This document shows positions 1-64,000 of a stretch of DNA of 64,000 bases, in pieces. Within the stretch, counting starts at the first letter, position 1, and every line of letters starts with the position of its first letter. The notes under the pieces were generated by a model, which saw only the letters and a program-made list of their open reading frames with translations, did not search any database and was not told where the DNA came from. The translations under genes and the position numbers were made by a program. This DNA is from a virus. The stretch covers positions 111,699-175,698 of IMG/VR virus record IMGVR_UViG_3300028800_000060; one strand, written 5' to 3'.

Positions 1-465
1 ACTGGTGCCACGGGTCCTATTGGAGCATCAGGAAATCCTGGCGGGGCTACAGGTGCTACTGGAGCAAATGGTTCCGATGGTGCTACTGGAGCAACTGGTG
101 CTTCCGGAATAGGCGCAACGGGGGCAACGGGTCCATCAGGAGGTGGAGGAGGTGGAGGTGTTATAGGAACAGCCCTATTTGATGCCTCATCAGGATCCAT
201 AGTTGGATTAGTAGTAGCTGGTAATATTAGTGGGGTTACATATACCAGTACAGGAACCTATGCAGTCTCACTAACAGGGAGTCCTACCAATTACCTAGTA
301 CAAGTTCAATGCTCGAATGATTCCGGTACATATGTTGCCTTACCTTCGATTCAGTATAATAGTGTCACCTCTTCAGGATTTTCAATACGTGTAATTCAGG
401 TGAATGGTGGTGGTTTTGGTGTTAGAGATTTCCCTATCAATTGTATTTCGGTTATAAAACTTTAA
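1..465 (+). CDS. Collagen-like fibre protein, C-terminal part
   Basis: The gene is open from the first base of the window, so its 5' end is missing; 154 residues are visible. The first 50 or so follow a Gly-X-Y pattern rich in GAT, GAS and GPS triplets, which form collagen-like triple helices in phage fibres. A glycine run links these to a C-terminal domain of about 95 residues that is rich in Ser, Thr and Val and resembles a beta-sandwich trimerisation or tip domain. Together with the downstream glycosyltransferase and baseplate genes, this suggests a virion fibre or whisker. Receptor binding by the tip is inference. Confidence 0.75.
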   Translation, partial: TGATGPIGASGNPGGATGATGANGSDGATGATGASGIGATGATGPSGGGGGGGVIGTALFDASSGSIVGLVVAGNISGVTYTSTGTYAVSLTGSPTNYLVQVQCSNDSGTYVALPSIQYNSVTSSGFSIRVIQVNGGGFGVRDFPINCISVIKL

Positions 466-481
466 CCAGTCATTTAAGAAT

Positions 482-510
482 TTGACAACAATAATGTATT
501 ATGTTATAAT
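482..510 (+). promoter_or_regulatory. Consensus sigma70 promoter
   Basis: TTGACA (482-487) and TATAAT (505-510) are perfect consensus boxes with 17 bases between them. The -10 box ends 7 bases before the ATG of the glycosyltransferase at 518, so the transcript would start at or next to the start codon. Confidence 0.85.
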
Positions 511-517
511 ATAGATA

Positions 518-1687
518 ATGAAACTGCGCATACATGTTATTTCCTTACCGCATACCAAGACCAATAAGCTATATTGTGCCTGTGCCTACACCCAAAAAAT
601 CCTGAATTTTTGTAAGATGATGCATTCCCTCGGCCATACCGTTTTTCATTACGGAGCCGAGGGTTCTCAGGTTGAATGTACAGAACAAATACAAATAATT
701 TCTGATGCCGAACAGCGCCATTATTTTGGTGCAACTGATTGGAAAAAAAATACCTTCCCTATTAAATGGGATTCTAGAGAACCGTATTGGGATCTAACCA
801 ATGTGCGTGCTGCAACCGAAATTAATAAACGAAAACAAAAACAGGATTTTGTTTGTGTTGTTGGTGGTGTTTGTCAAAAACCTCTTACAGATTTGGTAGG
901 CGAATCACATACAATTAATGTCGAACCTTTTGTTGGTTATTATGGAATATATACCAAATATCGGGCATTTGAAAGTTATACACATCAATCTTGTGTATAT
1001 GGAACAATGTCAGGTGATCCAAATGGACAATTATATGATTGTGTGATTCCAAATTATTATGATCCCAGTGATTTCTCAATTTCAACAGAGCGAAAAGATT
1101 ATTTACTTTACATTGGAAGATTAATTTCCAGGAAAGGTATTTTAATAGCTTTGCAAACTGCTAAAGCTACCGGTAGAAAATTGATTATGGCCGGCCAAGG
1201 TGTTAAAGAGATCACCTCCGATCGATTAGTGACCGAAGAGGGAATTACTATTCCTTTGGGGGATGATGTTGAATATTTTGGTTATGCGGGAGTTGAAGAA
1301 CGCCGTAAATTAATGGGCGAAGCGCATGCAATTTTGATGCCTACTTTATTTATGGAGCCATTTGGTGGAGTAGCTGTTGAATCTCAGTTGTGTGGTACTC
1401 CCGTTATTTCAACGGACCATGCAGCCTTCACAGAAACAGTAAAACATGGAGAAACTGGTTATCGTTGCCACTCGCTAGAACAATTTGTATGGGCTGTAGA
1501 ACATACTGATGAACTGCACCTACCGGATGTAATACGAGATATTGCCTTGGCAAATTACTCAATTGATAAGGTCAAATATATGTATGATGAGTGGTTCAAT
1601 ATGCTTTTGGGCCTTTGGGGTTCTGGATGGCCGGATTTAACGAGACTCGAAGAACGAAAAAATCTGGATTGGTTGCATAAAATCTGA
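518..1687 (+). CDS. Glycosyltransferase, GT-B fold (GT4 type)
   Basis: This 389-residue protein has the C-terminal half of a GT4 enzyme. A YIGRL-type strand near residue 200 opens the second Rossmann domain. The E-x7-E motif (E280 to E288, in EPFGGVAVE), which contacts the nucleotide-sugar donor, is intact and is followed by CGTPVIS. Such enzymes transfer sugar from an NDP- or GDP-sugar. The gene lies between the collagen-like fibre gene and the baseplate genes but has its own early-type promoter. It may therefore modify a host glycan, a virion protein or DNA. The acceptor cannot be read from sequence. Confidence 0.85.
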   Translation: MKLRIHVISLPHTKTNKLYCACAYTQKILNFCKMMHSLGHTVFHYGAEGSQVECTEQIQIISDAEQRHYFGATDWKKNTFPIKWDSREPYWDLTNVRAATEINKRKQKQDFVCVVGGVCQKPLTDLVGESHTINVEPFVGYYGIYTKYRAFESYTHQSCVYGTMSGDPNGQLYDCVIPNYYDPSDFSISTERKDYLLYIGRLISRKGILIALQTAKATGRKLIMAGQGVKEITSDRLVTEEGITIPLGDDVEYFGYAGVEERRKLMGEAHAILMPTLFMEPFGGVAVESQLCGTPVISTDHAAFTETVKHGETGYRCHSLEQFVWAVEHTDELHLPDVIRDIALANYSIDKVKYMYDEWFNMLLGLWGSGWPDLTRLEERKNLDWLHKI

Positions 1688-1690
1688 TGC

Positions 1691-1696
1691 TAAATA
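1691..1696 (+). promoter_or_regulatory. T4-type late promoter core (TAAATA)
   Basis: CTAAATA ends 7 bases before the gp25 ATG and lies in the short gap after the glycosyltransferase stop. The same core precedes many structural genes here. Confidence 0.55.
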
Positions 1697-1703
1697 GAAG
1701 TAA

Positions 1704-2090
1704 ATGGCACAACCAAGATTTCGCGACATTTCTCTTTCTTTTCGAAATAATCCAGTAACTGGAGACATTGTTGAACTTTTTGATTCTGATGCTGTAAAGG
1801 CTTCGGTAATTAATCTCGTTATGACGATGAATTTTGAAATTCCTTTTCATCCTGAAGTAGGAAGTGCTGTAATGCGGTCATTATTCGACAATTTCGGAAC
1901 AATGACCGCTGTGAATATTCGGCGGTCAATTTTAGACGTATTACAAAACTTTGAAAGCCGCGTAGAAGTTCTAGGTGTAGATGTTTCTATGGATCCCGAT
2001 GCCCATGGATACAATGCACTAATTGTATACCAAATCATCGGACAACCTACTCCAGTAACGATAACACTTTTTCTAGAAAAGACACGATAA
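1704..2090 (+). CDS. gp25: Baseplate wedge protein gp25
   Basis: This 128-residue protein belongs to the GPW/gp25 family (T4 gp25 has 132 residues). The segment EIPFHPEVGSAVMRSLF matches the conserved family core, and the C-terminus has the usual strand-rich layout. In T4 it is a wedge subunit that touches gp6 and helps start sheath assembly. Its stop overlaps the ATG of the gp6 gene by one base, which fits translational coupling. Confidence 0.9.
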   Translation: MAQPRFRDISLSFRNNPVTGDIVELFDSDAVKASVINLVMTMNFEIPFHPEVGSAVMRSLFDNFGTMTAVNIRRSILDVLQNFESRVEVLGVDVSMDPDAHGYNALIVYQIIGQPTPVTITLFLEKTR

Positions 2091-3901
2091 TGGCTAATAG
2101 CAGCACATCAACAAAACTCAATATATCGGAATTAGATTTTGATGCGATCATTTCGGCACTTACTAATTACCTACAGTCCCAAAGTGAATTTCAAGATTAT
2201 AATTTCCAGGGATCAGGATTGCGTGTCATTCTTAACATTCTCGCCTATAACACGCATTTTCTTTCATATTATTTAAATATGGTTGCTAATGAATCTTTTC
2301 TTGATTCGGCTGACCGTAGAGAAAATATTGTATCGATTGCAAAACAGTTGGGATATACTCCCTCATCCCGTAAGGCTTCAGAAGCTACAGTAAATTTAAC
2401 AATTACACCTCCAATAAGTCCTACACCACCTGCGTTTCTTACAATACCAATTTATACACCATTTAATACGGTTGTAAATGGAACCACATATACATTTTTA
2501 ACAACACAATCATTATCAGTTCCCTATGATGTGGTTAATAACCGTTATGTTGCAAATAATGTGTTATTAAAAGAAGGAATTGCATATACTTTCCAATATA
2601 CTGTTAATACTGGTAATCCAGTTAAGTATGTTATTCCTAACCAGAATGTTGATACGAATACTTTGGTAGTCAGTATACAAGATAGCACTATGAGTTCTTT
2701 GCTTACCACATTCAACTTGGTAAGCGATTTGAATGTTTTGGATGGAACTTCTAATGTATTTTTCTTACAGGAAGTTACAAATGCTAATTATGAAGTTTAT
2801 TTTGGAGATGGCATTTTAGGTAAGTCATTAACTGATGGAAATGTTGTAAACTTAACCTTTATTGCATGTAATGCTGATGCGCCAAATTTGGCAAGCATTT
2901 TCACAATTGCGGGAAATATTAATGGATATAGTAATGTGTTAGTTTCAACCATTAACCCGGCCGCAGGTGGTGCCGAGAGAGAATCTAATGATAGTATTAG
3001 GTTTACAGCACCCCAAAATTATCAAACACAAAATCGTGCGGTTACGGCAAATGATTATGAAACGATTATCACTCGTGAATATCCTAATGTAGATAGTGTA
3101 GCAGTGTGGGGTGGAGAAACAAATATTCCACCACATTATGGAACAGTTTATTTGAGTTTGAAACCTGCATCTGGTTACGTGATCACCAATCTTACAAAAC
3201 AAAATATTGTTACAAATATATTACAGGCAAGGAATATAGTTTCAATAATTCCTGTTATTATTGATCCTGATTATATTTTTTTGGTTGTAAATTCTTTGGT
3301 GAAATATAATGCCCGCGCCACTACATTGACATCCGGTCAATTACAAAATAACGTTATAACCACGATAGAAAATTTTGCCGAAACTAATATTGGTCATTTT
3401 GGTGATATTTTCCGTTATTCTCAATTAACCCGGGCTATAGACGAAACTAATCCCGCCATTACAAATGACTTGACAACTGTATTAATGCAAAAACGATTTG
3501 TTCCACCCTTGAATGTGATTGATACGTATACGATTCTTTTTTCTAATCCAATACTTCCCAATACATTATCAAGCGGTTCATTCGTTGATACGGCAGATCC
3601 TAATTATGTTTCTGGACAGTTATATTTCTTTGATGATGATGGACAGGGATCTATTAGAACCTATAAGTTTGTGGGACCTGTCAAAACTTATACAAATTTG
3701 AAGTCAGGAACCATAGACTATTCCACTGGTAATGTTATATTGTCCTATTTCAAACCCTCAAGTATAACAGATACGACACAAACACTAAAAATTAGTGTAC
3801 AGCCACAGATTAATGATATCTCACCTATTCGCAATAATATCATCTTGATAGATCCAAATGATATTACCGTTTCTATGATGGTTAACACTCAATTAGGATA
3901 A
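2090..3901 (+). CDS. gp6: Baseplate wedge protein gp6
   Basis: This 603-residue protein is of gp6 / baseplate J-like type (T4 gp6 has 660). The N-terminus carries the typical helical segment with ILNILAYNTHFLSYYLNMVANE and LGYTPSSRKAS. The centre has AGGAERESNDSIR and an NDYE motif, as in J-like proteins. Gp6 dimers form the inner ring of the wedge, and the gene stands directly after gp25. It ends two bases before the next gene. Confidence 0.9.
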   Translation: MANSSTSTKLNISELDFDAIISALTNYLQSQSEFQDYNFQGSGLRVILNILAYNTHFLSYYLNMVANESFLDSADRRENIVSIAKQLGYTPSSRKASEATVNLTITPPISPTPPAFLTIPIYTPFNTVVNGTTYTFLTTQSLSVPYDVVNNRYVANNVLLKEGIAYTFQYTVNTGNPVKYVIPNQNVDTNTLVVSIQDSTMSSLLTTFNLVSDLNVLDGTSNVFFLQEVTNANYEVYFGDGILGKSLTDGNVVNLTFIACNADAPNLASIFTIAGNINGYSNVLVSTINPAAGGAERESNDSIRFTAPQNYQTQNRAVTANDYETIITREYPNVDSVAVWGGETNIPPHYGTVYLSLKPASGYVITNLTKQNIVTNILQARNIVSIIPVIIDPDYIFLVVNSLVKYNARATTLTSGQLQNNVITTIENFAETNIGHFGDIFRYSQLTRAIDETNPAITNDLTTVLMQKRFVPPLNVIDTYTILFSNPILPNTLSSGSFVDTADPNYVSGQLYFFDDDGQGSIRTYKFVGPVKTYTNLKSGTIDYSTGNVILSYFKPSSITDTTQTLKISVQPQINDISPIRNNIILIDPNDITVSMMVNTQLG

Positions 3902-3902
3902 A

Positions 3903-6092
3903 ATGTTTCCATATATTTCACAATATATTCGTACTCAGCCGCCTCAAACAATAAGGGATAATTATCCCTTATTTTTGGATTTCATGACGGCTTATTATGA
4001 ATTTTTAGAACAATCTGGCGGCGCTGTAAATGGTATTTTAACATTACTTAGCCAAAGGGATATTGATACCTCGTTAGATCTATTCCTAAAATATTTTGAA
4101 TATGAATTTTTGCCTAATATTCCTACTACGTTACTTGCTGATCCTCGAAAATTGGCAAAACATATAAAAGATTTTTATTTGGCAAGAGGATCAGAGAAAT
4201 CTTTTAAACTTTTATTTCGGATACTTTATGATGATTCGGTTGGGTTTTATTATCCAAAAACTGATATTATTAAACCCTCAGATGGTAAATGGTCAGTAGA
4301 TACCGTAATACGAACAACAACGGTAAATGATACGTATAAGTTTGTTGGTAGACAAATTGTAGGACAAACTTCTGGTGCTACAGCAAACGTTGAAAATGTG
4401 GTTAAATTAACCTATAATAGTGATATTGTTAGTGAAATCTATATCTCTAACCTTTCTATATTAGGAACCTTTCAGGTTGGTGAAAATATTGGCGTATTAT
4501 TACCAAATAATACAACCGTTTATGAAACTGTATATGGATTAGCTACAGGTATAGATCTTACAAATCCGGGAACGGGATATAAAGTTGATGATGTAATTAC
4601 TACATCTACTCCCACTAATGGCGCTAGTGCATTATTTGCTGTAGGTATTATAAGTGGCAACGAAGTGGGAAGAGTTGTTCGCGCCAGTTTTGAAAATTAT
4701 CCTCAACCCCCTTTAATCCAATTATCATCAACGGCTTCAATTACTGATGGATTTTATAATAATCTTTTAATTACCATTACAGATGGTTCTGGTGCGGGTC
4801 AGACAAGAACAATTATTGGATATAATGGAACGCAGCAAGTAGCTCTATTAGATACAAATTGGATTGTATTGCCAGATATTACCAGCCATTATAGCATTTC
4901 TTTAGGTAAAATTAAAATCGTAAAAGCTAAAGATTTTGGTTATAATTTTTCAACACCTATTGCGGCTGATTTTTCTCTTTCAGGAAATAAAGATGCTGTG
5001 GGTACAATTACTGTAGGCGCCGTGGGCCAGTATGCGGGAAGATTTATAAACAATGATGGCTTCTTGAGTTATAGAAAATATTTACAAGATAGTTTTTATT
5101 ACCAAGATTTTTCGTATGTATTACGTGTCCACGAAACATTAACTGAATATATTAATGTTGTTAAAAAATTGTTGCATCCTGCTGGGTTAGCTTTATTTGG
5201 TATAGATATTATTGATAGTGCAACATTTATCCGAAAAACACATAATCTTTCGGCAACAGTTACCACAACTACTTTTGGTGGAGTTCCACCTCCCACGAAT
5301 TTACAAGTTCAATATGATATGATTGAAGGTATTGATCCTCAATTGTTGTATGATGTCAGTCCTGCATATCCAAATGGGTTTAATGCTACATTAGGATCAA
5401 TACATGGAAGTGATATTGATGATCCTTCTTGGGGAGCACCAGGAGTATCATTTTTCAATACCTTTATAAATGCACGAGTAGTACCAATTAATAACACACA
5501 GCAAACGATAATTGTTGTGGCGAAAGCCAACGTACTTCAAGATAATTCGGGATTAATTGGTTGTATTGATGAAAATAAAGATTTGGGTGTAACGGGGTAT
5601 CAGATATACATAAACTCCGATGGTAGTTTGGTTTTTAGAACGCAAAAAATAAATACCATACAGAATGATTTGAGGATTAATTATCCTGCGGGGTCTATAA
5701 ATACTTCTGATTACTTTTTTGCGGCTTTGCGATATTTTAATAATACTATTGTTGGTAATTTAAATTTAAATTCTTCTATTATTGGCAGTTACGGTACAAA
5801 TATTGATTCGACGTCCATATTATCTAATTCGCGCGGTTATTATTTGGGTACGGGAGGCTTTCATCAAAGTCTTTCAACTACACCATCACTCTACGGATCC
5901 GCACTCTACGGATCAACACTCGCAGGTATTCCATCTGCTATCAATGTTCCTGTAACTTTGTACCAAGGTTATTTTGATGGAATTATTAGTTACGTGTTGA
6001 TCTACAATAGGTTTTTATCTGATACAGAAATCCTTACAGCACATCAGTTTGTTAAAGGAGTGATGAATGGACGAGGTATTCCACTTTCATAA
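3903..6092 (+). CDS. Baseplate wedge protein in gp7 position, with C-terminal LamG-like domain
   Basis: This 729-residue protein lies between gp6 and gp8, where T4 has gp7. The N-terminus is helical and contains FLDFMTAYYEFLEQ and FYLARGSEKSFKLLFRILY, a pattern common in gp7-position proteins of T4-like phages of environmental bacteria. The middle contains a GTGYKVDD beta-repeat. The last 220 or so residues look like a LamG/concanavalin fold, ending in YNRFLSDTEI, and probably face outward. The wedge role rests on position and the N-terminus; carbohydrate binding by the LamG-like part is inference. Confidence 0.75.
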   Translation: MFPYISQYIRTQPPQTIRDNYPLFLDFMTAYYEFLEQSGGAVNGILTLLSQRDIDTSLDLFLKYFEYEFLPNIPTTLLADPRKLAKHIKDFYLARGSEKSFKLLFRILYDDSVGFYYPKTDIIKPSDGKWSVDTVIRTTTVNDTYKFVGRQIVGQTSGATANVENVVKLTYNSDIVSEIYISNLSILGTFQVGENIGVLLPNNTTVYETVYGLATGIDLTNPGTGYKVDDVITTSTPTNGASALFAVGIISGNEVGRVVRASFENYPQPPLIQLSSTASITDGFYNNLLITITDGSGAGQTRTIIGYNGTQQVALLDTNWIVLPDITSHYSISLGKIKIVKAKDFGYNFSTPIAADFSLSGNKDAVGTITVGAVGQYAGRFINNDGFLSYRKYLQDSFYYQDFSYVLRVHETLTEYINVVKKLLHPAGLALFGIDIIDSATFIRKTHNLSATVTTTTFGGVPPPTNLQVQYDMIEGIDPQLLYDVSPAYPNGFNATLGSIHGSDIDDPSWGAPGVSFFNTFINARVVPINNTQQTIIVVAKANVLQDNSGLIGCIDENKDLGVTGYQIYINSDGSLVFRTQKINTIQNDLRINYPAGSINTSDYFFAALRYFNNTIVGNLNLNSSIIGSYGTNIDSTSILSNSRGYYLGTGGFHQSLSTTPSLYGSALYGSTLAGIPSAINVPVTLYQGYFDGIISYVLIYNRFLSDTEILTAHQFVKGVMNGRGIPLS

Positions 6093-6095
6093 ATA
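6089..6095 (+). promoter_or_regulatory. T4-type late promoter core (ATAAATA)
   Basis: The core overlaps the stop of the preceding gene and ends 6 bases before the gp8 ATG. Confidence 0.5.
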
Positions 6096-6101
6096 TAAAG
6101 T

Positions 6102-7466
6102 ATGCCACTAACAGCCATAGAAAACAACCAATTTCGGATATATTCCGCACAAAAATTTATTGAAGGATTACAATCGCAAACCTCTCAAAATAATCTTTAT
6201 GTGTGGATTGGGAAAGTTACCCCTTGGTCTAATGAAAATAATCCACCACAACCTAACGATACTGTGGCTGCTAGGATTTCTAGTTTTGCTGATATGTTAT
6301 CGGCCAAGAGAGTTTCACCTTCTGATGCGAGCTTAGTAATTCCTCGACACAATTGGCAGCCATCTACCGTATATTCACAATATTCGGATTTAGGAGCGAT
6401 TGCAAGCGGAATATACTATGATTTATACGAACCAAATACAAATACTGCTCCGTTCTATGTGATAACTACCGATTATAATGTGTATAAATGTATCAGCAAC
6501 AATTATGGTGCAAATACTTCCGTTATGCCGACGGGTACAAGTACAACACCAATTACAACTGCTGATGGATATATTTGGAAATTTATGTTTCAAGTATCTT
6601 CCGCAAATGTTTTGAAATTTTTGTCTGATGACTGGATTCCAGTATATTCATTATCATCTAATGATGGAACTACCCAATGGTCAGTACAAGCAACAGCAGT
6701 TCCTGGATCAATTGAATTCATTCAAGTAACAAATGTTGGATCCAGTTATACAAGTGTCCCACCAGTTACTGTTTTGGGTGATGGAGTAGGCTGTACAGCC
6801 GTTGCTGTTTTAACAGGCACTACAGTTACGGGAATTAATATTATAACTAAAGGCCAGGGTTACTCATATGCCACAGTAACAATTGGTGGTCCCGGTTCTA
6901 ATGCTGCGGCTCACGCAATGATAAGTCCTCCCGGTGGCCATGGTTCTAATGCTGTTGCTGAATTGGGTGCAATGTATGTTATGGTAGATGTTTCATTGAA
7001 TTATGATGAATCCAATAAAATCACAACTGGCAATGATTATAGGAAATTTGGTCTACTTTTAAATCCCTTATTCTACGAATCACAAGTATATTATTATCCT
7101 TTAATAGCAACCGCGACTACAAACCTAACATTAACGGGAGTTACAGGTACATTTGATCCCGATGTTTTGGTTACAGGTTCTACAAGCGGTGTAACTGGAA
7201 GAGTTGTTGATTTTGATTTGGCCGGTTCAAATATTTTACGGTTAAACGAAGTTACCAGAGGAACAGCAAGTGGTTACTTATCAACTGCCAGTGGTTTCGT
7301 AGTGAGTGAAACTTTAATTACCGCAAGTGGTATTGCGGAAATAAGTTCAGTAGTTGCTCCCGATATTGAACCTAATTCTGGTTTGATTTTAACTACAGAA
7401 TATATGAGTCCCGTTATGCGGTCTCCATCACAAATAGAAGATATAAAAATAACATTGCCGTTCTAA
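6102..7466 (+). CDS. gp8: Baseplate wedge protein gp8
   Basis: This 454-residue protein matches T4 gp8 in its first 190 residues: an early FYxxx(L)Y-like segment, WIGKVTPWSNENNPPQP, VIPRHNW and DGYIWKFMFQ. T4 gp8 has 334 residues. The extra length comes from a region of about 70 residues from residue 205 with two GSSYTSVPP / GQGYSYA beta-repeats, and from a second insert near 350. Gp8 is a peripheral wedge subunit that joins gp7 and gp10. Confidence 0.85.
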   Translation: MPLTAIENNQFRIYSAQKFIEGLQSQTSQNNLYVWIGKVTPWSNENNPPQPNDTVAARISSFADMLSAKRVSPSDASLVIPRHNWQPSTVYSQYSDLGAIASGIYYDLYEPNTNTAPFYVITTDYNVYKCISNNYGANTSVMPTGTSTTPITTADGYIWKFMFQVSSANVLKFLSDDWIPVYSLSSNDGTTQWSVQATAVPGSIEFIQVTNVGSSYTSVPPVTVLGDGVGCTAVAVLTGTTVTGINIITKGQGYSYATVTIGGPGSNAAAHAMISPPGGHGSNAVAELGAMYVMVDVSLNYDESNKITTGNDYRKFGLLLNPLFYESQVYYYPLIATATTNLTLTGVTGTFDPDVLVTGSTSGVTGRVVDFDLAGSNILRLNEVTRGTASGYLSTASGFVVSETLITASGIAEISSVVAPDIEPNSGLILTTEYMSPVMRSPSQIEDIKITLPF

Positions 7467-7470
7467 GGAC

Positions 7471-7476
7471 TAAATA
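7471..7476 (+). promoter_or_regulatory. T4-type late promoter core (TAAATA)
   Basis: CTAAATA lies in the gap after gp8 and ends 5 bases before the ATG at 7482. Confidence 0.5.
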
Positions 7477-7481
7477 GGTAT

Positions 7482-10400
7482 ATGCCAATTACATTTTCAA
7501 CAGCGCCATATTATGATGATTTTTCTGCGGCAAAAGAATTTTACAAAATATTATTCCGTCCCGGTTATGCTCTCCAAGCTCGCGAACTAACTCAACTACA
7601 ATCTATTTTTGGTGAGCAACTAAATCGGTTTGGACGATATATTTTCTCCGATGGTGCGATGGTTACACCAGGGCAAATAACATACGATCAAAATCTAGCA
7701 TATGTGAAGGTTAATCCCACATTTTCAGCAGCACCTATTGATTATGATTTGATTGATCCACTTGTAGTGGGAACAACAGTTCAAATTAAAGGTGTGACAA
7801 CCGGCATTGTTGCACAGGTTGTTCAGGTTGCCCGCGATATCAATACCATTTACGTAAAATACGTAACATCAGGAACAAGTAATACAGTCGCAACATTTGC
7901 TGATAATGAAGTTATAAACATTCTTCCTGCAAATATTGGTGTTTGCCAAGCAATAGTTGCCGCATCAACTGGTATAACAGCACAGGCATCAATCGCCGAT
8001 GGTGTGTATTTTATTTTCGGTAAATTTTTGAATGTAAATTCTCAAACCATTCGATTGGCAGATTATAACCAATTTCCTAGTGTTAATGTTGGTCTTCAAG
8101 CTGTAGAAACCATTGTTACACCAGAAGATGATACCTCATTAAACGATAATGCTATTGGTACACCGAATTTTGCTGCACCAGGTGCACACCGTTACAAGAT
8201 CGTTTTGAATCTTGTTGCTTTACCAGAAGGAACAATAGCTGATAGTGAATTCACTTCCTTAATGGTAATCGCAAACGGAACAATTCAATCTCAAGTTCAA
8301 ACTACCGCACTAAGTGAAATTGCCGATACATTGGCGCGCCGAACATTCGACGCAAATGGTAATTTTATTACAACTCCTTTTGGATTTGATATCCATGAAA
8401 GTCTTTTGAATGGTAATAATGGTGGTGTTTATACAGCTTTACAGGGTGGGCGAGAAGATCAATTAGCATTTGGAATTGAACCTGGAAAAGCATATGTACA
8501 AGGATATGAAATTAAGACTATTACCAAGCAATACATTCCATTAGATAAGGCACGTACAACCAATTTCTTTCAAAATAGTCATACGCGCGCCTATCTGGGT
8601 AACTTCATCTATATTAATCGCGTATTTGGTATACCAAGTTATGATTTGTGGCCATCGGTGAATTTGTATGCTACGCCAATTGTTACTGATGGTGTGGCAC
8701 CAGTAACTTCTATTGTAGGAACTGCTACAATTCGTGGTTTACAATTTCAAGAAGGATCTTTCCAAGTAATTGGTGATCCTGGTCCCATATTTCAATGTTA
8801 TTTAACCGATATCAATATAACTACACCAGGATTATCCTTGACAGATATCCGCTCATTGGCAGTAAATGATGGTACACTAACAACAACTGCAAATATCCTA
8901 ACACAAGTGGATATTGTGAATGTTGTAGGTAGTTTCGCAATAGGTTCTACTATTACAGATGGCACGAATACAGAAACAGTGTATGCCTGGGACACTACAA
9001 ATAATTTATTATTGACTCAGCCTAGCGCAGTTTCTATACCGACTAATTCACCGATCACATCAAGTGCAACTGGAACAGCAAATATTTTACAGCGTATCTC
9101 ACTTTTTGATCCGTCTGATAATATCTTATTATACCAGTTACCTCAAGGAACAGTATCTACAGTCCGTGATACTTCTGGTAGTATCACAACATCATATTCA
9201 TACCGTAAGGTATTTACTCCAGTTGCCGCTAGTTCCGGAACAGTAACATTCGCTACGAGTACTAATGAAGTATTTGCGTCAATGGAAATTACTGATTATG
9301 TTGCATGTATCGAAAGTGGTACGGGTGCAGGTACACTGGTAGATGTTACCAGTTCAAGCCCTGTATTTAGTTCGGGATTGGCGCATTTAACATTTAACGC
9401 TCCTAATGGTACAACGGTAAAACTTTCGGCTACAGTTGTTAAAGAGATTGCCGTAGAGAAAACAAAATCACTACAAACCCAGTCATTGACCGTAACAACT
9501 CCTGCTAGTGTTTTGAATCTTGGAAAAGCCGATATTTATAATATATTGGGCATATGGACAGGAACAGATAATACGGGAACAAATATCACATCATGGTATA
9601 AATTAGACAGAGGACAACGAGATAATCGTTATGATTTTGGAACACTTTCATTGCTTCCAGGATATACCTCTCCTTCATCAGTGTTTATACAATATCAATA
9701 TTTCACCCATAGTTCCGGTGATTACTTTAGTGTGAACAGTTATTTAAATTTTGATGCCGCTCTTCCAAATTATATTGCCGGGGCCACGTATTATCCATTA
9801 ATTCCTTCATATAATGGATCAAATGGTACGAAGTATCTATTACGTGATTGTTACGATTTTCGTCCTCGCGTAAATGATACGGCCACACCAACAAGCACTA
9901 TAGCTAATGCTGCTGTACCGGTACCACCAACATATGTTACTCCAGGTAAATTAGTGAAACCTAATGATGATATAGTCTCGGACTTCTCATATTATCTAGG
10001 TCGTATCGATAAGATTTATTTGGATGAAAATGGATTTTTCCGTGTAATTGAAGGCACACCTTCATTAACACCATTAGCTCCACCAGATCCTGCAACAGGG
10101 ATGGTTGTTGCTATTTTGGGATATCCCGCATACACGTTTTCACCAACCAGCGTTTCCATTAAGAGTATTCCAAATAAGGTTTATCCAATGGTGAAGATTG
10201 GTGATTTAGAGACTCGTATTGCCCAGTTGGAATATTACACGGCTTTAAATTTGTTGGAACAACAAACTGCCAATATGCAGATTCCGGATGCAACAACGGG
10301 ATTAAACCGATATCAATCTGGGTTTATAGTTGATAATTTCGTGGACAACAGTGTTTCAGATTATAATAATTCGGATTGTAAATTTTCTTTGGATGCATTG

Positions 10401-13184
10401 AACAAAATTATGCGTCCAACCTATGATAGCAATGCGATTAATATGCAGTTTGATTCCAACCAAAGTTCAAATGTTGAATTAAACACATTAAAGCCTGCAA
10501 ATTCAATTATAACGTTACCTTATACCGAAGCACCGGTTGTAACACAAACCATGGCTTCACGTCAAGAAAATTTGAACCCATATAATGTTTTTAGTTTCGT
10601 GGGCACGATTGCTTTAAATCCAGCAACAGATACATGGGTTAGCACAGCATATCTTCCAGATCTTACCGTTACAGATAATTCCTTATATGATGCGACTCAG
10701 GCAAACCTTGAAGCGTCAAATACACTAGGCACAATTTGGAATGCCTGGACAACAGATTGGGTTGGACAACCTGTTACATCTCAAAGTACTCCCGCCACTG
10801 ATGGTGTTGATAATTCTACTCCAACAACATCGACATGGGTGGCAACATTACAAGCGACTCCATCACAAATAACGGCAGCGCAAGCATTATTAGCATCTAA
10901 TCCTAATTTGAATGGTAGTTTTCCTGCACCTGCGGGATATGTGATACAAGTTACACCAGGACAAACGAATACTATACCAGTACAAGCTTCAACAACGATA
11001 GGACAAACTAGAACGGGAACAATAACATCATTGATTAATGTTCCCCAAGTTACCGTATCTGATGTATTGGTTAATACTGCAATGGTTCCTTATTGCCGCT
11101 CAAACACAATTGCCTTTACTGCAAAGGGATTAAAACCATTCACACAATTCTGGCCATTTTTCGATATCACCCCAGTCAGTGCATATTGTTCTCCTGGAAC
11201 TTTGGTGACAGATGCAAATGGTATGGTTTCGGGCACTTTTACTATACCTGATCCTACCAGTACCGGTGATCCCACATTTAGAACAGGTACCCGTGTGTTT
11301 AAGTTGGTAAATGATATCAACAATGTGACGGCAAATGTTTCATCATACGCAACTGCAAATTACGTGGCATCAGGTGTTCTTGATACTGACCAGAATACAA
11401 TTACTTCAGTTGGAGTTCCTGAAATACACACACAACAAGTAACTGATAGCCGCACAATTAATAGTGTGACTACTGCACAAGTTGGAAATCAATCAGTAAC
11501 TTGGGTCGATCCTTTAGCACAGTCATTCCTTGTTAATACATTACAAGGTGGTTATTGTGTTACCTCATTAGAGGTTTATTTTGCATCCAAAGATACTAGT
11601 ATTCCAGTAACATTACAAATCCGCGAGATGCAGAATGGAACACCAACACAATCTATTGTACCTTATAGTACGGTAGTATTGAATCCAAACCTGATAAATA
11701 TTTCATCAGATGCATCTGTCAAAACTGTATTTTCATTCCCTTCTCCTGTATATTTGCAGCAAGGAACAGAATATGCTATTGTTTTGTTATCCAATAGTAA
11801 TAGTTATTTCGTTTGGACAGCCTTGATGGGTGATTATGTTTTGAATACCGATGTGTTGATTTCGCAAGTTCCATATACTGGGCTGTTATTCAAATCACAG
11901 AATGCGAGCACTTGGGTTCCTTCTCCTACTGAAGCTTTGAAGTTTACTTTAAATCGCGCAGTTTTCAATTATGGAATTTTGGGAACCGCTATTTTGGAAA
12001 ATCCTGTATTGCCGGCAACGACATTACCTAATCTTTCATTGATAACTTACAATGGAACAAATGCGATAAGAGTTGAAACTCCTACGTGCCATGGCATGCC
12101 AGCCGGAAGTTTGGTTACTATAACTATTCCACCGGGATCAAGTAATGCAAATTGGGCAGCAAGTTATAATGGAATACCTGTTACCGATATTGTTCCGACT
12201 GTATCAGGAGATTTAAGAAGTTCTGCATGGGCTTCGGGCGTGGCTGATACGGTTTTGGGTTCAAGAACCTATATTGTGTCGAATGTTGAGTTGGATAGCT
12301 TCACATTTTTCGTTGTAGATGGTAGTGGTAGTGTTGTTAATGCCACTTCATCGGGATTAACTGGGGTAGCCTTATCTATCACACAAAATTATCCTTACGA
12401 TGTAATGATGCCTATTGTATCAGAATTGAATTTTCCAGGAACTAATACCAAATATTATTCCAGAGGTATCACAGATACATCAACACATGGTTCACAAGTT
12501 CCATATGAAAGAACTTTGGGTGGTAGTTTCCCATTTTCGCAATTTATTCCCAATCAGAATGTTTTATTGACAGCACCTCAATTAGTCGCGTCGGCTATTA
12601 ACGAAGCAAAACTAATTAATATAGGAACACCTTTCGCTAATAAGAGTTTGGTATGGCAGATTAATTTAACTTCTACCGCCGATAATCTTTCACCAATGAT
12701 TGATAGTACAAGATTGACAGCATTGCTGATTAGTAATAGAATAGATTACCGCGTGAATAGTACCACACCACCCTCTTCACCCGCTGCTGCGGCCTCAGCA
12801 TATACATCAGAAACTGCTCCATATGGAGCGACAGATGCCGCCATTTATATTACTCGTCCTGTTACCTTGGTGAATGCTGCAAATAGTATTCACTTCTGGT
12901 TAAGTATTATGCGGCCATATGGTTCACAAGTTGACATTTATTATAAGATTTTGCCTACAAATAGTAATGCGAACTTTGCCGCCGGTGATTATGTTTTAAT
13001 GGATCCAGATCCAAATACAGATTTTTCGCCAGCACAAAATGCCAATGACTTTAAAGATTACTATTGGCATCAAGATTATATAGGAGAATTCACCCAATTT
13101 TCTATTAAAGTGGTTCTTCGATCTACAAATAGTAGCGCTGTACCACTTTGCAAACAATTGCGTACAATAGCTTTGGAGACATAA
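7482..13184 (+). CDS. Giant baseplate or fibre protein with DUF4815-like N-terminus
   Basis: This 1900-residue protein is the largest in the window. The N-terminus contains APYYDDF, FYKILFRPGYALQARELTQLQ and ALQGGREDQLAFG, typical of DUF4815 proteins in T4-like phages. Roughly residues 850-960 hold DCYDFRPRVND and a long helix. Near residue 1345 there is a VDPLAQSFLVN segment followed by repeated jelly-roll-like strands. It lies directly after gp8, where T4 places gp9 and gp10, so it probably forms the outer baseplate pins or fibre attachment. That role is inferred from position. Confidence 0.75.
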   Translation: MPITFSTAPYYDDFSAAKEFYKILFRPGYALQARELTQLQSIFGEQLNRFGRYIFSDGAMVTPGQITYDQNLAYVKVNPTFSAAPIDYDLIDPLVVGTTVQIKGVTTGIVAQVVQVARDINTIYVKYVTSGTSNTVATFADNEVINILPANIGVCQAIVAASTGITAQASIADGVYFIFGKFLNVNSQTIRLADYNQFPSVNVGLQAVETIVTPEDDTSLNDNAIGTPNFAAPGAHRYKIVLNLVALPEGTIADSEFTSLMVIANGTIQSQVQTTALSEIADTLARRTFDANGNFITTPFGFDIHESLLNGNNGGVYTALQGGREDQLAFGIEPGKAYVQGYEIKTITKQYIPLDKARTTNFFQNSHTRAYLGNFIYINRVFGIPSYDLWPSVNLYATPIVTDGVAPVTSIVGTATIRGLQFQEGSFQVIGDPGPIFQCYLTDINITTPGLSLTDIRSLAVNDGTLTTTANILTQVDIVNVVGSFAIGSTITDGTNTETVYAWDTTNNLLLTQPSAVSIPTNSPITSSATGTANILQRISLFDPSDNILLYQLPQGTVSTVRDTSGSITTSYSYRKVFTPVAASSGTVTFATSTNEVFASMEITDYVACIESGTGAGTLVDVTSSSPVFSSGLAHLTFNAPNGTTVKLSATVVKEIAVEKTKSLQTQSLTVTTPASVLNLGKADIYNILGIWTGTDNTGTNITSWYKLDRGQRDNRYDFGTLSLLPGYTSPSSVFIQYQYFTHSSGDYFSVNSYLNFDAALPNYIAGATYYPLIPSYNGSNGTKYLLRDCYDFRPRVNDTATPTSTIANAAVPVPPTYVTPGKLVKPNDDIVSDFSYYLGRIDKIYLDENGFFRVIEGTPSLTPLAPPDPATGMVVAILGYPAYTFSPTSVSIKSIPNKVYPMVKIGDLETRIAQLEYYTALNLLEQQTANMQIPDATTGLNRYQSGFIVDNFVDNSVSDYNNSDCKFSLDALNKIMRPTYDSNAINMQFDSNQSSNVELNTLKPANSIITLPYTEAPVVTQTMASRQENLNPYNVFSFVGTIALNPATDTWVSTAYLPDLTVTDNSLYDATQANLEASNTLGTIWNAWTTDWVGQPVTSQSTPATDGVDNSTPTTSTWVATLQATPSQITAAQALLASNPNLNGSFPAPAGYVIQVTPGQTNTIPVQASTTIGQTRTGTITSLINVPQVTVSDVLVNTAMVPYCRSNTIAFTAKGLKPFTQFWPFFDITPVSAYCSPGTLVTDANGMVSGTFTIPDPTSTGDPTFRTGTRVFKLVNDINNVTANVSSYATANYVASGVLDTDQNTITSVGVPEIHTQQVTDSRTINSVTTAQVGNQSVTWVDPLAQSFLVNTLQGGYCVTSLEVYFASKDTSIPVTLQIREMQNGTPTQSIVPYSTVVLNPNLINISSDASVKTVFSFPSPVYLQQGTEYAIVLLSNSNSYFVWTALMGDYVLNTDVLISQVPYTGLLFKSQNASTWVPSPTEALKFTLNRAVFNYGILGTAILENPVLPATTLPNLSLITYNGTNAIRVETPTCHGMPAGSLVTITIPPGSSNANWAASYNGIPVTDIVPTVSGDLRSSAWASGVADTVLGSRTYIVSNVELDSFTFFVVDGSGSVVNATSSGLTGVALSITQNYPYDVMMPIVSELNFPGTNTKYYSRGITDTSTHGSQVPYERTLGGSFPFSQFIPNQNVLLTAPQLVASAINEAKLINIGTPFANKSLVWQINLTSTADNLSPMIDSTRLTALLISNRIDYRVNSTTPPSSPAAAASAYTSETAPYGATDAAIYITRPVTLVNAANSIHFWLSIMRPYGSQVDIYYKILPTNSNANFAAGDYVLMDPDPNTDFSPAQNANDFKDYYWHQDYIGEFTQFSIKVVLRSTNSSAVPLCKQLRTIALET

Positions 13185-13186
13185 AT

Positions 13187-13408
13187 ATGCTTCCTCAATA
13201 TTTACCAATAGAAAATAATCCAAATTTGGCCCGCCATACGAATAGTATGGCGGTTGTCAATTTGGATAAACAATCTCGAATTCAATACCGAATACAAAAA
13301 GAAAGAATTTTGAGAGAAAAAGAAGACATAAATAATTTAAGAAAAGAAGTTGACGATTTAAAAAACCTAGTTATGGAGTTATTAGCTCAAAAGAGTAAGG
13401 AAAAATAA
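13187..13408 (+). CDS. Small coiled-coil protein
   Basis: This 73-residue protein starts three bases after the stop of the 1900-residue gene. The ATG belongs to the string ATAAATATG, so the late-type core overlaps the start codon. Residues 30-70 are charged, with regularly spaced Ile and Leu, and predict one long coiled coil. Similar small proteins follow the DUF4815 gene in other T4-like phages. It may be a fibre chaperone or linker; no function is shown. Confidence 0.65.
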   Translation: MLPQYLPIENNPNLARHTNSMAVVNLDKQSRIQYRIQKERILREKEDINNLRKEVDDLKNLVMELLAQKSKEK

Positions 13409-13977
13409 TGAAAACATTCAAATCTGTATTGTTAATGTTAGCTTTAGGAAGTATATTGGCTTTCGGTCAAACAACGACATCGACACCAATAACTTTACCA
13501 ACATCTATTTCTGTTGTTGGAGAATTTAATCAATTAGCTACACCTCAGTGGGCTATAGGAATTTCAGCTTTATATGCACCATCAGTTCAAAGTAATATTG
13601 GTATGTACGATACTACTAGTGCTGATGTAATTCCTGTTAGAGCTAATGATCCGGTTACAAAGAAACCATTTATTGCTATTTCGGCCAGTATTCGCCAAGG
13701 CGTACATGAAAAGATTTTATGTTCAGGTAAATATTGTTTCTTTTTAGGTGGAGATATTGGTCCTGGGTTTTCTTCAAATTCAACGAATGGTGTTAGTTTA
13801 AGTTTTACTAGTTCTTTCGTTGCAACATCGATTTACCGAATAAAACCTTGGCTTAGTTTTGTTGTACCGATTAGAATGCTTTATGTTTCTGGTATTGGAT
13901 GGAATCCTGTTCTTCAGGCGGGTTTCAGTTTTAATCTAAAAGCTTTACCACCTCCTGCGCCAGATGCTATAAAATAA
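13408..13977 (+). CDS. Exported protein, likely small outer-membrane barrel
   Basis: This 189-residue protein begins with a clear Sec signal peptide (lysine at 2, hydrophobic stretch 6-18, likely cleavage after AFG near 20). The mature part alternates polar and hydrophobic residues, and its last strands end in aromatic residues, as in outer-membrane barrels. One pair of cysteines (KILCSGKYCFF) could form a disulfide. Its ATG overlaps the previous stop by one base, so it is translated with the late genes. It may alter the host envelope late in infection. The signal peptide style resembles Acidobacteriota. Confidence 0.6.
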   Translation: MKTFKSVLLMLALGSILAFGQTTTSTPITLPTSISVVGEFNQLATPQWAIGISALYAPSVQSNIGMYDTTSADVIPVRANDPVTKKPFIAISASIRQGVHEKILCSGKYCFFLGGDIGPGFSSNSTNGVSLSFTSSFVATSIYRIKPWLSFVVPIRMLYVSGIGWNPVLQAGFSFNLKALPPPAPDAIK

Positions 13978-13998
13978 GCGATCTATTAGAGCCCTCTC

Positions 13999-14048
13999 AA
14001 AAGCCGTCTAATATTTCCCTCATATAAGGGATCTATTAGACGGCTTTT
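13999..14048 (+). terminator. Strong rho-independent terminator
   Basis: A perfect 15-base stem (13999-14013 with 14034-14048, core AAAAGCCGTCTAATA) encloses a smaller TCCCT/AGGGA stem and runs into T-rich sequence. It closes the baseplate transcription unit. Confidence 0.85.
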
Positions 14049-14056
14049 TATTTTAC

Positions 14057-14085
14057 TTAACAAAAATAATAATTTTTTGTATACT
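14057..14085 (+). promoter_or_regulatory. Sigma70-like promoter
   Basis: TTAACA (14057-14062), 17 bases, TATACT (14080-14085). It lies between the terminator and the hexapeptide gene at 14104, with 18 bases between -10 and ATG. Confidence 0.65.
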
Positions 14086-14103
14086 TGAAATATAGACGAC
14101 CAA

Positions 14104-14535
14104 ATGACACTAGAACAATTGCAACAAAGATTCCCTGATGCTACAATGGACACATGGCATCAGCACTCCCGGGGATCCGGTTGGATCCAGAATACGGCAT
14201 ATGTGGAACCATCGGTGTACGTGGGGCCGGATGCTTTAATATTTGGATATGCTCGGGTATCCGGAGATGTCTGGGTATCCGGAGATGCCCGGGTATATGG
14301 TGATGCCTGGGTGTCTGGAAATGCCTGGGTATACGGAGATGTCCGGGTATTTGGAAGCGCCTGGGTGTCAGACAATGCCTCAGTGTCTGAAAATGCCTGG
14401 GTATTTGGAGATGCCTGGGTATTTGAATTTGCATGGTTATACGGAAATGCCACGGTATGTGGAAATGCCAAGGTATATGGAGATCAAGTGATATCTGGAA
14501 ATACTCTGATAGGAATACCAGAATATACGTTTTGA
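14104..14535 (+). CDS. Hexapeptide-repeat beta-helix protein, copy 1
   Basis: This 143-residue protein has an N-terminal cap of about 45 residues (MTLEQLQQRFPDAT, then WHQHSRGSGW and YVEPSVYVGPDA). About 14 tandem six-residue units of the type V-S-G-D-A-R follow, as expected of a left-handed parallel beta-helix. At DNA level these are 18-base repeats. No acyltransferase active site is visible. It is one of eight related genes in the window (14104, 19116, 19616, 34134, 36276, 36650, 44580, 45159). Function unknown; a structural or surface role is only a guess. Confidence 0.8.
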   Translation: MTLEQLQQRFPDATMDTWHQHSRGSGWIQNTAYVEPSVYVGPDALIFGYARVSGDVWVSGDARVYGDAWVSGNAWVYGDVRVFGSAWVSDNASVSENAWVFGDAWVFEFAWLYGNATVCGNAKVYGDQVISGNTLIGIPEYTF

Positions 14536-14551
14536 TGATGAGAATAATATA

Positions 14552-15520
14552 ATGAAACTAGAACAAATTGGGTTTTATACTCTATCAGATAAAAGAGCAG
14601 CAACGGCTAGCCAATTTTCTCCCTTGTCTCGTTGTGAAATGCTTTTAACTGGCCGTTGTAATTTCCATTGTCCTTATTGTCGAAGTGTTGGAGGACCAGA
14701 TAAACCCTGGGAAGAAGCCGCGGCTGTAGTAAAGCTTTGGGCTTCCCAGGGACTTTACGCTATAAGGTTTAGTGGTGGAGAACCTCTAATGTATCCCAAA
14801 CTCAATGATTTGGTTGCATTAGCTAAAAAAGAGGGAATCCAAAAAATTGCGATTTCCACTAATGGTTCTTTCCCACTCGACCGATATCGGAAACTTATTG
14901 ATTTGGGTGTAAATGATTTTTCCATTTCCTTAGATGCTTGTTGTGCCGAGGATGGAGATTTTATGGCAGGTGGTATTAAAGGTGCATTCAATCGGGTTGT
15001 GGCAAATATTCGCGATTTGTCCAAATTAACGTATATCACTGTTGGTATAGTTCTCACTACTAAGAATGCCAACACTGTAGGGGAGATTATCAAATTTGCC
15101 GATAGTTTGGGCGTTCAAGATATTCGAGTTATTCCCGCCGCTCAAGCGGGAGATAAGTTAAAACAGATTAAAATTGATGAGGAATTACTTCAAAAATATC
15201 CTATCTTGCGCTATCGGATTAAAAATTTGCGAAATAATAGGCCTGTTAGAGGTTTGCGTCCTTGGAACAGTCATAAATGTGGTTTAGTATTGGATGATAT
15301 GGCTGTATGTGAAGGAGAGCATTTCCCCTGTATCATTTATCTTCGTGAAGGTGGAAAAGCAATCGGTAAAATTACAGATAACGATGTTAGGCAAGACCGT
15401 GCTTTGTGGTATGAAAGTCATGACACACATCAGGATCCCATCTGTTCTAGTAATTGTTTAGATGTGTGCGTTGATTACAACAATAGGTTTGAATCTTTTC
15501 GACCGATTGACAATCCATAA
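14552..15520 (+). CDS. Radical SAM protein
   Basis: This 322-residue enzyme has the CxxxCxxC cluster motif (C36, C40, C43, in RCNFHCPYC) and the GGEP motif at 75-78 that binds S-adenosylmethionine. A C-terminal cysteine set (KCGL, CEGEHFPC, ICSSNCLDVC) suggests a second iron-sulfur cluster of the SPASM or twitch type, as in peptide-modifying enzymes. It lies 16 bases after hexapeptide copy 1 and probably shares its transcript. A substrate cannot be assigned. Candidates are a phage or host peptide, or a nucleotide, and no small precursor peptide is obvious next to it. Confidence 0.85.
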   Translation: MKLEQIGFYTLSDKRAATASQFSPLSRCEMLLTGRCNFHCPYCRSVGGPDKPWEEAAAVVKLWASQGLYAIRFSGGEPLMYPKLNDLVALAKKEGIQKIAISTNGSFPLDRYRKLIDLGVNDFSISLDACCAEDGDFMAGGIKGAFNRVVANIRDLSKLTYITVGIVLTTKNANTVGEIIKFADSLGVQDIRVIPAAQAGDKLKQIKIDEELLQKYPILRYRIKNLRNNRPVRGLRPWNSHKCGLVLDDMAVCEGEHFPCIIYLREGGKAIGKITDNDVRQDRALWYESHDTHQDPICSSNCLDVCVDYNNRFESFRPIDNP

Positions 15521-15535
15521 TCTTTTTGTTAACAT
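15507..15535 (+). promoter_or_regulatory. Sigma70-like promoter, leaderless spacing
   Basis: TTGACA (15507-15512, inside the end of the radical SAM gene), 17 bases, TAACAT (15530-15535). The ATG at 15542 follows after 6 bases. Confidence 0.7.
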
Positions 15536-15541
15536 CATTAT

Positions 15542-15721
15542 ATGAGCGATTACAAATATGAAATGCAAATGATTGCCGAAGATTTGGCATCCGAGAATGG
15601 ATGCGAATATTTCAACTTAGATTCCGTTTCGCAATGTGAATATTTTGAAAAGGCCATTTCGGTTTGGAATGATAAGCGCGGCGCTCAAATTGATGCACTA
15701 ATGGCTAAACAAGGGAGATAG
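15542..15721 (+). CDS. Small hypothetical protein
   Basis: This 59-residue protein starts exactly where the TTGACA-17-TAACAT promoter predicts the transcript to begin, and no ribosome binding site is present. It is mainly helical and mildly acidic, with two cysteines. It heads a run of small genes (15542, 15726, 15921, 16354). Function unknown. Confidence 0.65.
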   Translation: MSDYKYEMQMIAEDLASENGCEYFNLDSVSQCEYFEKAISVWNDKRGAQIDALMAKQGR

Positions 15722-15725
15722 CCAC

Positions 15726-15911
15726 ATGGATAAAATCCAACACGATTCAACTGAATATATTGTGGCTTGTGCCGCCCGAGGAAGAATTTTTTCCGAGCAT
15801 AAGACGGGCAAGGCCGCACAAAAAAAGATGAAAAAGTATCCTTGTTTGGATGCTGATGATTACTGCATCTATTCGCGAAGGGATTGGATAGAAGTGGTAT
15901 ACCATCGCTAA
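15726..15911 (+). CDS. Small hypothetical protein
   Basis: This 61-residue protein is basic in its centre (GKAAQKKMKKYP) and has three cysteines. The Shine-Dalgarno-like GGGAGA precedes the ATG and overlaps the end of the upstream gene, so the two are probably translated from one mRNA. Not recognised. Confidence 0.6.
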   Translation: MDKIQHDSTEYIVACAARGRIFSEHKTGKAAQKKMKKYPCLDADDYCIYSRRDWIEVVYHR

Positions 15912-15920
15912 GGAAAAATA

Positions 15921-16364
15921 ATGCAACCACAATGGAAGTATATCGGTACAATTGGTGACTGCGACCCCATTACTTACGGTGGTGGTTTCGTGTATGTCGA
16001 TGAACTGGGCAATTATAGTCCTGAAATTGCGTGGTTCGAACCAGAAACTGATGATAAATCGTGGCAAGAACACGGGGACCAAATACCTGTGGTAATTTCA
16101 AGGATTCTCATCGAAAAAGATTCCACTGAAGAGTGGTGGTACAGAGATTTGGATGTATTGTCCCGGGTCATTGGAAAACCACTCGAAGAATTGCAACAGA
16201 TGGCAAACAGTAACTGTACTATGGAAAAGGCACTGTTGTATATGGATCTTTTGTGTTTTTTTGGTTCTTACCAATTCGACCAAGAACCACAAGTAATTTC
16301 CGAAAAAACCGCATATCAAAAGTATGCAAAGGAAATGGAAGAAACAACTCAAAATGCTAGATGA
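15921..16364 (+). CDS. Hypothetical acidic protein
   Basis: This 147-residue acidic protein is preceded by AAGGA eight bases before the ATG. Its aromatic-rich N-terminal half looks like a small beta domain, and its C-terminal third is helical. No family recognised. The gene overlaps the next by 11 bases if the next starts at 16354. Confidence 0.65.
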   Translation: MQPQWKYIGTIGDCDPITYGGGFVYVDELGNYSPEIAWFEPETDDKSWQEHGDQIPVVISRILIEKDSTEEWWYRDLDVLSRVIGKPLEELQQMANSNCTMEKALLYMDLLCFFGSYQFDQEPQVISEKTAYQKYAKEMEETTQNAR

Positions 16365-16632
16365 AACCTGGTTGGACGAACAACGGAGAATTCAAGGCAT
16401 GACTGTGTTATGCCCAAAATGTAATAACACACCCAAAATTAACAACAGTTGTAGCCAATGTACCGGATGGGGATACGTAAAACCGGGAGTAGATTCCGAA
16501 TGCATTCACGTCTGGCGGGAGATCTCTCCTAAAGAGGCAGATGCTCGGGGAATTTATCACCCGGGTATGTGCTATCATACCTACATATGTGCTAAGTGCA
16601 AAACTTCTATGAGCCAAGACTCATCCGATTGA
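16354..16632 (+). CDS. Zinc-ribbon protein (DnaJ-type cysteine pattern)
   Basis: This protein has 92 residues from the ATG at 16354; an in-frame ATG at 16324 would add ten lysine-rich residues. A CPKC...CSQC pair separated by ten residues and followed by TGWGY recalls the zinc modules of DnaJ-type proteins. A second CAKC near the C-terminus could complete another site. Probably a metal-binding adaptor; its partner is unknown. Confidence 0.6.
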   Translation: MLDETWLDEQRRIQGMTVLCPKCNNTPKINNSCSQCTGWGYVKPGVDSECIHVWREISPKEADARGIYHPGMCYHTYICAKCKTSMSQDSSD

Positions 16633-16658
16633 TTTCCTTGGCCCTGTTTTGCTATCAT
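16629..16658 (+). promoter_or_regulatory. Sigma70-like promoter
   Basis: TTGATT (16629-16634), 18 bases, TATCAT (16653-16658). The first ATG downstream is at 16666 (a 14-codon frame), 7 bases after the -10 box; the larger gene starts at 16694. Confidence 0.6.
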
Positions 16659-16693
16659 CTTTGATATGAATCTTATTTTAAGAAGGTGTGATT

Positions 16694-16942
16694 ATGGAAC
16701 GAATTACTAGAAAACACCTGGAACACAAGGTTGAATGGTTGAAGAAAGAGGGTTTCACCGATATATCTCTCGACCATCATCAGCCTGGTGGTTCAAAGTA
16801 TACCTGGGCCGTTGAAAATGCTGAAGGATCTTGCCGACTTGGATGGTCTGGTAGAATGACGGCTCGTGAATGTCTCATCTATTTGAATGGCATGCTACAT
16901 GCGTGGGAAAGTAAATGTGGAGATACATCTTCGCGGTTATAA
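16694..16942 (+). CDS. Hypothetical protein
   Basis: This 82-residue protein starts at ATG 16694, with AAGAAGG as ribosome binding site; a GTG at 16688 is possible but closer to that site. A basic helix (RKHLEHKVEWLKKEG) is followed by a compact domain with GGSKYTWAVE and LGWSGRMTARE. The pattern is common among small early phage proteins of unknown role. Confidence 0.6.
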   Translation: MERITRKHLEHKVEWLKKEGFTDISLDHHQPGGSKYTWAVENAEGSCRLGWSGRMTARECLIYLNGMLHAWESKCGDTSSRL

Positions 16943-16972
16943 TTCGAGGGGTACCAAATAGGCATTACAGGC

Positions 16973-17512
16973 ATGTTTGTGCCAGTTGCCATCAGACCGG
17001 GCAGGCACATTATAATTGGAATGGTTGTTGGAGATTTAAAGCCAAAAAACGGTCTGAATTGCTCAGGAAATATTAAATATATGTCTGTAGCCAAAATTAT
17101 TGATGCATATCCACCAAGTATGGGATTACCGCTTTTAGCTTGGAAAGCTTTTCGTAAAAGTGAAAGTTCACCAAAAAGTATTTTTTTCCCCCATTGGGAT
17201 ATTAACGGTAAATATAATCCCGGAACTGATAAAGTTCTTCTAAATACTTGGCTTCGTGCGACAAATCAAGATGCCTTGACCTTGGAGGGAACAAAATATA
17301 TTTCTGGTTTCCATACATTTAGATCTATGGAATACGCTAAAAAGTGGGTTAACGGAAAAAGTAATCGCGTTATTATTCCGGTCACAATAAACCTTGTTCG
17401 TTATAAAATGTTACATTGTCCGGAATACAAACATAAGGATATTCCTTCCTTAGAAGGATGGGTTTCAGATTTGATGTATATAGATGAAGCAGAAATTCAA
17501 AATTACCTTTGA
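16973..17512 (+). CDS. Hypothetical protein
   Basis: This 179-residue protein has balanced charge and mixed alpha-beta character (IIDAYPPSMGLPLLAWKAF, HTFRSMEYAKKWV). The segment YISGFHTFRSMEYAKKW resembles small domains that read a residue or base, but no catalytic motif is certain. A weak GAGGGG lies 27 bases before the ATG, so the start is not well supported. Confidence 0.6.
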   Translation: MFVPVAIRPGRHIIIGMVVGDLKPKNGLNCSGNIKYMSVAKIIDAYPPSMGLPLLAWKAFRKSESSPKSIFFPHWDINGKYNPGTDKVLLNTWLRATNQDALTLEGTKYISGFHTFRSMEYAKKWVNGKSNRVIIPVTINLVRYKMLHCPEYKHKDIPSLEGWVSDLMYIDEAEIQNYL

Positions 17513-17525
17513 TCCTTGTGTCGAA

Positions 17526-17554
17526 TAGACATTCCGGCCTAAATTCGCTACACT
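17526..17554 (+). promoter_or_regulatory. Sigma70-like promoter
   Basis: TAGACA (17526-17531), 17 bases, TACACT (17549-17554). It lies 35 bases upstream of the ATG at 17590 and supports that start over an upstream in-frame TTG at 17509. Confidence 0.65.
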
Positions 17555-17589
17555 GGCCAAGTGAGCAAATTTATTACTCTGGAGAACGC

Positions 17590-18612
17590 ATGAGCGGACC
17601 GAAAAAGAGTTTCGATTCAGCAGTTGCGGGCCTTGTGGCCCAGTTTGGGCACCAAATAAGTAGTAAGAATATCTTAGCTTATTGCCGAGAAAATAATGTT
17701 TCTGTGCCTTTGGCAGTAAGGAGTTGTAAAATTGGACGGGGTTGGTATGATCTTACTCCGCTATTGAATGCGTCACAGAACAACAATGTCCAGATGCCTA
17801 CATCTCATACCGAAATTGTGCGGGAAATGACAGATGAGGAAGTAGAACAGGACATCAATTCACGGTTTGCGAGTCTTGATTTGATGACTTATGGGGTAAT
17901 TGATGGAAAATATCGTTCATTGATTGTGAGCGGCAATCCCGGAACAGGGAAAACATTTACACTCGAAATGATTTTGGAATCAGCGGCTAATAAGTCTAAG
18001 ATTTTGTATACGGGTGTTCGTGGATATGTCCGAGCTACTGGCTTATATCGGTTGATGTGGGAACACCGTCATGAGCAATGTGTGCTATTGATGGATGATG
18101 CCGATTCTATCTTTCAAGATGAAATTTCATTGAATCTCCTCAAAGGGGGTTTAGATACTACGAAACGCCGGCATATTAGCTGGAGATCAGAAAAGATCTT
18201 TGAGTCCGCAGACGGCGAAAATATTCCTCAAGAATTTGATTTCCATGGAGCAATCATCTTCGTATCGAATATTGACTTCCAAAGATCTGTCGCCCAGGGG
18301 AATAAACTCGCGGTACATCTAGCGGCTTTGATGTCCCGTAGTTATTATTTGGATTTAAATCTCCTGAGTGTTCGGGAATTGATTGTCCGAATCAAAAGTG
18401 TCGTGGAACATTCCGGCATTTTAAAAGAAATGGGAATCAATAAAAAGGATCAGGTAGCAATTTTGGATTACATCATTGAAAACCAAAATCGGATTCGAGA
18501 ATTATCTCTACGAACTGTAACCAAGATGGGGATGATTTGGACAGTAGCGGCAGGCAATCAAGATAACTTTACCAAAATGGCAAGTGCCACTTGTATGGTG
18601 AGAGGACGATAA
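17590..18612 (+). CDS. AAA+ ATPase
   Basis: This 340-residue protein starts at 17590, with CTGGAG eight bases upstream. Walker A is GNPGTGKT (115-122) and Walker B is VLLMDDADSIF (aspartates 169-170). A later SNIDFQ motif serves as sensor 1. The first 60 residues are helical and may bind DNA or a partner. Similar single-domain AAA proteins occur in many large phages as remodelling or recombination factors. The three small genes downstream are closely spaced and probably co-transcribed. Confidence 0.8.
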   Translation: MSGPKKSFDSAVAGLVAQFGHQISSKNILAYCRENNVSVPLAVRSCKIGRGWYDLTPLLNASQNNNVQMPTSHTEIVREMTDEEVEQDINSRFASLDLMTYGVIDGKYRSLIVSGNPGTGKTFTLEMILESAANKSKILYTGVRGYVRATGLYRLMWEHRHEQCVLLMDDADSIFQDEISLNLLKGGLDTTKRRHISWRSEKIFESADGENIPQEFDFHGAIIFVSNIDFQRSVAQGNKLAVHLAALMSRSYYLDLNLLSVRELIVRIKSVVEHSGILKEMGINKKDQVAILDYIIENQNRIRELSLRTVTKMGMIWTVAAGNQDNFTKMASATCMVRGR

Positions 18613-18613
18613 T

Positions 18614-18865
18614 ATGGCAGGTATTAAAATAGAAGGAGTGGATTGCGATACGGCTCAAGAAGTGGGCCGGGTGGGTATTATTCCAGTTTTAGAACTTGAA
18701 CCCTGCGGAACAAAGTTTAAAATAGGATGTAAAATTTTTGTGGCCGGAGAACAATGTACCCGGTCAGATTTTTATGCTGCAGTTGCCGAAGCAGGATTAA
18801 ATCTGGCAGATTTTATGGAGTGCCCTGAGGAATATCTTTTTCTGAGGATTAAGGAGGTATTTTAA
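18614..18865 (+). CDS. Hypothetical protein
   Basis: This 83-residue acidic protein has five cysteines and starts two bases after the ATPase stop. It alternates strands and helices with no known motif. The tight spacing suggests it belongs to the ATPase operon. Confidence 0.6.
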   Translation: MAGIKIEGVDCDTAQEVGRVGIIPVLELEPCGTKFKIGCKIFVAGEQCTRSDFYAAVAEAGLNLADFMECPEEYLFLRIKEVF

Positions 18866-19072
18866 ATGACAAAAACTGGTAAGTGGATTATTGATCCTAT
18901 CATGCATCAAAATGAAATTGTAGGTGTGGATTTTATAGATGAAAATGGTCAAACCATTTCAGTAGGAGTCAACTTCAATTTTTCCGATTATATCACCATC
19001 TCAGGAGATGATTGTTTAATTATTATGCCATGGGCCACCAATAAGTGTTTAATTAAACATACGGATATTTGA
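18866..19072 (+). CDS. Small hypothetical protein sharing its C-terminus with hexapeptide copy 2
   Basis: This 68-residue protein has a strong GGAGGT site ten bases before its ATG. Its last 14 residues (PWATNKCLIKHTDI) recur almost unchanged at the end of the hexapeptide protein encoded immediately downstream (PWATNLCRIKHTDI). The DNA beyond both stops is also duplicated. The gene therefore marks one end of a duplication event. Confidence 0.65.
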   Translation: MTKTGKWIIDPIMHQNEIVGVDFIDENGQTISVGVNFNFSDYITISGDDCLIIMPWATNKCLIKHTDI

Positions 19073-19096
19073 TATCCCTTTTGTTTCTGATATACT
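19069..19096 (+). promoter_or_regulatory. Promoter, first copy of a duplicated module
   Basis: TTGATA (19069-19074), 16 bases, TATACT (19091-19096) with an upstream TG. The same module occurs at 19574-19601. Confidence 0.6.
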
Positions 19097-19115
19097 GTAA
19101 TTGAAAGCTCATTTT

Positions 19116-19577
19116 ATGACTCTAGAACAGTTACAACTCATGTTCCCCGATGCCACAAAAGAAACATGGCATCAGCATTCCCATGGATCCGGATGGATCT
19201 ATAATACGGCATATGTGGAACCCACGGCATATGTGGGTCCGGATGCTACGGTGTCCGGAAATGCCCGGGTATTAGAAAATGCCCGGGTATTAGAAAATGC
19301 TTGGGTATTCGGAAATGCTTGGGTATTCGGAAATGCTTGTGTATCCGGAAATGCTCAGGTATCAGGAAATGCTATTATACACGATAATACCTGGGTATTC
19401 GAAAATGCCTGGGTTTTTGAACATGCCGAGGTGTCCGAATACGCACGGGTATCAGGAAATGCTAGGGTATATGGATATGCGCATATAAACGGAGTTGTAC
19501 GGATATCTGGAGATAATAGTTTATTTATTAATCCATGGGCCACAAACTTATGTAGGATTAAACATACGGATATTTGA
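19116..19577 (+). CDS. Hexapeptide-repeat beta-helix protein, copy 2
   Basis: This 153-residue protein has the family cap (MTLEQLQLMFPDAT, WHQHSHGSGW) followed by about 15 six-residue units. It ends with a tail identical in pattern to that of the gene at 18866. Compared with copy 1, several units are duplicated in tandem (RVLENA twice, WVFGNA twice), direct evidence of repeat slippage or recombination. An in-frame TTG at 19101 is possible, but the conserved family start is the ATG at 19116. Confidence 0.8.
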   Translation: MTLEQLQLMFPDATKETWHQHSHGSGWIYNTAYVEPTAYVGPDATVSGNARVLENARVLENAWVFGNAWVFGNACVSGNAQVSGNAIIHDNTWVFENAWVFEHAEVSEYARVSGNARVYGYAHINGVVRISGDNSLFINPWATNLCRIKHTDI

Positions 19578-19601
19578 TATCCCTTTTGTTTCTGATATAC
19601 T
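19574..19601 (+). promoter_or_regulatory. Promoter, second copy of a duplicated module
   Basis: TTGATA, 16 bases, TATACT (19596-19601), identical to the module at 19069. It drives hexapeptide copy 3. Confidence 0.6.
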
Positions 19602-19615
19602 GTAATTGAAAGCTT

Positions 19616-20125
19616 ATGACACTACAACAATTGAAACAAAAATTCCTTGATGCCACTGAGGACACATGGCATCAGCACTCCAATGGGGGTGGATGGATCG
19701 AGAATACGGCATACGTTGAACCCACGTCCTTTGTGGGGCTGAATGCTTTGGTATTTGGATATGCCATAGTGGTCGAAAATGCCTGTGTGTTTGGAGACGC
19801 CTGTGTGTTCGGAAATGCCATGGTGGCCGGGTGTGCCATGGTATATGGAAATGCTCAGGTATCCGGAAATGCCCGGGTGTACAAAAACGCTTGTGTATAT
19901 GAAAATGCCCGGGTGTTTGGAGATGCCTTTGTATCTGGAAACGCCCGTGTGTACGGATATGCCTTTGTATATGGAGACGCCTGTGTGTCTGGAAATGCCC
20001 AGGTGTCATGCAGTGCCTGGGTATCCGGAAATGCCCGGGTTCTGGGAGATGCGCATGTAACCGGATTTGCCTGGGTATTCGGAGATGAGAGAATAACTTC
20101 TCTCATCGGAAAGTTTAAAGGATAA
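19616..20125 (+). CDS. Hexapeptide-repeat beta-helix protein, copy 3
   Basis: This 169-residue protein carries a more divergent cap (MTLQQLKQKFLDAT, WHQHSNGGGW, FVGLNA) and about 18 repeat units, many with cysteine at the exposed position (ACVFGDACVFG). It has no C-terminal domain. The PEP-CTERM-like gene starts three bases after its stop, so the two are probably one transcript. Confidence 0.8.
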   Translation: MTLQQLKQKFLDATEDTWHQHSNGGGWIENTAYVEPTSFVGLNALVFGYAIVVENACVFGDACVFGNAMVAGCAMVYGNAQVSGNARVYKNACVYENARVFGDAFVSGNARVYGYAFVYGDACVSGNAQVSCSAWVSGNARVLGDAHVTGFAWVFGDERITSLIGKFKG

Positions 20126-20128
20126 AAA

Positions 20129-20707
20129 ATGGTAAAGAAAATTTTACTCTCGTTGGTATTGGCATTTTCTTGCCTTGCCAATACCGAAACAATCCAATTT
20201 ACGGGTCCAACAACTGGAGCCAGCAATGGTTCTGTAGCTGTAGGCCCATACAATCTTATTATTGATGGTATAGCAACCACAGGTGTTTGTATAACATTTG
20301 ATGTGGATATTACTGCCGGTCAAATTTGGCAAGCAGAAACCAAAACTGTAACCGATTTCTCAAATTCCCAAACTCTGTTGGAAGCTGAATATTTAATCCA
20401 GCAATTTGCGACGTCAACCGATTGGGTGTATATCCATCAGGCAATTTGGGATACCCAAGAACCTGGCACATTTACGGATAATATTACCCTTGCCTGGTTA
20501 AGCCAGGCTCAAACCAATTATATTTTCGTGAATCCCAATTCGTTTTCGATTCAAGTACCAGTCCCAACAAATGCTTCCCAATTCTTCATTACTCAAAATG
20601 ATCCGCCTATTGGGAAAGTTCCAGAGATTACACCCTTCTCGTTGATTACGTTTGGGGGTTTTTGCATTAGTTTAGGTGTTTTTATTAGGAAATTGAGGAA
20701 AGCATAG
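20129..20707 (+). CDS. Exported protein with PEP-CTERM-like sorting tail
   Basis: This 192-residue protein has a Sec signal peptide (MVKKILLSLVLAFSCLA), a beta-rich mature domain, and a C-terminal tripartite signal. The signal consists of V-P-E (164-166), a hydrophobic helix from about 168 to 185, and basic RKLRKA at the end. This is the layout recognised by exosortase. The mature part (VAVGPYNLIIDG, ITAGQIWQAE, YIHQAIWDTQ) resembles PEP-CTERM proteins of Acidobacteriota and allied bacteria. A phage copy could be anchored or processed at the host surface and mask or alter it. The start is fixed by the signal peptide. Confidence 0.7.
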   Translation: MVKKILLSLVLAFSCLANTETIQFTGPTTGASNGSVAVGPYNLIIDGIATTGVCITFDVDITAGQIWQAETKTVTDFSNSQTLLEAEYLIQQFATSTDWVYIHQAIWDTQEPGTFTDNITLAWLSQAQTNYIFVNPNSFSIQVPVPTNASQFFITQNDPPIGKVPEITPFSLITFGGFCISLGVFIRKLRKA

Positions 20708-20944
20708 ATGGAAACCCCACGCAGGGAGATATATCTCGGCAAACCCTATGCTGTTTCGTATGTATCTCCCAAAGCAACGGAAAAGGAAATTATGGAAGCA
20801 AGACTCCAAAATTACATACATTTTCCTGATTTGGATTCTTATGTTATTCCTAGAAAGGAACCGGAAACTTTGCTTTTCAAACTTAAGGTTTACTGGGCAA
20901 CAATGCTCCGAGTCTTAAAAACTGGCCTGAAGCCAAAAGACTAG
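20708..20944 (+). CDS. Small hypothetical protein
   Basis: This 78-residue basic protein starts directly after the PEP-CTERM-like gene, with GAGGAAAG as ribosome binding site inside it. An amphipathic C-terminal region (LLFKLKVYWATMLRVLKTGLK) could lie on a membrane. Not recognised. The coupling suggests joint expression with the surface protein. Confidence 0.6.
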   Translation: METPRREIYLGKPYAVSYVSPKATEKEIMEARLQNYIHFPDLDSYVIPRKEPETLLFKLKVYWATMLRVLKTGLKPKD

Positions 20945-20978
20945 CATCTAATGCGTATTTAAAATCTAGATCCTTGCG

Positions 20979-20996
20979 ATTCCCAGACGATCCAAG
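20979..20996 (-). promoter_or_regulatory. 18-base shared element, inverted copy
   Basis: The complement reads CTTGGATCGTCTGGGAAT, the same 18 bases as at 24945-24962 and 36215-36232. It lies in the gap before the promoter at 21079. Confidence 0.6.
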
Positions 20997-21034
20997 CACG
21001 TTTTGAAATAAAAGACGTATATTGTCATAGGTCG

Positions 21035-21107
21035 AGCTTAAACTAGCATAAAATGAACGTTTTTTGTTAGTTTAAGCTTTGACATTCCAAGAAAAAAGTG
21101 AGATCAT
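21035..21107 (+). promoter_or_regulatory. Inverted repeat and leaderless promoter
   Basis: AGCTTAAACTA (21035-21045) and its exact complement (21068-21078) lie immediately before TTGACA (21079-21084), 17 bases and GATCAT (21102-21107). The ATG at 21115 follows 7 bases later. The hairpin could end the upstream transcript or bind a regulator. Confidence 0.6.
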
Positions 21108-21114
21108 GAATCTA

Positions 21115-21297
21115 ATGAGCGAAAATGAATGTGTGCCCGACCGAATGGTAATTGTCAATCTTCAGAGACTAACGAATCTGGTAGATTCATTGGTCCGAAA
21201 TAGTACAGATAACGGGCAAACAATGACTTGTTTTGCGGAAGATGTTGAGAATTTGGATATTTTTGTTGATCAGTTGATTAAGGAAAATCATGACTAA
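21115..21297 (+). CDS. Small hypothetical protein
   Basis: This 60-residue acidic helical protein starts at ATG 21115, the codon at the predicted transcription start; in-frame ATG 21106 and TTG 21079 lie in or before the -10 box and are unlikely. Its stop overlaps the next ATG by eight bases. Function unknown. Confidence 0.6.
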   Translation: MSENECVPDRMVIVNLQRLTNLVDSLVRNSTDNGQTMTCFAEDVENLDIFVDQLIKENHD

Positions 21298-21700
21298 TAA
21301 AGAACAGGTTCAAAAGAAATTAGATCCTTCTTTTTTCCCACGGCTTTGGTCTCTTGCCAATGACGCCGGAATGTTGGCTGTTTCTAAATTAGACGTTACT
21401 CCTATGGTTGTGACGGAGCGAACTAATCCGATGGATGATGCTTCACCTGTTCGCCGTTCTTGGTATGTGGGCGATGGAGTTTGTGGTTTTGCCTGGGTCA
21501 CGGTTCGACCCGGCGGATGCGCATTCGCTCGTTGGATGAAAGAAAACAAGCGGTGCGATATCGCCTATGGGGGAGGAATGCAGTTCTGGGTCCATTATTT
21601 CAACCAGTGCATGCAAAAGAAAGAGGCATATGCCGAGGCATTTGCGGAAGTTTTACGCCAATTTGGAATTAAGGCATATTCTGGTTCGAGGATGGATTAG
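21290..21700 (+). CDS. Hypothetical protein
   Basis: This 136-residue protein has AAGGAAAA before its ATG inside the previous gene. The sequence DGVCGFAWVTVRPGGCAFARWMKENKRCD has the look of a compact alpha-beta domain, and a conserved-looking YGGGMQFWVHYF follows. No family assigned. Long overlapping frames inside it are shadows. Confidence 0.65.
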   Translation: MTNKEQVQKKLDPSFFPRLWSLANDAGMLAVSKLDVTPMVVTERTNPMDDASPVRRSWYVGDGVCGFAWVTVRPGGCAFARWMKENKRCDIAYGGGMQFWVHYFNQCMQKKEAYAEAFAEVLRQFGIKAYSGSRMD

Positions 21701-21719
21701 TTTTCTTTGGAGAAATGAA

Positions 21720-21911
21720 ATGAGATTTATTTTACGTATCCTGATTGCATCGATGAATTTAAATGAAACCCATTTGGAAGAAATCTACATGATATCGCGG
21801 GGAACCAAATACGAAAACCGCTTTGCGGAAGTGAGGAAACAACAACGGATTGCGAGAAGTAAACTCCGAGATATTTTGGATGACATGATCGATGATGGTA
21901 CCGATACATAA
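21720..21911 (+). CDS. Small basic hypothetical protein
   Basis: This 63-residue protein starts at ATG 21720 after TTGGAGAAATGAA, which supplies a ribosome binding site. The sequence is helical and arginine-rich in the middle (RKQQRIARSKLRD) and acidic at the end. It could bind nucleic acid, but no domain is recognised. Confidence 0.55.
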   Translation: MRFILRILIASMNLNETHLEEIYMISRGTKYENRFAEVRKQQRIARSKLRDILDDMIDDGTDT

Positions 21912-21934
21912 GAGAAGATCTATTTAGTACTCCA

Positions 21935-22144
21935 ATGCCAAACATCAAAGAACAGATGGCCAAAAGGTTCGAATTGATCCAGCGCCTGGAAAACCTTCGC
22001 ACAGGTAATGATGAGCAGGATAAATTGGTTAACCTATTAATTGAATTTCTGGTTGACCGAGAAATACAGATGATGGCGTTGGATGAATCTCTTCATGAAT
22101 TAGATACGGTGATTAAGACCATCATAAATCGAAATAGGGAGTGA
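21935..22144 (+). CDS. Small helical hypothetical protein
   Basis: This 69-residue protein is almost entirely helical with heptad-like leucines, so it is probably a coiled-coil dimer. No clear ribosome binding site precedes the ATG. Its stop lies inside the GGGAGT-GAAA-ACTCCC hairpin that closes this transcription unit. Confidence 0.55.
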   Translation: MPNIKEQMAKRFELIQRLENLRTGNDEQDKLVNLLIEFLVDREIQMMALDESLHELDTVIKTIINRNRE

Positions 22145-22152
22145 AAACTCCC
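22137..22152 (+). terminator. GNRA-loop hairpin at unit end
   Basis: GGGAGT (22137-22142), loop GAAA, ACTCCC (22147-22152). There is no T-run, so it may be a weak terminator or RNA stabiliser. The palindrome GTTATTATAAC follows after 8 bases. Confidence 0.5.
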
Positions 22153-22160
22153 AAGACTGT

Positions 22161-22210
22161 GTTATTATAACAAACTCCTTCTTGTTTCCTTTCTCTAGAG
22201 ATGCTATCAT
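22161..22210 (+). promoter_or_regulatory. GTTATTATAAC palindrome and promoter
   Basis: The palindrome (22161-22171) lies 10 bases before TTGTTT (22182-22187), then 17 bases and TATCAT (22205-22210). The ATG is 20 bases further on at 22231. Confidence 0.65.
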
Positions 22211-22230
22211 CTGTATTGTAAGAGAAAGAT

Positions 22231-22506
22231 ATGACACATCCTTTCCTAGAAAATAAGTACACAAACGCATATTTCGGAATCATCAATAAGGCAAAGGAAC
22301 AAAAAAGAAATAAGAAAATGGGCATTAAAACGGAAAGACATCATATTATTCCGAAATGTATGGGTGGAACGAAAAGGATTAGGTTAACCATCAAAGAACA
22401 CCGAGTATGCCATCGGCTGTTAGTTGCCATGGTTAACGAAGCTGTGATAAAGGAAAAACTGAAAGCCGCGGTTTTCTCGTTTAATCCTGGGCGATATAAG
22501 GAATAA
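22231..22506 (+). CDS. HNH-like protein (short homing-endonuclease type)
   Basis: This 91-residue protein contains ERHHIIPKCMGG and, 13 residues later, KEHRVCHRLL. This is the His-His...His pattern of phage HNH proteins of the type that read HHIIP-x-GG...LT-x-EH-x-xCH. The usual DNA-binding modules after the HNH core are missing, so it is either a minimal nickase or a shortened homing endonuclease. It has its own promoter with palindrome. Activity is unproven. Confidence 0.65.
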   Translation: MTHPFLENKYTNAYFGIINKAKEQKRNKKMGIKTERHHIIPKCMGGTKRIRLTIKEHRVCHRLLVAMVNEAVIKEKLKAAVFSFNPGRYKE

Positions 22507-22511
22507 TTACC

Positions 22512-22697
22512 ATGCAAGATCCGCTGACATCCGAAGAATTGGAATTATATACTCGGAGTTGTGAGGATAATATCCGTTGTATGTCGGCTTTCGCGCTAGC
22601 CAACGGTTACACAATTTCGGAAAACGATGAAATGTCTCTTGGACGGATGATATTGAGTGTTATCTGGGCAAAAAGAAATTTGCGGAAATGTCTTTGA
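22512..22697 (+). CDS. Small acidic hypothetical protein
   Basis: This 61-residue acidic helical protein starts five bases after the HNH-like gene and is preceded by AAGGAA. It ends in a basic RNLRKCL. The -35 box of the helicase promoter overlaps its last codons. Not recognised. Confidence 0.55.
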   Translation: MQDPLTSEELELYTRSCEDNIRCMSAFALANGYTISENDEMSLGRMILSVIWAKRNLRKCL

Positions 22698-22722
22698 CAT
22701 TCCTGTTATTTTTTGAGACAAT
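22694..22722 (+). promoter_or_regulatory. Sigma70-like promoter, leaderless spacing
   Basis: TTGACA (22694-22699), 17 bases, GACAAT (22717-22722). The helicase ATG at 22728 follows after 5 bases. Confidence 0.7.
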
Positions 22723-22727
22723 TAATT

Positions 22728-24377
22728 ATGTCAGAAAAACGTACTGTGACGCTTTCGCCGCAACAATCAGCGGTATTGGATTTCGCGTCTAAGACGGGTC
22801 GCGGTAATTGTCTGATTACCGCAGTTGCTGGTAGCGGAAAGACTTTCACTCTCGTCGAATGTCTTCCTCAGTTGGAAGGATATATCGCTGTGTGTGCTTA
22901 CAACACTTCGATAGCCGGTGAGATGGAAGCAAAAGTGGAATCCATCACGTTTCCTGATGGTACCCGTTGCTACGTGGGTACAGTACATCGTTTCGGACGC
23001 AAAGCACTTGCAAAGGCCTTTCCGAAAGGAAAGCTTCCTGCTAGGGGAGAGAAATCAAAGATCGACCAGATGATGGATACGATCATCCATCCCAGAACAA
23101 GGTCAAAAGGTGTTCCTAAGCATCTGCAAAGTTTTGTCCGCAAAGCCTACAATTTGGCACGGCAGCAGGGTGCGGGAGTATTATCCGAATTCGCATTCAT
23201 AGATTATGCCGCGTGGCTCAATATGGTCGAACATTTCGACCTGCGCGATGAATTTGCCAATTCCGATGGTGATCTTCCCTTAGATGTTGAACAGTTAGTC
23301 CGCGAAGGAATCAATTACACAGTTCTCCTTATTAAGTACGGGATTCACATCCTCGATAAGATCTGGGATTTTGAGGACATGATTTATGCTGTCCTTTATT
23401 TGAATCTTCGTGTAGAACCTAACAACTGGGTTCTCGTGGATGAAGTCCAGGACATAAATCCCACTAGGCGCGCGTTGATTAAGAAAATGCTCGCCGTGGG
23501 AGGACGAGCCATCTTTGTTGGTGATCCTCATCAAGCAATTTATGGATTCACCGGCGCCGATGCAAAGAGTTTCGAGAATATCCGTAAAGAATTCGATTGC
23601 ACTGATTTGCCGCTTACGTGGTCTTTCCGTTGTGCTAAGTCTGTTGTTCGTTTTGTCCAACAATGGGTGAGCCATATCGAATCTCATCCCGATGCTCCTG
23701 AGGGTGAAGTAATCAGTATGACTGAAGAAGAATTGTGGCAAGATGAACCGAAAGGTATCAACATTGACACGAAACAGGAAGTTAAAATTGCATCTTTGAA
23801 CGTAAAGGATGCAATCCTTTGCCGCAACAATGCACCGTTGGTTGATCTATTTTTCGCCCTTTTGAAGAAGGGAATCGCGTCACATATTGAAGGCAAGGAT
23901 ATCTCGGACAAGTTTGTGAAATTGGCTTCCCGATGGCCGGCCGTCAAGACGTTGACCGCATTGGAAAATAAGATTATCGAATATAAAGAGCGCCAAATCC
24001 AAAAGGGCTTACAGAGCGGTCGGGAAGATAAAGCCGCAGACATCGCCGATGTGGCTGATGCTGTGCTAGCAGTCATTTCGGGCATGCCACGTGGAAGCTC
24101 AGTTGAGAATCTAAGGACTCGCATACTTTCGATGTTCGAAAAGGAAGATGGAAAGAAGATGCCGAGTGTTACTCTCACCACGATTCATAAGTCCAAGGGA
24201 CGTGAATGGCAACGTGTTTTTTGGTATGGACGCAATCGTTGGAATCCTAGCAGTTATGCGCGCCAAGACTGGCAGATGGAACAAGAAACAAATTTGATGT
24301 ATGTGGCGGGAACGCGTGCAATGACCACGTTGATTGATATTCATGTTCCCGTACCGCCAGTAAGGAGATTCAAGTAA
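22728..24377 (+). CDS. UvrD/Rep-type superfamily 1 DNA helicase
   Basis: This 549-residue protein has Walker A AGSGKT (34-39), motif II DEVQD (238-242), GDPHQAIYGFTGAD (motif III), LTWSFRC (motif IV), TTIHKSKGREW (motif V) and YVAGTRA (motif VI). This is the full SF1A set. It is shorter than bacterial UvrD (about 720 residues), with reduced accessory subdomains. The ATG at 22728 matches the promoter position; an in-frame TTG at 22713 lies before the -10 box. It probably acts in phage DNA replication or recombination, where T4 uses Dda and UvsW. Confidence 0.9.
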   Translation: MSEKRTVTLSPQQSAVLDFASKTGRGNCLITAVAGSGKTFTLVECLPQLEGYIAVCAYNTSIAGEMEAKVESITFPDGTRCYVGTVHRFGRKALAKAFPKGKLPARGEKSKIDQMMDTIIHPRTRSKGVPKHLQSFVRKAYNLARQQGAGVLSEFAFIDYAAWLNMVEHFDLRDEFANSDGDLPLDVEQLVREGINYTVLLIKYGIHILDKIWDFEDMIYAVLYLNLRVEPNNWVLVDEVQDINPTRRALIKKMLAVGGRAIFVGDPHQAIYGFTGADAKSFENIRKEFDCTDLPLTWSFRCAKSVVRFVQQWVSHIESHPDAPEGEVISMTEEELWQDEPKGINIDTKQEVKIASLNVKDAILCRNNAPLVDLFFALLKKGIASHIEGKDISDKFVKLASRWPAVKTLTALENKIIEYKERQIQKGLQSGREDKAADIADVADAVLAVISGMPRGSSVENLRTRILSMFEKEDGKKMPSVTLTTIHKSKGREWQRVFWYGRNRWNPSSYARQDWQMEQETNLMYVAGTRAMTTLIDIHVPVPPVRRFK

Positions 24378-24394
24378 TATTGACTGGGGAGACT

Positions 24395-24472
24395 ATGCAA
24401 ACAAAGAGATACTGGATTAGCCATTGTATGGCATATCCTAGCCTAAAACCGTTTTGTAAGGAGAAAATATGA
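24395..24472 (+). CDS. Possible 25-residue peptide
   Basis: ATG 24395 opens a 25-codon frame after GGGGAG. Its TGA overlaps the next ATG (ATGA), a sign of coupling. The peptide has two cysteines and is basic. The short length and tight ribosome-site spacing keep this tentative. Confidence 0.3.
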   Translation: MQTKRYWISHCMAYPSLKPFCKEKI

Positions 24473-24675
24473 TTCTAAAATCGTTTGTGTGGATTCTATT
24501 TACGTTTTTTTGGTGTTGGGTTACCAAGTTTATCGGTGATCGGTTGGAGGAGAAAAGTTTCTTTTGGTGGATTTTTAACGAATTCAATTTCTTTTTACTC
24601 CTCGTGCTATTCGGAAGCACGCTTTGGTTTCTGGTAGCTGTGGGTACTTGGATGTGGCCGATTCTCTGGAGTTAA
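24469..24675 (+). CDS. Small membrane protein
   Basis: This 68-residue protein is preceded by an ideal AAGGAG site. It has two predicted membrane helices (about 4-22 and 36-62) separated by a charged loop (GDRLEEK), and is very rich in Phe and Trp. Its small size and position among early genes suggest a role at the host inner membrane, such as a pore, superinfection factor or lysis helper. None of these can be chosen from sequence. Confidence 0.6.
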   Translation: MILKSFVWILFTFFWCWVTKFIGDRLEEKSFFWWIFNEFNFFLLLVLFGSTLWFLVAVGTWMWPILWS

Positions 24676-24676
24676 T

Positions 24677-24832
24677 ATGACTATGACTGTTAACGTCTCA
24701 ATCGCAAAGGGATTAGGGTACTGTATTGGTCAGAATTTGTATTTCGGTGGTCAATATTACAAAATCGACGCCAAGTATCCTGTTTACGAAAACGGCCGGC
24801 TTACCAGTTACAATGTGATCCTCAGGAAGTAA
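24677..24832 (+). CDS. Small hypothetical protein
   Basis: This 51-residue protein starts one base after the stop of the membrane protein, with TCTGGAG as a ribosome binding site. It looks like a small beta domain (LYFGGQYYKIDAKYPVYENG). Not recognised. Confidence 0.5.
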   Translation: MTMTVNVSIAKGLGYCIGQNLYFGGQYYKIDAKYPVYENGRLTSYNVILRK

Positions 24833-24838
24833 CCGTAT

Positions 24839-24872
24839 CCCCGGGAAACCGGGGTTACAGTGTTATAATAAC
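24839..24872 (+). terminator. GAAA-loop hairpin followed by GTTATAATAAC
   Basis: CCCCGG (24839-24844), GAAA, CCGGGG (24849-24854), then the palindrome at 24862-24872. The layout is that of other unit boundaries, but no promoter follows closely. Confidence 0.5.
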
Positions 24873-24881
24873 GCAAACTTG

Positions 24882-24962
24882 AGACGATCCAAGACGTCTT
24901 TGGCCTTTAGCGTGTTATATATCGCTGATATGACGGTAAAGTGTCTTGGATCGTCTGGGAAT
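24882..24962 (+). promoter_or_regulatory. Inverted repeat and 18-base shared element upstream of gp13
   Basis: AGACGATCCAAGAC (24882-24895) is the exact complement of 24943-24956. The second arm lies within CTTGGATCGTCTGGGAAT (24945-24962), which recurs at 36215 and, inverted, at 20979. It could be an operator or a transcript hairpin. Confidence 0.55.
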
Positions 24963-24982
24963 ACAAAGAATTGTATACAAAG

Positions 24983-24989
24983 ATAAATA
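24983..24989 (+). promoter_or_regulatory. T4-type late promoter core (ATAAATA)
   Basis: It ends 5 bases before the gp13 ATG, the spacing that would put the transcript start on the start codon. Confidence 0.6.
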
Positions 24990-24994
24990 TCACT

Positions 24995-25729
24995 ATGCAA
25001 CCAAATTCACGCGCAACATTTACGGATTACTGTTTAGGAAAATTAGGCCAAGGAATTGTTCATATCGAAATTACCCCAGCCCAAGCCGATGCTTGCATTG
25101 ATGATGCCCTAACACTATTCCGAGAATACCATTATGAAGCTACACAACGGACATACCTGAAGCACCAAATAACTGCCACTGATTTGGTAAACCATTGGAT
25201 TCCTTGTGATGATTCGATTATGTCGGTTATCAGAGTAGTGCAGGCGAATGAAGGAAATTTAAATATTTTTGATGTTCGTTACCAACTCCGACTACAAGAT
25301 TTTTACAATTTCTCCAACGTGTCGATGCAACATTTTGTTATTACTATGGAGAAATTAAGCCTCCTAGATTGGCTATTAAATCCGGAACCTACAATTTCTT
25401 TTGAACGGCTATCTAACCGAATTTATGTTAATGCCGATTGGAGTTCTCGCGTTCAACAGGGCGATTTCTTTATCTTCGAAGTATACCAATGGTTAGATGA
25501 AATCTCATATCCTAGGATTTGGACGGATAAGTGGTTAAAAGCCTATGCCACGTGCCTTATGAGGATTCAGTGGGGATCGAATACCAAGAAGTTTAATGGA
25601 ATTCAAACTTTAGGTGGTGTCGTACTCAACGGCCAGCAAATATATGATGAGGGTATGGAAGAAAAGGAAAAATTGGAAGATATTCTTTATCGTGATTACC
25701 AACGTCCAATTCGGCTATTTATCGGATAA
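24995..25729 (+). CDS. gp13: Neck protein gp13
   Basis: This 244-residue protein matches the T4 gp13 family (309 residues in T4). Typical segments are FTDYCLGKLG near the start, IDDALTLFREYHYEATQRTYLKHQITA, and WTDKWLKAYATCLMRIQWG in the C-terminal half. Gp13 sits between the portal and the tail. The start at 24995 is set by the family N-terminus and the late promoter. In relatives gp13 is followed directly by gp14; here gp14 is at 47735, so the pair has been separated by 22 kb of accessory DNA. Confidence 0.85.
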   Translation: MQPNSRATFTDYCLGKLGQGIVHIEITPAQADACIDDALTLFREYHYEATQRTYLKHQITATDLVNHWIPCDDSIMSVIRVVQANEGNLNIFDVRYQLRLQDFYNFSNVSMQHFVITMEKLSLLDWLLNPEPTISFERLSNRIYVNADWSSRVQQGDFFIFEVYQWLDEISYPRIWTDKWLKAYATCLMRIQWGSNTKKFNGIQTLGGVVLNGQQIYDEGMEEKEKLEDILYRDYQRPIRLFIG

Positions 25730-25731
25730 TA

Positions 25732-25899
25732 ATGATAACTCAAGAAAACCTAATCAACGAATTGACCATTATTCTTTCCTCAGCCGGACAAATGGTAGAA
25801 GAAACCAAAGAGGATTACAATCTGAATGATTTATTACAAGAAATCCGAGAAGCAATAAATCGGATTATGTATCCTGATTTACCACCCATCATAACTTGA
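25732..25899 (+). CDS. Small helical protein after gp13
   Basis: This 55-residue acidic helical protein (ELTIILSSAGQMVEETKED) starts two bases after the gp13 stop. Its TGA overlaps the -35 box of the next promoter. It probably shares the gp13 transcript and may be a small virion or assembly protein. No family known. Confidence 0.5.
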   Translation: MITQENLINELTIILSSAGQMVEETKEDYNLNDLLQEIREAINRIMYPDLPPIIT

Positions 25900-25925
25900 C
25901 ATTCCTTTTGAGGTTATGCTACACT
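25896..25925 (+). promoter_or_regulatory. Sigma70-like promoter with extended -10
   Basis: TTGACA (25896-25901), 18 bases, TGC-TACACT (-10 at 25920-25925). A leader with AAAGGAG precedes the ATG at 25960. Confidence 0.7.
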
Positions 25926-25959
25926 TTAAGAGTAGTTGATCTCAAAAGGAGTTGTTACT

Positions 25960-26196
25960 ATGTTTTCGACGCCGAAACTTATAACTCTCAACCGCACCCT
26001 GGCAGTCCATTTGCGGTCGGTTATTGTTAAAGTCTCATCTTTCACCGGCCTCTGGCAGGATGGATTTCGGGATGAAGTGAAATACAAGATCACCGCGATT
26101 CATTTCCCCGAAAGCGTGTGGGTCCCTTCTGATGACCAGCCGGTCATCTCGTTCAAGAAAACCGCAATCGTTTCGGAACAGGATGTCAAATGCTGA
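25960..26196 (+). CDS. Small hypothetical protein
   Basis: This 78-residue protein has an AAAGGAG site ten bases before its ATG. It is basic and beta-rich (RSVIVKVSSFTG, VKYKITAIHFPESVWV). Its stop overlaps the SprT-like gene by seven bases, so the two are probably made together. Function unknown. Confidence 0.6.
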   Translation: MFSTPKLITLNRTLAVHLRSVIVKVSSFTGLWQDGFRDEVKYKITAIHFPESVWVPSDDQPVISFKKTAIVSEQDVKC

Positions 26197-26612
26197 GTAT
26201 CGACGCCGAAAAATTGGCAAAGGATCTCATCAACAAGTATATCCCAGGTTGGGGATTTGCTTGGATCCGCTCCCAGCGTTGCTACGGGAAATGCAGTTTC
26301 AGTGAGCATTGTATCAAGCTGAGTCTCCCATTGGTGCAGCGCAATACTGTGGTGGAAACAACCAATACTATCCTTCACGAAATTGCCCACGCGATGGCCG
26401 GCCCCGGACATAACCACGATTGGTATTGGAAAGCTCAGTGTATCAAGATCGGTGCGCGTCCTGAACGGTGTTTCGATCCCACCCAAGTGGACACAGGCGC
26501 CGAGTGGAAAGCCGAATGTAAATGCCCCGGTCGGGTGTTCAAAGCTATCCGAAAACCTCGGCGCAGTTTTATATGCCGGGTTTGCCGCCACCCATTGGTG
26601 TACTCCAAGTAG
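26190..26612 (+). CDS. SprT-like zinc metalloprotease
   Basis: This 140-residue protein has the zinc-protease motif HEIAH (63-67) with further histidines in GPGHNHDW. It ends in a zinc ribbon (CKCPG and CRVCRHPL), which together define SprT/Spartan-type proteins. The eukaryotic relative cuts proteins crosslinked to DNA; phage versions are widespread but untested. The glutamate and both histidines of the active site are present, so the enzyme should be active. Confidence 0.8.
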   Translation: MLSIDAEKLAKDLINKYIPGWGFAWIRSQRCYGKCSFSEHCIKLSLPLVQRNTVVETTNTILHEIAHAMAGPGHNHDWYWKAQCIKIGARPERCFDPTQVDTGAEWKAECKCPGRVFKAIRKPRRSFICRVCRHPLVYSK

Positions 26613-26636
26613 GGCCCTTCCCCCTCTAAAGGGATA

Positions 26637-26702
26637 AAAGCCGTATCGCCGTCGCATATACCGATAACAGAGTCGGACGTATGCCAAGTGCGATACGGCT
26701 TT
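26637..26702 (+). terminator. Long structured terminator
   Basis: AAAGCCGTATCGC (26637-26649) pairs with 26690-26702. The 40-base interior holds further GCATA/TATGC and CCGA/TCGG pairs, giving a branched rod. It runs into TTTCTGTTCC. Confidence 0.7.
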
Positions 26703-26719
26703 TCTGTTCCTTTGTTTGC

Positions 26720-26769
26720 GTTATTATAACGTTTTCCTTGTTGTGCCGGATAGATGTGCGTGATATACT
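26720..26769 (+). promoter_or_regulatory. GTTATTATAAC palindrome and promoter
   Basis: Palindrome 26720-26730, 10 bases, TTGTGC (26741-26746), 17 bases, TATACT (26764-26769). The first ATG is at 26778, 8 bases after the -10 box. Confidence 0.65.
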
Positions 26770-26777
26770 TGTAATTG

Positions 26778-26876
26778 ATGCTGGCAGAGGCCGCCAAGTT
26801 TCGAAGGGTGACTTGGAGCGTGCAAGTGGATCATATTCAACGCATGACACCCGGGGCGGCTCTGCGCAGCAGGTGA
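26778..26876 (+). CDS. Possible 32-residue leaderless peptide
   Basis: ATG 26778 lies where transcription from the promoter at 26741 should begin. The 32-codon frame is basic (AAKFRRVTWS, GAALRSR) and ends 22 bases before the next gene. It could be a real peptide, a leader frame controlling the next gene, or chance within a 5' leader of about 120 bases. Confidence 0.35.
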   Translation: MLAEAAKFRRVTWSVQVDHIQRMTPGAALRSR

Positions 26877-26898
26877 ATAGTCTAATTTAGGAGAAAAT

Positions 26899-27165
26899 AT
26901 GATAGAAAACGCGCGCAAAAATTTTGTTACCGTCCACGAAGTGGGCGCTCAAAGAGAAAAGCTGTCCTCACAAATTCCAAATCATCAAATGTTCACTGGG
27001 CAAATTGCTGGTTATCCTAACCAGTTATTCGTTAAATTGGATGATGCAATTTGGTCGTTGGATGCTGAAGTTGGTTCAGAACCCGGTAATTATTGGATTT
27101 CTCCCGACTGCCCGATTAAGAACTACAACACGGTGACGAAAATTACTGTTACCGTGGAAAAGTAA
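26899..27165 (+). CDS. Small hypothetical protein
   Basis: This 88-residue protein with TAGGAG six bases before the ATG is beta-rich (MFTGQIAGYPNQLFVKLDDAIWSLDAE) and ends in alternating Thr and Val. It starts a run of small genes (26899, 27176, 27473, 27801). Not recognised. Confidence 0.6.
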   Translation: MIENARKNFVTVHEVGAQREKLSSQIPNHQMFTGQIAGYPNQLFVKLDDAIWSLDAEVGSEPGNYWISPDCPIKNYNTVTKITVTVEK

Positions 27166-27175
27166 GGATACACCC

Positions 27176-27466
27176 ATGTCAGTAGCGGCGCTTTCATTGG
27201 AAACACTCTCCTCAAAAGACGAACACGCAATTGCGGGATTTGGAGTTAACGACTACAAAAAAGACATTCCCGTAAGCAATTATGAATTCCTTGTATTCTC
27301 TGTGGAGACTGAGACTCAAGGATGTTCGGAAGAAAATGAAATAGAACGAACTTGGCATGCGGTGTATCAAGGTACCCGATTCGGTCCCTATGAAACCAAA
27401 GCCGAATTAATGGATAAAATGTGCATGCATTTCTCTCTGGAACTCCCCGAATATTGCAAAAGTTAG
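27176..27466 (+). CDS. Small hypothetical protein
   Basis: This 96-residue acidic protein follows the previous gene by ten bases, with AAGGA upstream. The region WHAVYQGTRFGPYETKAELMDKM resembles small phage domains in which an aromatic strand precedes a helix. No function assigned. Confidence 0.6.
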   Translation: MSVAALSLETLSSKDEHAIAGFGVNDYKKDIPVSNYEFLVFSVETETQGCSEENEIERTWHAVYQGTRFGPYETKAELMDKMCMHFSLELPEYCKS

Positions 27467-27472
27467 GAGATT

Positions 27473-27778
27473 ATGATGTCCACCTTACGCGAAGATATCA
27501 AGAAACTGAATAACGGAGAAACCATTACACGCACATTCCCGTGTGGTAATGTTGTTTCAATTACAGCCCGCAAGATTTTAACGCGCACATATGGATATGT
27601 GATTAGTTCCACCGATCCTTCGTATTTTGTAACTGATGATCCGAGTCAGCAGAACCAAACGTGGCCCATGTATGATTCCAAAACATTCGTGTTTTTTATT
27701 GAAGTGGATGCTTTGGAGGGTTTGCTGATGCTTGTCCGAGCATTGGTTATCAATAACCGGAAATTGAATCGTCTTTAA
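27473..27778 (+). CDS. Small hypothetical protein
   Basis: This 101-residue protein is preceded by TAGGAG; two ATGs in a row (27473 and 27476) are possible starts. It has mixed strands and a C-terminal helix ending in basic residues (RALVINNRKLNRL). Not recognised. Confidence 0.6.
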   Translation: MMSTLREDIKKLNNGETITRTFPCGNVVSITARKILTRTYGYVISSTDPSYFVTDDPSQQNQTWPMYDSKTFVFFIEVDALEGLLMLVRALVINNRKLNRL

Positions 27779-27800
27779 TACCCATTTCGTGGAGAACTCT

Positions 27801-28013
27801 ATGTCTCCTAAAGACCCGCAGCAGATTTTACTTCGGTTGATGGGTAGAACTTCCAATATTGGAAGTTCTACCATCCTCGGTCAGGCATTAGTTTATCTCC
27901 AATATGGAGAAGAAGCGTTCAAGCGGATATATCGTAGTGGTAGAATAGGGTCCTCGGTAGATAAGTATTTTGAAGGTTCTTCCAAAGAATGGAAATTGAC
28001 ACCACTCTCTTAG
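27801..28013 (+). CDS. Small hypothetical protein
   Basis: This 70-residue protein starts at ATG 27801 after GTGGAG. It has a glycine- and serine-rich centre (MGRTSNIGSSTILG) and a basic middle. A GGAAGTTCTACC repeat in the DNA could form a small hairpin. The promoter of the next gene lies inside its 3' end. Confidence 0.55.
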   Translation: MSPKDPQQILLRLMGRTSNIGSSTILGQALVYLQYGEEAFKRIYRSGRIGSSVDKYFEGSSKEWKLTPLS

Positions 28014-28024
28014 TGCGATATCAT
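27996..28024 (+). promoter_or_regulatory. Consensus-like promoter, leaderless spacing
   Basis: TTGACA (27996-28001), 17 bases, TATCAT (28019-28024), then 6 bases to ATG 28031. It is embedded in the end of the upstream gene. Confidence 0.75.
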
Positions 28025-28030
28025 CTGAAT

Positions 28031-28180
28031 ATGAGCACATTACAGCAACTCATCCGAAAGATGGTCGATGACGATGGTTTATGGCCATCTCAGATGGAAG
28101 ATCAATTGAAGGAGATGGGCTTCAAATTCTATGACCTTGTAGTTGAAATCGACTACCTTACGCGAAAACCACGCCAATGA
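28031..28180 (+). CDS. Small hypothetical protein
   Basis: This 49-residue helical protein starts at ATG 28031, set by the promoter at 27996; an upstream in-frame ATG at 27989 lies before the promoter. It contains LIRKMVDDDGLWPSQM, which suggests a small helical bundle. Its stop overlaps the next ATG by four bases. Confidence 0.55.
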   Translation: MSTLQQLIRKMVDDDGLWPSQMEDQLKEMGFKFYDLVVEIDYLTRKPRQ

Positions 28181-28347
28181 AACGCAAATACTTTTCCATC
28201 CGAAAATATATGGGTGATGATATCTATTCCTGGGCAGTTTTCCGGAAAGGGCAGAGCCAACCGGTTTGCACAGGATGTGGAAAGAGTGAAGCCACACATC
28301 ACGCCAACAACCTGGAACGCCGCGAAGCTCTCAAGGAGATAAAATAA
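28177..28347 (+). CDS. Small basic CxxC protein
   Basis: This 56-residue protein overlaps the previous stop by four bases (ATGA). It contains VCTGCGKSEATHHANN, a possible half zinc site with two cysteines and two histidines. The ends are lysine- and arginine-rich. It may bind nucleic acid. Confidence 0.5.
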   Translation: MKRKYFSIRKYMGDDIYSWAVFRKGQSQPVCTGCGKSEATHHANNLERREALKEIK

Positions 28348-28348
28348 C

Positions 28349-28672
28349 ATGATGAAACGGAAACCCAAGGAAGAAAAGCGTTTTGTGGCATTGGCCGATG
28401 CTTTATCCCTCACGGTACCACTTGCCGAAGAACTGTGTCGGGCTGCTGAAAAAACGTGGGCACTCATTGGTCCCGATTGCCTCAATGCCTGTGATGGTCG
28501 TATGAGCCGGGATGAAGTAGTTGAAGTGGTGATGGATGCCGATCATATCCGGACAAACACTCGGAATCTTTCGGCTGTGCTTCATGAAGTCCTTAAGCAC
28601 TGGGAATATTTTCCCATCATTGACATTCTCCTCAGGGAATTTGTGTTTGTGTATAAGTGGTACGAAATATAA
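28349..28672 (+). CDS. Helical hypothetical protein
   Basis: This 107-residue protein is preceded by AAGGAGAT. It is nearly all helical; a basic N-terminus (MMKRKPKEEKR) is followed by LADALSLTVPLAEELCRAAEKTW and a hydrophobic C-terminus. It overlaps none of its neighbours. Not recognised. Confidence 0.6.
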   Translation: MMKRKPKEEKRFVALADALSLTVPLAEELCRAAEKTWALIGPDCLNACDGRMSRDEVVEVVMDADHIRTNTRNLSAVLHEVLKHWEYFPIIDILLREFVFVYKWYEI

Positions 28673-28681
28673 GGAAGATGA

Positions 28682-28710
28682 TTGACTTCCTAATTTAAAC
28701 GTGCGAGAAT
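28682..28710 (+). promoter_or_regulatory. Sigma70-like promoter, leaderless spacing
   Basis: TTGACT (28682-28687), 17 bases, GAGAAT (28705-28710), 6 bases, ATG 28717. Confidence 0.7.
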
Positions 28711-28716
28711 AAGATT

Positions 28717-29103
28717 ATGAAAAACAACATTCAATTGATCCTCGATTTAGTTCGTGACCTGCCGCAATTGGAGTTAACGGGAAGCCGTTATTTCAATACC
28801 GCCACTCAATCATCGGATTGGGACTTCATGTTGGATTGCGAATTTGAGGAAAAGATTCCTGTTGACTTCGTGAAGGTTTCGGAACCCTCGTATGACGGCG
28901 ATCCGTTGATTTGTGGCGTGTATTTTTCGGCACTCAGGGATACTCACATCCAGCTTTTGAATTCCTATGACATGCCATTGAAACGGAAGGCTCAAGAGAT
29001 TCTCTACGAGTCCGGCGCCTTGTGTGGTGTTTCCAAACAGCAAGCCCGCCGAATTTGGAACGCCGTCATCCGCGCGTTGTTAGTTGATACCTACACATAT
29101 TGA
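28717..29103 (+). CDS. Nucleotidyltransferase-like protein
   Basis: This 128-residue protein contains LTGSRYFNTATQSSDWDF, the GS...SDxD signature of minimal nucleotidyltransferases, with the two metal-binding aspartates inside SDWDF. Such folds add a nucleotide to RNA, proteins or antibiotics, and some are toxins. No partner antitoxin-like gene lies next to it. The unit is bounded by a leaderless promoter and a strong hairpin, so it is expressed alone. Confidence 0.65.
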   Translation: MKNNIQLILDLVRDLPQLELTGSRYFNTATQSSDWDFMLDCEFEEKIPVDFVKVSEPSYDGDPLICGVYFSALRDTHIQLLNSYDMPLKRKAQEILYESGALCGVSKQQARRIWNAVIRALLVDTYTY

Positions 29104-29113
29104 TTCACTCCCA

Positions 29114-29155
29114 GAAGACAACTAGATCCTCTTCCATGAGGATCTGGTTGTCTTC
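29114..29155 (+). terminator. Strong hairpin terminator
   Basis: GAAGACAAC-T-AGATCCTC pairs with GAGGATCT-G-GTTGTCTTC around a TTCCAT loop, an 18-base stem with one mismatch. The palindrome GTTATTATAAC follows 9 bases later. Confidence 0.75.
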
Positions 29156-29164
29156 CAAAGTCAT

Positions 29165-29213
29165 GTTATTATAACGATATTACTGTTGCTAAACCGATTT
29201 GAGACGTGATAAT
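29165..29213 (+). promoter_or_regulatory. GTTATTATAAC palindrome and promoter
   Basis: Palindrome 29165-29175, 10 bases, TTGCTA (29186-29191), 16 bases, GATAAT (29208-29213). TAGAAT at 29215-29220 is an alternative -10 box. ATG 29224 follows. Confidence 0.6.
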
Positions 29214-29223
29214 ATAGAATGAT

Positions 29224-29439
29224 ATGAAGATTACCACAATGTATGGAGAAGTTATTTTTGATGACATGTGCGGACGCATGATCGGTGCAATCTGGCAAGT
29301 TGGTGAATTCGAAAACAGAGCGTATCGTGCCCGCATTTATAAGGAATTTGGTAATGGAATTTATAAATCCAAAACCAATTTATTTGAAACGAGAGAGGAA
29401 GCCTTAAAGTGGATTGCAAACAGCAATACGGAAATGTGA
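29224..29439 (+). CDS. Small hypothetical protein
   Basis: This 71-residue protein begins with beta strands (ITTMYGEVIFDD) and ends in LFETREEALKWIANS. The strand-then-helix pattern ending in REEALKW-type helices is common in small phage proteins of unknown role. No ribosome binding site precedes the ATG. Confidence 0.6.
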   Translation: MKITTMYGEVIFDDMCGRMIGAIWQVGEFENRAYRARIYKEFGNGIYKSKTNLFETREEALKWIANSNTEM

Positions 29440-29555
29440 TTATTGCAACCATTTCGGTTGCAATTTTACTCTGGTTCCTACCATTTTATGCGGGAGCGTT
29501 CCTAGTTATTCTATGCGGCGCATACGCCGTCTATTGTGTGAGCCGAGGAAAATAA
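29409..29555 (+). CDS. Small membrane protein
   Basis: This 48-residue frame from GTG 29409 overlaps the previous gene and has GAGGAA eight bases upstream. A GTG at 29436 is an alternative start. Two hydrophobic segments (ATISVAILLWFLPFYAG and FLVILCGAYAVY) make a membrane hairpin likely. Small size and a non-ATG start keep confidence moderate. Confidence 0.45.
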   Translation: MDCKQQYGNVIIATISVAILLWFLPFYAGAFLVILCGAYAVYCVSRGK

Positions 29556-29590
29556 ACCGCAAATCTTTTTAAGGGATCTATTAGGGCATA

Positions 29591-29619
29591 TTGACAACTG
29601 CCGTCTAGCATGCTAGAAT
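29591..29619 (+). promoter_or_regulatory. Near-consensus sigma70 promoter
   Basis: TTGACA (29591-29596), 17 bases, TAGAAT (29614-29619). A leader of about 30 bases with CAGGAG precedes ATG 29657. Confidence 0.8.
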
Positions 29620-29656
29620 TATAAATGTAGAGAGAAAGAACAACAGGAGAATTTAT

Positions 29657-30205
29657 ATGAGTTTCAAGCCTATTGAAGGACACACCTCGCTTTTTCGCGC
29701 CACCGTTCTGTCGGCAGCGCAGGCCGCCACCGTCCAACGCTTCATTGAAGCCAATGGTGGTGATCCCGTGATCCGTAACAAGGATCTTCACACCATTGCC
29801 CAGACCTTGCTCGGGATGAAGTTTTGCCCGTACTTTATTGGGAAAAATGATGCTCTCAAGATCAAGAACCAACCTGGAATGTATGATCTGAGCCGTGTCC
29901 GGGCGAGTACTAAGCCCGAGCCGGTGAAGAAGGTGAAGCCGGCAAAGAAGACCAAGAAGGTGAAGAATCCTGATCCCGCCGAGCCGGCTGTGACCGAACC
30001 CGAACCTGCGCCCGCGGAAACTCCCGTGACCGTGGAACCGGCAACTGCTCCGACTCCGAAGCCGGCAAAGAAGACCAAGAAGGCCGGCAAGGCGAAGCCG
30101 AAGAAGGAAGCGAAGGCGAAGAAGGAAGCAAAGACTTCCACCGAGGAAGTAACACCTGAAGTTCCTGTTGAAATGGTTGTGGGCGAGGACGAGCCCAGTT
30201 TGTAA
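29657..30205 (+). CDS. Histone-H1-like protein with lysine/proline tail, paralogue A
   Basis: This 182-residue protein combines an N-terminal domain of about 85 residues with a long basic tail. Domain motifs are IEGHTSLF, FIEANGGDPVI and YFIGKNDALKIK. The tail is rich in Lys, Ala and Pro (KPAKKTKK repeated), like the tails of histone H1 and bacterial H1-like proteins. Near-consensus promoter, good ribosome site and terminator suggest strong expression. A paralogue lies on the minus strand at 39899-40369. DNA binding is inferred from the tail. Confidence 0.65.
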   Translation: MSFKPIEGHTSLFRATVLSAAQAATVQRFIEANGGDPVIRNKDLHTIAQTLLGMKFCPYFIGKNDALKIKNQPGMYDLSRVRASTKPEPVKKVKPAKKTKKVKNPDPAEPAVTEPEPAPAETPVTVEPATAPTPKPAKKTKKAGKAKPKKEAKAKKEAKTSTEEVTPEVPVEMVVGEDEPSL

Positions 30206-30220
30206 TATAACCAACGCCGT

Positions 30221-30246
30221 GAGGGCCACCAATTGGTGTGGCCCTC
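30221..30246 (+). terminator. Hairpin terminator
   Basis: GAGGGCCA (30221-30228) pairs with TGGCCCTC (30239-30246), with extra CC/GG pairing around AATT. ATTATTATAAC follows at 30283. Confidence 0.65.
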
Positions 30247-30282
30247 CTCTCGGTAAGAAATGAAGTCTTTGTCCAAGGCCAC

Positions 30283-30340
30283 ATTATTATAACGCTTTCC
30301 GCATTTTCTTATTGAGTTCCTAATTCAATTCGACTATCAT
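30283..30340 (+). promoter_or_regulatory. ATTATTATAAC element and leaderless promoter
   Basis: Element 30283-30293; TTGAGT (30312-30317), 17 bases, TATCAT (30335-30340), 6 bases, ATG 30347. Here the element is 18 rather than 10 bases from the -35 box. Confidence 0.65.
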
Positions 30341-30346
30341 TGAAAT

Positions 30347-30634
30347 ATGACGCCCTTAGAACAAACTCAAAAAGAGATTACCCTCGCTGTTAAGATCTTG
30401 GATCTCTTGATAAAGAACACCGAATACTACGGGTCTTACCGGCTTCGTCGGGCTCGCCGCAGCCTTTTGGAGAGAAACAATATGACGGCGCATATGAGTT
30501 ATCCTAAAGCCGATCCCGAAATCGTCCCCACCGAAGGCAAGTCGGGTTTCAAGTACGTTACTCCCGTTAGCATTTGCATCCATTCCCGTATGGCAACCGG
30601 GGGCCGGGGCGGCCTGCGAATGGTTACCCGCTAA
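30347..30634 (+). CDS. Small basic hypothetical protein
   Basis: This 95-residue protein has a helical first half (KEITLAVKILDLLIKNTEYYG) and a basic RLRRARRSLLER helix. The C-terminus is glycine- and arginine-rich (TGGRGGLRMVTR), as in some RNA-binding tails. It starts at the predicted transcript start. No family recognised. Confidence 0.6.
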   Translation: MTPLEQTQKEITLAVKILDLLIKNTEYYGSYRLRRARRSLLERNNMTAHMSYPKADPEIVPTEGKSGFKYVTPVSICIHSRMATGGRGGLRMVTR

Positions 30635-30643
30635 GGAGAAAAA

Positions 30644-30841
30644 ATGCCCAAGTTTTTCTATAATTGGTTATGCTCGCTTTCTGACGAACAAGCCGTCGAA
30701 ATGTGGGAATACTTCGACGAATCATTCACCAACTGCGAAGATGTTGTGGCACACATTTGCATCTCGCATCCGGAAGTATATACTGCATTGTGCTTCGATC
30801 CGGATGACCTGAATCCGAAAGTTGAAATCCCGAGGTCATAA
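30644..30841 (+). CDS. Small acidic hypothetical protein
   Basis: This 65-residue protein has an ideal AAGGAG site. It is strongly acidic, aromatic-rich and has four cysteines. A run of helix formers (LSDEQAVEMWEYFDESF) dominates the first half. Not recognised. Confidence 0.6.
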   Translation: MPKFFYNWLCSLSDEQAVEMWEYFDESFTNCEDVVAHICISHPEVYTALCFDPDDLNPKVEIPRS

Positions 30842-30842
30842 A

Positions 30843-31082
30843 ATGGCAGCAACTAATAAACGCACAAAGAAATCCAAAAAGTCCGAGGAGAAGGTTTTTG
30901 TTACCGACCTTCTACATCCGGAACGTTTCGATGTAGTGGAAATTTCAGGAACAAACCCCGAAAAGATTGTTGGTTCTGCAACCAACCAATCAGGTGTTTA
31001 CGCGTTACGCGACCAATTGCAAGCTGAATTGGATGCCAAGGAAGTTCCACCCGCTGTCAAACGATTCGCTGTGAGGTTTTAA
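30843..31082 (+). CDS. Small protein with basic N-terminus
   Basis: This 79-residue protein starts at ATG 30843, one base after the previous stop; the preceding GAGG supplies a ribosome site. The first 15 residues are lysine-rich (NKRTKKSKKSEEK), and the rest is a small alpha-beta domain. It may bind nucleic acid. Confidence 0.55.
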   Translation: MAATNKRTKKSKKSEEKVFVTDLLHPERFDVVEISGTNPEKIVGSATNQSGVYALRDQLQAELDAKEVPPAVKRFAVRF

Positions 31083-31084
31083 AA

Positions 31085-31273
31085 ATGGACGCCCAAATCC
31101 GCCAAGAATTGTTGTACGCGATCGGTCAAATTCGGGAACTACTGTTAGTGACCAGCAAGGAACTCGAAGATGAATATATGGTCGAGGCTGTCGAAAAAAC
31201 CTTCGACCTACTGAAGGATACAGTTCAACGAGCCATAAATATTTGGAATGAGGAACACAATGACGACATTTAA
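31085..31273 (+). CDS. Small coiled-coil protein
   Basis: This 62-residue acidic helical protein has leucine heptads (LLYAIGQIRELLLVTSKELE). It starts two bases after the previous stop and overlaps the next gene by 14 bases. Function unknown. Confidence 0.55.
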   Translation: MDAQIRQELLYAIGQIRELLLVTSKELEDEYMVEAVEKTFDLLKDTVQRAINIWNEEHNDDI

Positions 31274-31502
31274 ACTCGTTCCAGTAGGTGAAAAACCTTT
31301 TCGTATCGGGCAATATCAGCCGGCACCCACAACAGGAAGTTATTTTTCGGGTCATTACAATCTGGATATGTGTGATAGCCCATCTTCCAACAATCGGTAC
31401 ACTCACTTCGATGTGATACAGATTGTAACCGATTCGAGGGCCCAGGCGCAAGAAATCGTCGATATCCTTAATGCCCATTACGGAAAGAAGACCGAAAGAT
31501 GA
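31260..31502 (+). CDS. Small hypothetical protein
   Basis: This 80-residue protein starts at ATG 31260, with GAGGAA six bases upstream; ATG 31248 is less well placed. The C-terminus (DSRAQAQEIVDILNAHYG) is a helix typical of small phage proteins, preceded by a beta-rich part. It ends the unit that is closed by the hairpin at 31505. Confidence 0.55.
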   Translation: MTTFKLVPVGEKPFRIGQYQPAPTTGSYFSGHYNLDMCDSPSSNNRYTHFDVIQIVTDSRAQAQEIVDILNAHYGKKTER

Positions 31503-31504
31503 CC

Positions 31505-31549
31505 CCCTTGGAGAGACAAATCTCTCCAAGGGCATCATTATTATAAATA
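31505..31549 (+). terminator. Terminator plus T4-type late promoter, copy 1
   Basis: Perfect 12-base stem CCCTTGGAGAGA / TCTCTCCAAGGG (31505-31516, 31521-31532) with CAAA loop. Four bases later comes ATTATTATAAATA, containing exact TATAAATA at 31542-31549. The whole module is repeated at 32126-32170. Confidence 0.75.
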
Positions 31550-31597
31550 ACACCACGAGATTGGTTCGCCAACTCGACAGACACTAAGGAGAACACA

Positions 31598-31918
31598 ATG
31601 AAGAAGCTATTAGCTGTATTGATCTTGGCAGCAGGAACTATGTTCGCACAATTTTCAGTTGGTATTCACATTGGCCCGATGCCAAGAGTACGTATTGAAC
31701 ACCAATCACGTCGTCCGAATGTCCGTTCCATTTGGATCGCAGGACATTGGGATGTAGTCAACAACCATTATGTCTGGCATTCAGGCTATTGGACCCAACC
31801 ACCATATGAAGGCGCACGTTGGATCGCTCCGTCACATGATGGTAAAATGTACCACGATGGTCATTGGGATGGCGACAAAGGCCGCAGAGAAGATGACCAC
31901 GGCAAACATCGTCACTAA
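31598..31918 (+). CDS. Exported YXWGXW-repeat protein
   Basis: This 106-residue protein with an AAGGAG site has a signal peptide (about 1-18, ending FAQ). Tryptophan repeats follow (WIAGHW, YVWHSGYW, DGHWDGDKG), the pattern of YXWGXW proteins found in the periplasm or surface of Acidobacteriota and Proteobacteria. The tail is His- and Asp-rich and could bind metal. The exact late promoter upstream suggests late expression, perhaps as an envelope modifier. Function of the family is unknown. Confidence 0.7.
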   Translation: MKKLLAVLILAAGTMFAQFSVGIHIGPMPRVRIEHQSRRPNVRSIWIAGHWDVVNNHYVWHSGYWTQPPYEGARWIAPSHDGKMYHDGHWDGDKGRREDDHGKHRH

Positions 31919-31930
31919 AGGAGAAATAAA

Positions 31931-32080
31931 ATGTTACTACTATTGATTCTGCTTTTGTTGTTATTCGGTTGTGGTGGTGGATACTACGGCTACAATCGTT
32001 ACGGATGGGGCGGCGGCACCGGCATGGGACTCGGCACAGTTCTGCTTATTGTCGTAATCTTCGCTCTGTTCTTTAGGTAA
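31931..32080 (+). CDS. Small glycine-rich membrane protein
   Basis: This 49-residue protein lies 12 bases after the YXWGXW gene, with AAGGAGAA upstream. An N-terminal leucine-rich membrane segment ends in GCGGG and is followed by a glycine- and tyrosine-rich linker (GYNRYGWGGGTGMG) and a second membrane helix. The layout is like that of short DUF3309-type proteins of soil bacteria. FGCGGG could be a lipobox-like site, but it lies at the end of the first helix with weak spacing. Confidence 0.6.
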   Translation: MLLLLILLLLLFGCGGGYYGYNRYGWGGGTGMGLGTVLLIVVIFALFFR

Positions 32081-32125
32081 GTGCTTGGCAGTTTGTTGTT
32101 TGTGATGTGCATTCTTGGAGATGAC

Positions 32126-32170
32126 CCCTTGGAGAGACAAATCTCTCCAAGGGCAATGTTATTATAAATA
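32126..32170 (+). terminator. Terminator plus T4-type late promoter, copy 2
   Basis: The stem CCCTTGGAGAGA / TCTCTCCAAGGG (32126-32137, 32142-32153) is followed by GTTATTATAAATA with exact TATAAATA at 32163-32170. The sequence is almost identical to 31505-31549. Confidence 0.75.
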
Positions 32171-32193
32171 ACACCAGGGAGGAGGTGAAACTA

Positions 32194-32268
32194 ATGTTAG
32201 ATTTCTTTTTGGAAATATTGGGTTTTAGGCCTGCAATGGGTATGGATGCCGGTAGTTTCGAAGAATAA
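32194..32268 (+). CDS. 24-residue peptide with its own transcription unit
   Basis: The peptide (MLDFFLEILGFRPAMGMDAG, then SFEE) follows an exact late promoter and a very strong GGAGGAGGTGA site eight bases before its ATG. It ends just before a strong terminator. An amphipathic hydrophobic N-terminus is followed by an acidic end. The signals around it are too complete for chance. It may act at the membrane or on a partner; function unknown. Confidence 0.55.
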   Translation: MLDFFLEILGFRPAMGMDAGSFEE

Positions 32269-32272
32269 ACAC

Positions 32273-32303
32273 AAAAGCCCCGTTATCATAACGGGGCTTT
32301 TTT
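32273..32303 (+). terminator. Strong rho-independent terminator
   Basis: AAAAGCCCCGTTAT and its complement form a perfect stem followed by TTTTTT. The loop region is GTTATCATAAC (32282-32292), the palindrome seen at unit boundaries elsewhere. Confidence 0.85.
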
Positions 32304-32395
32304 CGTCTCCATTCAAATGGTTCCTTTCTGACATGAATAGTATCACTTGATTCGGCGAGTGTGTGGAAACGTCTTGGAATGACTTGTTTTTCTTG

Positions 32396-32425
32396 TTGAC
32401 AGCGCAATAAGATAGATGATATGAT
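32396..32425 (+). promoter_or_regulatory. Sigma70-like promoter, leaderless spacing
   Basis: TTGACA (32396-32401), 18 bases, TATGAT (32420-32425), 7 bases, ATG 32433. Confidence 0.7.
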
Positions 32426-32432
32426 TTTGAAT

Positions 32433-32624
32433 ATGCGAAATCAACAGCGAAACATTCTACTCCGTATTATCCACGAATACGTGGGCATATCGTATGACCA
32501 ATTGTCCCGCTTGGAAAAGAATGTGTTAAGCCTTGCTGCCACCGGTACTTCCGTGGTGATCACTCTCGATGAATTTGGCGAAATCAATCTGCCGGCTGAA
32601 GTAGCGGAGCTCTTACTCATTTGA
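32433..32624 (+). CDS. Small hypothetical protein
   Basis: This 63-residue protein starts at ATG 32433; an in-frame ATG at 32421 lies inside the -10 box and cannot be used from this promoter. A helical N-terminus is followed by a beta-rich C-terminus (GTSVVITLDEFGEINLP). No function assigned. Confidence 0.6.
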   Translation: MRNQQRNILLRIIHEYVGISYDQLSRLEKNVLSLAATGTSVVITLDEFGEINLPAEVAELLLI

Positions 32625-32631
32625 GGAACAA

Positions 32632-32790
32632 ATGAATACCGATAAATGCGCGAAGGAATCCGGAGGATGTGGGAAACCGGTAGAGAAATGTAAATGTTGG
32701 TCAACATTACATCATCCGTGGGACTGTGGATGCCATCGGTGTTTATCCGCGGCGCAACGGTGGCAAACGCCCAAAAAGAGGAATAAATGA
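32632..32790 (+). CDS. Cysteine-rich zinc-binding-type protein
   Basis: This 52-residue protein is preceded by TTGAGGAA. It has seven cysteines (CGKP, CKCW, CGCHRC) and a His pair (LHHPWDCGCHRC), enough for one or two zinc sites. Its TGA overlaps the next ATG by four bases. Possibly a small nucleic-acid or protein adaptor. Confidence 0.55.
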   Translation: MNTDKCAKESGGCGKPVEKCKCWSTLHHPWDCGCHRCLSAAQRWQTPKKRNK

Positions 32791-33080
32791 CCGCGCGTGA
32801 AATGCAGGGGGCTATCGGACAACAGGTTTATCTTCGCGATGGAGATGGATGTTGTTCCTTATTGTTCCTATGCACGGTCGTAGATGTAAAAACCGGTTGG
32901 GGGAAGCCAAGGTTTCTCGTAACACCCGTATCTGGTAAAGGAGAAAGATGGGTTGAATTTTCGAGTATTGAACCCGTCAAATCGGAGATTTCATATCAAT
33001 CAAATGCGGAAGTAACCGTAAATAAAACAACGGCCCGATTGACACCGAGCGTCACTTGTGTTAGTATTAAAAAGTTATGA
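32787..33080 (+). CDS. Small hypothetical protein
   Basis: This 97-residue beta-rich protein overlaps the previous gene by four bases. The first 60 residues (QQVYLRDGDGCCSLLFLCTVVDVKTGWG) look like an SH3-like barrel. The promoter and the first codon of the next gene lie inside its end. Confidence 0.55.
   Translation: MTAREMQGAIGQQVYLRDGDGCCSLLFLCTVVDVKTGWGKPRFLVTPVSGKGERWVEFSSIEPVKSEISYQSNAEVTVNKTTARLTPSVTCVSIKKL
33039..33067 (+). promoter_or_regulatory. Sigma70-like promoter, near-leaderless spacing
   Basis: TTGACA (33039-33044), 17 bases, TAGTAT (33062-33067), 9 bases, ATG 33077. Confidence 0.65.
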
Positions 33081-33367
33081 GACTGAAAGACGAGAAATCT
33101 TCCGCCGTGATCGCCGCATATACGGTGGGAACACCCATCCAAAAGATCTACGCCAACCATCGTGTAGGACACGAGGAGATGTACAAGATGTTGCGCAAGA
33201 GAAGTATTCCTCTCCGTGAACTGCACAAAGGTGCTTGTGCGGCGCGCCAGTCAAATAAGATGTCTTGCCGGATTCTTTATTTGCCTGTGGGAGATCCATC
33301 TCCACAGGGAATTATCGATGGAATGACCAAACTGGGTTCCGTAGTAGAATACCGAGTCAGGAACTAG
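33077..33367 (+). CDS. Helix-turn-helix-like protein
   Basis: This 96-residue protein has an N-terminal segment (SAVIAAYTVGTPIQKIYANH followed by RVGHEEMYKML) with the spacing of a resolvase-type helix-turn-helix: first helix, turn at TPI, recognition helix around HEEMYKMLRKR. It is basic in this half. It may be a transcription regulator of this phage. The C-terminal half is unassigned. Confidence 0.55.
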   Translation: MRLKDEKSSAVIAAYTVGTPIQKIYANHRVGHEEMYKMLRKRSIPLRELHKGACAARQSNKMSCRILYLPVGDPSPQGIIDGMTKLGSVVEYRVRN

Positions 33368-33369
33368 CC

Positions 33370-33519
33370 ATGAAACTAACACGGCAACAGATTGATTTAT
33401 TTGTCGAAGAATTGCGACGGACTGCCTCCTCTTGGGAACGGTACGGTAATACGGATAACACCGATCGTGATATCCGGGAAGATTTACAAGTAATTGCCCG
33501 AAACTGTAACGCGTCTTAA
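33370..33519 (+). CDS. Small helical hypothetical protein
   Basis: This 49-residue protein starts at ATG 33370 immediately after the previous gene, with AGGAA upstream. It is charged and helical (RQQIDLFVEELRRTASSWE). Frames reading further upstream are shadows of the gene before it. Confidence 0.5.
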   Translation: MKLTRQQIDLFVEELRRTASSWERYGNTDNTDRDIREDLQVIARNCNAS

Positions 33520-33531
33520 AAGGAAAAGAAA

Positions 33532-33876
33532 ATGACCTGCCAATATCGATATTACGGACCTGGTCAAGGTCCGTCCGAGAATTCGCGCACATGTGGCATG
33601 CCTTGTGGAGAAAAGTATTGTTCGGCGCATGCACACACCTACCATTCATCCGCGGCACAGGCTCGTCAGGAGTTTTACGTGCATCCGACGTGTGCAGGCC
33701 TGGAAGCTCTCGACGACAAGGACGTATTCGATGAGTTGGTGCTGGCCAATACCTACCCTCAAGACTGCCCGGACTGCGGCACTCCGATGGTGTGCGTAGC
33801 AGTGGGGTCGTCTACTACGACCTGGGAGTGCCAGCAATGTCACCCCGGGTTTACGGAAGCAAGTTTGACAATGTAA
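33532..33876 (+). CDS. Zinc-ribbon hypothetical protein
   Basis: This 114-residue protein has AAAAGGAAAAG before its ATG. The N-terminal part has CGMPCGEKYCSAHAHTYH, a possible zinc site. The C-terminal part has CPDCGTP...CQQCHPG, a standard zinc ribbon. The latter type often joins proteins to nucleic acids. No family name is certain. Confidence 0.6.
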   Translation: MTCQYRYYGPGQGPSENSRTCGMPCGEKYCSAHAHTYHSSAAQARQEFYVHPTCAGLEALDDKDVFDELVLANTYPQDCPDCGTPMVCVAVGSSTTTWECQQCHPGFTEASLTM

Positions 33877-33897
33877 CGCAAATTAAAGGAAAAGAAA

Positions 33898-34137
33898 ATG
33901 ACACAAAATACTCCTGCAAAGGAACTAAAGACGCCGGCGGCCCATATCCCCGGGAAGGCCGATTACCGAATCGATCAAATCCGCCGGTATATGCGGCGGC
34001 ATGCCGGCTTCGCGGTTTTCATCAATGAAACCGTTGAAGTTAAAATGTTGCTAGCTGATGTTTTCGCCGGGGGATTGACCCGGGCGGAAATCAAGCAGTT
34101 TTTCAACAATGCCAGAAAGGTAGGAATGAACCAGTGA
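33898..34137 (+). CDS. Small basic hypothetical protein
   Basis: This 79-residue protein has an AAAGGAAAAG site like its neighbour. A lysine- and proline-rich start is followed by RIDQIRRYMRRHAGF and a helical end. Its stop overlaps the GTG of the hexapeptide gene (AGTGA), so the two are coupled. Confidence 0.55.
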   Translation: MTQNTPAKELKTPAAHIPGKADYRIDQIRRYMRRHAGFAVFINETVEVKMLLADVFAGGLTRAEIKQFFNNARKVGMNQ

Positions 34138-34742
34138 CATTAGAACAATTGCAACAAAGATTCCCTGATGCCACTGAGGACACATGGTATCAGCACTCCA
34201 ATGGGGGTGGATGGATCCAGAATACGGCACGCGTGGAAACATCGGTGTATGTGGGTCCGGATGCTACGGTATCCGGAAATGCCCGGGTATCCGGAAATAC
34301 CTGGGTATCCGGAAACGCCCAGGTATTCGGAAATGCCTTTGTATCCGGAAACGCCCAGGTAACCGGAGATGCCCAGGTGTTTGGAAATGCCCGGGTATCC
34401 GGAGATGCCTGGGTATCCGGAAACGCCCAGGTAACCGGAGATGCCCTGGTATCCGGAAACGCCCAGGTATCCAGAAATGCCCGGGTGTTTGGAAATGCCC
34501 AGGTATCCGGAAATACCTGGGTATCCGGAGATTCATGGGAAACTTCACCCCTTCAGATCCAAGGCACTCGACATTTCCTCAATATGACAACCAAGTCTCT
34601 ATTGAAAATTGGATGCCATTCACATACCATCCAATGGTGGTTGAATAATTATAGGATCATTGGACAAAAAGAAGGATATACTCCGGATCAAATAAAGGAG
34701 TACAAAAAGTATATTGATCTCTTTAAATCATTGTATATTTGA
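34134..34742 (+). CDS. Hexapeptide-repeat protein with C-terminal domain, copy 4
   Basis: This 202-residue protein starts with GTG overlapping the previous stop. It has the family cap (QQRFPDAT, WYQHSNGGGW), about 16 very regular units and a C-terminal domain of about 65 residues (WETSPLQIQGTRHFL, IGCHSHTIQWW, YTPDQIKEY). The same domain ends copy 7 at 44580. The domain resembles the tail found on hexapeptide proteins of other phages and bacteria and contains Cys-His-x-His, perhaps a metal or catalytic site. This pair shows the likely full-length form; other copies have lost it. Confidence 0.8.
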   Translation: MTLEQLQQRFPDATEDTWYQHSNGGGWIQNTARVETSVYVGPDATVSGNARVSGNTWVSGNAQVFGNAFVSGNAQVTGDAQVFGNARVSGDAWVSGNAQVTGDALVSGNAQVSRNARVFGNAQVSGNTWVSGDSWETSPLQIQGTRHFLNMTTKSLLKIGCHSHTIQWWLNNYRIIGQKEGYTPDQIKEYKKYIDLFKSLYI

Positions 34743-34756
34743 TCCGCATTTTGTTG

Positions 34757-34785
34757 TTGCGGCTAGTTTTATACTCTGCTATCAT
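34757..34785 (+). promoter_or_regulatory. Sigma70-like promoter, leaderless spacing
   Basis: TTGCGG (34757-34762), 17 bases, TATCAT (34780-34785), 6 bases, ATG 34792. Confidence 0.6.
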
Positions 34786-34791
34786 CAAAAT

Positions 34792-34947
34792 ATGAAAAAG
34801 CAGACTGTTCGAAACGACTTTGCCGTGAAGCACGCCGCTTGCTTTACTACATTTTCCACGTCGCGCGCCGCGTTCGACTACAACAAAGCGATGTTAGGAT
34901 CGGTGTTTATGGTCCGCACCCAGAACGGTTGGAAGAACTTTTTCTAG
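34792..34947 (+). CDS. Small basic hypothetical protein
   Basis: This 51-residue protein starts where the promoter at 34757 predicts the transcript start. It is basic and rich in aromatic residues (TFSTSRAAFDYNKAM). Not recognised. Confidence 0.5.
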   Translation: MKKQTVRNDFAVKHAACFTTFSTSRAAFDYNKAMLGSVFMVRTQNGWKNFF

Positions 34948-34955
34948 GATCCGAG

Positions 34956-35027
34956 TTCGGGGAGGCTGCCGCGCAAGGTGTTGCCGTTGCTATGACGCCA
35001 ACCGAGGTCCCGACAGCCTCCTCCGAA
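34956..35027 (+). promoter_or_regulatory. Long hairpin upstream of a small gene
   Basis: TTCGGGGAGGCTG (34956-34968) pairs with CAGCCTCCTCCGAA (35014-35027) with one bulge. The 45-base interior is not clearly coding. No T-run follows, and the next ATG is 12 bases away, so it may act as a leader structure. Confidence 0.4.
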
Positions 35028-35038
35028 GGTAACCCAAA

Positions 35039-35329
35039 ATGCAAACTGAATACGATTTGACGGCAGTAGCTTCTCAATGTAAAATCAAAGGCATTCCGCG
35101 GGCAATTGCACAGTATTCGCATCCCGGAGATGCTTTCCTTTTTCTGGTCCTTATCGAACAGGACCACAACTTCGTTATATGGACATATAATGCTCAGGTT
35201 ACTGGTTTTTCCGATGGGCATTATTTTCATTTCTACCCCGACATTTTCTTTGGCAGGCCGGATCGTCGGCATGCATTCTCGGAAGCACTGGCGTGCTACA
35301 AATATCGACTCGGGCTTTATTGCCACTAA
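35039..35329 (+). CDS. Small hypothetical protein
   Basis: This 96-residue protein is rich in His, Phe and Tyr (GHYFHFYPDIFFGRPDRRH). It may bind metal, but the His residues do not form a known motif. The ribosome site is weak and lies after the hairpin at 34956-35027, which could control it. Confidence 0.55.
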   Translation: MQTEYDLTAVASQCKIKGIPRAIAQYSHPGDAFLFLVLIEQDHNFVIWTYNAQVTGFSDGHYFHFYPDIFFGRPDRRHAFSEALACYKYRLGLYCH

Positions 35330-35338
35330 AGGAGTAAA

Positions 35339-35635
35339 ATGACAGCACAACAATCCAGGAAGCTCACACTCGGGACCGTCGTGTCACTGACGAGTACTTT
35401 CGAACTGAAGAAACCACAACGCCATAGTGCAATGGTGGTTGCATTGAATGAGCGGGAACATTGGGACCCGTTGGTGACTGTCCGTGTCCGGGATGGACGT
35501 ATTTTGGACTTCGACGCTCACTGGGTCCACACGGACGAGACAATCAAGGACCTCCTTCTTCGAGGATGGCGCAAACAAATTACATCAATGGAAGAGGATC
35601 AAATCCGTTTCATTCTCCGAGAGGAGGATATGTAA
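35339..35635 (+). CDS. Small hypothetical protein
   Basis: This 98-residue protein has an ideal AAAGGAG site. It has a beta-barrel-like first part (KLTLGTVVSLTSTFE, VTVRVRDGRILDF) and a charged helical end. The next ATG follows its stop by one base. Confidence 0.6.
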   Translation: MTAQQSRKLTLGTVVSLTSTFELKKPQRHSAMVVALNEREHWDPLVTVRVRDGRILDFDAHWVHTDETIKDLLLRGWRKQITSMEEDQIRFILREEDM

Positions 35636-35636
35636 A

Positions 35637-35786
35637 ATGGAAAACTACAACATTTTGGATTACTACGAGTCTGATTACGATGGTTGGGATGAAGAAGACG
35701 AGTTTGATATCTTCGAGGACTCCTACGGAGGTTACTCCGGTCTCCCAATCATCGATGACGATGACGATGACGATGAGTGGTTCTAA
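35637..35786 (+). CDS. Very acidic small protein with aromatic acidic tail
   Basis: This 49-residue protein is about 40 percent Asp plus Glu with many Tyr and no Lys or Arg. It ends in seven Asp, Glu, Trp, Phe. The layout resembles DNA-mimic proteins of phages, and the acidic tip ending in aromatic residues resembles the C-terminal tails of single-stranded DNA-binding proteins that recruit partners. Either role would suit an early phage gene; neither is proven. A GAGGAGG site precedes the ATG. Confidence 0.6.
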   Translation: MENYNILDYYESDYDGWDEEDEFDIFEDSYGGYSGLPIIDDDDDDDEWF

Positions 35787-35814
35787 CAATTTCCTTCTAG
35801 GAAGGTGAATCCAA

Positions 35815-36024
35815 ATGGATAATCAAGTTACCACTCTATACCTGAATCAGCACGATAACCAATACTACCTCTCCACGAAAGATTCTTATGGACCCACTTA
35901 TTTTCGTGAGGGATCAAAAGTATTGTGGACCGGTGGTCCCACATGGTTTAAATCGGAGGCAGAGGCCCTTCGGGCAGTTTACAATAGTCCCGGTACTTTC
36001 ATCGTGAAGCCGGGACGCCTCTAG
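35815..36024 (+). CDS. Small hypothetical protein, paralogue of 37904
   Basis: This 69-residue protein has a GGAAGGTGA site. Its core (YYLSTKDSYGPTYFREGS, PTWFKSEAEA) matches the protein at 37904 (YYLS, PSYFRAGQG, PTYFLTKEEA). Both look like a small strand-helix domain. The family is not recognised. Confidence 0.6.
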   Translation: MDNQVTTLYLNQHDNQYYLSTKDSYGPTYFREGSKVLWTGGPTWFKSEAEALRAVYNSPGTFIVKPGRL

Positions 36025-36082
36025 GCGCGCATAAAACCAAAATAATCCAAAATACCGATTCATACCATTCAAAATAAAGGCA

Positions 36083-36143
36083 TAGGAAGGGAAAGATTCC
36101 ATATAAAGGAACCTTTCCTATTCCATGGACTCGTTATTATAAG
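36083..36143 (+). terminator. Hairpin and GTTATTATAAG element
   Basis: TAGGAAGGG... and ...CCTTTCCTA (36083-36120) form an imperfect stem with an ATATAAA centre. GTTATTATAAG follows at 36133-36143. No promoter lies at the usual 10-base distance. Confidence 0.45.
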
Positions 36144-36214
36144 TGGCCCATGAGTCTCACCATTCAATCGATTCCTTAAGTGATATCGTAGTATCATTTT
36201 CTTTTGGCAACGAG

Positions 36215-36232
36215 CTTGGATCGTCTGGGAAT
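36215..36232 (+). promoter_or_regulatory. 18-base shared element
   Basis: CTTGGATCGTCTGGGAAT, identical to 24945-24962 and, inverted, to 20979-20996. It ends 4 bases before the TTGACA at 36237. Confidence 0.6.
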
Positions 36233-36236
36233 GCTC

Positions 36237-36265
36237 TTGACATTCATAGTATGATTTGATATCAT
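36237..36265 (+). promoter_or_regulatory. Sigma70-like promoter
   Basis: TTGACA (36237-36242), 17 bases, TATCAT (36260-36265), 10 bases, ATG 36276. Confidence 0.75.
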
Positions 36266-36275
36266 TGATAATGAT

Positions 36276-36635
36276 ATGACACTAGAACAATTGCAACAAA
36301 AATTCCCTCATGCCACTGAGGACACATGGCATCAACACACCAACGGATCCGGTTGGATCCAGAATACAGCACAGGTGGCATCATCGGTGTACGTGGGTGA
36401 GGATGCTCTGGTATACGAGAATGCCTCAGTATCTGGATTTGCCACGGTGACCGGAAACGCCCGGATATATGGAAACGCCGGCATCTCTGGAAACGCCCTT
36501 GTATACGGAAATGCCCGCGTTTTTGGTCATGCTCGGGTATCCGAAGATACTTGGATGGCCGGAGATGTCGAGGTATCTGGAACTGCCACAGTATCCGGAA
36601 ATTCTCAGGTATTTGGAAATGTTCGTTTGTGTTAA
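36276..36635 (+). CDS. Hexapeptide-repeat protein, copy 5 (short)
   Basis: This 119-residue protein has the cap with FPHAT and QVASSVYVGEDA (the same variant cap as copy 7) and about 11 units. It ends abruptly after NVRLC without the C-terminal domain. It is the first of two adjacent copies (the next starts at 36650) and has the cleanest promoter of the family. Confidence 0.8.
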   Translation: MTLEQLQQKFPHATEDTWHQHTNGSGWIQNTAQVASSVYVGEDALVYENASVSGFATVTGNARIYGNAGISGNALVYGNARVFGHARVSEDTWMAGDVEVSGTATVSGNSQVFGNVRLC

Positions 36636-36649
36636 TAGGGATATAGTAT

Positions 36650-37141
36650 ATGACACTACAACAATTGCAACAAAAATTCCCTGATGCCACTGAGGACACA
36701 TGGCATCAGCACACCAACGGATCCGGTTGGATCAAGAATACGGCATATGTGGAACCATCGGTGTATGTGGGTCCGGAGGCTACGGTATCCGGAGATGCCT
36801 GGGTATCCGGAAAGGCGCGCATCTATGGTAATGCCCAAATATTTGGTAATGCCTGGATATGCGGAAATGTTTGGGTATACGACGTTGCCTGGGTATACGA
36901 AGATGCCTTTTTGTGCGGAGATGCCCAGGTGTCCGGAACTGCCTCGGTATTTGGCTATGCCTGGATCTATGATAATGCCTGGGTATCCGAAAATGCCCAA
37001 ATATTCGGAAAAGCTCAGATATACCAGAATGCCGGCGTGTCCGGACACGCATGCGTTTGTGATAACGCTCAGGTATTCGGAAATGCATTCGTATCCGGAT
37101 ACGCCCATATGTGCGGAGATGCCTTTGTGTGTGGAATATAA
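36650..37141 (+). CDS. Hexapeptide-repeat protein, copy 6
   Basis: This 163-residue protein follows copy 5 by 14 bases and shares with copy 7 the upstream string GGATATAGTAT before the ATG. After the cap there are about 18 units, several with Ile or Cys at the variable position (AWICGNVW, AHMCGDAFVC). No C-terminal domain. It probably shares the copy 5 transcript. Confidence 0.8.
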   Translation: MTLQQLQQKFPDATEDTWHQHTNGSGWIKNTAYVEPSVYVGPEATVSGDAWVSGKARIYGNAQIFGNAWICGNVWVYDVAWVYEDAFLCGDAQVSGTASVFGYAWIYDNAWVSENAQIFGKAQIYQNAGVSGHACVCDNAQVFGNAFVSGYAHMCGDAFVCGI

Positions 37142-37151
37142 TAATGCGTTC

Positions 37152-37180
37152 TTGACATCCTTATTCTGATTTATTATCAT
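37152..37180 (+). promoter_or_regulatory. Sigma70-like promoter
   Basis: TTGACA (37152-37157), 17 bases, TATCAT (37175-37180), 11 bases, ATG 37192. Confidence 0.75.
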
Positions 37181-37191
37181 TGTTGACATAT

Positions 37192-37608
37192 ATGACACTT
37201 GATATTGATGTTAAGAAGTACAAGGATGAAATCACGGTCAACGACCTAGTGATCCGGCTCTCCAATATACCCGAAGATCATCCGGAGGATATGCAATATC
37301 TCCGTGATGAGAACAGCCGTGCCTGGGAAACGGTCGAACGCCATGACCAGTCAAACCGCAAAAAGGACCTCGTCATTCGTGAAATGCAGAACGAACTTGA
37401 TCAACTCCGGCTCGCTCAGTCCGTCCCGGGTCCGACCGGTCCGACCGTGATCGAATGGCTCAAGAATGTCCAGAACGGTGAGGAGTACAAGAAGTCCGAC
37501 AAGATTAACCTCATCAAGGCCGTCCGACTTCTCACCTCGATGAGTTTGAAAGATTCGAAGGACCTGGTCGACACCTATGTTCCGAGTGCCACGCTCAAGC
37601 TTCTTTAA
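37192..37608 (+). CDS. Protein with ribosomal L7/L12 C-terminal-like segment
   Basis: This 138-residue protein has an acidic and coiled-coil N-terminal part, a proline-rich linker (SVPGPTGPT) and a C-terminal segment at 104-131 (KINLIKAVRLLTSMSLKDSK, then DLVD). This matches the conserved KxxVIKxVRxxTGLGLKEAKDLV helices of ribosomal protein L7/L12. The last helix and strand of that domain are missing. In L7/L12 this surface binds translation factors. The phage protein could bind the same factors; this is inference. The start is ATG 37192; an in-frame TTG overlaps the -10 box. Confidence 0.6.
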   Translation: MTLDIDVKKYKDEITVNDLVIRLSNIPEDHPEDMQYLRDENSRAWETVERHDQSNRKKDLVIREMQNELDQLRLAQSVPGPTGPTVIEWLKNVQNGEEYKKSDKINLIKAVRLLTSMSLKDSKDLVDTYVPSATLKLL

Positions 37609-37620
37609 TATCCAACCAAT

Positions 37621-37654
37621 CCGGCACCGGAGAGTTGTGGCTCTCCGGTGCCGG
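37621..37654 (+). terminator. Strong hairpin terminator
   Basis: A perfect 14-base stem, CCGGCACCGGAGAG / CTCTCCGGTGCCGG, with a TTGTGG loop. It closes the L7/L12-like gene and is followed by the palindrome at 37669. Confidence 0.8.
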
Positions 37655-37668
37655 GTACCATATACACT

Positions 37669-37718
37669 GTTATGATAACAATCTCCTCTTGACTAACCGG
37701 CCATGGATATGTTATCAT
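37669..37718 (+). promoter_or_regulatory. GTTATGATAAC palindrome and leaderless promoter
   Basis: Palindrome 37669-37679, 9 bases, TTGACT (37689-37694), 18 bases, TATCAT (37713-37718), 5 bases, ATG 37724. With the hairpin at 37621 this is the clearest example of the boundary layout. Confidence 0.75.
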
Positions 37719-37723
37719 GTATT

Positions 37724-37897
37724 ATGATCGTTAAGATGCGGCTCCATATGAAGCACGAAAAGAAACGAATATCCGAAGCCGAAAGATTGGAACAACTTCT
37801 CAAAAAGGCTTCCAAAGATGCTGCCGAGATCCTCGCTTCCGTGGATCCCAAAGCTGCATTCAACCGAAAACTGATGAATATCCTGAAGGGACGGTAA
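37724..37897 (+). CDS. Small basic helical protein
   Basis: This 57-residue protein starts at ATG 37724; an in-frame ATG at 37703 precedes the -10 box. It is basic and helical throughout (KHEKKRISEAERLEQLLKKA), probably a coiled coil that may bind nucleic acid. Confidence 0.55.
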   Translation: MIVKMRLHMKHEKKRISEAERLEQLLKKASKDAAEILASVDPKAAFNRKLMNILKGR

Positions 37898-37903
37898 TTC
37901 ATT

Positions 37904-38128
37904 TTGATACACATTTTATTTTGTTCTCCGTTGAATCACAAACACGACACGGATACCCTACACGTCCGATACTATCTGTCCATAGGATATCATTCGTATT
38001 ACGAGCCGAGTTATTTCCGTGCCGGACAAGGACTGTATATGTCTGCGCCGACATATTTCCTTACTAAAGAGGAAGCCCATTCAGCCGGCGCGGCAATGGA
38101 TTATGATGTCATTGACCGTGACTGCTAG
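37904..38128 (+). CDS. Small hypothetical protein, paralogue of 35815
   Basis: This protein has up to 74 residues if it starts at TTG 37904; TTG 37931 is an alternative, and no ATG lies in the first part. The core (YYLS, PSYFRAGQG, PTYFLTKEEA) matches the protein at 35815. The weak start may mean low expression or a decaying duplicate. Confidence 0.45.
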   Translation: MIHILFCSPLNHKHDTDTLHVRYYLSIGYHSYYEPSYFRAGQGLYMSAPTYFLTKEEAHSAGAAMDYDVIDRDC

Positions 38129-38487
38129 ATAAACGCTTGTTCATCCATAATAGTTAACTATCCAGTTAAGTAATTATGGAGTTAAACCATATGGATATGG
38201 AATATTTCAACAATAAATGGTTTAAATTATATCGCCGTGCGTATGAGAGAGTCGGAAGGGGATGATGGAAGAAAATAGAGTGATATAGGGATGGCTAGCC
38301 TTGGATCCCGGTGTCTTATCATTAGGGCCTTTGGATCTCTATTAAGTCCTTTGGATCCCTATGCCGTTAACCCAACACTCCAACCCCTCCGGAACACCAA
38401 CGGCCCCAGTGTACCACAAAGGGATCTAATAGCACGGGATCTATTAGTACATCCACATTTACCTATATTCTTCCGTATTTTTTATGC
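38129..38487 (+). other. Gap without a clear gene
   Basis: This stretch has no supported gene. A 24-codon frame (38191-38265) has protein-like content (YFNNKWFKLYRRAY) but no promoter or ribosome site. TAGTTAACTATCCAGTTAAGTA near 38149 is partly self-complementary. Several GGATC(C/T) strings and GGGATCTATTAG-type words recur here and at 14030 and 29575. Remaining frames look random. Confidence 0.4.
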
Positions 38488-38493
38488 TACAAT
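38485..38493 (+). promoter_or_regulatory. Extended -10 promoter, leaderless spacing
   Basis: TGC-TACAAT (-10 at 38488-38493) is 6 bases before ATG 38500. No good -35 box is seen. Confidence 0.5.
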
Positions 38494-38499
38494 AGACTT

Positions 38500-38724
38500 A
38501 TGATTGACACAAAGACATTCATAGCCCGTCCTGATTCGTTTGATATCACGATCGGTGAGTGGATCGGCCTCTTTGGCGCATCCTATCGGGATAATATCCT
38601 GGATAAACCGGGAACTGAGGTTATTATGTCCCGTGCCAAGAAAACCGAGGATCCTGTTACCGCTCACAATACAGGAATCGATTGGAATTCCCTTCCGTCG
38701 GATGAAGCCGGAGCTACGGACTAA
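38500..38724 (+). CDS. Small hypothetical protein
   Basis: This 74-residue acidic protein starts six bases after an extended -10 box. Mixed content (FDITIGEWIGLFGASYRDNI). Not recognised. The next small gene follows after 11 bases. Confidence 0.5.
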   Translation: MIDTKTFIARPDSFDITIGEWIGLFGASYRDNILDKPGTEVIMSRAKKTEDPVTAHNTGIDWNSLPSDEAGATD

Positions 38725-38735
38725 AGGAGAACCAT

Positions 38736-38858
38736 ATGAAATCCCTAAGTTGGATGGTCCTAATTACCTGGATGGCTCCGTGTCCCATATTACAAACCGC
38801 GGTTATTATGGTTATCCTGTTCCGTATGTCCTTTTCCTTTGGAATGCGGAACTTCTAA
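38736..38858 (+). CDS. Small membrane protein
   Basis: This 40-residue frame has an ideal AAAGGAG site seven bases before its ATG. It is hydrophobic throughout (WMVLITWM, TAVIMVILFRMSFSF), consistent with one or two membrane segments. Larger frames overlapping it in other phases lack start signals. Confidence 0.45.
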   Translation: MKSLSWMVLITWMAPCPILQTAVIMVILFRMSFSFGMRNF

Positions 38859-38865
38859 GGATCCC

Positions 38866-38902
38866 GGAGCCCTGGAGGCTCCATGGAACACGTTATCATA
38901 AC
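38866..38902 (+). terminator. Hairpin and GTTATCATAAC
   Basis: GGAGCC (38866-38871), loop, GGCTCC (38877-38882), then GTTATCATAAC at 38892-38902. A second palindrome, GTTATAATAAC, lies at 38948-38958. No plus-strand promoter follows; the genes beyond are on the minus strand. Confidence 0.5.
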
Positions 38903-39039
38903 ACACGGAGCGGCATAACAGTCGGAATAGGGAATATCCATACTTTCGTTATAATAACGTGGCCATGGAAAACCCCACCGGATCCCGAAGGACCCGATGG
39001 GGATTCGTACAACCCGGGCATTTCCGGACACCCAGGGAT

Positions 39040-39204
39040 CTAATTGTCCCAGGGAGTGATGGACGTGATTCTATAGCTTCCCATCAAAGCCCGCAACTCC
39101 TTAGCCGCCAGCTTATTGATGGATTCCTCCAGAAAGCGGAATGCTTCCACGGAGATTTCACCGTCTAACATCATGATATCCAGTTTGATTTGAAAGTGGT
39201 TCAT
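39040..39204 (-). CDS. Small helical hypothetical protein
   Basis: This 54-residue minus-strand protein starts at 39204 with AGGAG seven bases upstream; frames reading further upstream lack a start site. It is helical (VEAFRFLEESINKLAAKELR). Last gene of a minus-strand run. Confidence 0.55.
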   Translation of the reverse strand: MNHFQIKLDIMMLDGEISVEAFRFLEESINKLAAKELRALMGSYRITSITPWDN

Positions 39205-39223
39205 CGTTTTTCTCCTGATTCTA

Positions 39224-39430
39224 TTAGAGCCCTCGGATCTCTTGATGGATCCGGGCTTCAGTGGCCACAAGACGGCGACGGCGAGCTTCAATGGCTGCCA
39301 GCCGGTCGCGGAGATCTCCTCGATACTCGGGCTTCAGACTGTCAAGGCAGTTATAGCCCATCGCCAGCGCCAGATTACAGTCCCGGACTGTATTGATTTC
39401 GTTGATTTCCGGATACGTTTTCATTTCCAT
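39224..39430 (-). CDS. Small basic helical protein
   Basis: This 68-residue minus-strand protein has GGAGGT about 12 bases before the first ATG. The C-terminal half is an arginine-rich helix (RLAAIEARRRRLVATEAR). Part of the run 39204-40553. Function unknown. Confidence 0.55.
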   Translation of the reverse strand: MEMKTYPEINEINTVRDCNLALAMGYNCLDSLKPEYRGDLRDRLAAIEARRRRLVATEARIHQEIRGL

Positions 39431-39436
39431 AAGGAT

Positions 39437-39802
39437 CTATTGTACCTCCTGGGCCCTGTGGGCTTTATCTTCGATCATCTGGACAAGCTGCTTACGATAC
39501 TTGCCGATGCGGATCACGGGGGTGGATCCCCGATGCCACAGCTTGCGGCACTGTTGCAGTTGCTCGCCGTTCAAGCGGCGCCCAGCCATAAGCTGTCGGG
39601 CATACTGGCCAAACAGGCGGGCATCGGCCTGTTGGAGCCCACGTTCGTTATCGTCAATCGTGCATCCGGATGCACGTTCTAACTCAGTCTGACGTGCATG
39701 CAGTGCTAATAGAGCCTTCTCCAGCCACGTGTCGTTCGTTTCGAGCTGATGTAACACCTTTTCTGGTGTCCAATCAGTGAGTTTACGATAATTCACGTAC
39801 AT
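39437..39802 (-). CDS. Helical hypothetical protein
   Basis: This 121-residue minus-strand protein has GGAGAT before its ATG. It is helical and rich in Arg, Gln and Leu (LEKALLALHARQTELERASG). A coiled-coil or DNA-associated role is possible. Codon content is more GC-rich than in the structural genes. Confidence 0.55.
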   Translation of the reverse strand: MYVNYRKLTDWTPEKVLHQLETNDTWLEKALLALHARQTELERASGCTIDDNERGLQQADARLFGQYARQLMAGRRLNGEQLQQCRKLWHRGSTPVIRIGKYRKQLVQMIEDKAHRAQEVQ

Positions 39803-39858
39803 AAGATCTCCGTTCTATTAGCGCCCCTAGAGTGCGTCAACACTGAGGAGCGCTAATA

Positions 39859-39892
39859 CAACGTCCCCCACGATAAGACGTGGGGGACGTTG
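39859..39892 (-). terminator. Strong hairpin terminator
   Basis: A perfect 14-base stem, CAACGTCCCCCACG / CGTGGGGGACGTTG, around ATAAGA lies 6 bases past the stop of the H1-like gene on the minus strand. Confidence 0.75.
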
Positions 39893-39898
39893 CGTACT

Positions 39899-40369
39899 CT
39901 AGAGAGCGGATTCGATAGCGTTGAGTATGCTCTCTTCATCGACGGCGGGAGCGTCGATGAGCTTCACTTCAGTGTTGACGACGGGGGCTGGAGTCTTCTT
40001 TGCTTTCGACTCGCGACGTGGGCGCGATTCGCGCTTTGCTTTCACTGCGGGGGACGCGGGAGCGTCGATGAGCTTCACTTCAGTGTTGACGACGGGGGCC
40101 GGGGCGGACTTGGCGGACTTCGCGACGTGCAGACGAGACAAATCGAAGTTACTGGTCCCCTTGACGCGGAGTGCCGCGTTTTTGCCAATAAAATAGTGCA
40201 CATATCGGTGCCCGAATTGCTCTGAAGCGATGACGTGCAGTATTTTGCTCTGGATGACGGGGTTGCCCCCGTTCGCTGCGATGTACTTCTGCGTGATATC
40301 GAACTGTGCCTGGTTGACTGCTTTCGCTGCGAACAGAGACGCGTGTCCTTCGAGCTTGGTGAATGACAT
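39899..40369 (-). CDS. Histone-H1-like protein, paralogue B
   Basis: This 156-residue minus-strand protein matches the protein at 29657 in its N-terminal domain (LEGHASLF, YIAANGGNPVI, YFIGKNAALRVK, FDLSRL). Its tail is shorter and arginine/lysine-rich (KRESRPRRESKAKK) and contains the 15-residue unit APVVNTEVKLIDAPA twice. The repeat is identical in DNA over 44 bases (39945-39988 and 40056-40099). GAGAGAAAA precedes the ATG. Confidence 0.65.
   Translation of the reverse strand: MSFTKLEGHASLFAAKAVNQAQFDITQKYIAANGGNPVIQSKILHVIASEQFGHRYVHYFIGKNAALRVKGTSNFDLSRLHVAKSAKSAPAPVVNTEVKLIDAPASPAVKAKRESRPRRESKAKKTPAPVVNTEVKLIDAPAVDEESILNAIESAL
39945..40099. repeat. 44-base direct repeat inside the H1-like gene
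   Basis: Two identical 44-base copies (39945-39988, 40056-40099), 111 bases apart and in frame. They could shorten or lengthen the tail by recombination. Confidence 0.85.
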
Positions 40370-40439
40370 AGTGGTTTTCTCTCTTTTCTTGACGTTATCG
40401 TTATCGTAAGCTCACTTTGGCTGTGGAGCTTAGTCTACT

Positions 40440-40553
40440 CTACTTGAGAGAAGAGTAGATCGTACGAAACGCAGCAAACGCGATGCAAAGTGCGAACACT
40501 ACAACGATGTCTGTTACGTTCGCGCGTACTACACTGAGAAGCGTTTCAATCAT
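40440..40553 (-). CDS. Possible 37-residue membrane protein
   Basis: A minus-strand frame starting at ATG 40553, with GAGACAAAG upstream, encodes one membrane helix (VTDIVVVFALCIAFAAF) between short polar ends. No good promoter is seen. A plus-strand frame over the same bases is less protein-like. Confidence 0.4.
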   Translation of the reverse strand: MIETLLSVVRANVTDIVVVFALCIAFAAFRTIYSSLK

Positions 40554-41068
40554 TGTCTTTGTCTCGTTTCTGCGTTTTTTGTACTAGATCGAGCATAGCA
40601 ACAAAAAAGCGAAAAAAGAGCGAACAAAACATTAAAAATCATTAATTTTTTGATGCACACTTGTAATACTCAAATTCCAGACGCTTAGACGTGCTCTAGA
40701 GACGCTTACGTGCTCTGTATCGACGCTATGACATAGACGTGCTCCAGACGTCTGCAAACGCAAAAGAACAGCAGTCTATGTCTAGATCTAGACTACTGCG
40801 TTATGCGACTCTTGAGCGAACAAAGAGCGAAATAGCGATTCTGAGCGTTTCTGAGCGTTTTTTGACGTGTTAAGCGATTCATGCGTGCTTTGTGTCAACT
40901 ATGCTCAACAAATCGCTTGGAACGTCTGCAAACGCAAAAGAACAGCATTCTACGAACGCTTCAGAACTGCATTTGACGTCTTAGCGTTCGCATGCGGAAA
41001 AAACAGTGTAATTTTTACACATAGTACTTGAAGTACTGCGAATTTTTCGTTTTCGCTTTTTATTCTAC
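40554..41068. other. Non-coding stretch of distinct composition
   Basis: No supported gene. The words ACGC, GAGCG, GACGTG and TCTAGA are frequent, unlike the flanks. A 26-base direct repeat ACGTCTGCAAACGCAAAAGA(ACAGCA) occurs at 40748-40773 and 40922-40947. CTAGATCTAGA near 40791 is palindromic. This could be a replication or packaging site or imported DNA. Confidence 0.5.
40748..40947. repeat. 26-base direct repeat pair
   Basis: Identical copies at 40748-40773 and 40922-40947, 174 bases apart, in non-coding DNA. Confidence 0.85.
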
Positions 41069-41098
41069 TTGACACGTTTTGTCCATACTCGCTATGCT
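41069..41098 (+). promoter_or_regulatory. Sigma70-like promoter, near-leaderless spacing
   Basis: TTGACA (41069-41074), 18 bases, TATGCT (41093-41098), 9 bases, ATG 41108. Confidence 0.65.
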
Positions 41099-41107
41099 GA
41101 AATCACT

Positions 41108-41461
41108 ATGAAAACTATGCAAGTTATCGTATCAGACGCAGTAGACGAAAAGACGTTCAGCGTCGATTTCGACGAAACGATCATTGACAACAGAGCATGC
41201 TATAGCATGCTCGACAAAGTGACGTACGCGTACACTGTTGAATATGCGAACGCTCGTAACGCTTGTTACGAATTCGCAGCTATGCATTTCAAGCAAGTGC
41301 TCTCGAACTGCATTGAATTCGAGAGTGAAGACGAGCTTTACATGAGCGACATTCGCGCGCTGTTCAGCATAGCGAACACGCTAACGTCTGAGTTCTTCGT
41401 TGATATCGTTACGCGCGTACTCTTCTCTGATAGCTGTAGCTGTGATATATCTGTCAAGTAG
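41108..41461 (+). CDS. Hypothetical protein of the compositional island
   Basis: This 117-residue acidic protein starts at ATG 41108, next to the predicted transcript start; an in-frame TTG at 41069 is part of the -35 box. It has six cysteines, mixed helices and strands (MQVIVSDAVDEKTFSVDFDE). Codons are rich in ACG, GCG and CGT compared with other genes, suggesting separate ancestry. Not recognised. Confidence 0.6.
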   Translation: MKTMQVIVSDAVDEKTFSVDFDETIIDNRACYSMLDKVTYAYTVEYANARNACYEFAAMHFKQVLSNCIEFESEDELYMSDIRALFSIANTLTSEFFVDIVTRVLFSDSCSCDISVK

Positions 41462-41535
41462 TCATAGCGTTCAATACAGAGCACTGTTTATTCTACGTAT
41501 ACAGTGCTCTCAGTTAAACGCTATGACTACTGACA
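41452..41535 (+). promoter_or_regulatory. Two-tier inverted repeat spanning stop and start codons
   Basis: Outer arms TGTCA(A)GTAGTCATAGCGTT (41452-41471) and its complement (41517-41535) pair with one bulge. Inner arms AGAGCACTGT / ACAGTGCTCT (41478-41487, 41501-41510) form a second stem. The stop of the upstream gene and the ATG at 41523 lie inside the outer stem. Confidence 0.65.
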
Positions 41536-41789
41536 GAATGAGCAAAGAACAGTATAAGCACGTTATGCGTACGCGTTTCGAGCGTCTAAGCTTTCAGCGA
41601 TGTGCGAACTGCGACGAAATGACGCTGTATCGCGATGTGCAAACTGAACGCGTAGCGTGCATTGAATGCTCGTACGTCGAATACGAAGCACACGTGCACG
41701 TGACGCATGCGCACACGTCGATTTCAGAGTGCAACTACGATGCTAAGACTATCGCAGCACGTATCATCGCACGTGCACGTGCACACTAG
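41523..41789 (+). CDS. Zinc-ribbon protein of the compositional island
   Basis: This 88-residue protein has CANC and CIEC spaced by 22 residues, a treble-clef or ribbon pattern, then a His-rich strand (YEAHVHVTHAHTS) and a basic end (RIIARARAH). The start at 41523 follows the hairpin that contains it; frames reading upstream run through the preceding gene. It may bind nucleic acid. Confidence 0.55.
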   Translation: MTTDRMSKEQYKHVMRTRFERLSFQRCANCDEMTLYRDVQTERVACIECSYVEYEAHVHVTHAHTSISECNYDAKTIAARIIARARAH

Positions 41790-41803
41790 TGCAGAATTCA
41801 ACG

Positions 41804-41997
41804 TGTGATTGGAGTTCACACTGTGCTTTGGAGGCACATGTGATTGGAGTTCACACGTCAAGTGTTACTTTACGTGTGCGGTGGTTGTACACTGTGCTTT
41901 GGAGGCACATGTGATTGGAGTTCACACGTCAAGTGTTACTTTACGTGTGCGGTGGTTGTACACTGTGCTTTGGAGGCACATGTGATTGGAGTTCACA
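41804..41997. repeat. 71-base tandem repeat with four palindromic sites
   Basis: Two full 71-base units (41821-41891, 41892-41962) and a partial third (41963-41997) are identical. Each holds TGTGATTGGAGTTCACA, an interrupted palindrome, with another copy just before the array (41804, 41839, 41910, 41981). Open frames across it are by-products of the period and lack start signals. Confidence 0.85.
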
Positions 41998-42155
41998 GTG
42001 TACGGCAGTTATTGGGGGTTCCCTGGGTATATGCTTTCGCATGATAGGCAAAACGCAAAGGCCGCAAAGGCCCCAAAGGTCCCAAAAACATGGGAAATCC
42101 AAACCAAGCTACAATCGTGAAACTTCAATGACAGTAGTGTCTATATCAGGATTCT

Positions 42156-42348
42156 CTATTCCAAAAAATTTTCTGGCAACTTAGATTTAGGAATTTTTCC
42201 TTGAGGATTATCACATTTATGTAAAATAAATTTTTTTGGTGGTATTTCACCATTGCAGAGATGAATTAAAATATTAGGATTTCTAGAAAGACGATCATTG
42301 TACCACAAACAGCCGCCAACAAGTGGTCGTTTTATTTACTTTAGTCCA
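42156..42348 (-). pseudogene. HNH endonuclease remnant
   Basis: Translated on the minus strand, one frame gives WTKVNKTTTCW (42348 downward). After a shift, a second frame gives LIHLCNGEIPPKKFILHKCD, then NPQ. These match the start and the core (H-x-L-x-NG-x-IP...VLHKCDNP) of phage HNH homing endonucleases. The two parts are in different phases and the zone between them is short, so the gene is broken by frameshift and deletion. It is bracketed by copies of the junction repeat. Confidence 0.55.
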
Positions 42349-42364
42349 GGTGCCATAACGTACT

Positions 42365-42604
42365 CTATTCCAAAAATTTTTTCTGAACATAATTGAGATT
42401 CCTGAAATCCACAAAATTTTCCCCAATTCCTAAAGAAAAATTAATAGCATCTAGTTCCTTTGCAAAGGCATACTCCCATGTGGATTGATCAAAATATTCT
42501 GCTCCTAATTCCAGTGCATATGCATAATCTGAAGCCAACCAGTTTTTAATTTTAACTCGATACATGTAATCGGCCCAGAAGTATTTCACGGAGTTCAGAT
42601 GCAT
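42365..42604 (-). CDS. Small hypothetical protein
   Basis: This 79-residue minus-strand protein has AGGAG five bases before its ATG. It is aromatic-rich (VKYFWADYMYRVKIKNWLAS) with an acidic middle. The end (QKKFLE) is written by the junction repeat. Not recognised. Confidence 0.55.
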   Translation of the reverse strand: MHLNSVKYFWADYMYRVKIKNWLASDYAYALELGAEYFDQSTWEYAFAKELDAINFSLGIGENFVDFRNLNYVQKKFLE

Positions 42605-42674
42605 AGGGACTCCTATTCAATAATAGCTTAAGATAGAATAGGTAAATATCGTTAATAAATTTTTTGTGTGCCAT
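42552..42674 (-). CDS. Possible 40-residue peptide
   Basis: A minus-strand frame starts with ATGGCACAC three bases after the preceding stop, the same start string as the gene at 42876. It overlaps the next gene by 53 bases, and that gene's ribosome site lies inside it. It may be a real coupled peptide or the remnant of a longer gene. Confidence 0.35.
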   Translation of the reverse strand: MAHKKFINDIYLFYLKLLLNRSPYASELREILLGRLHVSS

Positions 42675-42678
42675 AACG

Positions 42679-42876
42679 CTAAAAAAATTTTCGGAACCAG
42701 GATTCTTTCTGTTTTGTAGCAAGAGTATGTAAAAAACCCCCAAGTTTGACTAGACAGCCGCAACAAATATCTTTATCATATAGGGAAGCAATCCTAACTT
42801 TGGATATCTGATATTTTCCTAAATCGGTCTGGCCGCAATAATCGCAGCGATATACGGTTTTACTTGTGTGTGCCAT
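42679..42876 (-). CDS. Zinc-ribbon protein
   Basis: This 65-residue minus-strand protein starts at 42876 (MAHTSKT); frames reading further upstream overlap the previous gene. CDYC and CCGC, 29 residues apart, form a likely zinc site. The tail is basic. Such short ribbons are frequent in this window. Confidence 0.6.
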   Translation of the reverse strand: MAHTSKTVYRCDYCGQTDLGKYQISKVRIASLYDKDICCGCLVKLGGFLHTLATKQKESWFRKFF

Positions 42877-43129
42877 AATGTACTCTATTCCAAAAATTTT
42901 TTCTGGGCCTATAAACCTGCCCACCACAACTCTCACATTTGTACCATTCCGAACCCGATATCCGAGGATAAATAGATTTCTTAGAATGACCGAACCAATA
43001 ACATTTAAAGGAACTCCAGTAATTCTGAGAAGAACTCTTTTTGAAGTCCCAGGCAGGATTTAAAGCACTTAATAGGGAAATCAATACAAAAAGGGAAATG
43101 CCAAAAATAATGCGAACGTTGTTACTCAT
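42860..43129 (-). CDS. Membrane protein with CxxC
   Basis: This 89-residue minus-strand protein has one membrane helix near the N-terminus (IIFGISLFVLISLLSAL), then a soluble part with a CESCGG motif and a second Cys. Its ATG overlaps the previous stop (ATGA). The last residues are encoded by the junction repeat. Confidence 0.6.
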   Translation of the reverse strand: MSNNVRIIFGISLFVLISLLSALNPAWDFKKSSSQNYWSSFKCYWFGHSKKSIYPRISGSEWYKCESCGGQVYRPRKNFWNRVHYGTHK

Positions 43130-43308
43130 AATACCTTCCTTTTAGCCAAAAAGATACCTTTAAGGGATCTTAATTTACCAAGAATCAGACAAACATCAAA
43201 CCATTCGGCACTACCGAAATCCTTTTGATGATTCTTCATTAAATCTAGTACCGAACATTCAATAAATCTTAGTTCTTCGGTAATAAATCTTAGTTCTTCG
43301 GCAATCAT
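43126..43308 (-). CDS. Small helical hypothetical protein
   Basis: This 60-residue minus-strand protein starts at 43308, giving a four-base overlap with the previous stop (ATGA); an upstream in-frame ATG at 43344 would overlap by 40. Two tandem copies of EELRFI appear near the start, matching a 21-base DNA duplication (ATAAATCTTAGTTCTTCGG copies near 43263). Confidence 0.55.
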   Translation of the reverse strand: MIAEELRFITEELRFIECSVLDLMKNHQKDFGSAEWFDVCLILGKLRSLKGIFLAKRKVL

Positions 43309-43634
43309 AGGAATTTCTGGGCCTTTGATAAGATATCGTACCATTTAGAGATGTGATCGTTGGCATCCCCGACAAATTCACCATGTTCATCGTGAACATA
43401 AAGCCTCAAATCTACAACAGATAAGGCACGCCGGAAGGCCTCTAATAATTCTTTTAGATCTAATGATGATCCAGTTTCATTTGCAGGACTCATGGATTCC
43501 AAATGTTTGAAAACTGGGCCATATTCTTCTACGGCGCGCATATATTGTTCCCATGTCTCTAGTAGTCTAGCACAACACTTATTTTCTGGTAATTCACCTA
43601 TGAAAGAACAATTCGGACATTTTAATATTGGCAT
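43305..43634 (-). CDS. Hypothetical protein with N-terminal CxxC
   Basis: This 109-residue minus-strand protein opens with LKCPNCSFIGEL and CC at 20-21, a possible small zinc site. A helical region (LLEAFRRALSVVDLRLYVHDE) follows. It forms a coupled run with the next two genes. Confidence 0.6.
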   Translation of the reverse strand: MPILKCPNCSFIGELPENKCCARLLETWEQYMRAVEEYGPVFKHLESMSPANETGSSLDLKELLEAFRRALSVVDLRLYVHDEHGEFVGDANDHISKWYDILSKAQKFL

Positions 43635-43644
43635 ATTGATTTTC

Positions 43645-44571
43645 TTATACTAAGTTCTTCGCATTCTCAGGAGTTAATTCATTTTTAATAGCATTATGCA
43701 TCTTTTCAAATTGTTCCCAGAAGTCTTTAGGTTTGATACAATATCCCCAAAGTTGGCCTTTTCCATCAGGAAAAGTTATTTCATACACACCAGCAAATGC
43801 ACCACCCATATGGGCAACCTCAACTTCATCTTTTCCTTCTCCTTCAGTGATTTTAACCATTGAGTCGGCAAGCTTGAATCGCATTTGCCCTTTGGCAACA
43901 CCGGGATACCAATCGCAGTAAACAGGTACGGTGATATATGCAACCGGTTCTTTAGGTGCTTCAAGATTCCAGTCTCGTTCTGGTTGTTCTTCGGTATCAG
44001 GATTACCTAAGGTATCATCCTCGGCAAGGTTTTTGATTACTTCAATCTCTTGTGGTTGTTCTTCGGTAATGGAAGATTTAAAGCCTTGGTCATCGAGGTC
44101 GCAGTCCCTAATTTCTAAATGCGCATCGAATACCTTATCAAGGTCGGGTTGGGGCAAATTGAATTTTCGTCTGAACCATTCAGGGATAGGATCTTCACGT
44201 TTGGCATCGTCTACTTCGACGTTATGAAGGTCAAGGCCCAATTCGTCCAGTTCGTAACGGATATAATGCTCATATGTGAAGCCCGAAACGACCATGAGAA
44301 GTGAATCGGGGTTATCTTTGGCCCATGCAACGGCGGAATGTGCGTTTGATTCCATTAAGTTGGTACCGGGCATCATACCACCAAAATCATAAATGAAAAG
44401 GTCGGTGCCCGGGTCTACAACATTAACAGACCAAACATGTTGGAATCTGATTTCGGCGGGTGCCAGGAGTTCAGTATAGACTCTTTTATGATCTTCGACT
44501 TCCATTTCGGCTGTCACATCACCAAAATCATGTCCGCATGGGTCTACGAGAATTGCTATTTTAATCTTCAT
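43645..44571 (-). CDS. Hypothetical acidic protein
   Basis: This 308-residue minus-strand protein is the largest of the minus-strand block. The N-terminal 120 residues look like a Rossmann-type fold (IKIAILVDPCGHDFGD, DLFIYDFGG, LLMVVSGFTYEHY). An acidic linker and a beta-rich C-terminal part (VYEITFPDGKGQLWGYCIKP) follow. AGAGATATT precedes the ATG. No family assigned. Confidence 0.65.
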   Translation of the reverse strand: MKIKIAILVDPCGHDFGDVTAEMEVEDHKRVYTELLAPAEIRFQHVWSVNVVDPGTDLFIYDFGGMMPGTNLMESNAHSAVAWAKDNPDSLLMVVSGFTYEHYIRYELDELGLDLHNVEVDDAKREDPIPEWFRRKFNLPQPDLDKVFDAHLEIRDCDLDDQGFKSSITEEQPQEIEVIKNLAEDDTLGNPDTEEQPERDWNLEAPKEPVAYITVPVYCDWYPGVAKGQMRFKLADSMVKITEGEGKDEVEVAHMGGAFAGVYEITFPDGKGQLWGYCIKPKDFWEQFEKMHNAIKNELTPENAKNLV

Positions 44572-44579
44572 AATATCTC

Positions 44580-45125
44580 TTAAGTGTAAACTACATATCT
44601 CTTCCGGAATATGCGTAGATAATCCCCGTACTCCTTTATTTGATTCGGAGTATATCCTTCTTTTTGTCCAATGATCCTATAATTATCCAACCACCATTGG
44701 ATGGTATGTGAATGGCATCCAATTTTCAATAGAGACTTGGTTGTCATATTGAGGAAATGTCGAGTGCCTTGGATCTGAAGGGGTGAAGTTTCCCATGAAT
44801 CTCCGGATACCCAGGTATTTCCGGATACCTGGGCATTTCCAAACACCCGGGCATCTCCGGATACCAGGGAATTCTCATATACCCAGACATTTCCGGATAC
44901 CCGAGAATTTCCAGATACAAAGGCATTTCCAAACACCCGGGCATCTCCGGATACCCAGACATTTCCGGATACCCGAGAATTTCCATATACCAAAGCATTG
45001 GGCCCCACGTACACCGATGATGCCACCTGTGCTGTATTCTGGATCCAACCGGATCCGTTGGTGTGTTGATGCCATGTGTCCATTGTAGCATCAGGGAATT
45101 TTTGTTGCAATTGTTGTAGTGTCAT
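44580..45125 (-). CDS. Hexapeptide-repeat protein with C-terminal domain, copy 7
   Basis: This 181-residue minus-strand protein has the variant cap (QVASSVYVGPNA) also seen in copy 5, about 12 units and the same C-terminal domain as copy 4, nearly residue for residue (TSPLQIQGTRHFLNM, IGCHSHTIQWW). From the upstream GGATATAGTAT through the first 12 codons or so its DNA is identical to copy 6 but inverted. It is a mosaic of other copies. Confidence 0.8.
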   Translation of the reverse strand: MTLQQLQQKFPDATMDTWHQHTNGSGWIQNTAQVASSVYVGPNALVYGNSRVSGNVWVSGDARVFGNAFVSGNSRVSGNVWVYENSLVSGDARVFGNAQVSGNTWVSGDSWETSPLQIQGTRHFLNMTTKSLLKIGCHSHTIQWWLDNYRIIGQKEGYTPNQIKEYGDYLRIFRKRYVVYT

Positions 45126-45158
45126 ATACTATATCCTTAATCTACGTTCCGATCGCAC

Positions 45159-45503
45159 TCATCGAAAAACATGGGCATTTCCAGATACCCGGGCGTTTCC
45201 AAATATTTGGGCATTTCCATATACCCGGGCGTTTCCAGATACTGAGGCATTTCCATATACCATGGCAGATCCAAACACACGAGCATTCTCATATACCCAG
45301 GCATATCCGTACACACGGGCATTTCCAGATACCCAGGCATTGTCGGATAAACAGGTATATCCATATACCAAAGCATTGGGCCCCACGTACACCGATGGTT
45401 CCACATATGCCGTATTCTCTATCCAACCGGATCCCCGGGCATGCTGATGCCATGTGTCCTCAGTGGCATCAGGGAATCTTTGTTGCAATTGTTCTAGATA
45501 CAT
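45159..45503 (-). CDS. Hexapeptide-repeat protein, copy 8 (short)
   Basis: This 114-residue minus-strand protein begins MYLEQLQQRFPDAT and has about 10 units. It ends after VFR without the C-terminal domain. It lies 33 bases before copy 7 on the same strand and has its own promoter at 45523-45551. Confidence 0.8.
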   Translation of the reverse strand: MYLEQLQQRFPDATEDTWHQHARGSGWIENTAYVEPSVYVGPNALVYGYTCLSDNAWVSGNARVYGYAWVYENARVFGSAMVYGNASVSGNARVYGNAQIFGNARVSGNAHVFR

Positions 45504-45522
45504 TTATTTTCTTTCTAAACTC

Positions 45523-45551
45523 ATGTTATCAAAAAATAAAATGCAAGTCAA
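45523..45551 (-). promoter_or_regulatory. Minus-strand sigma70-like promoter
   Basis: On the minus strand TTGACT (45551-45546), 17 bases, TAACAT (45528-45523). It drives copy 8 with a 19-base gap to the ATG. Confidence 0.65.
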
Positions 45552-45563
45552 GATCCCCAACAC

Positions 45564-45570
45564 ATAAATA
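45564..45570 (+). promoter_or_regulatory. T4-type late promoter core (ATAAATA)
   Basis: It ends 7 bases before ATG 45578 and diverges from the minus-strand promoter at 45523. Confidence 0.55.
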
Positions 45571-45577
45571 ATAACAT

Positions 45578-45736
45578 ATGGCTGAACAATTATGGCTATC
45601 ATTTGATGTGTCAAAAAGTGAGACACAACAAATTCTTCCTGATGATGCAAAAATTCCTAAGGAGGTGATCCATTCTCTGGATAATATCCAGCATACATGT
45701 TCGCGTTATATCACTTACAAGGAGAAAAGAAATTAA
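45578..45736 (+). CDS. Small hypothetical protein under late promoter
   Basis: This 52-residue protein begins where a late transcript should start. It is polar and helical (SKSETQQILPDDAKIPKEV). Its stop shares one base with the ATG of the secreted protein downstream. Function unknown. Confidence 0.5.
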   Translation: MAEQLWLSFDVSKSETQQILPDDAKIPKEVIHSLDNIQHTCSRYITYKEKRN

Positions 45737-45942
45737 TGAAGCGTTTATTTTTAATTTGTAGTTTACTAGTGACTAGTATAGCAGTGGCTCATGGACCAAC
45801 GATGCCACCCGACCCCCAAACTCCACTTTGCGCCACTCTATGTTTTCCATGGATTCTGTGCCAGGTGCCTTGTGATCCTCCAACTCCTACATCACCTCCA
45901 CCTTCTACTCCAAAAGGATGCCAGGATTGTGAAGCTCAATAA
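45736..45942 (+). CDS. Exported cysteine- and proline-rich small protein
   Basis: This 68-residue protein with an AAGGAG site has a signal peptide (MKRLFLICSLLVTSIAVAHG). The mature part has six cysteines and a proline run (PPTPTSPPPSTP), suggesting a disulfide-held envelope or secreted peptide. It is under the late promoter at 45564. Confidence 0.55.
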   Translation: MKRLFLICSLLVTSIAVAHGPTMPPDPQTPLCATLCFPWILCQVPCDPPTPTSPPPSTPKGCQDCEAQ

Positions 45943-45946
45943 ACAC

Positions 45947-45952
45947 TAAATA
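45947..45952 (+). promoter_or_regulatory. T4-type late promoter core (TAAATA)
   Basis: ACTAAATA lies 57 bases before ATG 46010; the leader holds a CTCAGTAATATGAGG hairpin and an AAAGGAT site. Confidence 0.45.
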
Positions 45953-46009
45953 GTAATGAAGTCCTCAGTAATATGAGGCTTTAACAACAATTTAGAAAGG
46001 ATCTAAAAT

Positions 46010-46324
46010 ATGTTTCAGTTTCATATTAAAGCGTACGGCCTTAAAGGCGATGGTAGTGGAGTAACAGGAAATTATCCATATCAATTAATTTTGAGAGTGG
46101 TTGGTGTTTCCGAAGCATCTCCAAAAAATGTATGGTTAAATGATTACGATACAGTTGCGCATGCTAAGACTGATGCGGCTACTGTATTTACCAGTGCAGG
46201 TGCTGCTGGCGTAACATGGACCGATAGTGGTAGCCCAGTCGTGGAAAGTTTAAGCAGTATTTTCACTCCCACATGGGGAACTGGTAGCATCACATTAGGA
46301 ACAAACGTGTACGTACCTGACTAA
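46010..46324 (+). CDS. Probable small virion protein
   Basis: This 104-residue protein is beta-rich (FQFHIKAYGLKGDGSG, QLILRVVGVSEASP) with a late-type core upstream and a terminator downstream. It resembles small decoration or fibre-associated proteins in composition (Gly, Ser, Thr, Val). Virion location is inference. Confidence 0.55.
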   Translation: MFQFHIKAYGLKGDGSGVTGNYPYQLILRVVGVSEASPKNVWLNDYDTVAHAKTDAATVFTSAGAAGVTWTDSGSPVVESLSSIFTPTWGTGSITLGTNVYVPD

Positions 46325-46348
46325 ACTCTAGTTTAGAGAAAAAACTAC

Positions 46349-46382
46349 AAGGGCTACTGGAGAAATCTGGTAGCCCTTTTGT
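46349..46382 (+). terminator. Rho-independent terminator
   Basis: AAGGGCTAC (46349-46357) pairs with GTAGCCCTT (46370-46378) and runs into TTTTG. A perfect palindrome CTAAACTCTAGTTTAG lies just before (46321-46336). Confidence 0.8.
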
Positions 46383-46396
46383 ATTTGGATGTGTGT

Positions 46397-46576
46397 ATGG
46401 GAAACAATGTCAAACATTTTTATTTGCCATTATGGATTCATTGGGGTATTTCATTCTTGCCAAAGAATTCGATTGAAAAAATTCGTCAATTACGACCTGA
46501 TTTATTTGAACCAAACTCACCTTATAGAATAATTAAATTATTTGATGGAAGATTGTGGATCACCTGGCTCAAGTAA
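46397..46576 (+). CDS. Small hypothetical protein
   Basis: This 59-residue protein starts at ATG 46397; an in-frame TTG at 46379 lies in the terminator. Tryptophan-rich and basic (LWIHWGISFLPKNSIEKI). It converges on and overlaps the end of the minus-strand gene at 46538. Confidence 0.45.
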   Translation: MGNNVKHFYLPLWIHWGISFLPKNSIEKIRQLRPDLFEPNSPYRIIKLFDGRLWITWLK

Positions 46577-47026
46577 AGATTCACAATAAACCCAAATAGC
46601 TGCGAAATTTTTAGATCCAGAACTGCCATTATTAAATATTTGATATTCGTATTCGGTAGCTTCAATATCGTTTGTGGTGAAACGCTTACCTTGAAGGGGA
46701 CCATTTATACAAAGATATTTTTTGTTTTTGGTAATATACGTACTAATTTGTAGTCCCGTACCTTTACATTTCACGCAAGGACCAAAATCGGTTTGAGCAA
46801 AGAAAAGTTTTTGAATTGCAACTGAATTTAAATCGGGATATTTCTTGGCGAATATGTCATACTTCTCTGAACACATACAGTTATTGTGATCCTGTAAAAC
46901 GTGACTACCATACTTGATGAGTGGGTTATACTCTTCAAAACACCAACATTCATGTTCTTTTTTAATTGTTGTGGTTTTGAGAAAAGGAGTTTCTTTTACT
47001 GTGGTTGAAATTATTTTGGAAGTCAT
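46538..47026 (-). CDS. Hypothetical protein with CxxC motif
   Basis: This 162-residue minus-strand protein has eight cysteines, including HECWCFEEY, NNCMCSE and PCVKCKGTG; the last resembles a DnaJ-type zinc half site. Mainly polar. It is coupled to the upstream membrane-protein gene by a four-base overlap. Function unknown. Confidence 0.6.
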   Translation of the reverse strand: MTSKIISTTVKETPFLKTTTIKKEHECWCFEEYNPLIKYGSHVLQDHNNCMCSEKYDIFAKKYPDLNSVAIQKLFFAQTDFGPCVKCKGTGLQISTYITKNKKYLCINGPLQGKRFTTNDIEATEYEYQIFNNGSSGSKNFAAIWVYCESLLEPGDPQSSIK

Positions 47027-47388
47027 ATCATTTTGCCCGAAAACGACAAAAATAATCTTTCCGCATCTTCATCAAGGCCAATACTCTTATATTTCTGGCA
47101 GGCCAAATCAATTAATTCGGCCTGAATTTCTGGAAATAAAGAAACAGAAGGAGATGTTCCAATTTCTTCCAATTGTTTGGCTTGGGTGAGAATTTCTATA
47201 TAATTTTTCTGGTCTTCATATTTTAGATAAACAGAAGATTTACCTAATGTATACCACATGAATGACGATGAGAGAAATGCACCCAAAAAAGCCCAAACTG
47301 GGCCATGCAAACAAAATGAAAAAGCGACGGCAATTATTGCGAGAATAATAAAAGACAAAACCGTTGGTTTAAATTTTACCATATTCAT
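47023..47388 (-). CDS. Two-helix membrane protein
   Basis: This 121-residue minus-strand protein has two hydrophobic helices (LSFIILAIIAVAFSFCL and VWAFLGAFLSSSFMWY) and a soluble helical tail. The hairpin-plus-tail layout recalls inner-membrane regulators or superinfection proteins. No family assigned. Confidence 0.6.
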   Translation of the reverse strand: MNMVKFKPTVLSFIILAIIAVAFSFCLHGPVWAFLGAFLSSSFMWYTLGKSSVYLKYEDQKNYIEILTQAKQLEEIGTSPSVSLFPEIQAELIDLACQKYKSIGLDEDAERLFLSFSGKMI

Positions 47389-47669
47389 TCCAGTTCCAAT
47401 TTTTTCTCAATTTCATATAAAAGAAGGTCATGATACCGTTCTAGAGAAACATCATGCTGAAATAACAGAGAATCTAATTTTTCATTAAAAGAATTAATCT
47501 GTTCCTCAGTGAGTTCATCCGGATCATACGTAGCATATAATGCGGCAACCTGTTCAAGTAAAAGTTTTTCTGCAAACGTTGTCATAATTTTATTCTCGTT
47601 CTTTGGTAGTTTTATGGTATTTTTCTTTCGAAGAAGTTTTGCTTTTCTGTGTCGTTGTTGGCGTGACAT
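47385..47669 (-). CDS. Small helical hypothetical protein
   Basis: This 94-residue minus-strand protein starts at ATG 47669; a GTG at 47693 or ATG 47585 are other options. A basic start (RQQRHRKAKLLRKKN) is followed by an acidic helical part (DPDELTEEQINSFNEKL). It heads the minus-strand run opposite to the gp14 gene. Confidence 0.5.
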   Translation of the reverse strand: MSRQQRHRKAKLLRKKNTIKLPKNENKIMTTFAEKLLLEQVAALYATYDPDELTEEQINSFNEKLDSLLFQHDVSLERYHDLLLYEIEKKLELE

Positions 47670-47716
47670 TTTAGTACTACTACAGTTTGACACATTTTAA
47701 AGAAAATGTCAAGTAC

Positions 47717-47722
47717 TAAATA
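47717..47722 (+). promoter_or_regulatory. T4-type late promoter core (TAAATA)
   Basis: CTAAATA lies 12 bases before the gp14 ATG, in the divergent gap. Confidence 0.5.
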
Positions 47723-47734
47723 TGGATAGAAAGT

Positions 47735-48724
47735 ATGCTAAATTCTAATTTTAACTTCACAACCCGATATACCGAGCAAGATCTTGTGGAAAGATTAATT
47801 ATCGAATCTATCCAAATATATGGTATGGATGTAACTTTTTGCCCTAAGACTATAGTAGATTATGATGCTCTATTGGGTGAAGACGTGCAAAAAGCCTTTA
47901 GAGATGCTTTTATTATCGAAAGCTATTTTGAAAATGTTGATGGCTTTATGGGTGATAAAAATTTCTTAAATAAACTGGGTTTAAATATCGATAAACAGGC
48001 AACATTTATTATAGCAAAACGCCGGTTTGATGAAGTAATTTTGGGATTAAATTGGCGAGATTTTTGGAAAGAAACAAATTCGTATGCGATTAATGATGCC
48101 GTTCATTATCATGGTACGGTTTACATTAATATTTCCCCAGTAGTTTCATTTTCGTTGCAATTAACGAATGTAACTGGTTCTTTTAACCTATATGACCCCG
48201 TAATGGGTGTTACCAGTGGAGCAACTGGTATGGTTAATAGTTTTGACCCCACAACGAAAATTTTAATCTTAACAAATATGGTTGGCGCATTTCAGTCTAA
48301 TGAGATTATTAATGATACAAATACGGATCCTTTAAATACCGCAACAGGACAAATAACAACGATTATATCCGGAACAAATATTGCTCCACCAACTGATACG
48401 GTACATTGGAAAGTAATGCAACAAGTGCGTCCTAAAGAAGGTGATTTAATCTATCTTCCTCTTACAGGTGATATTTTTGAGATTTTATTTGCCGAGCATG
48501 AAGAAGTATTTTACCAATTAGGAAAAATATATGTTTGGAAATTAACTTGCGAGAAATTCCGGTTTTCACATGAAGAATTTGCCACGGGTGTTTCTGATAT
48601 CGATGATATTGCGGCCGAATTAGAAAATGATGGAAGTATTAATAATGATCCACTTGCTGATAATCAAGTAATTGATAGAAAAATAGAAAACTTTTTAAAT
48701 TTGGATCCAAATTCCCCATTCTAA
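47735..48724 (+). CDS. gp14: Neck protein gp14
   Basis: This 329-residue protein matches T4 gp14 (256 residues) at both ends: YGMDVTFCPKTIVDYDALLGED, YFENVDGFMGD and FIIAKRRFDE near the start, and VWKLTCEKFRFSHEEF with an acidic tail at the end. An insert of about 80 residues in the middle (LTNVTGSFNLYDPVMGVTSG) looks like a small beta domain. Gp14 forms the neck with gp13, whose gene is 22 kb upstream. Confidence 0.85.
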   Translation: MLNSNFNFTTRYTEQDLVERLIIESIQIYGMDVTFCPKTIVDYDALLGEDVQKAFRDAFIIESYFENVDGFMGDKNFLNKLGLNIDKQATFIIAKRRFDEVILGLNWRDFWKETNSYAINDAVHYHGTVYINISPVVSFSLQLTNVTGSFNLYDPVMGVTSGATGMVNSFDPTTKILILTNMVGAFQSNEIINDTNTDPLNTATGQITTIISGTNIAPPTDTVHWKVMQQVRPKEGDLIYLPLTGDIFEILFAEHEEVFYQLGKIYVWKLTCEKFRFSHEEFATGVSDIDDIAAELENDGSINNDPLADNQVIDRKIENFLNLDPNSPF

Positions 48725-48733
48725 AGGACATAT

Positions 48734-49477
48734 ATGTTAGGAAATCCTCCCTTCAATTTTCATACAATCGAAAAAATAACTACCGCATTTGGGTATATGT
48801 TTGAGAATATCACGCTCCAACGGTTTGATCCAGAAACTTCAGCGATAAAAAGTATTAAGGTACCAATATCTCAAGCGGCCAAAGAGAAATGGGTTGTTCG
48901 TGATTTGGAAGATCCAAATGCTGGAGATGAATCACGGCAAAGACACGTTCAAATTGTACTTCCTAGAATGGGATATGATCTTGTTGATATGCGCTATGAT
49001 TCCCATCGTAAATTAAATACTGTTAATTACCGTGTTGCTCCATCTGGAAATGGACCATCTGCGAGAGTACAGTTAAATCCTGTTCCGTACATATACGTTT
49101 TTTCTCTTTATTTACAAACACGCACATTAGGTGATGCTTATGCTATTGTAGAACAAGTTTTATCATTTTTCAGACCAGATTATGTAGTACCAATCATTGA
49201 TATTCCAGAAATGAATTTGAAACGCGATATTATTTTTACTTTAACGAGTCATTCACATACCGATTCATACGATGGTTCTTTTTTAGATAAACGTGTCATT
49301 GAATGGCAATTTAATTTTGAAGCCCAGGGACACATTTATCCTCCCATTAAAGAAAAACCAGTCGTCACACAAGCTACAATTACAGATGGTATTGGTGATA
49401 CTATAGTTACCGTAGTTGCCAGTCCAAATACAGCTAATATTGATGAACCCTATGATATCATAATTACGGAAGCATAA
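48734..49477 (+). CDS. gp15: Tail sheath stabiliser gp15
   Basis: This 247-residue protein (272 in T4) has the family pattern YIYVFSLYLQTRTLGDAYAI, VEQVLSFFRPDY and DIPEMNLKRDIIF. Gp15 caps the tail tube and sheath and joins them to the neck. AAAGGACAT precedes the ATG. Confidence 0.9.
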   Translation: MLGNPPFNFHTIEKITTAFGYMFENITLQRFDPETSAIKSIKVPISQAAKEKWVVRDLEDPNAGDESRQRHVQIVLPRMGYDLVDMRYDSHRKLNTVNYRVAPSGNGPSARVQLNPVPYIYVFSLYLQTRTLGDAYAIVEQVLSFFRPDYVVPIIDIPEMNLKRDIIFTLTSHSHTDSYDGSFLDKRVIEWQFNFEAQGHIYPPIKEKPVVTQATITDGIGDTIVTVVASPNTANIDEPYDIIITEA

Positions 49478-49480
49478 ATA
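49474..49480 (+). promoter_or_regulatory. T4-type late promoter core (ATAAATA)
   Basis: It overlaps the gp15 stop and ends 6 bases before the gp16 ATG. Confidence 0.55.
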
Positions 49481-49486
49481 ATTTAC

Positions 49487-50050
49487 ATGGCACAAGGAAA
49501 AAGAGGAAGACCTCCTAAAAAACCAGTAGCGCAGAAAATTAGTAGCGCATTAGATATAGCACAGGAAGAAATTAATTCTCTTATTCCTATAGAGGAACAA
49601 AATTCTCTCGTACCTGCGGTGATATCTCCGGAAGTAATTGTTCAAGAAGCACCGAAAATTTCTAAAGATGTTAGAGATGATTATGATTTTGCCCGAACGA
49701 ATTTATATAATTTGTTGGCACAAGGTAATACTTTATTGGATGGTATTGCAGGTTTAGCAAATGATAGTGATTCTGCTAGAACTTACGAAGTTGCTGGTAA
49801 TCTTTTAAAGACTCTTTTTGAGGGAACAAGAGAATTGATGACCTTACAAAAGGATATTCGTGACGTTGAAAAGAAATCTATTGGCGCGGGATCAGAAAAT
49901 AATTCCACACCCGTAAATATAGAACATGCAAATGATGTGACCAACAATACCATGGTATTTGAAGGTAGTACTTTAGATATGCTCGATATTATGAATGAAT
50001 TAAAGCGGAAAAAACAGGAAGTTTTAACAGAAAAAGAACACGGTAATTAA
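49487..50050 (+). CDS. gp16: Terminase small subunit gp16
   Basis: This 187-residue protein (164 in T4) has a basic start (GKRGRPPKKP), then the family core DDYDFARTNLYNLLAQGNTL and YEVAGNLLKTLFEGTRELM, which forms the oligomeric coiled-coil ring. It regulates DNA packaging by gp17. An acidic-basic tail follows. Confidence 0.85.
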   Translation: MAQGKRGRPPKKPVAQKISSALDIAQEEINSLIPIEEQNSLVPAVISPEVIVQEAPKISKDVRDDYDFARTNLYNLLAQGNTLLDGIAGLANDSDSARTYEVAGNLLKTLFEGTRELMTLQKDIRDVEKKSIGAGSENNSTPVNIEHANDVTNNTMVFEGSTLDMLDIMNELKRKKQEVLTEKEHGN

Positions 50051-50051
50051 T

Positions 50052-51545
50052 ATGAACCCAAATACAGCAGTATTTCCGACTAGTGTTGCCACGGACTTAA
50101 TTTTGCATGTTACGAGTGACAATGCATTTTCTCCACTAGCATCTACTATCAATAATTCAGTACAAAGTATTCCCTTTGTCACAAATTCAGTTTTTACACT
50201 TCCTTGTCTAATTGCTCTCGAAAATGAAGTTATTTTGGCTGAAGGACCTATTGTTGGAATTAACATTACTAATTGTCAACGGGGTTTTATTGGTACTCCA
50301 GCAGGACATAATAGTGGTATTGTTGGATATCAATACATTTTCGCGTATGATATCAACCAAATAACTTCGGAAATTAAAGCGATTGAAAATGCTTTAGGCG
50401 CGAGTTTGTCTAATGTGCCCGGTAAAATAGTGGGTGGAGATTTAAGTGGGTCTTTACCTAATCCACAAGTAGCATTTGTTGGAAGCGGTGCCGTTTCTTC
50501 TACTGCTATTGTTAATGCTGTGGCAAATTCACATGCACAAAATACGGATACGGGAACAAATAACGCGACATTTCAAATTGGCACGGGTGGACCAAAAATA
50601 AAAGATGTTGGGACCGCTTTGCAAATAAGAAATTCGGCTGACTCTGATTTTACTAATATCGATGTTGCTGTTATAAGCACATCTGTTAATTTAGGTGGAG
50701 ATCTTACTAATAATTTACCAAATCCTACTTTAGCACCTAGTGGTGTTGCAGCCGGAACTTATGGAGATTCTACCCATGTAGGTTCTTTCACTGTTGATGC
50801 CAAAGGCAGAATTACAACGGCATCTGGTGTTACAATTACAGGAGCAGCACCCGGTGGTTCTGCTGGAGGAGATTTAGCAGGATCGTATCCAAATCCTACT
50901 TTAGCACCTAGTGGTGTTGCAGCCGGAACTTATGGAGATGCCACTCACGTAGGATCCTTTGCTGTTGATGCTAAAGGAAGAATTACATCGGCATCTGGTA
51001 TTTTGGTTACTTTCGGAACTGCAAGTGGAGATTTAACAGGTTCTTTTCCTAACCCAACAGTTGCTACAGTGGGTGGAGTATCTGCTAGTAATATTGCAAC
51101 TGCTGCCGCAGAAACATTAGCAGCTACCAGTGTAAATACTGTGAGTACTATTGTCGAGCGAGATGGAAATGGTGATTTTTCTTCTAGACGTATAACCTGT
51201 AGAATTTTGGCGGGAGGATCGACACCAACAAGATCCTTAGGCGCCGGAGCGGGTACGGGCCCTTCTTCATCTATAACAGGAACAGATATGGCAGGATCAA
51301 TTACAGTAACAACAGGTTCTGCACCAGCTACAGCATCAACAATTGTTACTATAACTTTCAATTCAGCTTTGGCCTCGGCACCAAATTCCGTAATATTGAC
51401 CCCCGGAAATGCTGCTACGGCTGCATTAACAACAAATGCCGCATTCGTTACGAGTTTGGGTACTGGTGGATTTAGTTTAACTTCAAATGCTGTGGCTTTA
51501 GGAGCAACAACAACCTATATTTGGTACTTCGTTGTTATAGGATAA
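50052..51545 (+). CDS. Fibre-like repeat protein between gp16 and gp17
   Basis: This 497-residue protein is inserted between the two terminase genes, an unusual place. It carries two near-identical units (PNPTLAPSGVAAGTYGD, HVGSFTVDAKGRITTASGV) plus shorter GGDLTGSxPNPT motifs, known from phage fibres and surface proteins. Its C-terminus is a beta-rich domain ending in TYIWYFVVIG, likely a tip. The repeat shares 51 identical bases at 50718 and 50889. Probably a tail or head fibre. Confidence 0.7.
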   Translation: MNPNTAVFPTSVATDLILHVTSDNAFSPLASTINNSVQSIPFVTNSVFTLPCLIALENEVILAEGPIVGINITNCQRGFIGTPAGHNSGIVGYQYIFAYDINQITSEIKAIENALGASLSNVPGKIVGGDLSGSLPNPQVAFVGSGAVSSTAIVNAVANSHAQNTDTGTNNATFQIGTGGPKIKDVGTALQIRNSADSDFTNIDVAVISTSVNLGGDLTNNLPNPTLAPSGVAAGTYGDSTHVGSFTVDAKGRITTASGVTITGAAPGGSAGGDLAGSYPNPTLAPSGVAAGTYGDATHVGSFAVDAKGRITSASGILVTFGTASGDLTGSFPNPTVATVGGVSASNIATAAAETLAATSVNTVSTIVERDGNGDFSSRRITCRILAGGSTPTRSLGAGAGTGPSSSITGTDMAGSITVTTGSAPATASTIVTITFNSALASAPNSVILTPGNAATAALTTNAAFVTSLGTGGFSLTSNAVALGATTTYIWYFVVIG

Positions 51546-51546
51546 T

Positions 51547-53283
51547 ATGAGTTCTTATCTTGGTAATCCATCTTTAAAAGATCAGAATGTTAAGGTTCAA
51601 TGGACCAATCAGCGTTTTACGGAATTCCATAAATGCGCCGAGGATCCAGTTTACTTTATCACAAAATATATACAGGTCGTTACAATCGACGAAGGTGTAA
51701 CTGATTTTAAATTATGGAAATTCCAGGCAAATTTAATTAAAACGGTACATGGAAATCGTTTCGTAATCACAGTAATGCCTAGGCAGAGTGGTAAAAGTAC
51801 CACTATGATTGCATACTTCTTGCATTATCTTCTTTTTAATAAACATAAGAAGATTGGTATACTTGCTAATAAAAGAGATACTGCTGTTGAATTGCTTTCA
51901 AGGCTCCAACTCGCATTTGAATTGTTGCCTATGTGGCTTCAACAAGGTGTTAAGGTATGGAATAAAACTAGAATTGAACTCGAAAATGGATGCGTTATTT
52001 CTGCTCACGCAACATCAGGCGCATCTGTCCGCGGTCAAACATTCAATATCATTTTCTTAGACGAATTTGCGCACATTGATCCAAAATTAGCTGATAAATT
52101 TTGGACTTCTACATATCCTGTTATTTCACAGGGGAAAACATCTAAAGTTATTATTGTTTCTACTCCAAATGGAATGAATCTTTTTTATGAATTATGGCAA
52201 AAAGCAAATCTGGAAAATTCGCATAAAGATTGGAATCAATTTATTCCACTCGAAGTGCATTACACTGAAGTTCCTGGTAGAGAAGATCCAGAATGGGCAA
52301 AGAAAACAATTTCAATCATCGGCCAGGACCGTTTTGACCAAGAATTTGGTTGTGAATTCTTAGGATCTGGTGCTACATTAATTAGTGGTAGAATTTTGAA
52401 AATAATGCCAGTTTTTCCACCAAAATATTCTCAAAATGGTTTAGATGTATATAAAGATCCCGAACGTACTCAAAATGAACCGAAAATTTATGTCATTGCA
52501 GTTGATACGGCAAGAGGTAAGCAATTAGATTATTCTGCATTTGCCGTTATTGATGTAACTAATTCTCCATATGAGGTTGTTGCTAAATATCGGAGTAATA
52601 CTATTCCTCCCGTGTTGTATGCCGATGCTATTGTTCCTGTGGCAAAACGATATAATAATGCTTTTATTTTAATTGAAATGGATGGTCCTGGTTATCAAGT
52701 TGCTGATGACCTTCATCATATTCATGAATACCCAAATATTCTTTACGTTGCAACAAAAGGACGTTCAGGTCAGATTCTTGCTACAGGTTTTGGTAATACA
52801 GGAAAAAATGTTCAGCGTGGCGTTAAAATGAGTACTCCTGTTCGCCGTGTAGGATGTGCGAATTTAAAAACTTTGGTGGAAACACAAAGATTATTAATAC
52901 ACGATAATGATATTAAATTGGAATTACAGGCCTTTGAATTAAAAGGAGATAAATATCAAGCTTCAGAAGGCCATCATGATGATCTTGTAATGTGTCTTGT
53001 TTCCTTTTGTTGGTTAACGACACAAAAACATTTTAGAGACATGGTGGACGCGGCAGTACGAGAAGATTTACGAGATACATATGCTCCAAATTTTGATCAT
53101 GATTTAACCCCATATGGATGGATAGAAACTCATCAGGATGTTGAAGAAGTTATTTTTACTGAAAAAGATATTTGGAAAAGTGCTCAGAGTGATGTTTGGG
53201 AAAAATTTGCAGAGCAAGAAAGATATAGAGCTTCGATTGACATGGACCGTTTGAAACGTTTGGAAAAAGTTGGTTGGGGTTAA
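51547..53283 (+). CDS. gp17: Terminase large subunit gp17
   Basis: This 578-residue protein (610 in T4) has Walker A PRQSGKST (78-85), Walker B IIFLDE (Asp172-Glu173), coupling motif VSTPNG and the nuclease domain with VDTARG (Asp320) and GHHDDLV. It is the ATP-driven packaging motor and headful nuclease. It starts one base after the fibre-like gene. Confidence 0.95.
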   Translation: MSSYLGNPSLKDQNVKVQWTNQRFTEFHKCAEDPVYFITKYIQVVTIDEGVTDFKLWKFQANLIKTVHGNRFVITVMPRQSGKSTTMIAYFLHYLLFNKHKKIGILANKRDTAVELLSRLQLAFELLPMWLQQGVKVWNKTRIELENGCVISAHATSGASVRGQTFNIIFLDEFAHIDPKLADKFWTSTYPVISQGKTSKVIIVSTPNGMNLFYELWQKANLENSHKDWNQFIPLEVHYTEVPGREDPEWAKKTISIIGQDRFDQEFGCEFLGSGATLISGRILKIMPVFPPKYSQNGLDVYKDPERTQNEPKIYVIAVDTARGKQLDYSAFAVIDVTNSPYEVVAKYRSNTIPPVLYADAIVPVAKRYNNAFILIEMDGPGYQVADDLHHIHEYPNILYVATKGRSGQILATGFGNTGKNVQRGVKMSTPVRRVGCANLKTLVETQRLLIHDNDIKLELQAFELKGDKYQASEGHHDDLVMCLVSFCWLTTQKHFRDMVDAAVREDLRDTYAPNFDHDLTPYGWIETHQDVEEVIFTEKDIWKSAQSDVWEKFAEQERYRASIDMDRLKRLEKVGWG

Positions 53284-53296
53284 AACTTCAAAAACA

Positions 53297-53303
53297 ATAA
53301 ATA
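53297..53303 (+). promoter_or_regulatory. T4-type late promoter core (ATAAATA)
   Basis: It lies 61 bases before the sheath ATG, whose own AAGGAG site is at 53351. A conventional leader is expected here. Confidence 0.5.
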
Positions 53304-53364
53304 TCTTTCGAAGTGATAATTAAAAAATAATCGTCAAGATTATAGAAAATAAGGAGATACATAG

Positions 53365-55953
53365 ATGGCATTTCAATTATTGAGCCCGGGGGTACAGACC
53401 TCAGAAATTGATCTATCTACCGTAGTAACTAGTGTAGCCACTACTGGTGGTGTTATTGCTGGACCGCTAACATGGGGACCAGCCGATGTTAAAACGTTAG
53501 TAGATAGTGAAATTACTTTAGTAAATACATTCGGTAAACCTGATAATGATACCGCCAGCGTTTTCTTTTCCGCAGCAAGTTTCTTGCAATATGGAAACAA
53601 CTTAAATGTTGTTCGTGTGTTGCCTGCTAATGCGCGTAATGCGGCAGAAATTAACGATGGTGTTACATTTATTACAGTTACAACCTCAGGAACTGGTTAC
53701 GTACACGTTCCTACATTGTCTTTTTCGAGTGGTTCTGCAACAGCAACAGCGGCTGTTGCTGGTGGAGAAATCGTTTCAGTAACTATTACTAATCCTGGTT
53801 CTGGTTATTCTGTAGAAAATCCTCCATCAATCACAGTAACACCAAACGGTGGAGATTCAATCACACAATTGGCTGTGTTAACACCTCGTATTGGTGTTCA
53901 AATCAAAAATGATACTGATTACGAATTCAATTATTATGGCGGTACACCCGGTGTTGGTCAGTTTGCAGCCAAATATGCGGGTATATTAGGAAATGGTATA
54001 GAAGTATTCATTTGTGACGATCCCAATCAATATGCAACATGGCCTTATAAGAACCAGTTCACTGGTGCTCCAGGGACTTCTGATTATACTGCCAATTTGG
54101 GCGGAAGTAATGATGAACTTCATATTGTTGTAGTTGATACGGTTGGTATCATAACAGGAACTGCTGGTGATGTAATTGAAAAGTTTGCATTCGTTTCTAA
54201 AGCATCCGATGCAAAGAATGCCCAGGGTACTAGTATCTTTTACCCCCAAGTTTTAAAGACAAAATCCAATTGGATCCTTTGGATGAATTATCCAACGACA
54301 GTTTTCAATTGGGGCACGATAGCAAAAAATACCATATTTGATGGTTTTTATGTAAATGGAGCGGCAGCTTTTTTGAATGTATTGTCTAGTAATGCCGGTA
54401 TTCGTTATGCTTCTAAAGTTCCAGGAACTAGTGGTAATGCTATCACAATCAATTATACTAATCCAGGTGCAGATCATTCAATCTCGGTTGGTGTTGCTGG
54501 GACAGCTATTACTGTTACCTTAGGATATGCATCCGGTGCGATTGATTCAACTGCTGCCGATGTATTGGCAGCCATTCGTGCATATGCTCCTGCTGCTGCA
54601 TTAGTATCTACAGAATTCGTAACTGGTGGAAATGGTGCAGACCTTGTAACGGCTGTGGGCACAACTCATTTAGCTGGTGGTATCAATGGTGGAGGAGATT
54701 TTGCTTCATTAAATGTTCAACCTGGTTCGGGAACTGGTGTAACTTATACAACCAAAACTGCGGGAGCTAATGGAAATCTTATCACAATCACATATGTTGA
54801 CCCAGGTGGTGTATCAGCATCTTTTAGTGTGGTTGTAGTAGGAAATGCAATCACTGTAAATTTGGCTCGGGCCGCCAGTGCGTTAACAACAACTGCCGCA
54901 CAAGTTCAAGCAGGTATTGCTGCTAGTCCTTCCGCTGTCGCATTAGTAACTGCCGTTCTTGATGGTGCGGGTGGAAGTGTTGTCGCCGCCCAATCAACTA
55001 CACCACTTGCTGGTGGATTTGATCCCGCTGTTTATTCTGTTCTTCTGGAAGGTGGTGTATTAGCCAACAACGAAGTTACAGATGGGGAGATCATTTTGGG
55101 ATATGATCAGTATCTAGACGAACAATTCAGTTTTGCGTTATTAATCACTGCCGATCACAGTCCCACAGTTGTGGAATATTGTATTCAAAATATTTCCGAA
55201 TTTCGAAAAGATAATGTAACTTTCTTATCACCATTAGAATCCTCAGTTGTTAACAATGCGGGTAACGAAGTTACAGATGTGGTAAATGACCGTAATGTAT
55301 ACGCAAGTTCAAGCTATGCATTTATGGATAACAATTGGCTCCAAAAATACGATAAGTATAATGATGTGTATCGTTATATTCCAGCTAATGGTGACATGGC
55401 TGGTTTATGTGTTCGCACCGATTATACTCGTGATCCTTGGTTTTCTCCTGCTGGGTTAAATCGTGGTAATGTTAAAGGTGTTACTAGCCTTGCTTGGAAT
55501 CCTAGACAAGCTTATCGTGATGTATTATATCAAGCCGGTGTAAATCCTATTGTTGCCTTCCCGGGACAAGGTGCTGTATTGTTTGGTGACAAGACCTTGC
55601 AAGCGAAACCAAGCGCCTTCGACAGAATCAATGTTCGCCGTTTGTTCATTGTGATTGAACAAGCTATTGCGCGCGCCGCAAAATATGTTTTGTTTGAATT
55701 CAATGATGATATCACTAGAACACAATTCCGTGGTTTGATAGATCCATTCTTACGAGATATTCAAGGAAGACGTGGATTAACAAATTACAAGATTGTTTGT
55801 GATGCAACAAACAATTCATCCCAAATGATTGACCTTCATCAATTTGAAGGTGATATTTATTTGGCACCAGCACAATCAATCAATTTTATTCAATTGAATT
55901 TCATTGCAACTCGTACAGGTGTTGATTTTAATGAAATTGTTGGTCAATTTTAG
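53365..55953 (+). CDS. gp18: Tail sheath protein gp18
   Basis: This 862-residue protein (659 in T4) has the family N-terminus (SPGVQTSEIDLST, GGVIAGPLTWGPAD) and C-terminal half (WNPRQAYRDVLYQAGVNPIV, FINxRRLFI-like segment, VDFNEIVGQF at the end). The extra length comes from a GSGYS-type beta-repeat near residue 105-170 and two tandem copies of a domain of about 95 residues at roughly 350-555. These probably decorate the outer sheath surface. AAGGAG site; late promoter upstream. Confidence 0.9.
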   Translation: MAFQLLSPGVQTSEIDLSTVVTSVATTGGVIAGPLTWGPADVKTLVDSEITLVNTFGKPDNDTASVFFSAASFLQYGNNLNVVRVLPANARNAAEINDGVTFITVTTSGTGYVHVPTLSFSSGSATATAAVAGGEIVSVTITNPGSGYSVENPPSITVTPNGGDSITQLAVLTPRIGVQIKNDTDYEFNYYGGTPGVGQFAAKYAGILGNGIEVFICDDPNQYATWPYKNQFTGAPGTSDYTANLGGSNDELHIVVVDTVGIITGTAGDVIEKFAFVSKASDAKNAQGTSIFYPQVLKTKSNWILWMNYPTTVFNWGTIAKNTIFDGFYVNGAAAFLNVLSSNAGIRYASKVPGTSGNAITINYTNPGADHSISVGVAGTAITVTLGYASGAIDSTAADVLAAIRAYAPAAALVSTEFVTGGNGADLVTAVGTTHLAGGINGGGDFASLNVQPGSGTGVTYTTKTAGANGNLITITYVDPGGVSASFSVVVVGNAITVNLARAASALTTTAAQVQAGIAASPSAVALVTAVLDGAGGSVVAAQSTTPLAGGFDPAVYSVLLEGGVLANNEVTDGEIILGYDQYLDEQFSFALLITADHSPTVVEYCIQNISEFRKDNVTFLSPLESSVVNNAGNEVTDVVNDRNVYASSSYAFMDNNWLQKYDKYNDVYRYIPANGDMAGLCVRTDYTRDPWFSPAGLNRGNVKGVTSLAWNPRQAYRDVLYQAGVNPIVAFPGQGAVLFGDKTLQAKPSAFDRINVRRLFIVIEQAIARAAKYVLFEFNDDITRTQFRGLIDPFLRDIQGRRGLTNYKIVCDATNNSSQMIDLHQFEGDIYLAPAQSINFIQLNFIATRTGVDFNEIVGQF

Positions 55954-55970
55954 TAGTAGGAGATTAATAG

Positions 55971-56555
55971 ATGCCTAGAAGTATTACAGGATTCCGTGCA
56001 CAGCTAATTGGTAGCGGTGCACGTCCAAACCTTTTTCAAGTTAGTATGGTATTTCCTATTTTGGCTGTAGCTGGTGTTGCCAATGCACTTGTTTCGTTTA
56101 TGGCAGAATCAACCTCTATACCAAAAGATGAACTTGGTGAAATTGAAGTCTCATATATGGGTCGTAAACTTTATTATCCTGGGGATCGTGTTTTTGATCC
56201 TTGGACAATAACCATTATGAATGATGAAAATTTCGCAATACACGATGCTTTCGAACGTTGGATGAGTGCGTTAAATGAACACGAAGCAAATATCCGTGAT
56301 CCTTTAGCTGCTGCACCCGCTGGTTACACAACAGACGGTTTTATCCAACAATTTTCTAAATTGGATCTACCTCCAATTAAACAATACAAGATGACTAGCT
56401 TTTTCCCAACTGAAGTGGGAGCCATTGAGTTAGATTGGGGAACAAATAACACTATTGAGAAGTTCCAAGTAACTTTAAGATACCAATGGTGGAATTCTAT
56501 TGGTCCTACGGGTCCAACTACAGATGGCGTTACTTCTTTTCCATTAGTTCCTTAA
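55971..56555 (+). CDS. gp19: Tail tube protein gp19
   Basis: This 194-residue protein (163 in T4) has the family core (GARPNLFQVSMVFP, AESTSIPKDELGEIEVSYMG, RVFDPWTITIMNDENFAIHD). It forms the inner tube inside the sheath. AGGAGATTA precedes the ATG. The end is slightly longer than in T4. Confidence 0.9.
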   Translation: MPRSITGFRAQLIGSGARPNLFQVSMVFPILAVAGVANALVSFMAESTSIPKDELGEIEVSYMGRKLYYPGDRVFDPWTITIMNDENFAIHDAFERWMSALNEHEANIRDPLAAAPAGYTTDGFIQQFSKLDLPPIKQYKMTSFFPTEVGAIELDWGTNNTIEKFQVTLRYQWWNSIGPTGPTTDGVTSFPLVP

Positions 56556-56567
56556 TGGGAAGATTGA

Positions 56568-56604
56568 TATAAATATTTGGGCGGGAACAATATTCTCGCC
56601 CAAA
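56568..56604 (+). promoter_or_regulatory. Exact late promoter TATAAATA and leader hairpin
   Basis: TATAAATA at 56568-56575 is followed directly by an 11-base stem (56576-56586 with 56594-56604, core GGGCG). The hairpin would sit at the 5' end of the portal transcript or end the gp19 transcript. Confidence 0.65.
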
Positions 56605-56618
56605 TAGGATTCTAAGAC

Positions 56619-58223
56619 ATGGCAAATAAAAATTATTTAATAGAAGCGTTTAAACTTTTAGGCTTCCAGGTAGGTGACCGCAGTCCGGTACAGAAATTTA
56701 AATCATTTGCAATACCTCCAAATTTGGATGGAGCATCGCAGATTGCTTCCGGTGGTATTTACGGGACCTACGTCGACCTAGAAGGCACGGCAAAAAATGA
56801 AGCCGAACTTATCACACGTTATCGTGATATGGCCATGCAGCCTGAATGTGAACAGGCGATTGAAGATATTATTACTGATGCCATTGTACAAGAAGATAAT
56901 AAACCTGCTGTCCAAATCAACCTTGATAAACTGGAGCAACCAGATTCAATTAAAGAAAAGGTACGAGAATCTTTTGATGAAATCCTACGTCTTTTAAATT
57001 TCAATGAAGATGGAATGGAAATTTTTCGACGTTGGTATGTTGATGGAAGATTATTCTACCATATTATGGTAAATCAAGAATCTACCATTGATGGAATTAA
57101 AGAATTGCGCTATCTAGATCCCCGTAGAGTCCGAAAAATACGAGAGATCAAAAAAAAACTGGGTGAGGGTGGTGTTGAGGTTATTGATTCTATTTTAGAA
57201 TATTATCTCTATAATGAACGTGGTATTGTAAATGTCGAATCCACAACTGCCGTAGGTGTTAAAATTGCACCAGATTCGATTTGTTACGTACATTCCGGTC
57301 AAATTGATAGTACTCGAAATATGGTTGTTAGTTATTTACACAAAGCTATCAAACCTCTTAACCAATTACGTGCTATGGAAGATGCTCACGTAATTTATCG
57401 TCTTAGCCGAGCCGCTGAACGTCGTGTATTTTACATTGATGTTGGTAATATGCCTACCGAACGTGCGGAGCAGTACATCAAAGTAATCATGAACGATTTT
57501 AGAAATAAATTAGTTTATGATTCAAATACGGGTGAAGTACGGGATGATAAAAAATTCCTTTCTATGCAAGAAGATTTTTTCTTACCTAGAAGAGAAGGTG
57601 GACGCGGAACTGAAGTTACTACACTTCCAGCCGGAACAAACTTAGGGCAAATAGAAGATATTATGTACTTCCAAGAACGGTTGTACAAAGCTCTACATGT
57701 ACCAACTTCCAGATTAAAATCTGAAGGTGGTTTGGGTATGGGACGAGAAGCTGAAATTTCGCGGGATGAAATTAAATTCTCCAGATTTATTAATAAGTTA
57801 CGTAAAAGATTTGACCACCTATTCAAAGAAGTATTAAAAATCCAATTAATACTAAAAGAGATTATAGTCCTTGATGATTGGGAAAAATTCAGAGAATCGA
57901 TAAATTTTGATTATACCAAAGATTCAGTTTTTACCGAAGCAAAAGAACAGGAAATATTAACAACACGGATTCAACTGTTGCAATTAATTGATCCTGGTCC
58001 AATCATTGGGCGTTATTTTTCTATGGAATTTTTAAAGAAAAATGTTCTACGTCAATCAGTTGAAGAAATTGAATTGATGACAGAACAAATGGCAAAAGAA
58101 GCTCCGGAAATTGAAAAACAAAAAGAAAAGGATGCTGCATTAGAATCTGGAGCATTTTTTGATGAGCCCGAACCCAAATCACCAGCAGCACCAAAAAAGA
58201 AATCTACGGGAGATAAAAAGTAA
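56619..58223 (+). CDS. gp20: Portal protein gp20
   Basis: This 534-residue protein (524 in T4) has family segments: MAMQPECEQAIEDIITDAIV, YFRRWYVDGRLFYHIM-like FRRWYVDGRLFYHI, YLDPRRVRKIREI, AEQYIKVIMNDFRNKLVYD and SRLKSEGGLGMGREAEISRD. It forms the dodecameric ring for DNA entry. The C-terminal 30 residues are Lys-, Pro- and Ala-rich. Its stop overlaps the next ATG by one base. Confidence 0.95.
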   Translation: MANKNYLIEAFKLLGFQVGDRSPVQKFKSFAIPPNLDGASQIASGGIYGTYVDLEGTAKNEAELITRYRDMAMQPECEQAIEDIITDAIVQEDNKPAVQINLDKLEQPDSIKEKVRESFDEILRLLNFNEDGMEIFRRWYVDGRLFYHIMVNQESTIDGIKELRYLDPRRVRKIREIKKKLGEGGVEVIDSILEYYLYNERGIVNVESTTAVGVKIAPDSICYVHSGQIDSTRNMVVSYLHKAIKPLNQLRAMEDAHVIYRLSRAAERRVFYIDVGNMPTERAEQYIKVIMNDFRNKLVYDSNTGEVRDDKKFLSMQEDFFLPRREGGRGTEVTTLPAGTNLGQIEDIMYFQERLYKALHVPTSRLKSEGGLGMGREAEISRDEIKFSRFINKLRKRFDHLFKEVLKIQLILKEIIVLDDWEKFRESINFDYTKDSVFTEAKEQEILTTRIQLLQLIDPGPIIGRYFSMEFLKKNVLRQSVEEIELMTEQMAKEAPEIEKQKEKDAALESGAFFDEPEPKSPAAPKKKSTGDKK

Positions 58224-58855
58224 TGCCTACAAACAAACACGTAGTTAATGCGGTTTTAGCTTGTGAATCGCAAAATCCTGGTTTATTGGTTAAAAGTGTC
58301 AAGACGCTATTAAACAATAAACTAGTTGATGCTATTAATTCCAAAAAGCGTAACCTTGGCAATAAACTTTTTGAATCAACTAAAGTTAAAAAAGAAGACC
58401 CATATGAGAGTTATGAGCCTAAAATTAAAGAGGCGATAGATTATTGTGTGGAGAGTGTTCTTGATGGTGGTTTAGAATTAGAAAATACAATTCATATGGC
58501 CGCCAAACAATATAATGTGAATGAAGAATCTATCCACGAATATTTCGATACCTTTTTAGAAACTACTAAAACAGAAACAATGGTAGCTAGCACATCTTCT
58601 AACGATGAAGATGACAAGCGTGGATTACGTGATGATGAAGACACCAACAAACGTGTTCGTTATGAATCTGCCACACTAACATTTAAAAATGGTCAAAGTA
58701 TGATAATCAAAGAAGGATTTTGGGAAAATCGTATCGAACCAGTTTTAAATCAATTAACTCCAGAAAATAAAAGTGCTTTCTTAGATGTTATTACCAGAGA
58801 TAAAATGAGTTTCATGAAAGCCGCAGATTTTTGCCAAAAAGTGGTAAATCAATAA
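58223..58855 (+). CDS. Probable prohead core protein
   Basis: This 210-residue charged helical protein lies between portal and protease, where T4 has the core proteins gp67 and gp68. An acidic central linker (SSNDEDDKRGLRDDEDTNKR) and mixed ends fit a scaffold that is later cut by gp21. Direct family match is not evident; role inferred from position. Confidence 0.55.
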   Translation: MPTNKHVVNAVLACESQNPGLLVKSVKTLLNNKLVDAINSKKRNLGNKLFESTKVKKEDPYESYEPKIKEAIDYCVESVLDGGLELENTIHMAAKQYNVNEESIHEYFDTFLETTKTETMVASTSSNDEDDKRGLRDDEDTNKRVRYESATLTFKNGQSMIIKEGFWENRIEPVLNQLTPENKSAFLDVITRDKMSFMKAADFCQKVVNQ

Positions 58856-58858
58856 ATA
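58852..58858 (+). promoter_or_regulatory. T4-type late promoter core (ATAAATA)
   Basis: It overlaps the stop of the upstream core gene and lies 16 bases before ATG 58875. Confidence 0.45.
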
Positions 58859-58874
58859 ATAATTGGAGTTATAA

Positions 58875-59120
58875 ATGCCATTAAAAAATATTATAAAAGC
58901 TATAGAAAACAAACAATTATTAGTAGCTCATGAGTTATTGGAAAAAACGCTTTATACTAGGGCTGGTGTGTTGTTAGAAGAAAAGAAAAAACAAGTTGCC
59001 GCAAAAGTGTTTCCCATTAAAGAAGCTGATGAAAAGACCATTTTTAAAGCCGATCAGAGAAAAGCTTTAAAAGAAAAAATGAAAAAGGTGGGAACTAAAA
59101 AACCTAAGGCGGAAAAATAA
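58875..59120 (+). CDS. Probable small prohead core protein
   Basis: This 81-residue protein is helical, strongly basic in its second half (RKALKEKMKKVGTKKPK) and preceded by TTGGAG. Small charged proteins at this place (T4 gp67, gp68) are internal core components. Its stop shares one base with the next ATG. Confidence 0.55.
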   Translation: MPLKNIIKAIENKQLLVAHELLEKTLYTRAGVLLEEKKKQVAAKVFPIKEADEKTIFKADQRKALKEKMKKVGTKKPKAEK

Positions 59121-59344
59121 TGAACCAATACTATCATGCTGCCGCAGTTTCTACAAGTAATACAGTTGATTTACCTATCAGAGCAACGGCGTTCGTTGTT
59201 GGTGCCGATGGTACGGTTAAAGTGAATACCTTTTATGAAACAGGTGTCACATTAACTTGCATTGCTGGTTTTGTGTATCCAGTAACAGTCACACGCATTT
59301 ATGCATCAGGAACAAGCGCAACAGGAATTGTTGCTCTTTGGTAA
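59120..59344 (+). CDS. Small beta-rich virion protein
   Basis: This 74-residue protein is rich in Thr, Val and Ala (IRATAFVVGADGTVKVNTFY, YASGTSATGIVALW) and lies between core and protease genes. Similar small proteins occur in head gene clusters of T4-like phages of environmental bacteria, perhaps as capsid decoration. Role inferred. Confidence 0.55.
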   Translation: MNQYYHAAAVSTSNTVDLPIRATAFVVGADGTVKVNTFYETGVTLTCIAGFVYPVTVTRIYASGTSATGIVALW

Positions 59345-59349
59345 GTAAT

Positions 59350-60036
59350 ATGTCTACATTCAACGGTATAGAATCGGAAATATTAATCGAATCGTGTGAT
59401 GATTTTACATTTTTAACTGAAGAGTTAAATGGAAAAAAATATCATATGATCGAAGGTGTATTCTTACAACAAGAAATCAAAAATAAGAATAACCGTAAAT
59501 ACACAGCTTCTGTTATGGAACCAGAAGTTAATCGGTATATTAATGAGATGATTGGAAAAAATCGTGCTGTTGGAGAATTAGGGCATCCAGAAGGACCTAC
59601 AATTAATCCTGAGAGAATTTCACACAAAATTGTATCATTAATTCAGGATAAAAATAATTATATCGGCAGAGCACGAATTTCTAATTCCCCATTTGGAAAA
59701 ATTGTTCAAAATTTTCTAGATGAGGATATACAATTTGGGGTTTCATCTCGTGCAATTGGTACACTGAGACGCGTTAATGGTGTTGATTTGGTACAATCAG
59801 ATTTCCGTATCTCAACGGCAGCCGACATAGTTATGGATCCATCAGCCCCGGATGCATTTGTCCGTGGTATTATGGAAAATAGAGAATACCTTTTCGCGGA
59901 TGGATTGATTCAAGAAGCGAATTTGGATAAATGGAAGAGAGCTATTAAATCTGCCTCAATTAGTAGTTTGCATGAAACAGAAATAACAGCTTATCGAGAT
60001 TTTTTAGTGGAATTAGATAGAAGTTTCAAATTATAA
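59350..60036 (+). CDS. gp21: Prohead protease gp21
   Basis: This 228-residue protein starts at ATG 59350 (T4 gp21 has 212). The herpes-type serine protease layout is present: His79 in ELGHPEG and a serine pair at 132-133 in FGVSSRAIG. It cleaves scaffold and capsid proteins during head maturation. Frames reading upstream of 59350 cross the previous gene. Confidence 0.9.
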   Translation: MSTFNGIESEILIESCDDFTFLTEELNGKKYHMIEGVFLQQEIKNKNNRKYTASVMEPEVNRYINEMIGKNRAVGELGHPEGPTINPERISHKIVSLIQDKNNYIGRARISNSPFGKIVQNFLDEDIQFGVSSRAIGTLRRVNGVDLVQSDFRISTAADIVMDPSAPDAFVRGIMENREYLFADGLIQEANLDKWKRAIKSASISSLHETEITAYRDFLVELDRSFKL

Positions 60037-60042
60037 AACCAC

Positions 60043-60048
60043 TAAATA
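60043..60048 (+). promoter_or_regulatory. T4-type late promoter core (TAAATA)
   Basis: CTAAATA lies after the protease stop, 28 bases before the scaffold ATG, which has an AAGGAG site. Confidence 0.5.
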
Positions 60049-60076
60049 GGAATATAGAATAATTTTAAGGAGAAAT

Positions 60077-61525
60077 ATGAACCTTTCTTTTCAAAAAAAA
60101 TTAGAAAAGATCCTCCGCAACGGAAATACTGTACTAAATGAAGAACACGAGGAAGGGTATGGTACTAAAAGTCCCACGCACGTTTGCCCCGAACCTGGTG
60201 AAGAAGTTACTACATCTTTAGATGGTACAGGAAAAATCGATGCGACACGACCAATTAAAGCTGGTGCTGATAAGACTTTAAAAACCACTCCCGCTGTTAG
60301 TGCTACTGAAGGTCCTACAGGACACATACCTACTAATTCTGATTTGCCTCGTGCCCAAAAAGATGGTTTAGGCACATCTAATAGTCCCGGTAAAAATAGT
60401 TTACCTCCAACACCTAAAGTTTATGGTCTTCATGAAGAAGAGGAAGAAGCCAAGAAACTAAAGGAAGAGGAAGAAGAGAAAAAACTTCCACCATTCATGA
60501 AAAAGAAAAAGCTTCATGAAGAAGAGGAAGAAGCCAAGAAACTGAAGGAAGAGGAAGAAGAGAAAAAACTTCACGAAGAGGAAGAAGAAGCCAAGAAACT
60601 GAAGGAAGAGGAAGAGGAATCTAAACGGCTAAAGGAAGAATCGGGAACTGAAGCTGCTAAAACTCTAAAACGTTCCGGTTCTGGTGAAAAAGCTGATAAA
60701 ATCAAGGAAGAATTTGATCATGAAGAAGGTAGCAAAACTAAAGAAAAACTTGGCGTAAAAGAAGAAAAAGAACCTGATGATGATAAAGACGACAAAAAGA
60801 TTGTAAAAGAAGCAACTGCGGCTCTTTTTGCCGGTGAAACAATTTCAGAAGTTTTGAAAGAAAAAACTGCCACAATTTTTGAAGCTACTCTTTCTCAAAG
60901 AATTAAAGATTATCGCAAGACTTTAAATGGCAGATATACCAAGAAACTTAATGAACGTGTGGAAGAAATTCGGGAAGAATTATCTAATTCGATAAGTGGC
61001 CATTTAGACCTAGTAGTTGAACATTGGGTAAAAGAAAATGAAGTTCCTTTGGAACGCGCCATTAAATCCGAATTAGTTGAAGAATTTATTGGTGGTTTAA
61101 AGAATCTTTTCGAAGAACATTACATTGAGTTACCACAAGAAAAAGTTGATGTTGTTGCTGAAATGGCAAATCGCATCAATACTCTTGAAAAGAAACTTAA
61201 TGAACAAATTGATACGAATGTGCAGTTACAGCAATCCGTGAAACTTCATGAACGTACAGAAGTATTCGAAAAGATGACACGTGGTATGGTCGCTACCAAA
61301 ATTGAAAAATTGAGAAATCTTTCGGAAAATGTTGACTATAAGAATGCAAAGCAATTTGAAACTGCATTAGTTACTTTGAAAGAAAGTGTAGAAGGAACTC
61401 AAAAACAAAGTACATCTAAGCAAACATTATCAGAGCAAACCTTAGAACAGAGTCCTGAACCCGGTTCTGGTGAACGCGTTGATAAAGTTAAAGAATTCTT
61501 AGCTCGGATGAATAAGAATGGTTAA
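60077..61525 (+). CDS. gp22: Prohead scaffold protein gp22
   Basis: This 482-residue protein is much longer than T4 gp22 (269). The last 230 residues have the family's helical pattern (ETISEVLKEKTATIFEATLS, NTLEKKLNEQI-like coiled coil). Residues 118-195 are a Glu/Lys repeat (EEEEAKKLKEEEEEKKLHEE type), matched by DNA repeats from 60430 to 60630. It forms the inner core of the prohead and is degraded by gp21. The repeat is the variable part. Confidence 0.8.
   Translation: MNLSFQKKLEKILRNGNTVLNEEHEEGYGTKSPTHVCPEPGEEVTTSLDGTGKIDATRPIKAGADKTLKTTPAVSATEGPTGHIPTNSDLPRAQKDGLGTSNSPGKNSLPPTPKVYGLHEEEEEAKKLKEEEEEKKLPPFMKKKKLHEEEEEAKKLKEEEEEKKLHEEEEEAKKLKEEEEESKRLKEESGTEAAKTLKRSGSGEKADKIKEEFDHEEGSKTKEKLGVKEEKEPDDDKDDKKIVKEATAALFAGETISEVLKEKTATIFEATLSQRIKDYRKTLNGRYTKKLNERVEEIREELSNSISGHLDLVVEHWVKENEVPLERAIKSELVEEFIGGLKNLFEEHYIELPQEKVDVVAEMANRINTLEKKLNEQIDTNVQLQQSVKLHERTEVFEKMTRGMVATKIEKLRNLSENVDYKNAKQFETALVTLKESVEGTQKQSTSKQTLSEQTLEQSPEPGSGERVDKVKEFLARMNKNG
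60430..60630. repeat. Glu/Lys-coding tandem repeats in gp22
   Basis: Copies of a purine-rich unit (GAAGAGGAAGAAGCCAAGAA, then ACT) at about 60436, 60523 and 60580 encode the charged helix. The number of copies could change by slippage. Confidence 0.75.
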
Positions 61526-61539
61526 AAAAATAAGGAAAC

Positions 61540-61546
61540 ATAAATA
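61540..61546 (+). promoter_or_regulatory. T4-type late promoter core (ATAAATA)
   Basis: It lies 52 bases before the capsid ATG. The leader has ACTC...GAGT pairing and an AAGGAG site. Confidence 0.55.
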
Positions 61547-61598
61547 ACTCCATAAGAAGAGTTATCCGTTTAAAAGAAATTAAGGAGATTTATACTAA

Positions 61599-62957
61599 AT
61601 GAGACCTGAAGTAACAACAGATCAACTGGTAAAAAAGTGGAAGGATATTCTCGATGATGAGAGTTGTGGAGCGATTAAAAGTAACCTAAAACGACGTGTT
61701 GTCGCAACGGTTATGGAAAATCAGCAAATTGAGTTTGAAAAAACTCACCAAATCTTATCTGAGTCCGCTCCTACACTTAGTACCGGCGCCGGAATCGCAA
61801 ATTTCGATCCAATTTTAATTTCGCTAGTTCGCCGGGCAATGCCCAATTTAATCGCTTATGACGTTTGTGGTGTTCAACCAATGGTTGGACCAACTGGCTT
61901 AATATTTGCGATGAAATCGCGTTATACAAGCAAACAAGGAACAGAAGCATTGTTCAATGAAGCTAACACAGCTTTTTCTGGGCAAGATCCTAATGGTCCT
62001 TATGGTCAAACCTGGGGTGTTGGAGCAACTGGTGCCGTCCAGACTTTCGCTAATGGCACTGCGCATGCAGGTACTGATCCCGTAACTACTGGTTTCCCAC
62101 CAACAGCTTCTGGTTATACAACTGGACGTCCAATGACTACTTCACAAGCTGAAGCTTTGGGCGATGGCGTTGGAGCAGATTTCAATCAAATGGCATTCAG
62201 CATTGATAAGATTTCTGTTGAAGCAAAGACCCGCGCATTAAAAGCTGAGTATTCGGTAGAAGTTGCGCAAGATTTGAAAGCTATCCACGGATTAGATGCT
62301 GAGACCGAGTTGGCTAATATTCTTTCTGCTGAAATCTTAACCGAAATCAACCGGGAAATTATCCGTACTATCTACTACATCGCCGTCCCTGGTGCCGCTC
62401 AAACAACTAATCCTGGTATATTTGACTTGGATGTTGATGCTAATGGTCGTTGGTCTGTTGAGAAGTTCAAAGGTTTGATGTTCCAAGTTGAACGTGAAGC
62501 CAATGCTATCGCGAAGGCTACTCGACGTGGACGTGGGAACGTTATTATCTGTTCTTCGGACGTTGCTAGTGCTCTAGTAATGGCGGGAAAATTAGACTAT
62601 ACACCTGCTATCCAATCTGACCTAACTGTTGACGATACTGGTAATACCTTTGCTGGTGTGTTAAATGGCCGTTATCGTGTGTATATCGATCCTTACTTCG
62701 GCAATGGCGGAGCAAATGAGGAATTCTTACTAGTTGGTTATAAAGGTGCTAATGCCTACGATGCCGGCTTGTTCTATTGTCCTTATGTTCCTCTACAATT
62801 GTTCAGAGCCCAGGATCCACATAGCTTCCAACCCAAGATTGCGTTTAAGACACGGTATGCCGTTGCTCCAAACCCATTCTGGTCAGATGCTAATGCTAAT
62901 CTTCAAGCAAATAGTTCAGCCTATTATAGACTCATGAAAGTTATCAACCTACTATAA
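61599..62957 (+). CDS. gp23: Major capsid protein gp23
   Basis: This 452-residue protein (521 in T4) has the family pattern: FDPILISLVRRAMPNLIAYD and VCGVQPM in the N-terminal half, FSIDKISVEAKTRALKAEYS, VEVAQDLKAIHGLDAETELA, and YKGANAYDAGLFYCPYVPL near the end. A gp21 cleavage site is expected near residue 50, around the SESAPTLSTGAG region. A strong terminator follows. Confidence 0.95.
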   Translation: MRPEVTTDQLVKKWKDILDDESCGAIKSNLKRRVVATVMENQQIEFEKTHQILSESAPTLSTGAGIANFDPILISLVRRAMPNLIAYDVCGVQPMVGPTGLIFAMKSRYTSKQGTEALFNEANTAFSGQDPNGPYGQTWGVGATGAVQTFANGTAHAGTDPVTTGFPPTASGYTTGRPMTTSQAEALGDGVGADFNQMAFSIDKISVEAKTRALKAEYSVEVAQDLKAIHGLDAETELANILSAEILTEINREIIRTIYYIAVPGAAQTTNPGIFDLDVDANGRWSVEKFKGLMFQVEREANAIAKATRRGRGNVIICSSDVASALVMAGKLDYTPAIQSDLTVDDTGNTFAGVLNGRYRVYIDPYFGNGGANEEFLLVGYKGANAYDAGLFYCPYVPLQLFRAQDPHSFQPKIAFKTRYAVAPNPFWSDANANLQANSSAYYRLMKVINLL

Positions 62958-62984
62958 TCGATAACTAAAAAGTAATAAACTCAG

Positions 62985-63012
62985 AGGGCAGCCATTTTTG
63001 GCTGCCCTTTTT
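62985..63012 (+). terminator. Strong rho-independent terminator
   Basis: AGGGCAGCC (62985-62993), loop, GGCTGCCCT (63000-63008) and a T-run. It closes the capsid unit. Confidence 0.9.
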
Positions 63013-63019
63013 TATTGGG

Positions 63020-63027
63020 TATAAATA
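63020..63027 (+). promoter_or_regulatory. Exact T4-type late promoter TATAAATA
   Basis: It ends 5 bases before ATG 63033. By T4 late-promoter geometry transcription would start at the start codon. Confidence 0.7.
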
Positions 63028-63032
63028 TTTGT

Positions 63033-63617
63033 ATGCCACAAACTATCTCAGGCGAATCACAGAATTACGGCGCATATAATCGGCAGCAGAAGAATGTAAA
63101 CTTCCTTCTTCCAAATAAATTTTCATTCTTTATTACTAAATTACCTGAATTATCGTTATCAGCTAAAGCTGTGAATATTCCAGGCATTTCATTACCAAAT
63201 TGGAAACAACTCACTAGTTTAAATCCTCTAAAACGCAGTGGCCTTAATATAGAATATGGAGATTTACAAGTTACCTTTTTAGTTGATGAAGATTTGAATA
63301 ATTGGAGTGAATTGCATAATTGGATGCGAATGATGGCTATGGTTAAAAGTAGTAAGGATTACCAGGAAATTAAGGTTGAACAACTACAACCTGGGCCTGA
63401 AGGTGGTTTGGTTTCTGATGCTCAATTAACCATTCTAACAAATGAATCTGTACCCAATGTAGTATTTTATTTTAGAAATGCCTTTCCTATCAATATGACA
63501 GACATTAACCTAACACAAGATACAAGTTCTCCAGAAGCACAAGAATGTACTGTAACTTTTGCCTATGATTATTATGATTTTGAAGATGTAAATGATGAAA
63601 CAACAGAACCCGACTAA
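63033..63617 (+). CDS. Tail-tube-like structural protein
   Basis: This 194-residue protein starts at ATG 63033. It has the features of the gp19-related fold: NKFSFFITKLPELSLSAKAV, NIPGISLPN, LQVTFLVDEDLNNWSELHNW and a C-terminal beta region ending in acidic residues. In T4 the tube fold is shared by gp19, gp48 and gp54. Here it probably serves as a tube initiator or tail completion protein; which one cannot be told. Confidence 0.65.
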   Translation: MPQTISGESQNYGAYNRQQKNVNFLLPNKFSFFITKLPELSLSAKAVNIPGISLPNWKQLTSLNPLKRSGLNIEYGDLQVTFLVDEDLNNWSELHNWMRMMAMVKSSKDYQEIKVEQLQPGPEGGLVSDAQLTILTNESVPNVVFYFRNAFPINMTDINLTQDTSSPEAQECTVTFAYDYYDFEDVNDETTEPD

Positions 63618-63620
63618 ATA
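63615..63620 (+). promoter_or_regulatory. T4-type late promoter core (TAAATA)
   Basis: It overlaps the upstream stop and ends 5 bases before ATG 63626. Confidence 0.5.
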
Positions 63621-63625
63621 TTTAC

Positions 63626-63844
63626 ATGAATAAAAAACTTTGGGTAGTTGGACAATTTAAAGGTAGTTATCAATATAAAAATATATCTGGAGTTTGTTGG
63701 GACCTAAATGGTATTCATGAAACCGAAGAGGCTGCGATTAATTCTTGCCGTGATGATTCATATTTTATTGGTCCAATAGAATTAAATGTGGCTTTACCAG
63801 ATGAAACTACAACATGGCCTGGATGTTATTTTCCTAAATCATAA
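63626..63844 (+). CDS. Small conserved phage protein
   Basis: This 72-residue protein (WVVGQFKG, VCWDLNGIHETEEAAINSC, YFIGPIELN, PGCYFP) resembles a small family scattered through myophages in which a strand-helix-strand domain ends in WPGC(W/Y)(Y/F)P. Role unknown. Its stop shares one base with the next ATG. Confidence 0.6.
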   Translation: MNKKLWVVGQFKGSYQYKNISGVCWDLNGIHETEEAAINSCRDDSYFIGPIELNVALPDETTTWPGCYFPKS

Positions 63845-63993
63845 TGACATTAACAGAACTACAAGACCAAGTAAAAAAAGATTTAAAACTCCAACCCGAT
63901 GAATTGACTTATGAATCTGTCCGTACACCGGAGGTTCATCACACATACAATAAGATGTTAATGACCGAACGTTTAGCTTTAAAAAAGTTTTAA
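63844..63993 (+). CDS. UvsY-like N-terminal fragment
   Basis: This 49-residue protein (LTELQDQVKKDLKLQPDELT, YESVRTPEVHHTYNKML) matches the start of T4 UvsY, the recombination mediator that loads UvsX, in pattern and spacing. T4 UvsY has 137 residues. A TAA ends the frame at codon 50, so it is a short form or a truncated gene. What follows lies past the window edge. Confidence 0.45.
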   Translation: MTLTELQDQVKKDLKLQPDELTYESVRTPEVHHTYNKMLMTERLALKKF

Positions 63994-64000
63994 CGTAATT

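Follow-up and report, generated by a model that had tools for sequence, protein, structure and literature searches.

The PEP-CTERM/exosortase system (profiles TIGR02595 and PF07589 for PEP-CTERM, PF09721 for exosortase) acts on bacterial proteins that combine a signal peptide, an extracytoplasmic domain, and a C-terminal tail made up of a short motif, a membrane helix, and a basic cluster. Co-occurrence of these tails with exosortase is a known pairing (PMC3237569). PepA (NF033554), a secreted bacterial member of the PEP-CTERM family, links exopolysaccharide to cells, and overexpression of a bacterial PEP-CTERM protein turns soluble exopolysaccharide cell-bound (PMC9850573). Phage proteins with partly similar layouts include the unimolecular spanins, such as T1 gp11, which have an N-terminal export signal, a beta-rich periplasmic part, and a C-terminal inner-membrane helix. 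The T4 proteins Imm and Sp, which sit in the host envelope and block later phages, serve in superinfection exclusion. These exclusion proteins are not known to use exosortase, and any likeness to the protein described here would lie in their effect.

The protein described here is encoded at positions 20129..20707 (+) of the window, the stretch of 64 kb that was analyzed, which is the final part of a 175.7-kb record of a soil virus. It shares with the PEP-CTERM proteins a signal peptide, an extracytoplasmic domain, and a motif-helix-basic tail. Unlike the described substrates of this system, it is phage-encoded, carries VPE-IT-P in place of PEP, and fails the curated profiles, and the phages concerned have no exosortase (none in four phage records by profile search), so its processing would depend on the host. 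An initial annotation, made from the letters of the DNA, had read this gene as a PEP-CTERM-like surface protein of a phage, an interpretation that is partly supported by the work below. No paper linking PEP-CTERM with phage genomes in this way was found in the open literature, and phage use of PEP-CTERM sorting seems to be previously undescribed.

Gene, operon context, and protein architecture

The open reading frame was confirmed in the window, with an ATG start and a length of 192 amino acids. A Shine-Dalgarno-like AAAGGA (20117..20122, +) lies 6 bases before the ATG, 3 bases separate the ATG from the stop of an upstream beta-solenoid (YdcK-type repeat) ORF (19616..20125, +), and a downstream ORF of 78 amino acids with no family (20708..20944, +) begins at the stop codon of the gene, immediately past it. 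Judged from these features, it is a real gene with a good ribosome site, predicted to be translationally coupled to its neighbors.

A sigma-70-like promoter, TTGATA-N16-TATACT with TG (19574..19601, +), is predicted 5′ of the solenoid/PEP gene pair from a consensus scan only, which returned 12 such sites against 8.6 expected, and a match alone is no evidence of function. The T4-type late promoter motif, TATAAATA, was no more frequent in the window than chance predicts and is absent upstream of the PEP-CTERM-family gene; at this chance-level frequency, one copy stands ∼50 bases 5′ of a second secreted, host-like gene with WXXGXW repeats (31598..31918, +). The window also encodes a set of at least six beta-solenoid (YdcK-type hexapeptide-like) paralogs with the common start MTLEQLQQ..PDAT.DTWHQHS, located at 14104-14535, 19101-19577, 19616-20125, 34134-34742, and 36650-37141 on the plus strand and at 44580-45125 on the minus strand. 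Two of these copies lie directly 5′ of the PEP gene, and one promoter-like sequence recurs ahead of each (19069-19096 and 19574-19601).

The N-terminus of the protein, MVKKILLSLVLAFSCLA, is a signal-peptide-like segment with a basic n-region and a hydrophobic core (KD 2.77 over 12 residues), which bears out the Sec signal proposed in the initial annotation. The signal peptide spans residues 1-17 (20129..20179, +) and would likely be cleaved at CLA/NT, between A and N. The ectodomain follows at residues 18-163 (20180..20617, +), with Cys54, Trp67, and Trp107 invariant in the family alignment, and is beta-rich at both ends in an AlphaFold2 model of low confidence (mean pLDDT 56.9, and 47.3 for the other model that was made). 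The C-terminus is tripartite, consisting of an off-type sorting motif, VPE-IT-P (20618..20635, +; codons GTT CCA GAG ATT ACA CCC), a membrane helix at residues 170-186 (20636..20686, +; KD 2.09 over 17 residues; placed at 169-191 by the model), and a basic cluster, RKLRKA (20687..20704, +). Among the ORFs of at least 50 amino acids in the window, a motif-helix-basic tail occurs in this one only. The end of the protein had been described as V-P-E, membrane helix, and basic cluster; the helix and the basic cluster stand, while the motif is VPE-IT-P and not PEP, equivalent in alignment with canonical tails to VPEP with a two-residue insertion, IT.

A search with PEP-CTERM profiles, suggested in the initial annotation, came back negative for this copy, as neither the window protein nor its whole record matched TIGR02595 or PF07589, an outcome attributed to the two-residue insertion in the PEP motif. 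The tail scored 8.7 bits against a profile of the tails of bacterial homologs, with the best of 20,000 shuffles at 8.8. The window protein alone gave nothing meaningful in Pfam, NCBIfam, or PHROGs and no match to NF033554, and no PHROG family covers the phage proteins discussed here.

Family membership and occurrence in phages

Cellular members of the family were searched for in Acidobacteriota only, where the window protein alone found 10 loci in 8 of 297 genomes, the best at E 5.3e-7 per genome with 33% identity across residues 17-192. All bacterial ORFs matched in this way have canonical PEP-CTERM tails at their ends, including those for which the match spans only the N-terminal 70-90 residues. 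Against a bacteria-only family profile built from 17 bacterial proteins, the window ectodomain, stripped of signal and tail, scored 42.2 bits (E 8e-11; best of 20,000 shuffles 15.3), a score that is partly circular because the window protein had itself served to recruit some of the profile rows. The ectodomains of two T4-like relatives, neither of which was used for recruitment, scored 54.8 and 31.4 bits against the same profile, and phage relatives overall ranged from 31 to 79 bits. A bacterial consensus, used as a bait query only and not as evidence, led to a real locus of Candidatus Sulfotelmatobacter (Acidobacteriota; L003) with 60% identity, in a genome that also encodes an exosortase (E 3e-78). 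Neither the phage nor the bacterial members of the family had matches among plasmids.

These comparisons make it highly probable that the window protein belongs to the Acidobacteriota PEP-CTERM surface-protein family, a homology that is well supported, and they uphold the earlier reading of a phage gene whose beta-rich domain resembles acidobacterial PEP-CTERM proteins. PepA is likewise secreted and of the PEP-CTERM family, yet it is bacterial, and related phage and bacterial proteins reach 27.3 and 33.8 bits against NF033554, which has a cut-off of 80. The family is a known one of bacterial surface proteins, and its presence in phages, conserved in a clade and paralleled in a cultured phage, is unexpected.

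The window phage is T4-like, with a terminase ∼49% identical to those of cyanophages and T4-like core genes closest to cyanophages; genes for replication and for tRNAs lie in the remainder of the record. When the family alignment was searched against IMG/VR records that have related terminases, a family member was found in both near-full-length relatives (176.8 and 179.7 kb), which come from one metagenome. In both relatives the gene is syntenic, preceding a shared UvrD-like helicase (Pfam PF00580; 68-75% identity in alignment) by ∼1-1.2 kb; in the window, this helicase lies at 22713..24377 (+), with the PEP gene 2 kb upstream. Both proteins end in canonical PEP tails, TPEPSSILLIPAGIGLIVLGKFKHKSVV and VPEPLTIWICATGLMFLGLFKRRKLVKV. 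The first (G305) is 46% identical to the window protein and exceeds the TIGR02595 cut-off (17.6 vs 16 bits), the other is less similar, and the phage-clade relatives as a whole pass or approach curated cut-offs. Presence of the gene across the clade is not universal, as a 29.7-kb relative (L049) has the helicase and no PEP gene upstream of it, and the gene was not seen in clade fragments of 101, 97, and 74 kb.

Additional small signal-peptide proteins occur in the window phage and, in the 179.7-kb relative, beside the PEP gene (13408-13977, +; L090:13613-14152; L047:4352-4969), with no Pfam family for the two of the three that were searched, and the phage group seems to be rich in secreted proteins. 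A radical-SAM protein is also encoded near the PEP gene (14552-15520, +) and is at least partly present in the same relative (L047:10-564).

A further homolog is found in a cultured phage. In tblastn of the window protein against 50,697 phage records, the one match was gp179 of Tunturiibacter phage Tunturi_5, with 27% identity over 82% (E 0.01, or 4.5e-7 with the Tunturi_5 genome searched alone). This distant full-length homolog has the C-terminus TPEPGSLVLLGTGLFGAAGMAYRRAK and passes both PF07589 (24.3 vs 20.7 bits) and TIGR02595 (19.2 vs 16 bits). A second PEP-CTERM protein of this phage, gp97 (Tunturi_5 PP885688 75107-75703; L084:1486-2082, −; PF07589 30.3 bits), differs in its ectodomain. 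Like the window protein, gp179 and gp97 are phage-encoded and have a Sec signal and a PEP-CTERM tail; unlike it, they have canonical tails over curated cut-offs and belong to an unrelated jumbo phage. Both are labeled 'hypothetical' in the Tunturi_5 record, and the paper on Tunturi phages makes no mention of PEP-CTERM (PMC11924767).

In a phylogenetic tree, the three T4-like proteins group together (support 93/89), apart from Tunturi_5 gp179, which falls among bacterial proteins, and a single origin of the phage proteins is not rejected (p-AU 0.27). Pattern scans of IMG/VR with the window protein, gp179, or their alignment gave no matches, scans with the phage relatives gave self-matches only, and helicase-anchored scans brought in a single further record, whose helicase has no PEP gene upstream. 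A tblastn search of phages with the tail only also gave no matches, which is uninformative because the known positive, Tunturi_5, was missed as well.

Exosortase and the probable host

An exosortase search of candidate hosts, also suggested in the initial annotation, found the enzyme over cut-off in 85 of 247 Acidobacteriota genomes. Of the 47 Acidobacteriota genomes that matched the family or the tail, 46 had it (p 9e-25; overlap read from two lists), as did all 15 with full-length matches (p 6e-8).

The WXXGXW-repeat protein shows ∼50% identity along its length to Acidobacteriota proteins and has matches in 207 of 394 genomes of one Acidobacteriota class (best E 2.8e-33); among 72,556 plasmids, it matches Granulicella, an acidobacterium, and nothing else. 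On this sequence evidence, the gene appears to be another secreted gene of host origin and a marker of the host. Because of this gene and Tunturi_5, an Acidobacteriota host is likely for the window phage, with good though not conclusive confidence, and together with the homology of the PEP-CTERM-family protein itself, these lines give substance to the earlier suggestion that the gene points to the host group. CRISPR spacers, from which a host match had been hoped for, gave none in a limited search of two 20-kb window pieces against ∼395 Acidobacteriota genomes each, and this DNA search returned low-complexity repeats and a radical-SAM motif only. A Lys/Glu-rich repeat region (60515-60618, +) has short Acidobacteriota DNA matches that are of low complexity and are not spacers.

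Possible roles during infection

The best explanation, and a fairly probable one, is that the gene encodes a host-derived surface protein that passes through Sec and the host exosortase and remodels the envelope of the infected cell. Such a protein would be kept in a clade of T4-like phages most likely infecting Acidobacteriota. After Sec export during infection, its C-terminal helix would keep it in the inner membrane, basic end on the inside, until the host exosortase cut at the PEP motif and released the ectodomain to the envelope and the exopolysaccharide matrix. The released ectodomain may then alter the cell surface to the benefit of the phage, for example through fewer adsorbing competitors or a modified matrix. 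Export, retention by the helix, and release are modeled on established PEP-CTERM biology, and host identity, exosortase processing, timing, and the effect on the surface are predictions of this model. The altered envelope or blocked superinfection suggested in the initial annotation would likewise be only a possible effect. Several observations weigh against the model: this copy fails the curated profiles and its tail scores at shuffle level, no spacer ties the phage to a host, the core genes are closest to those of cyanophages, and some records of the clade show no PEP gene. Because overexpression of a PEP-CTERM protein binds exopolysaccharide to bacterial cells, a phage counterpart could remodel the matrix or hide receptors.

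Exosortase handling is probable across the phage group and is proposed tentatively for the exact window copy with its VPE-IT-P motif. For this copy, processing may tolerate the altered motif, the protein may be a membrane-anchored periplasmic one, or it may be a decoy that blocks exosortase.

The second of these possibilities would mean that the tail has decayed to a simple anchor and that the protein works in the periplasm without exosortase, for example in superinfection exclusion at the point of DNA entry. A tail that scores at shuffle level is consistent with such decay, as is the intact state of the signal peptide, ectodomain, and C-terminal helix. The PEP motif is, however, kept in the relatives, which argues for exosortase handling as the ancestral function, and the periplasmic role is considered unlikely.

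Slightly less likely again is the decoy, in which the altered motif would occupy the host exosortase uncut, stall host sorting, and loosen the matrix for entry or spread. The motif is broken in the window copy only, while its other tail elements (SL, FG, helix, and RK) are kept, and the kept helix and basic end would still position the protein beside exosortase. Yet the 46% identical relative and the other phage homologs have canonical, presumably cleavable tails, so the common function needs no non-cleavable motif, and a single sequence with an insertion is equally explained by drift.

A recent passenger, acquired from a host by chance and of no role for the phage, would fit the fast divergence of the protein (46% identity and lower among the phage relatives). 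The gene nevertheless occupies one conserved locus in three phages, with its frame and full architecture intact, its GC content matches that of the phage (39.9% vs 40.5%), and a homolog is present in the unrelated cultured phage Tunturi_5, which together make a passenger improbable.

A unimolecular spanin, joining an N-terminal outer-membrane lipoprotein signal to a C-terminal inner-membrane helix and disrupting the outer membrane at lysis, is the least probable reading: Cys15 of the signal (LAFSC) and the Cys of the 46% identical relative fit a loose lipobox, and a beta-rich periplasmic domain with a C-terminal helix is typical of u-spanins, but, unlike T1 gp11, the window protein belongs to a family with an invariant periplasmic cysteine, Cys54, where periplasmic cysteine occurs in 0 of 58 u-spanins (PMC6139136), in a third phage protein (G298) the Cys follows a Thr and in Tunturi_5 gp179 it is missing, the neighbors are a solenoid, small ORFs, and a helicase with no recognized lysis genes adjacent, and the homology is to bacterial surface proteins.

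Processing by the host exosortase followed by remodeling of the envelope remains the preferred reading for the protein. In its broader form, in which Acidobacteriota phages of at least two unrelated lineages use the host exosortase on their own PEP-CTERM proteins and so remodel the envelope or matrix, it is somewhat more likely than not. If true, it would be the first case described of a virus using PEP-CTERM sorting. Although plentiful in soil, Acidobacteriota and their viruses are difficult to study, and Tunturi_5 with Tunturiibacter would offer a testable model. Phage PEP-CTERM genes could also serve as a host-lineage marker for uncultured soil phages. Little is understood of the purpose of PEP-CTERM/exosortase, a large sorting system of bacteria, and exosortase substrates kept by phages would mean that the pathway is important in phage-host interaction.
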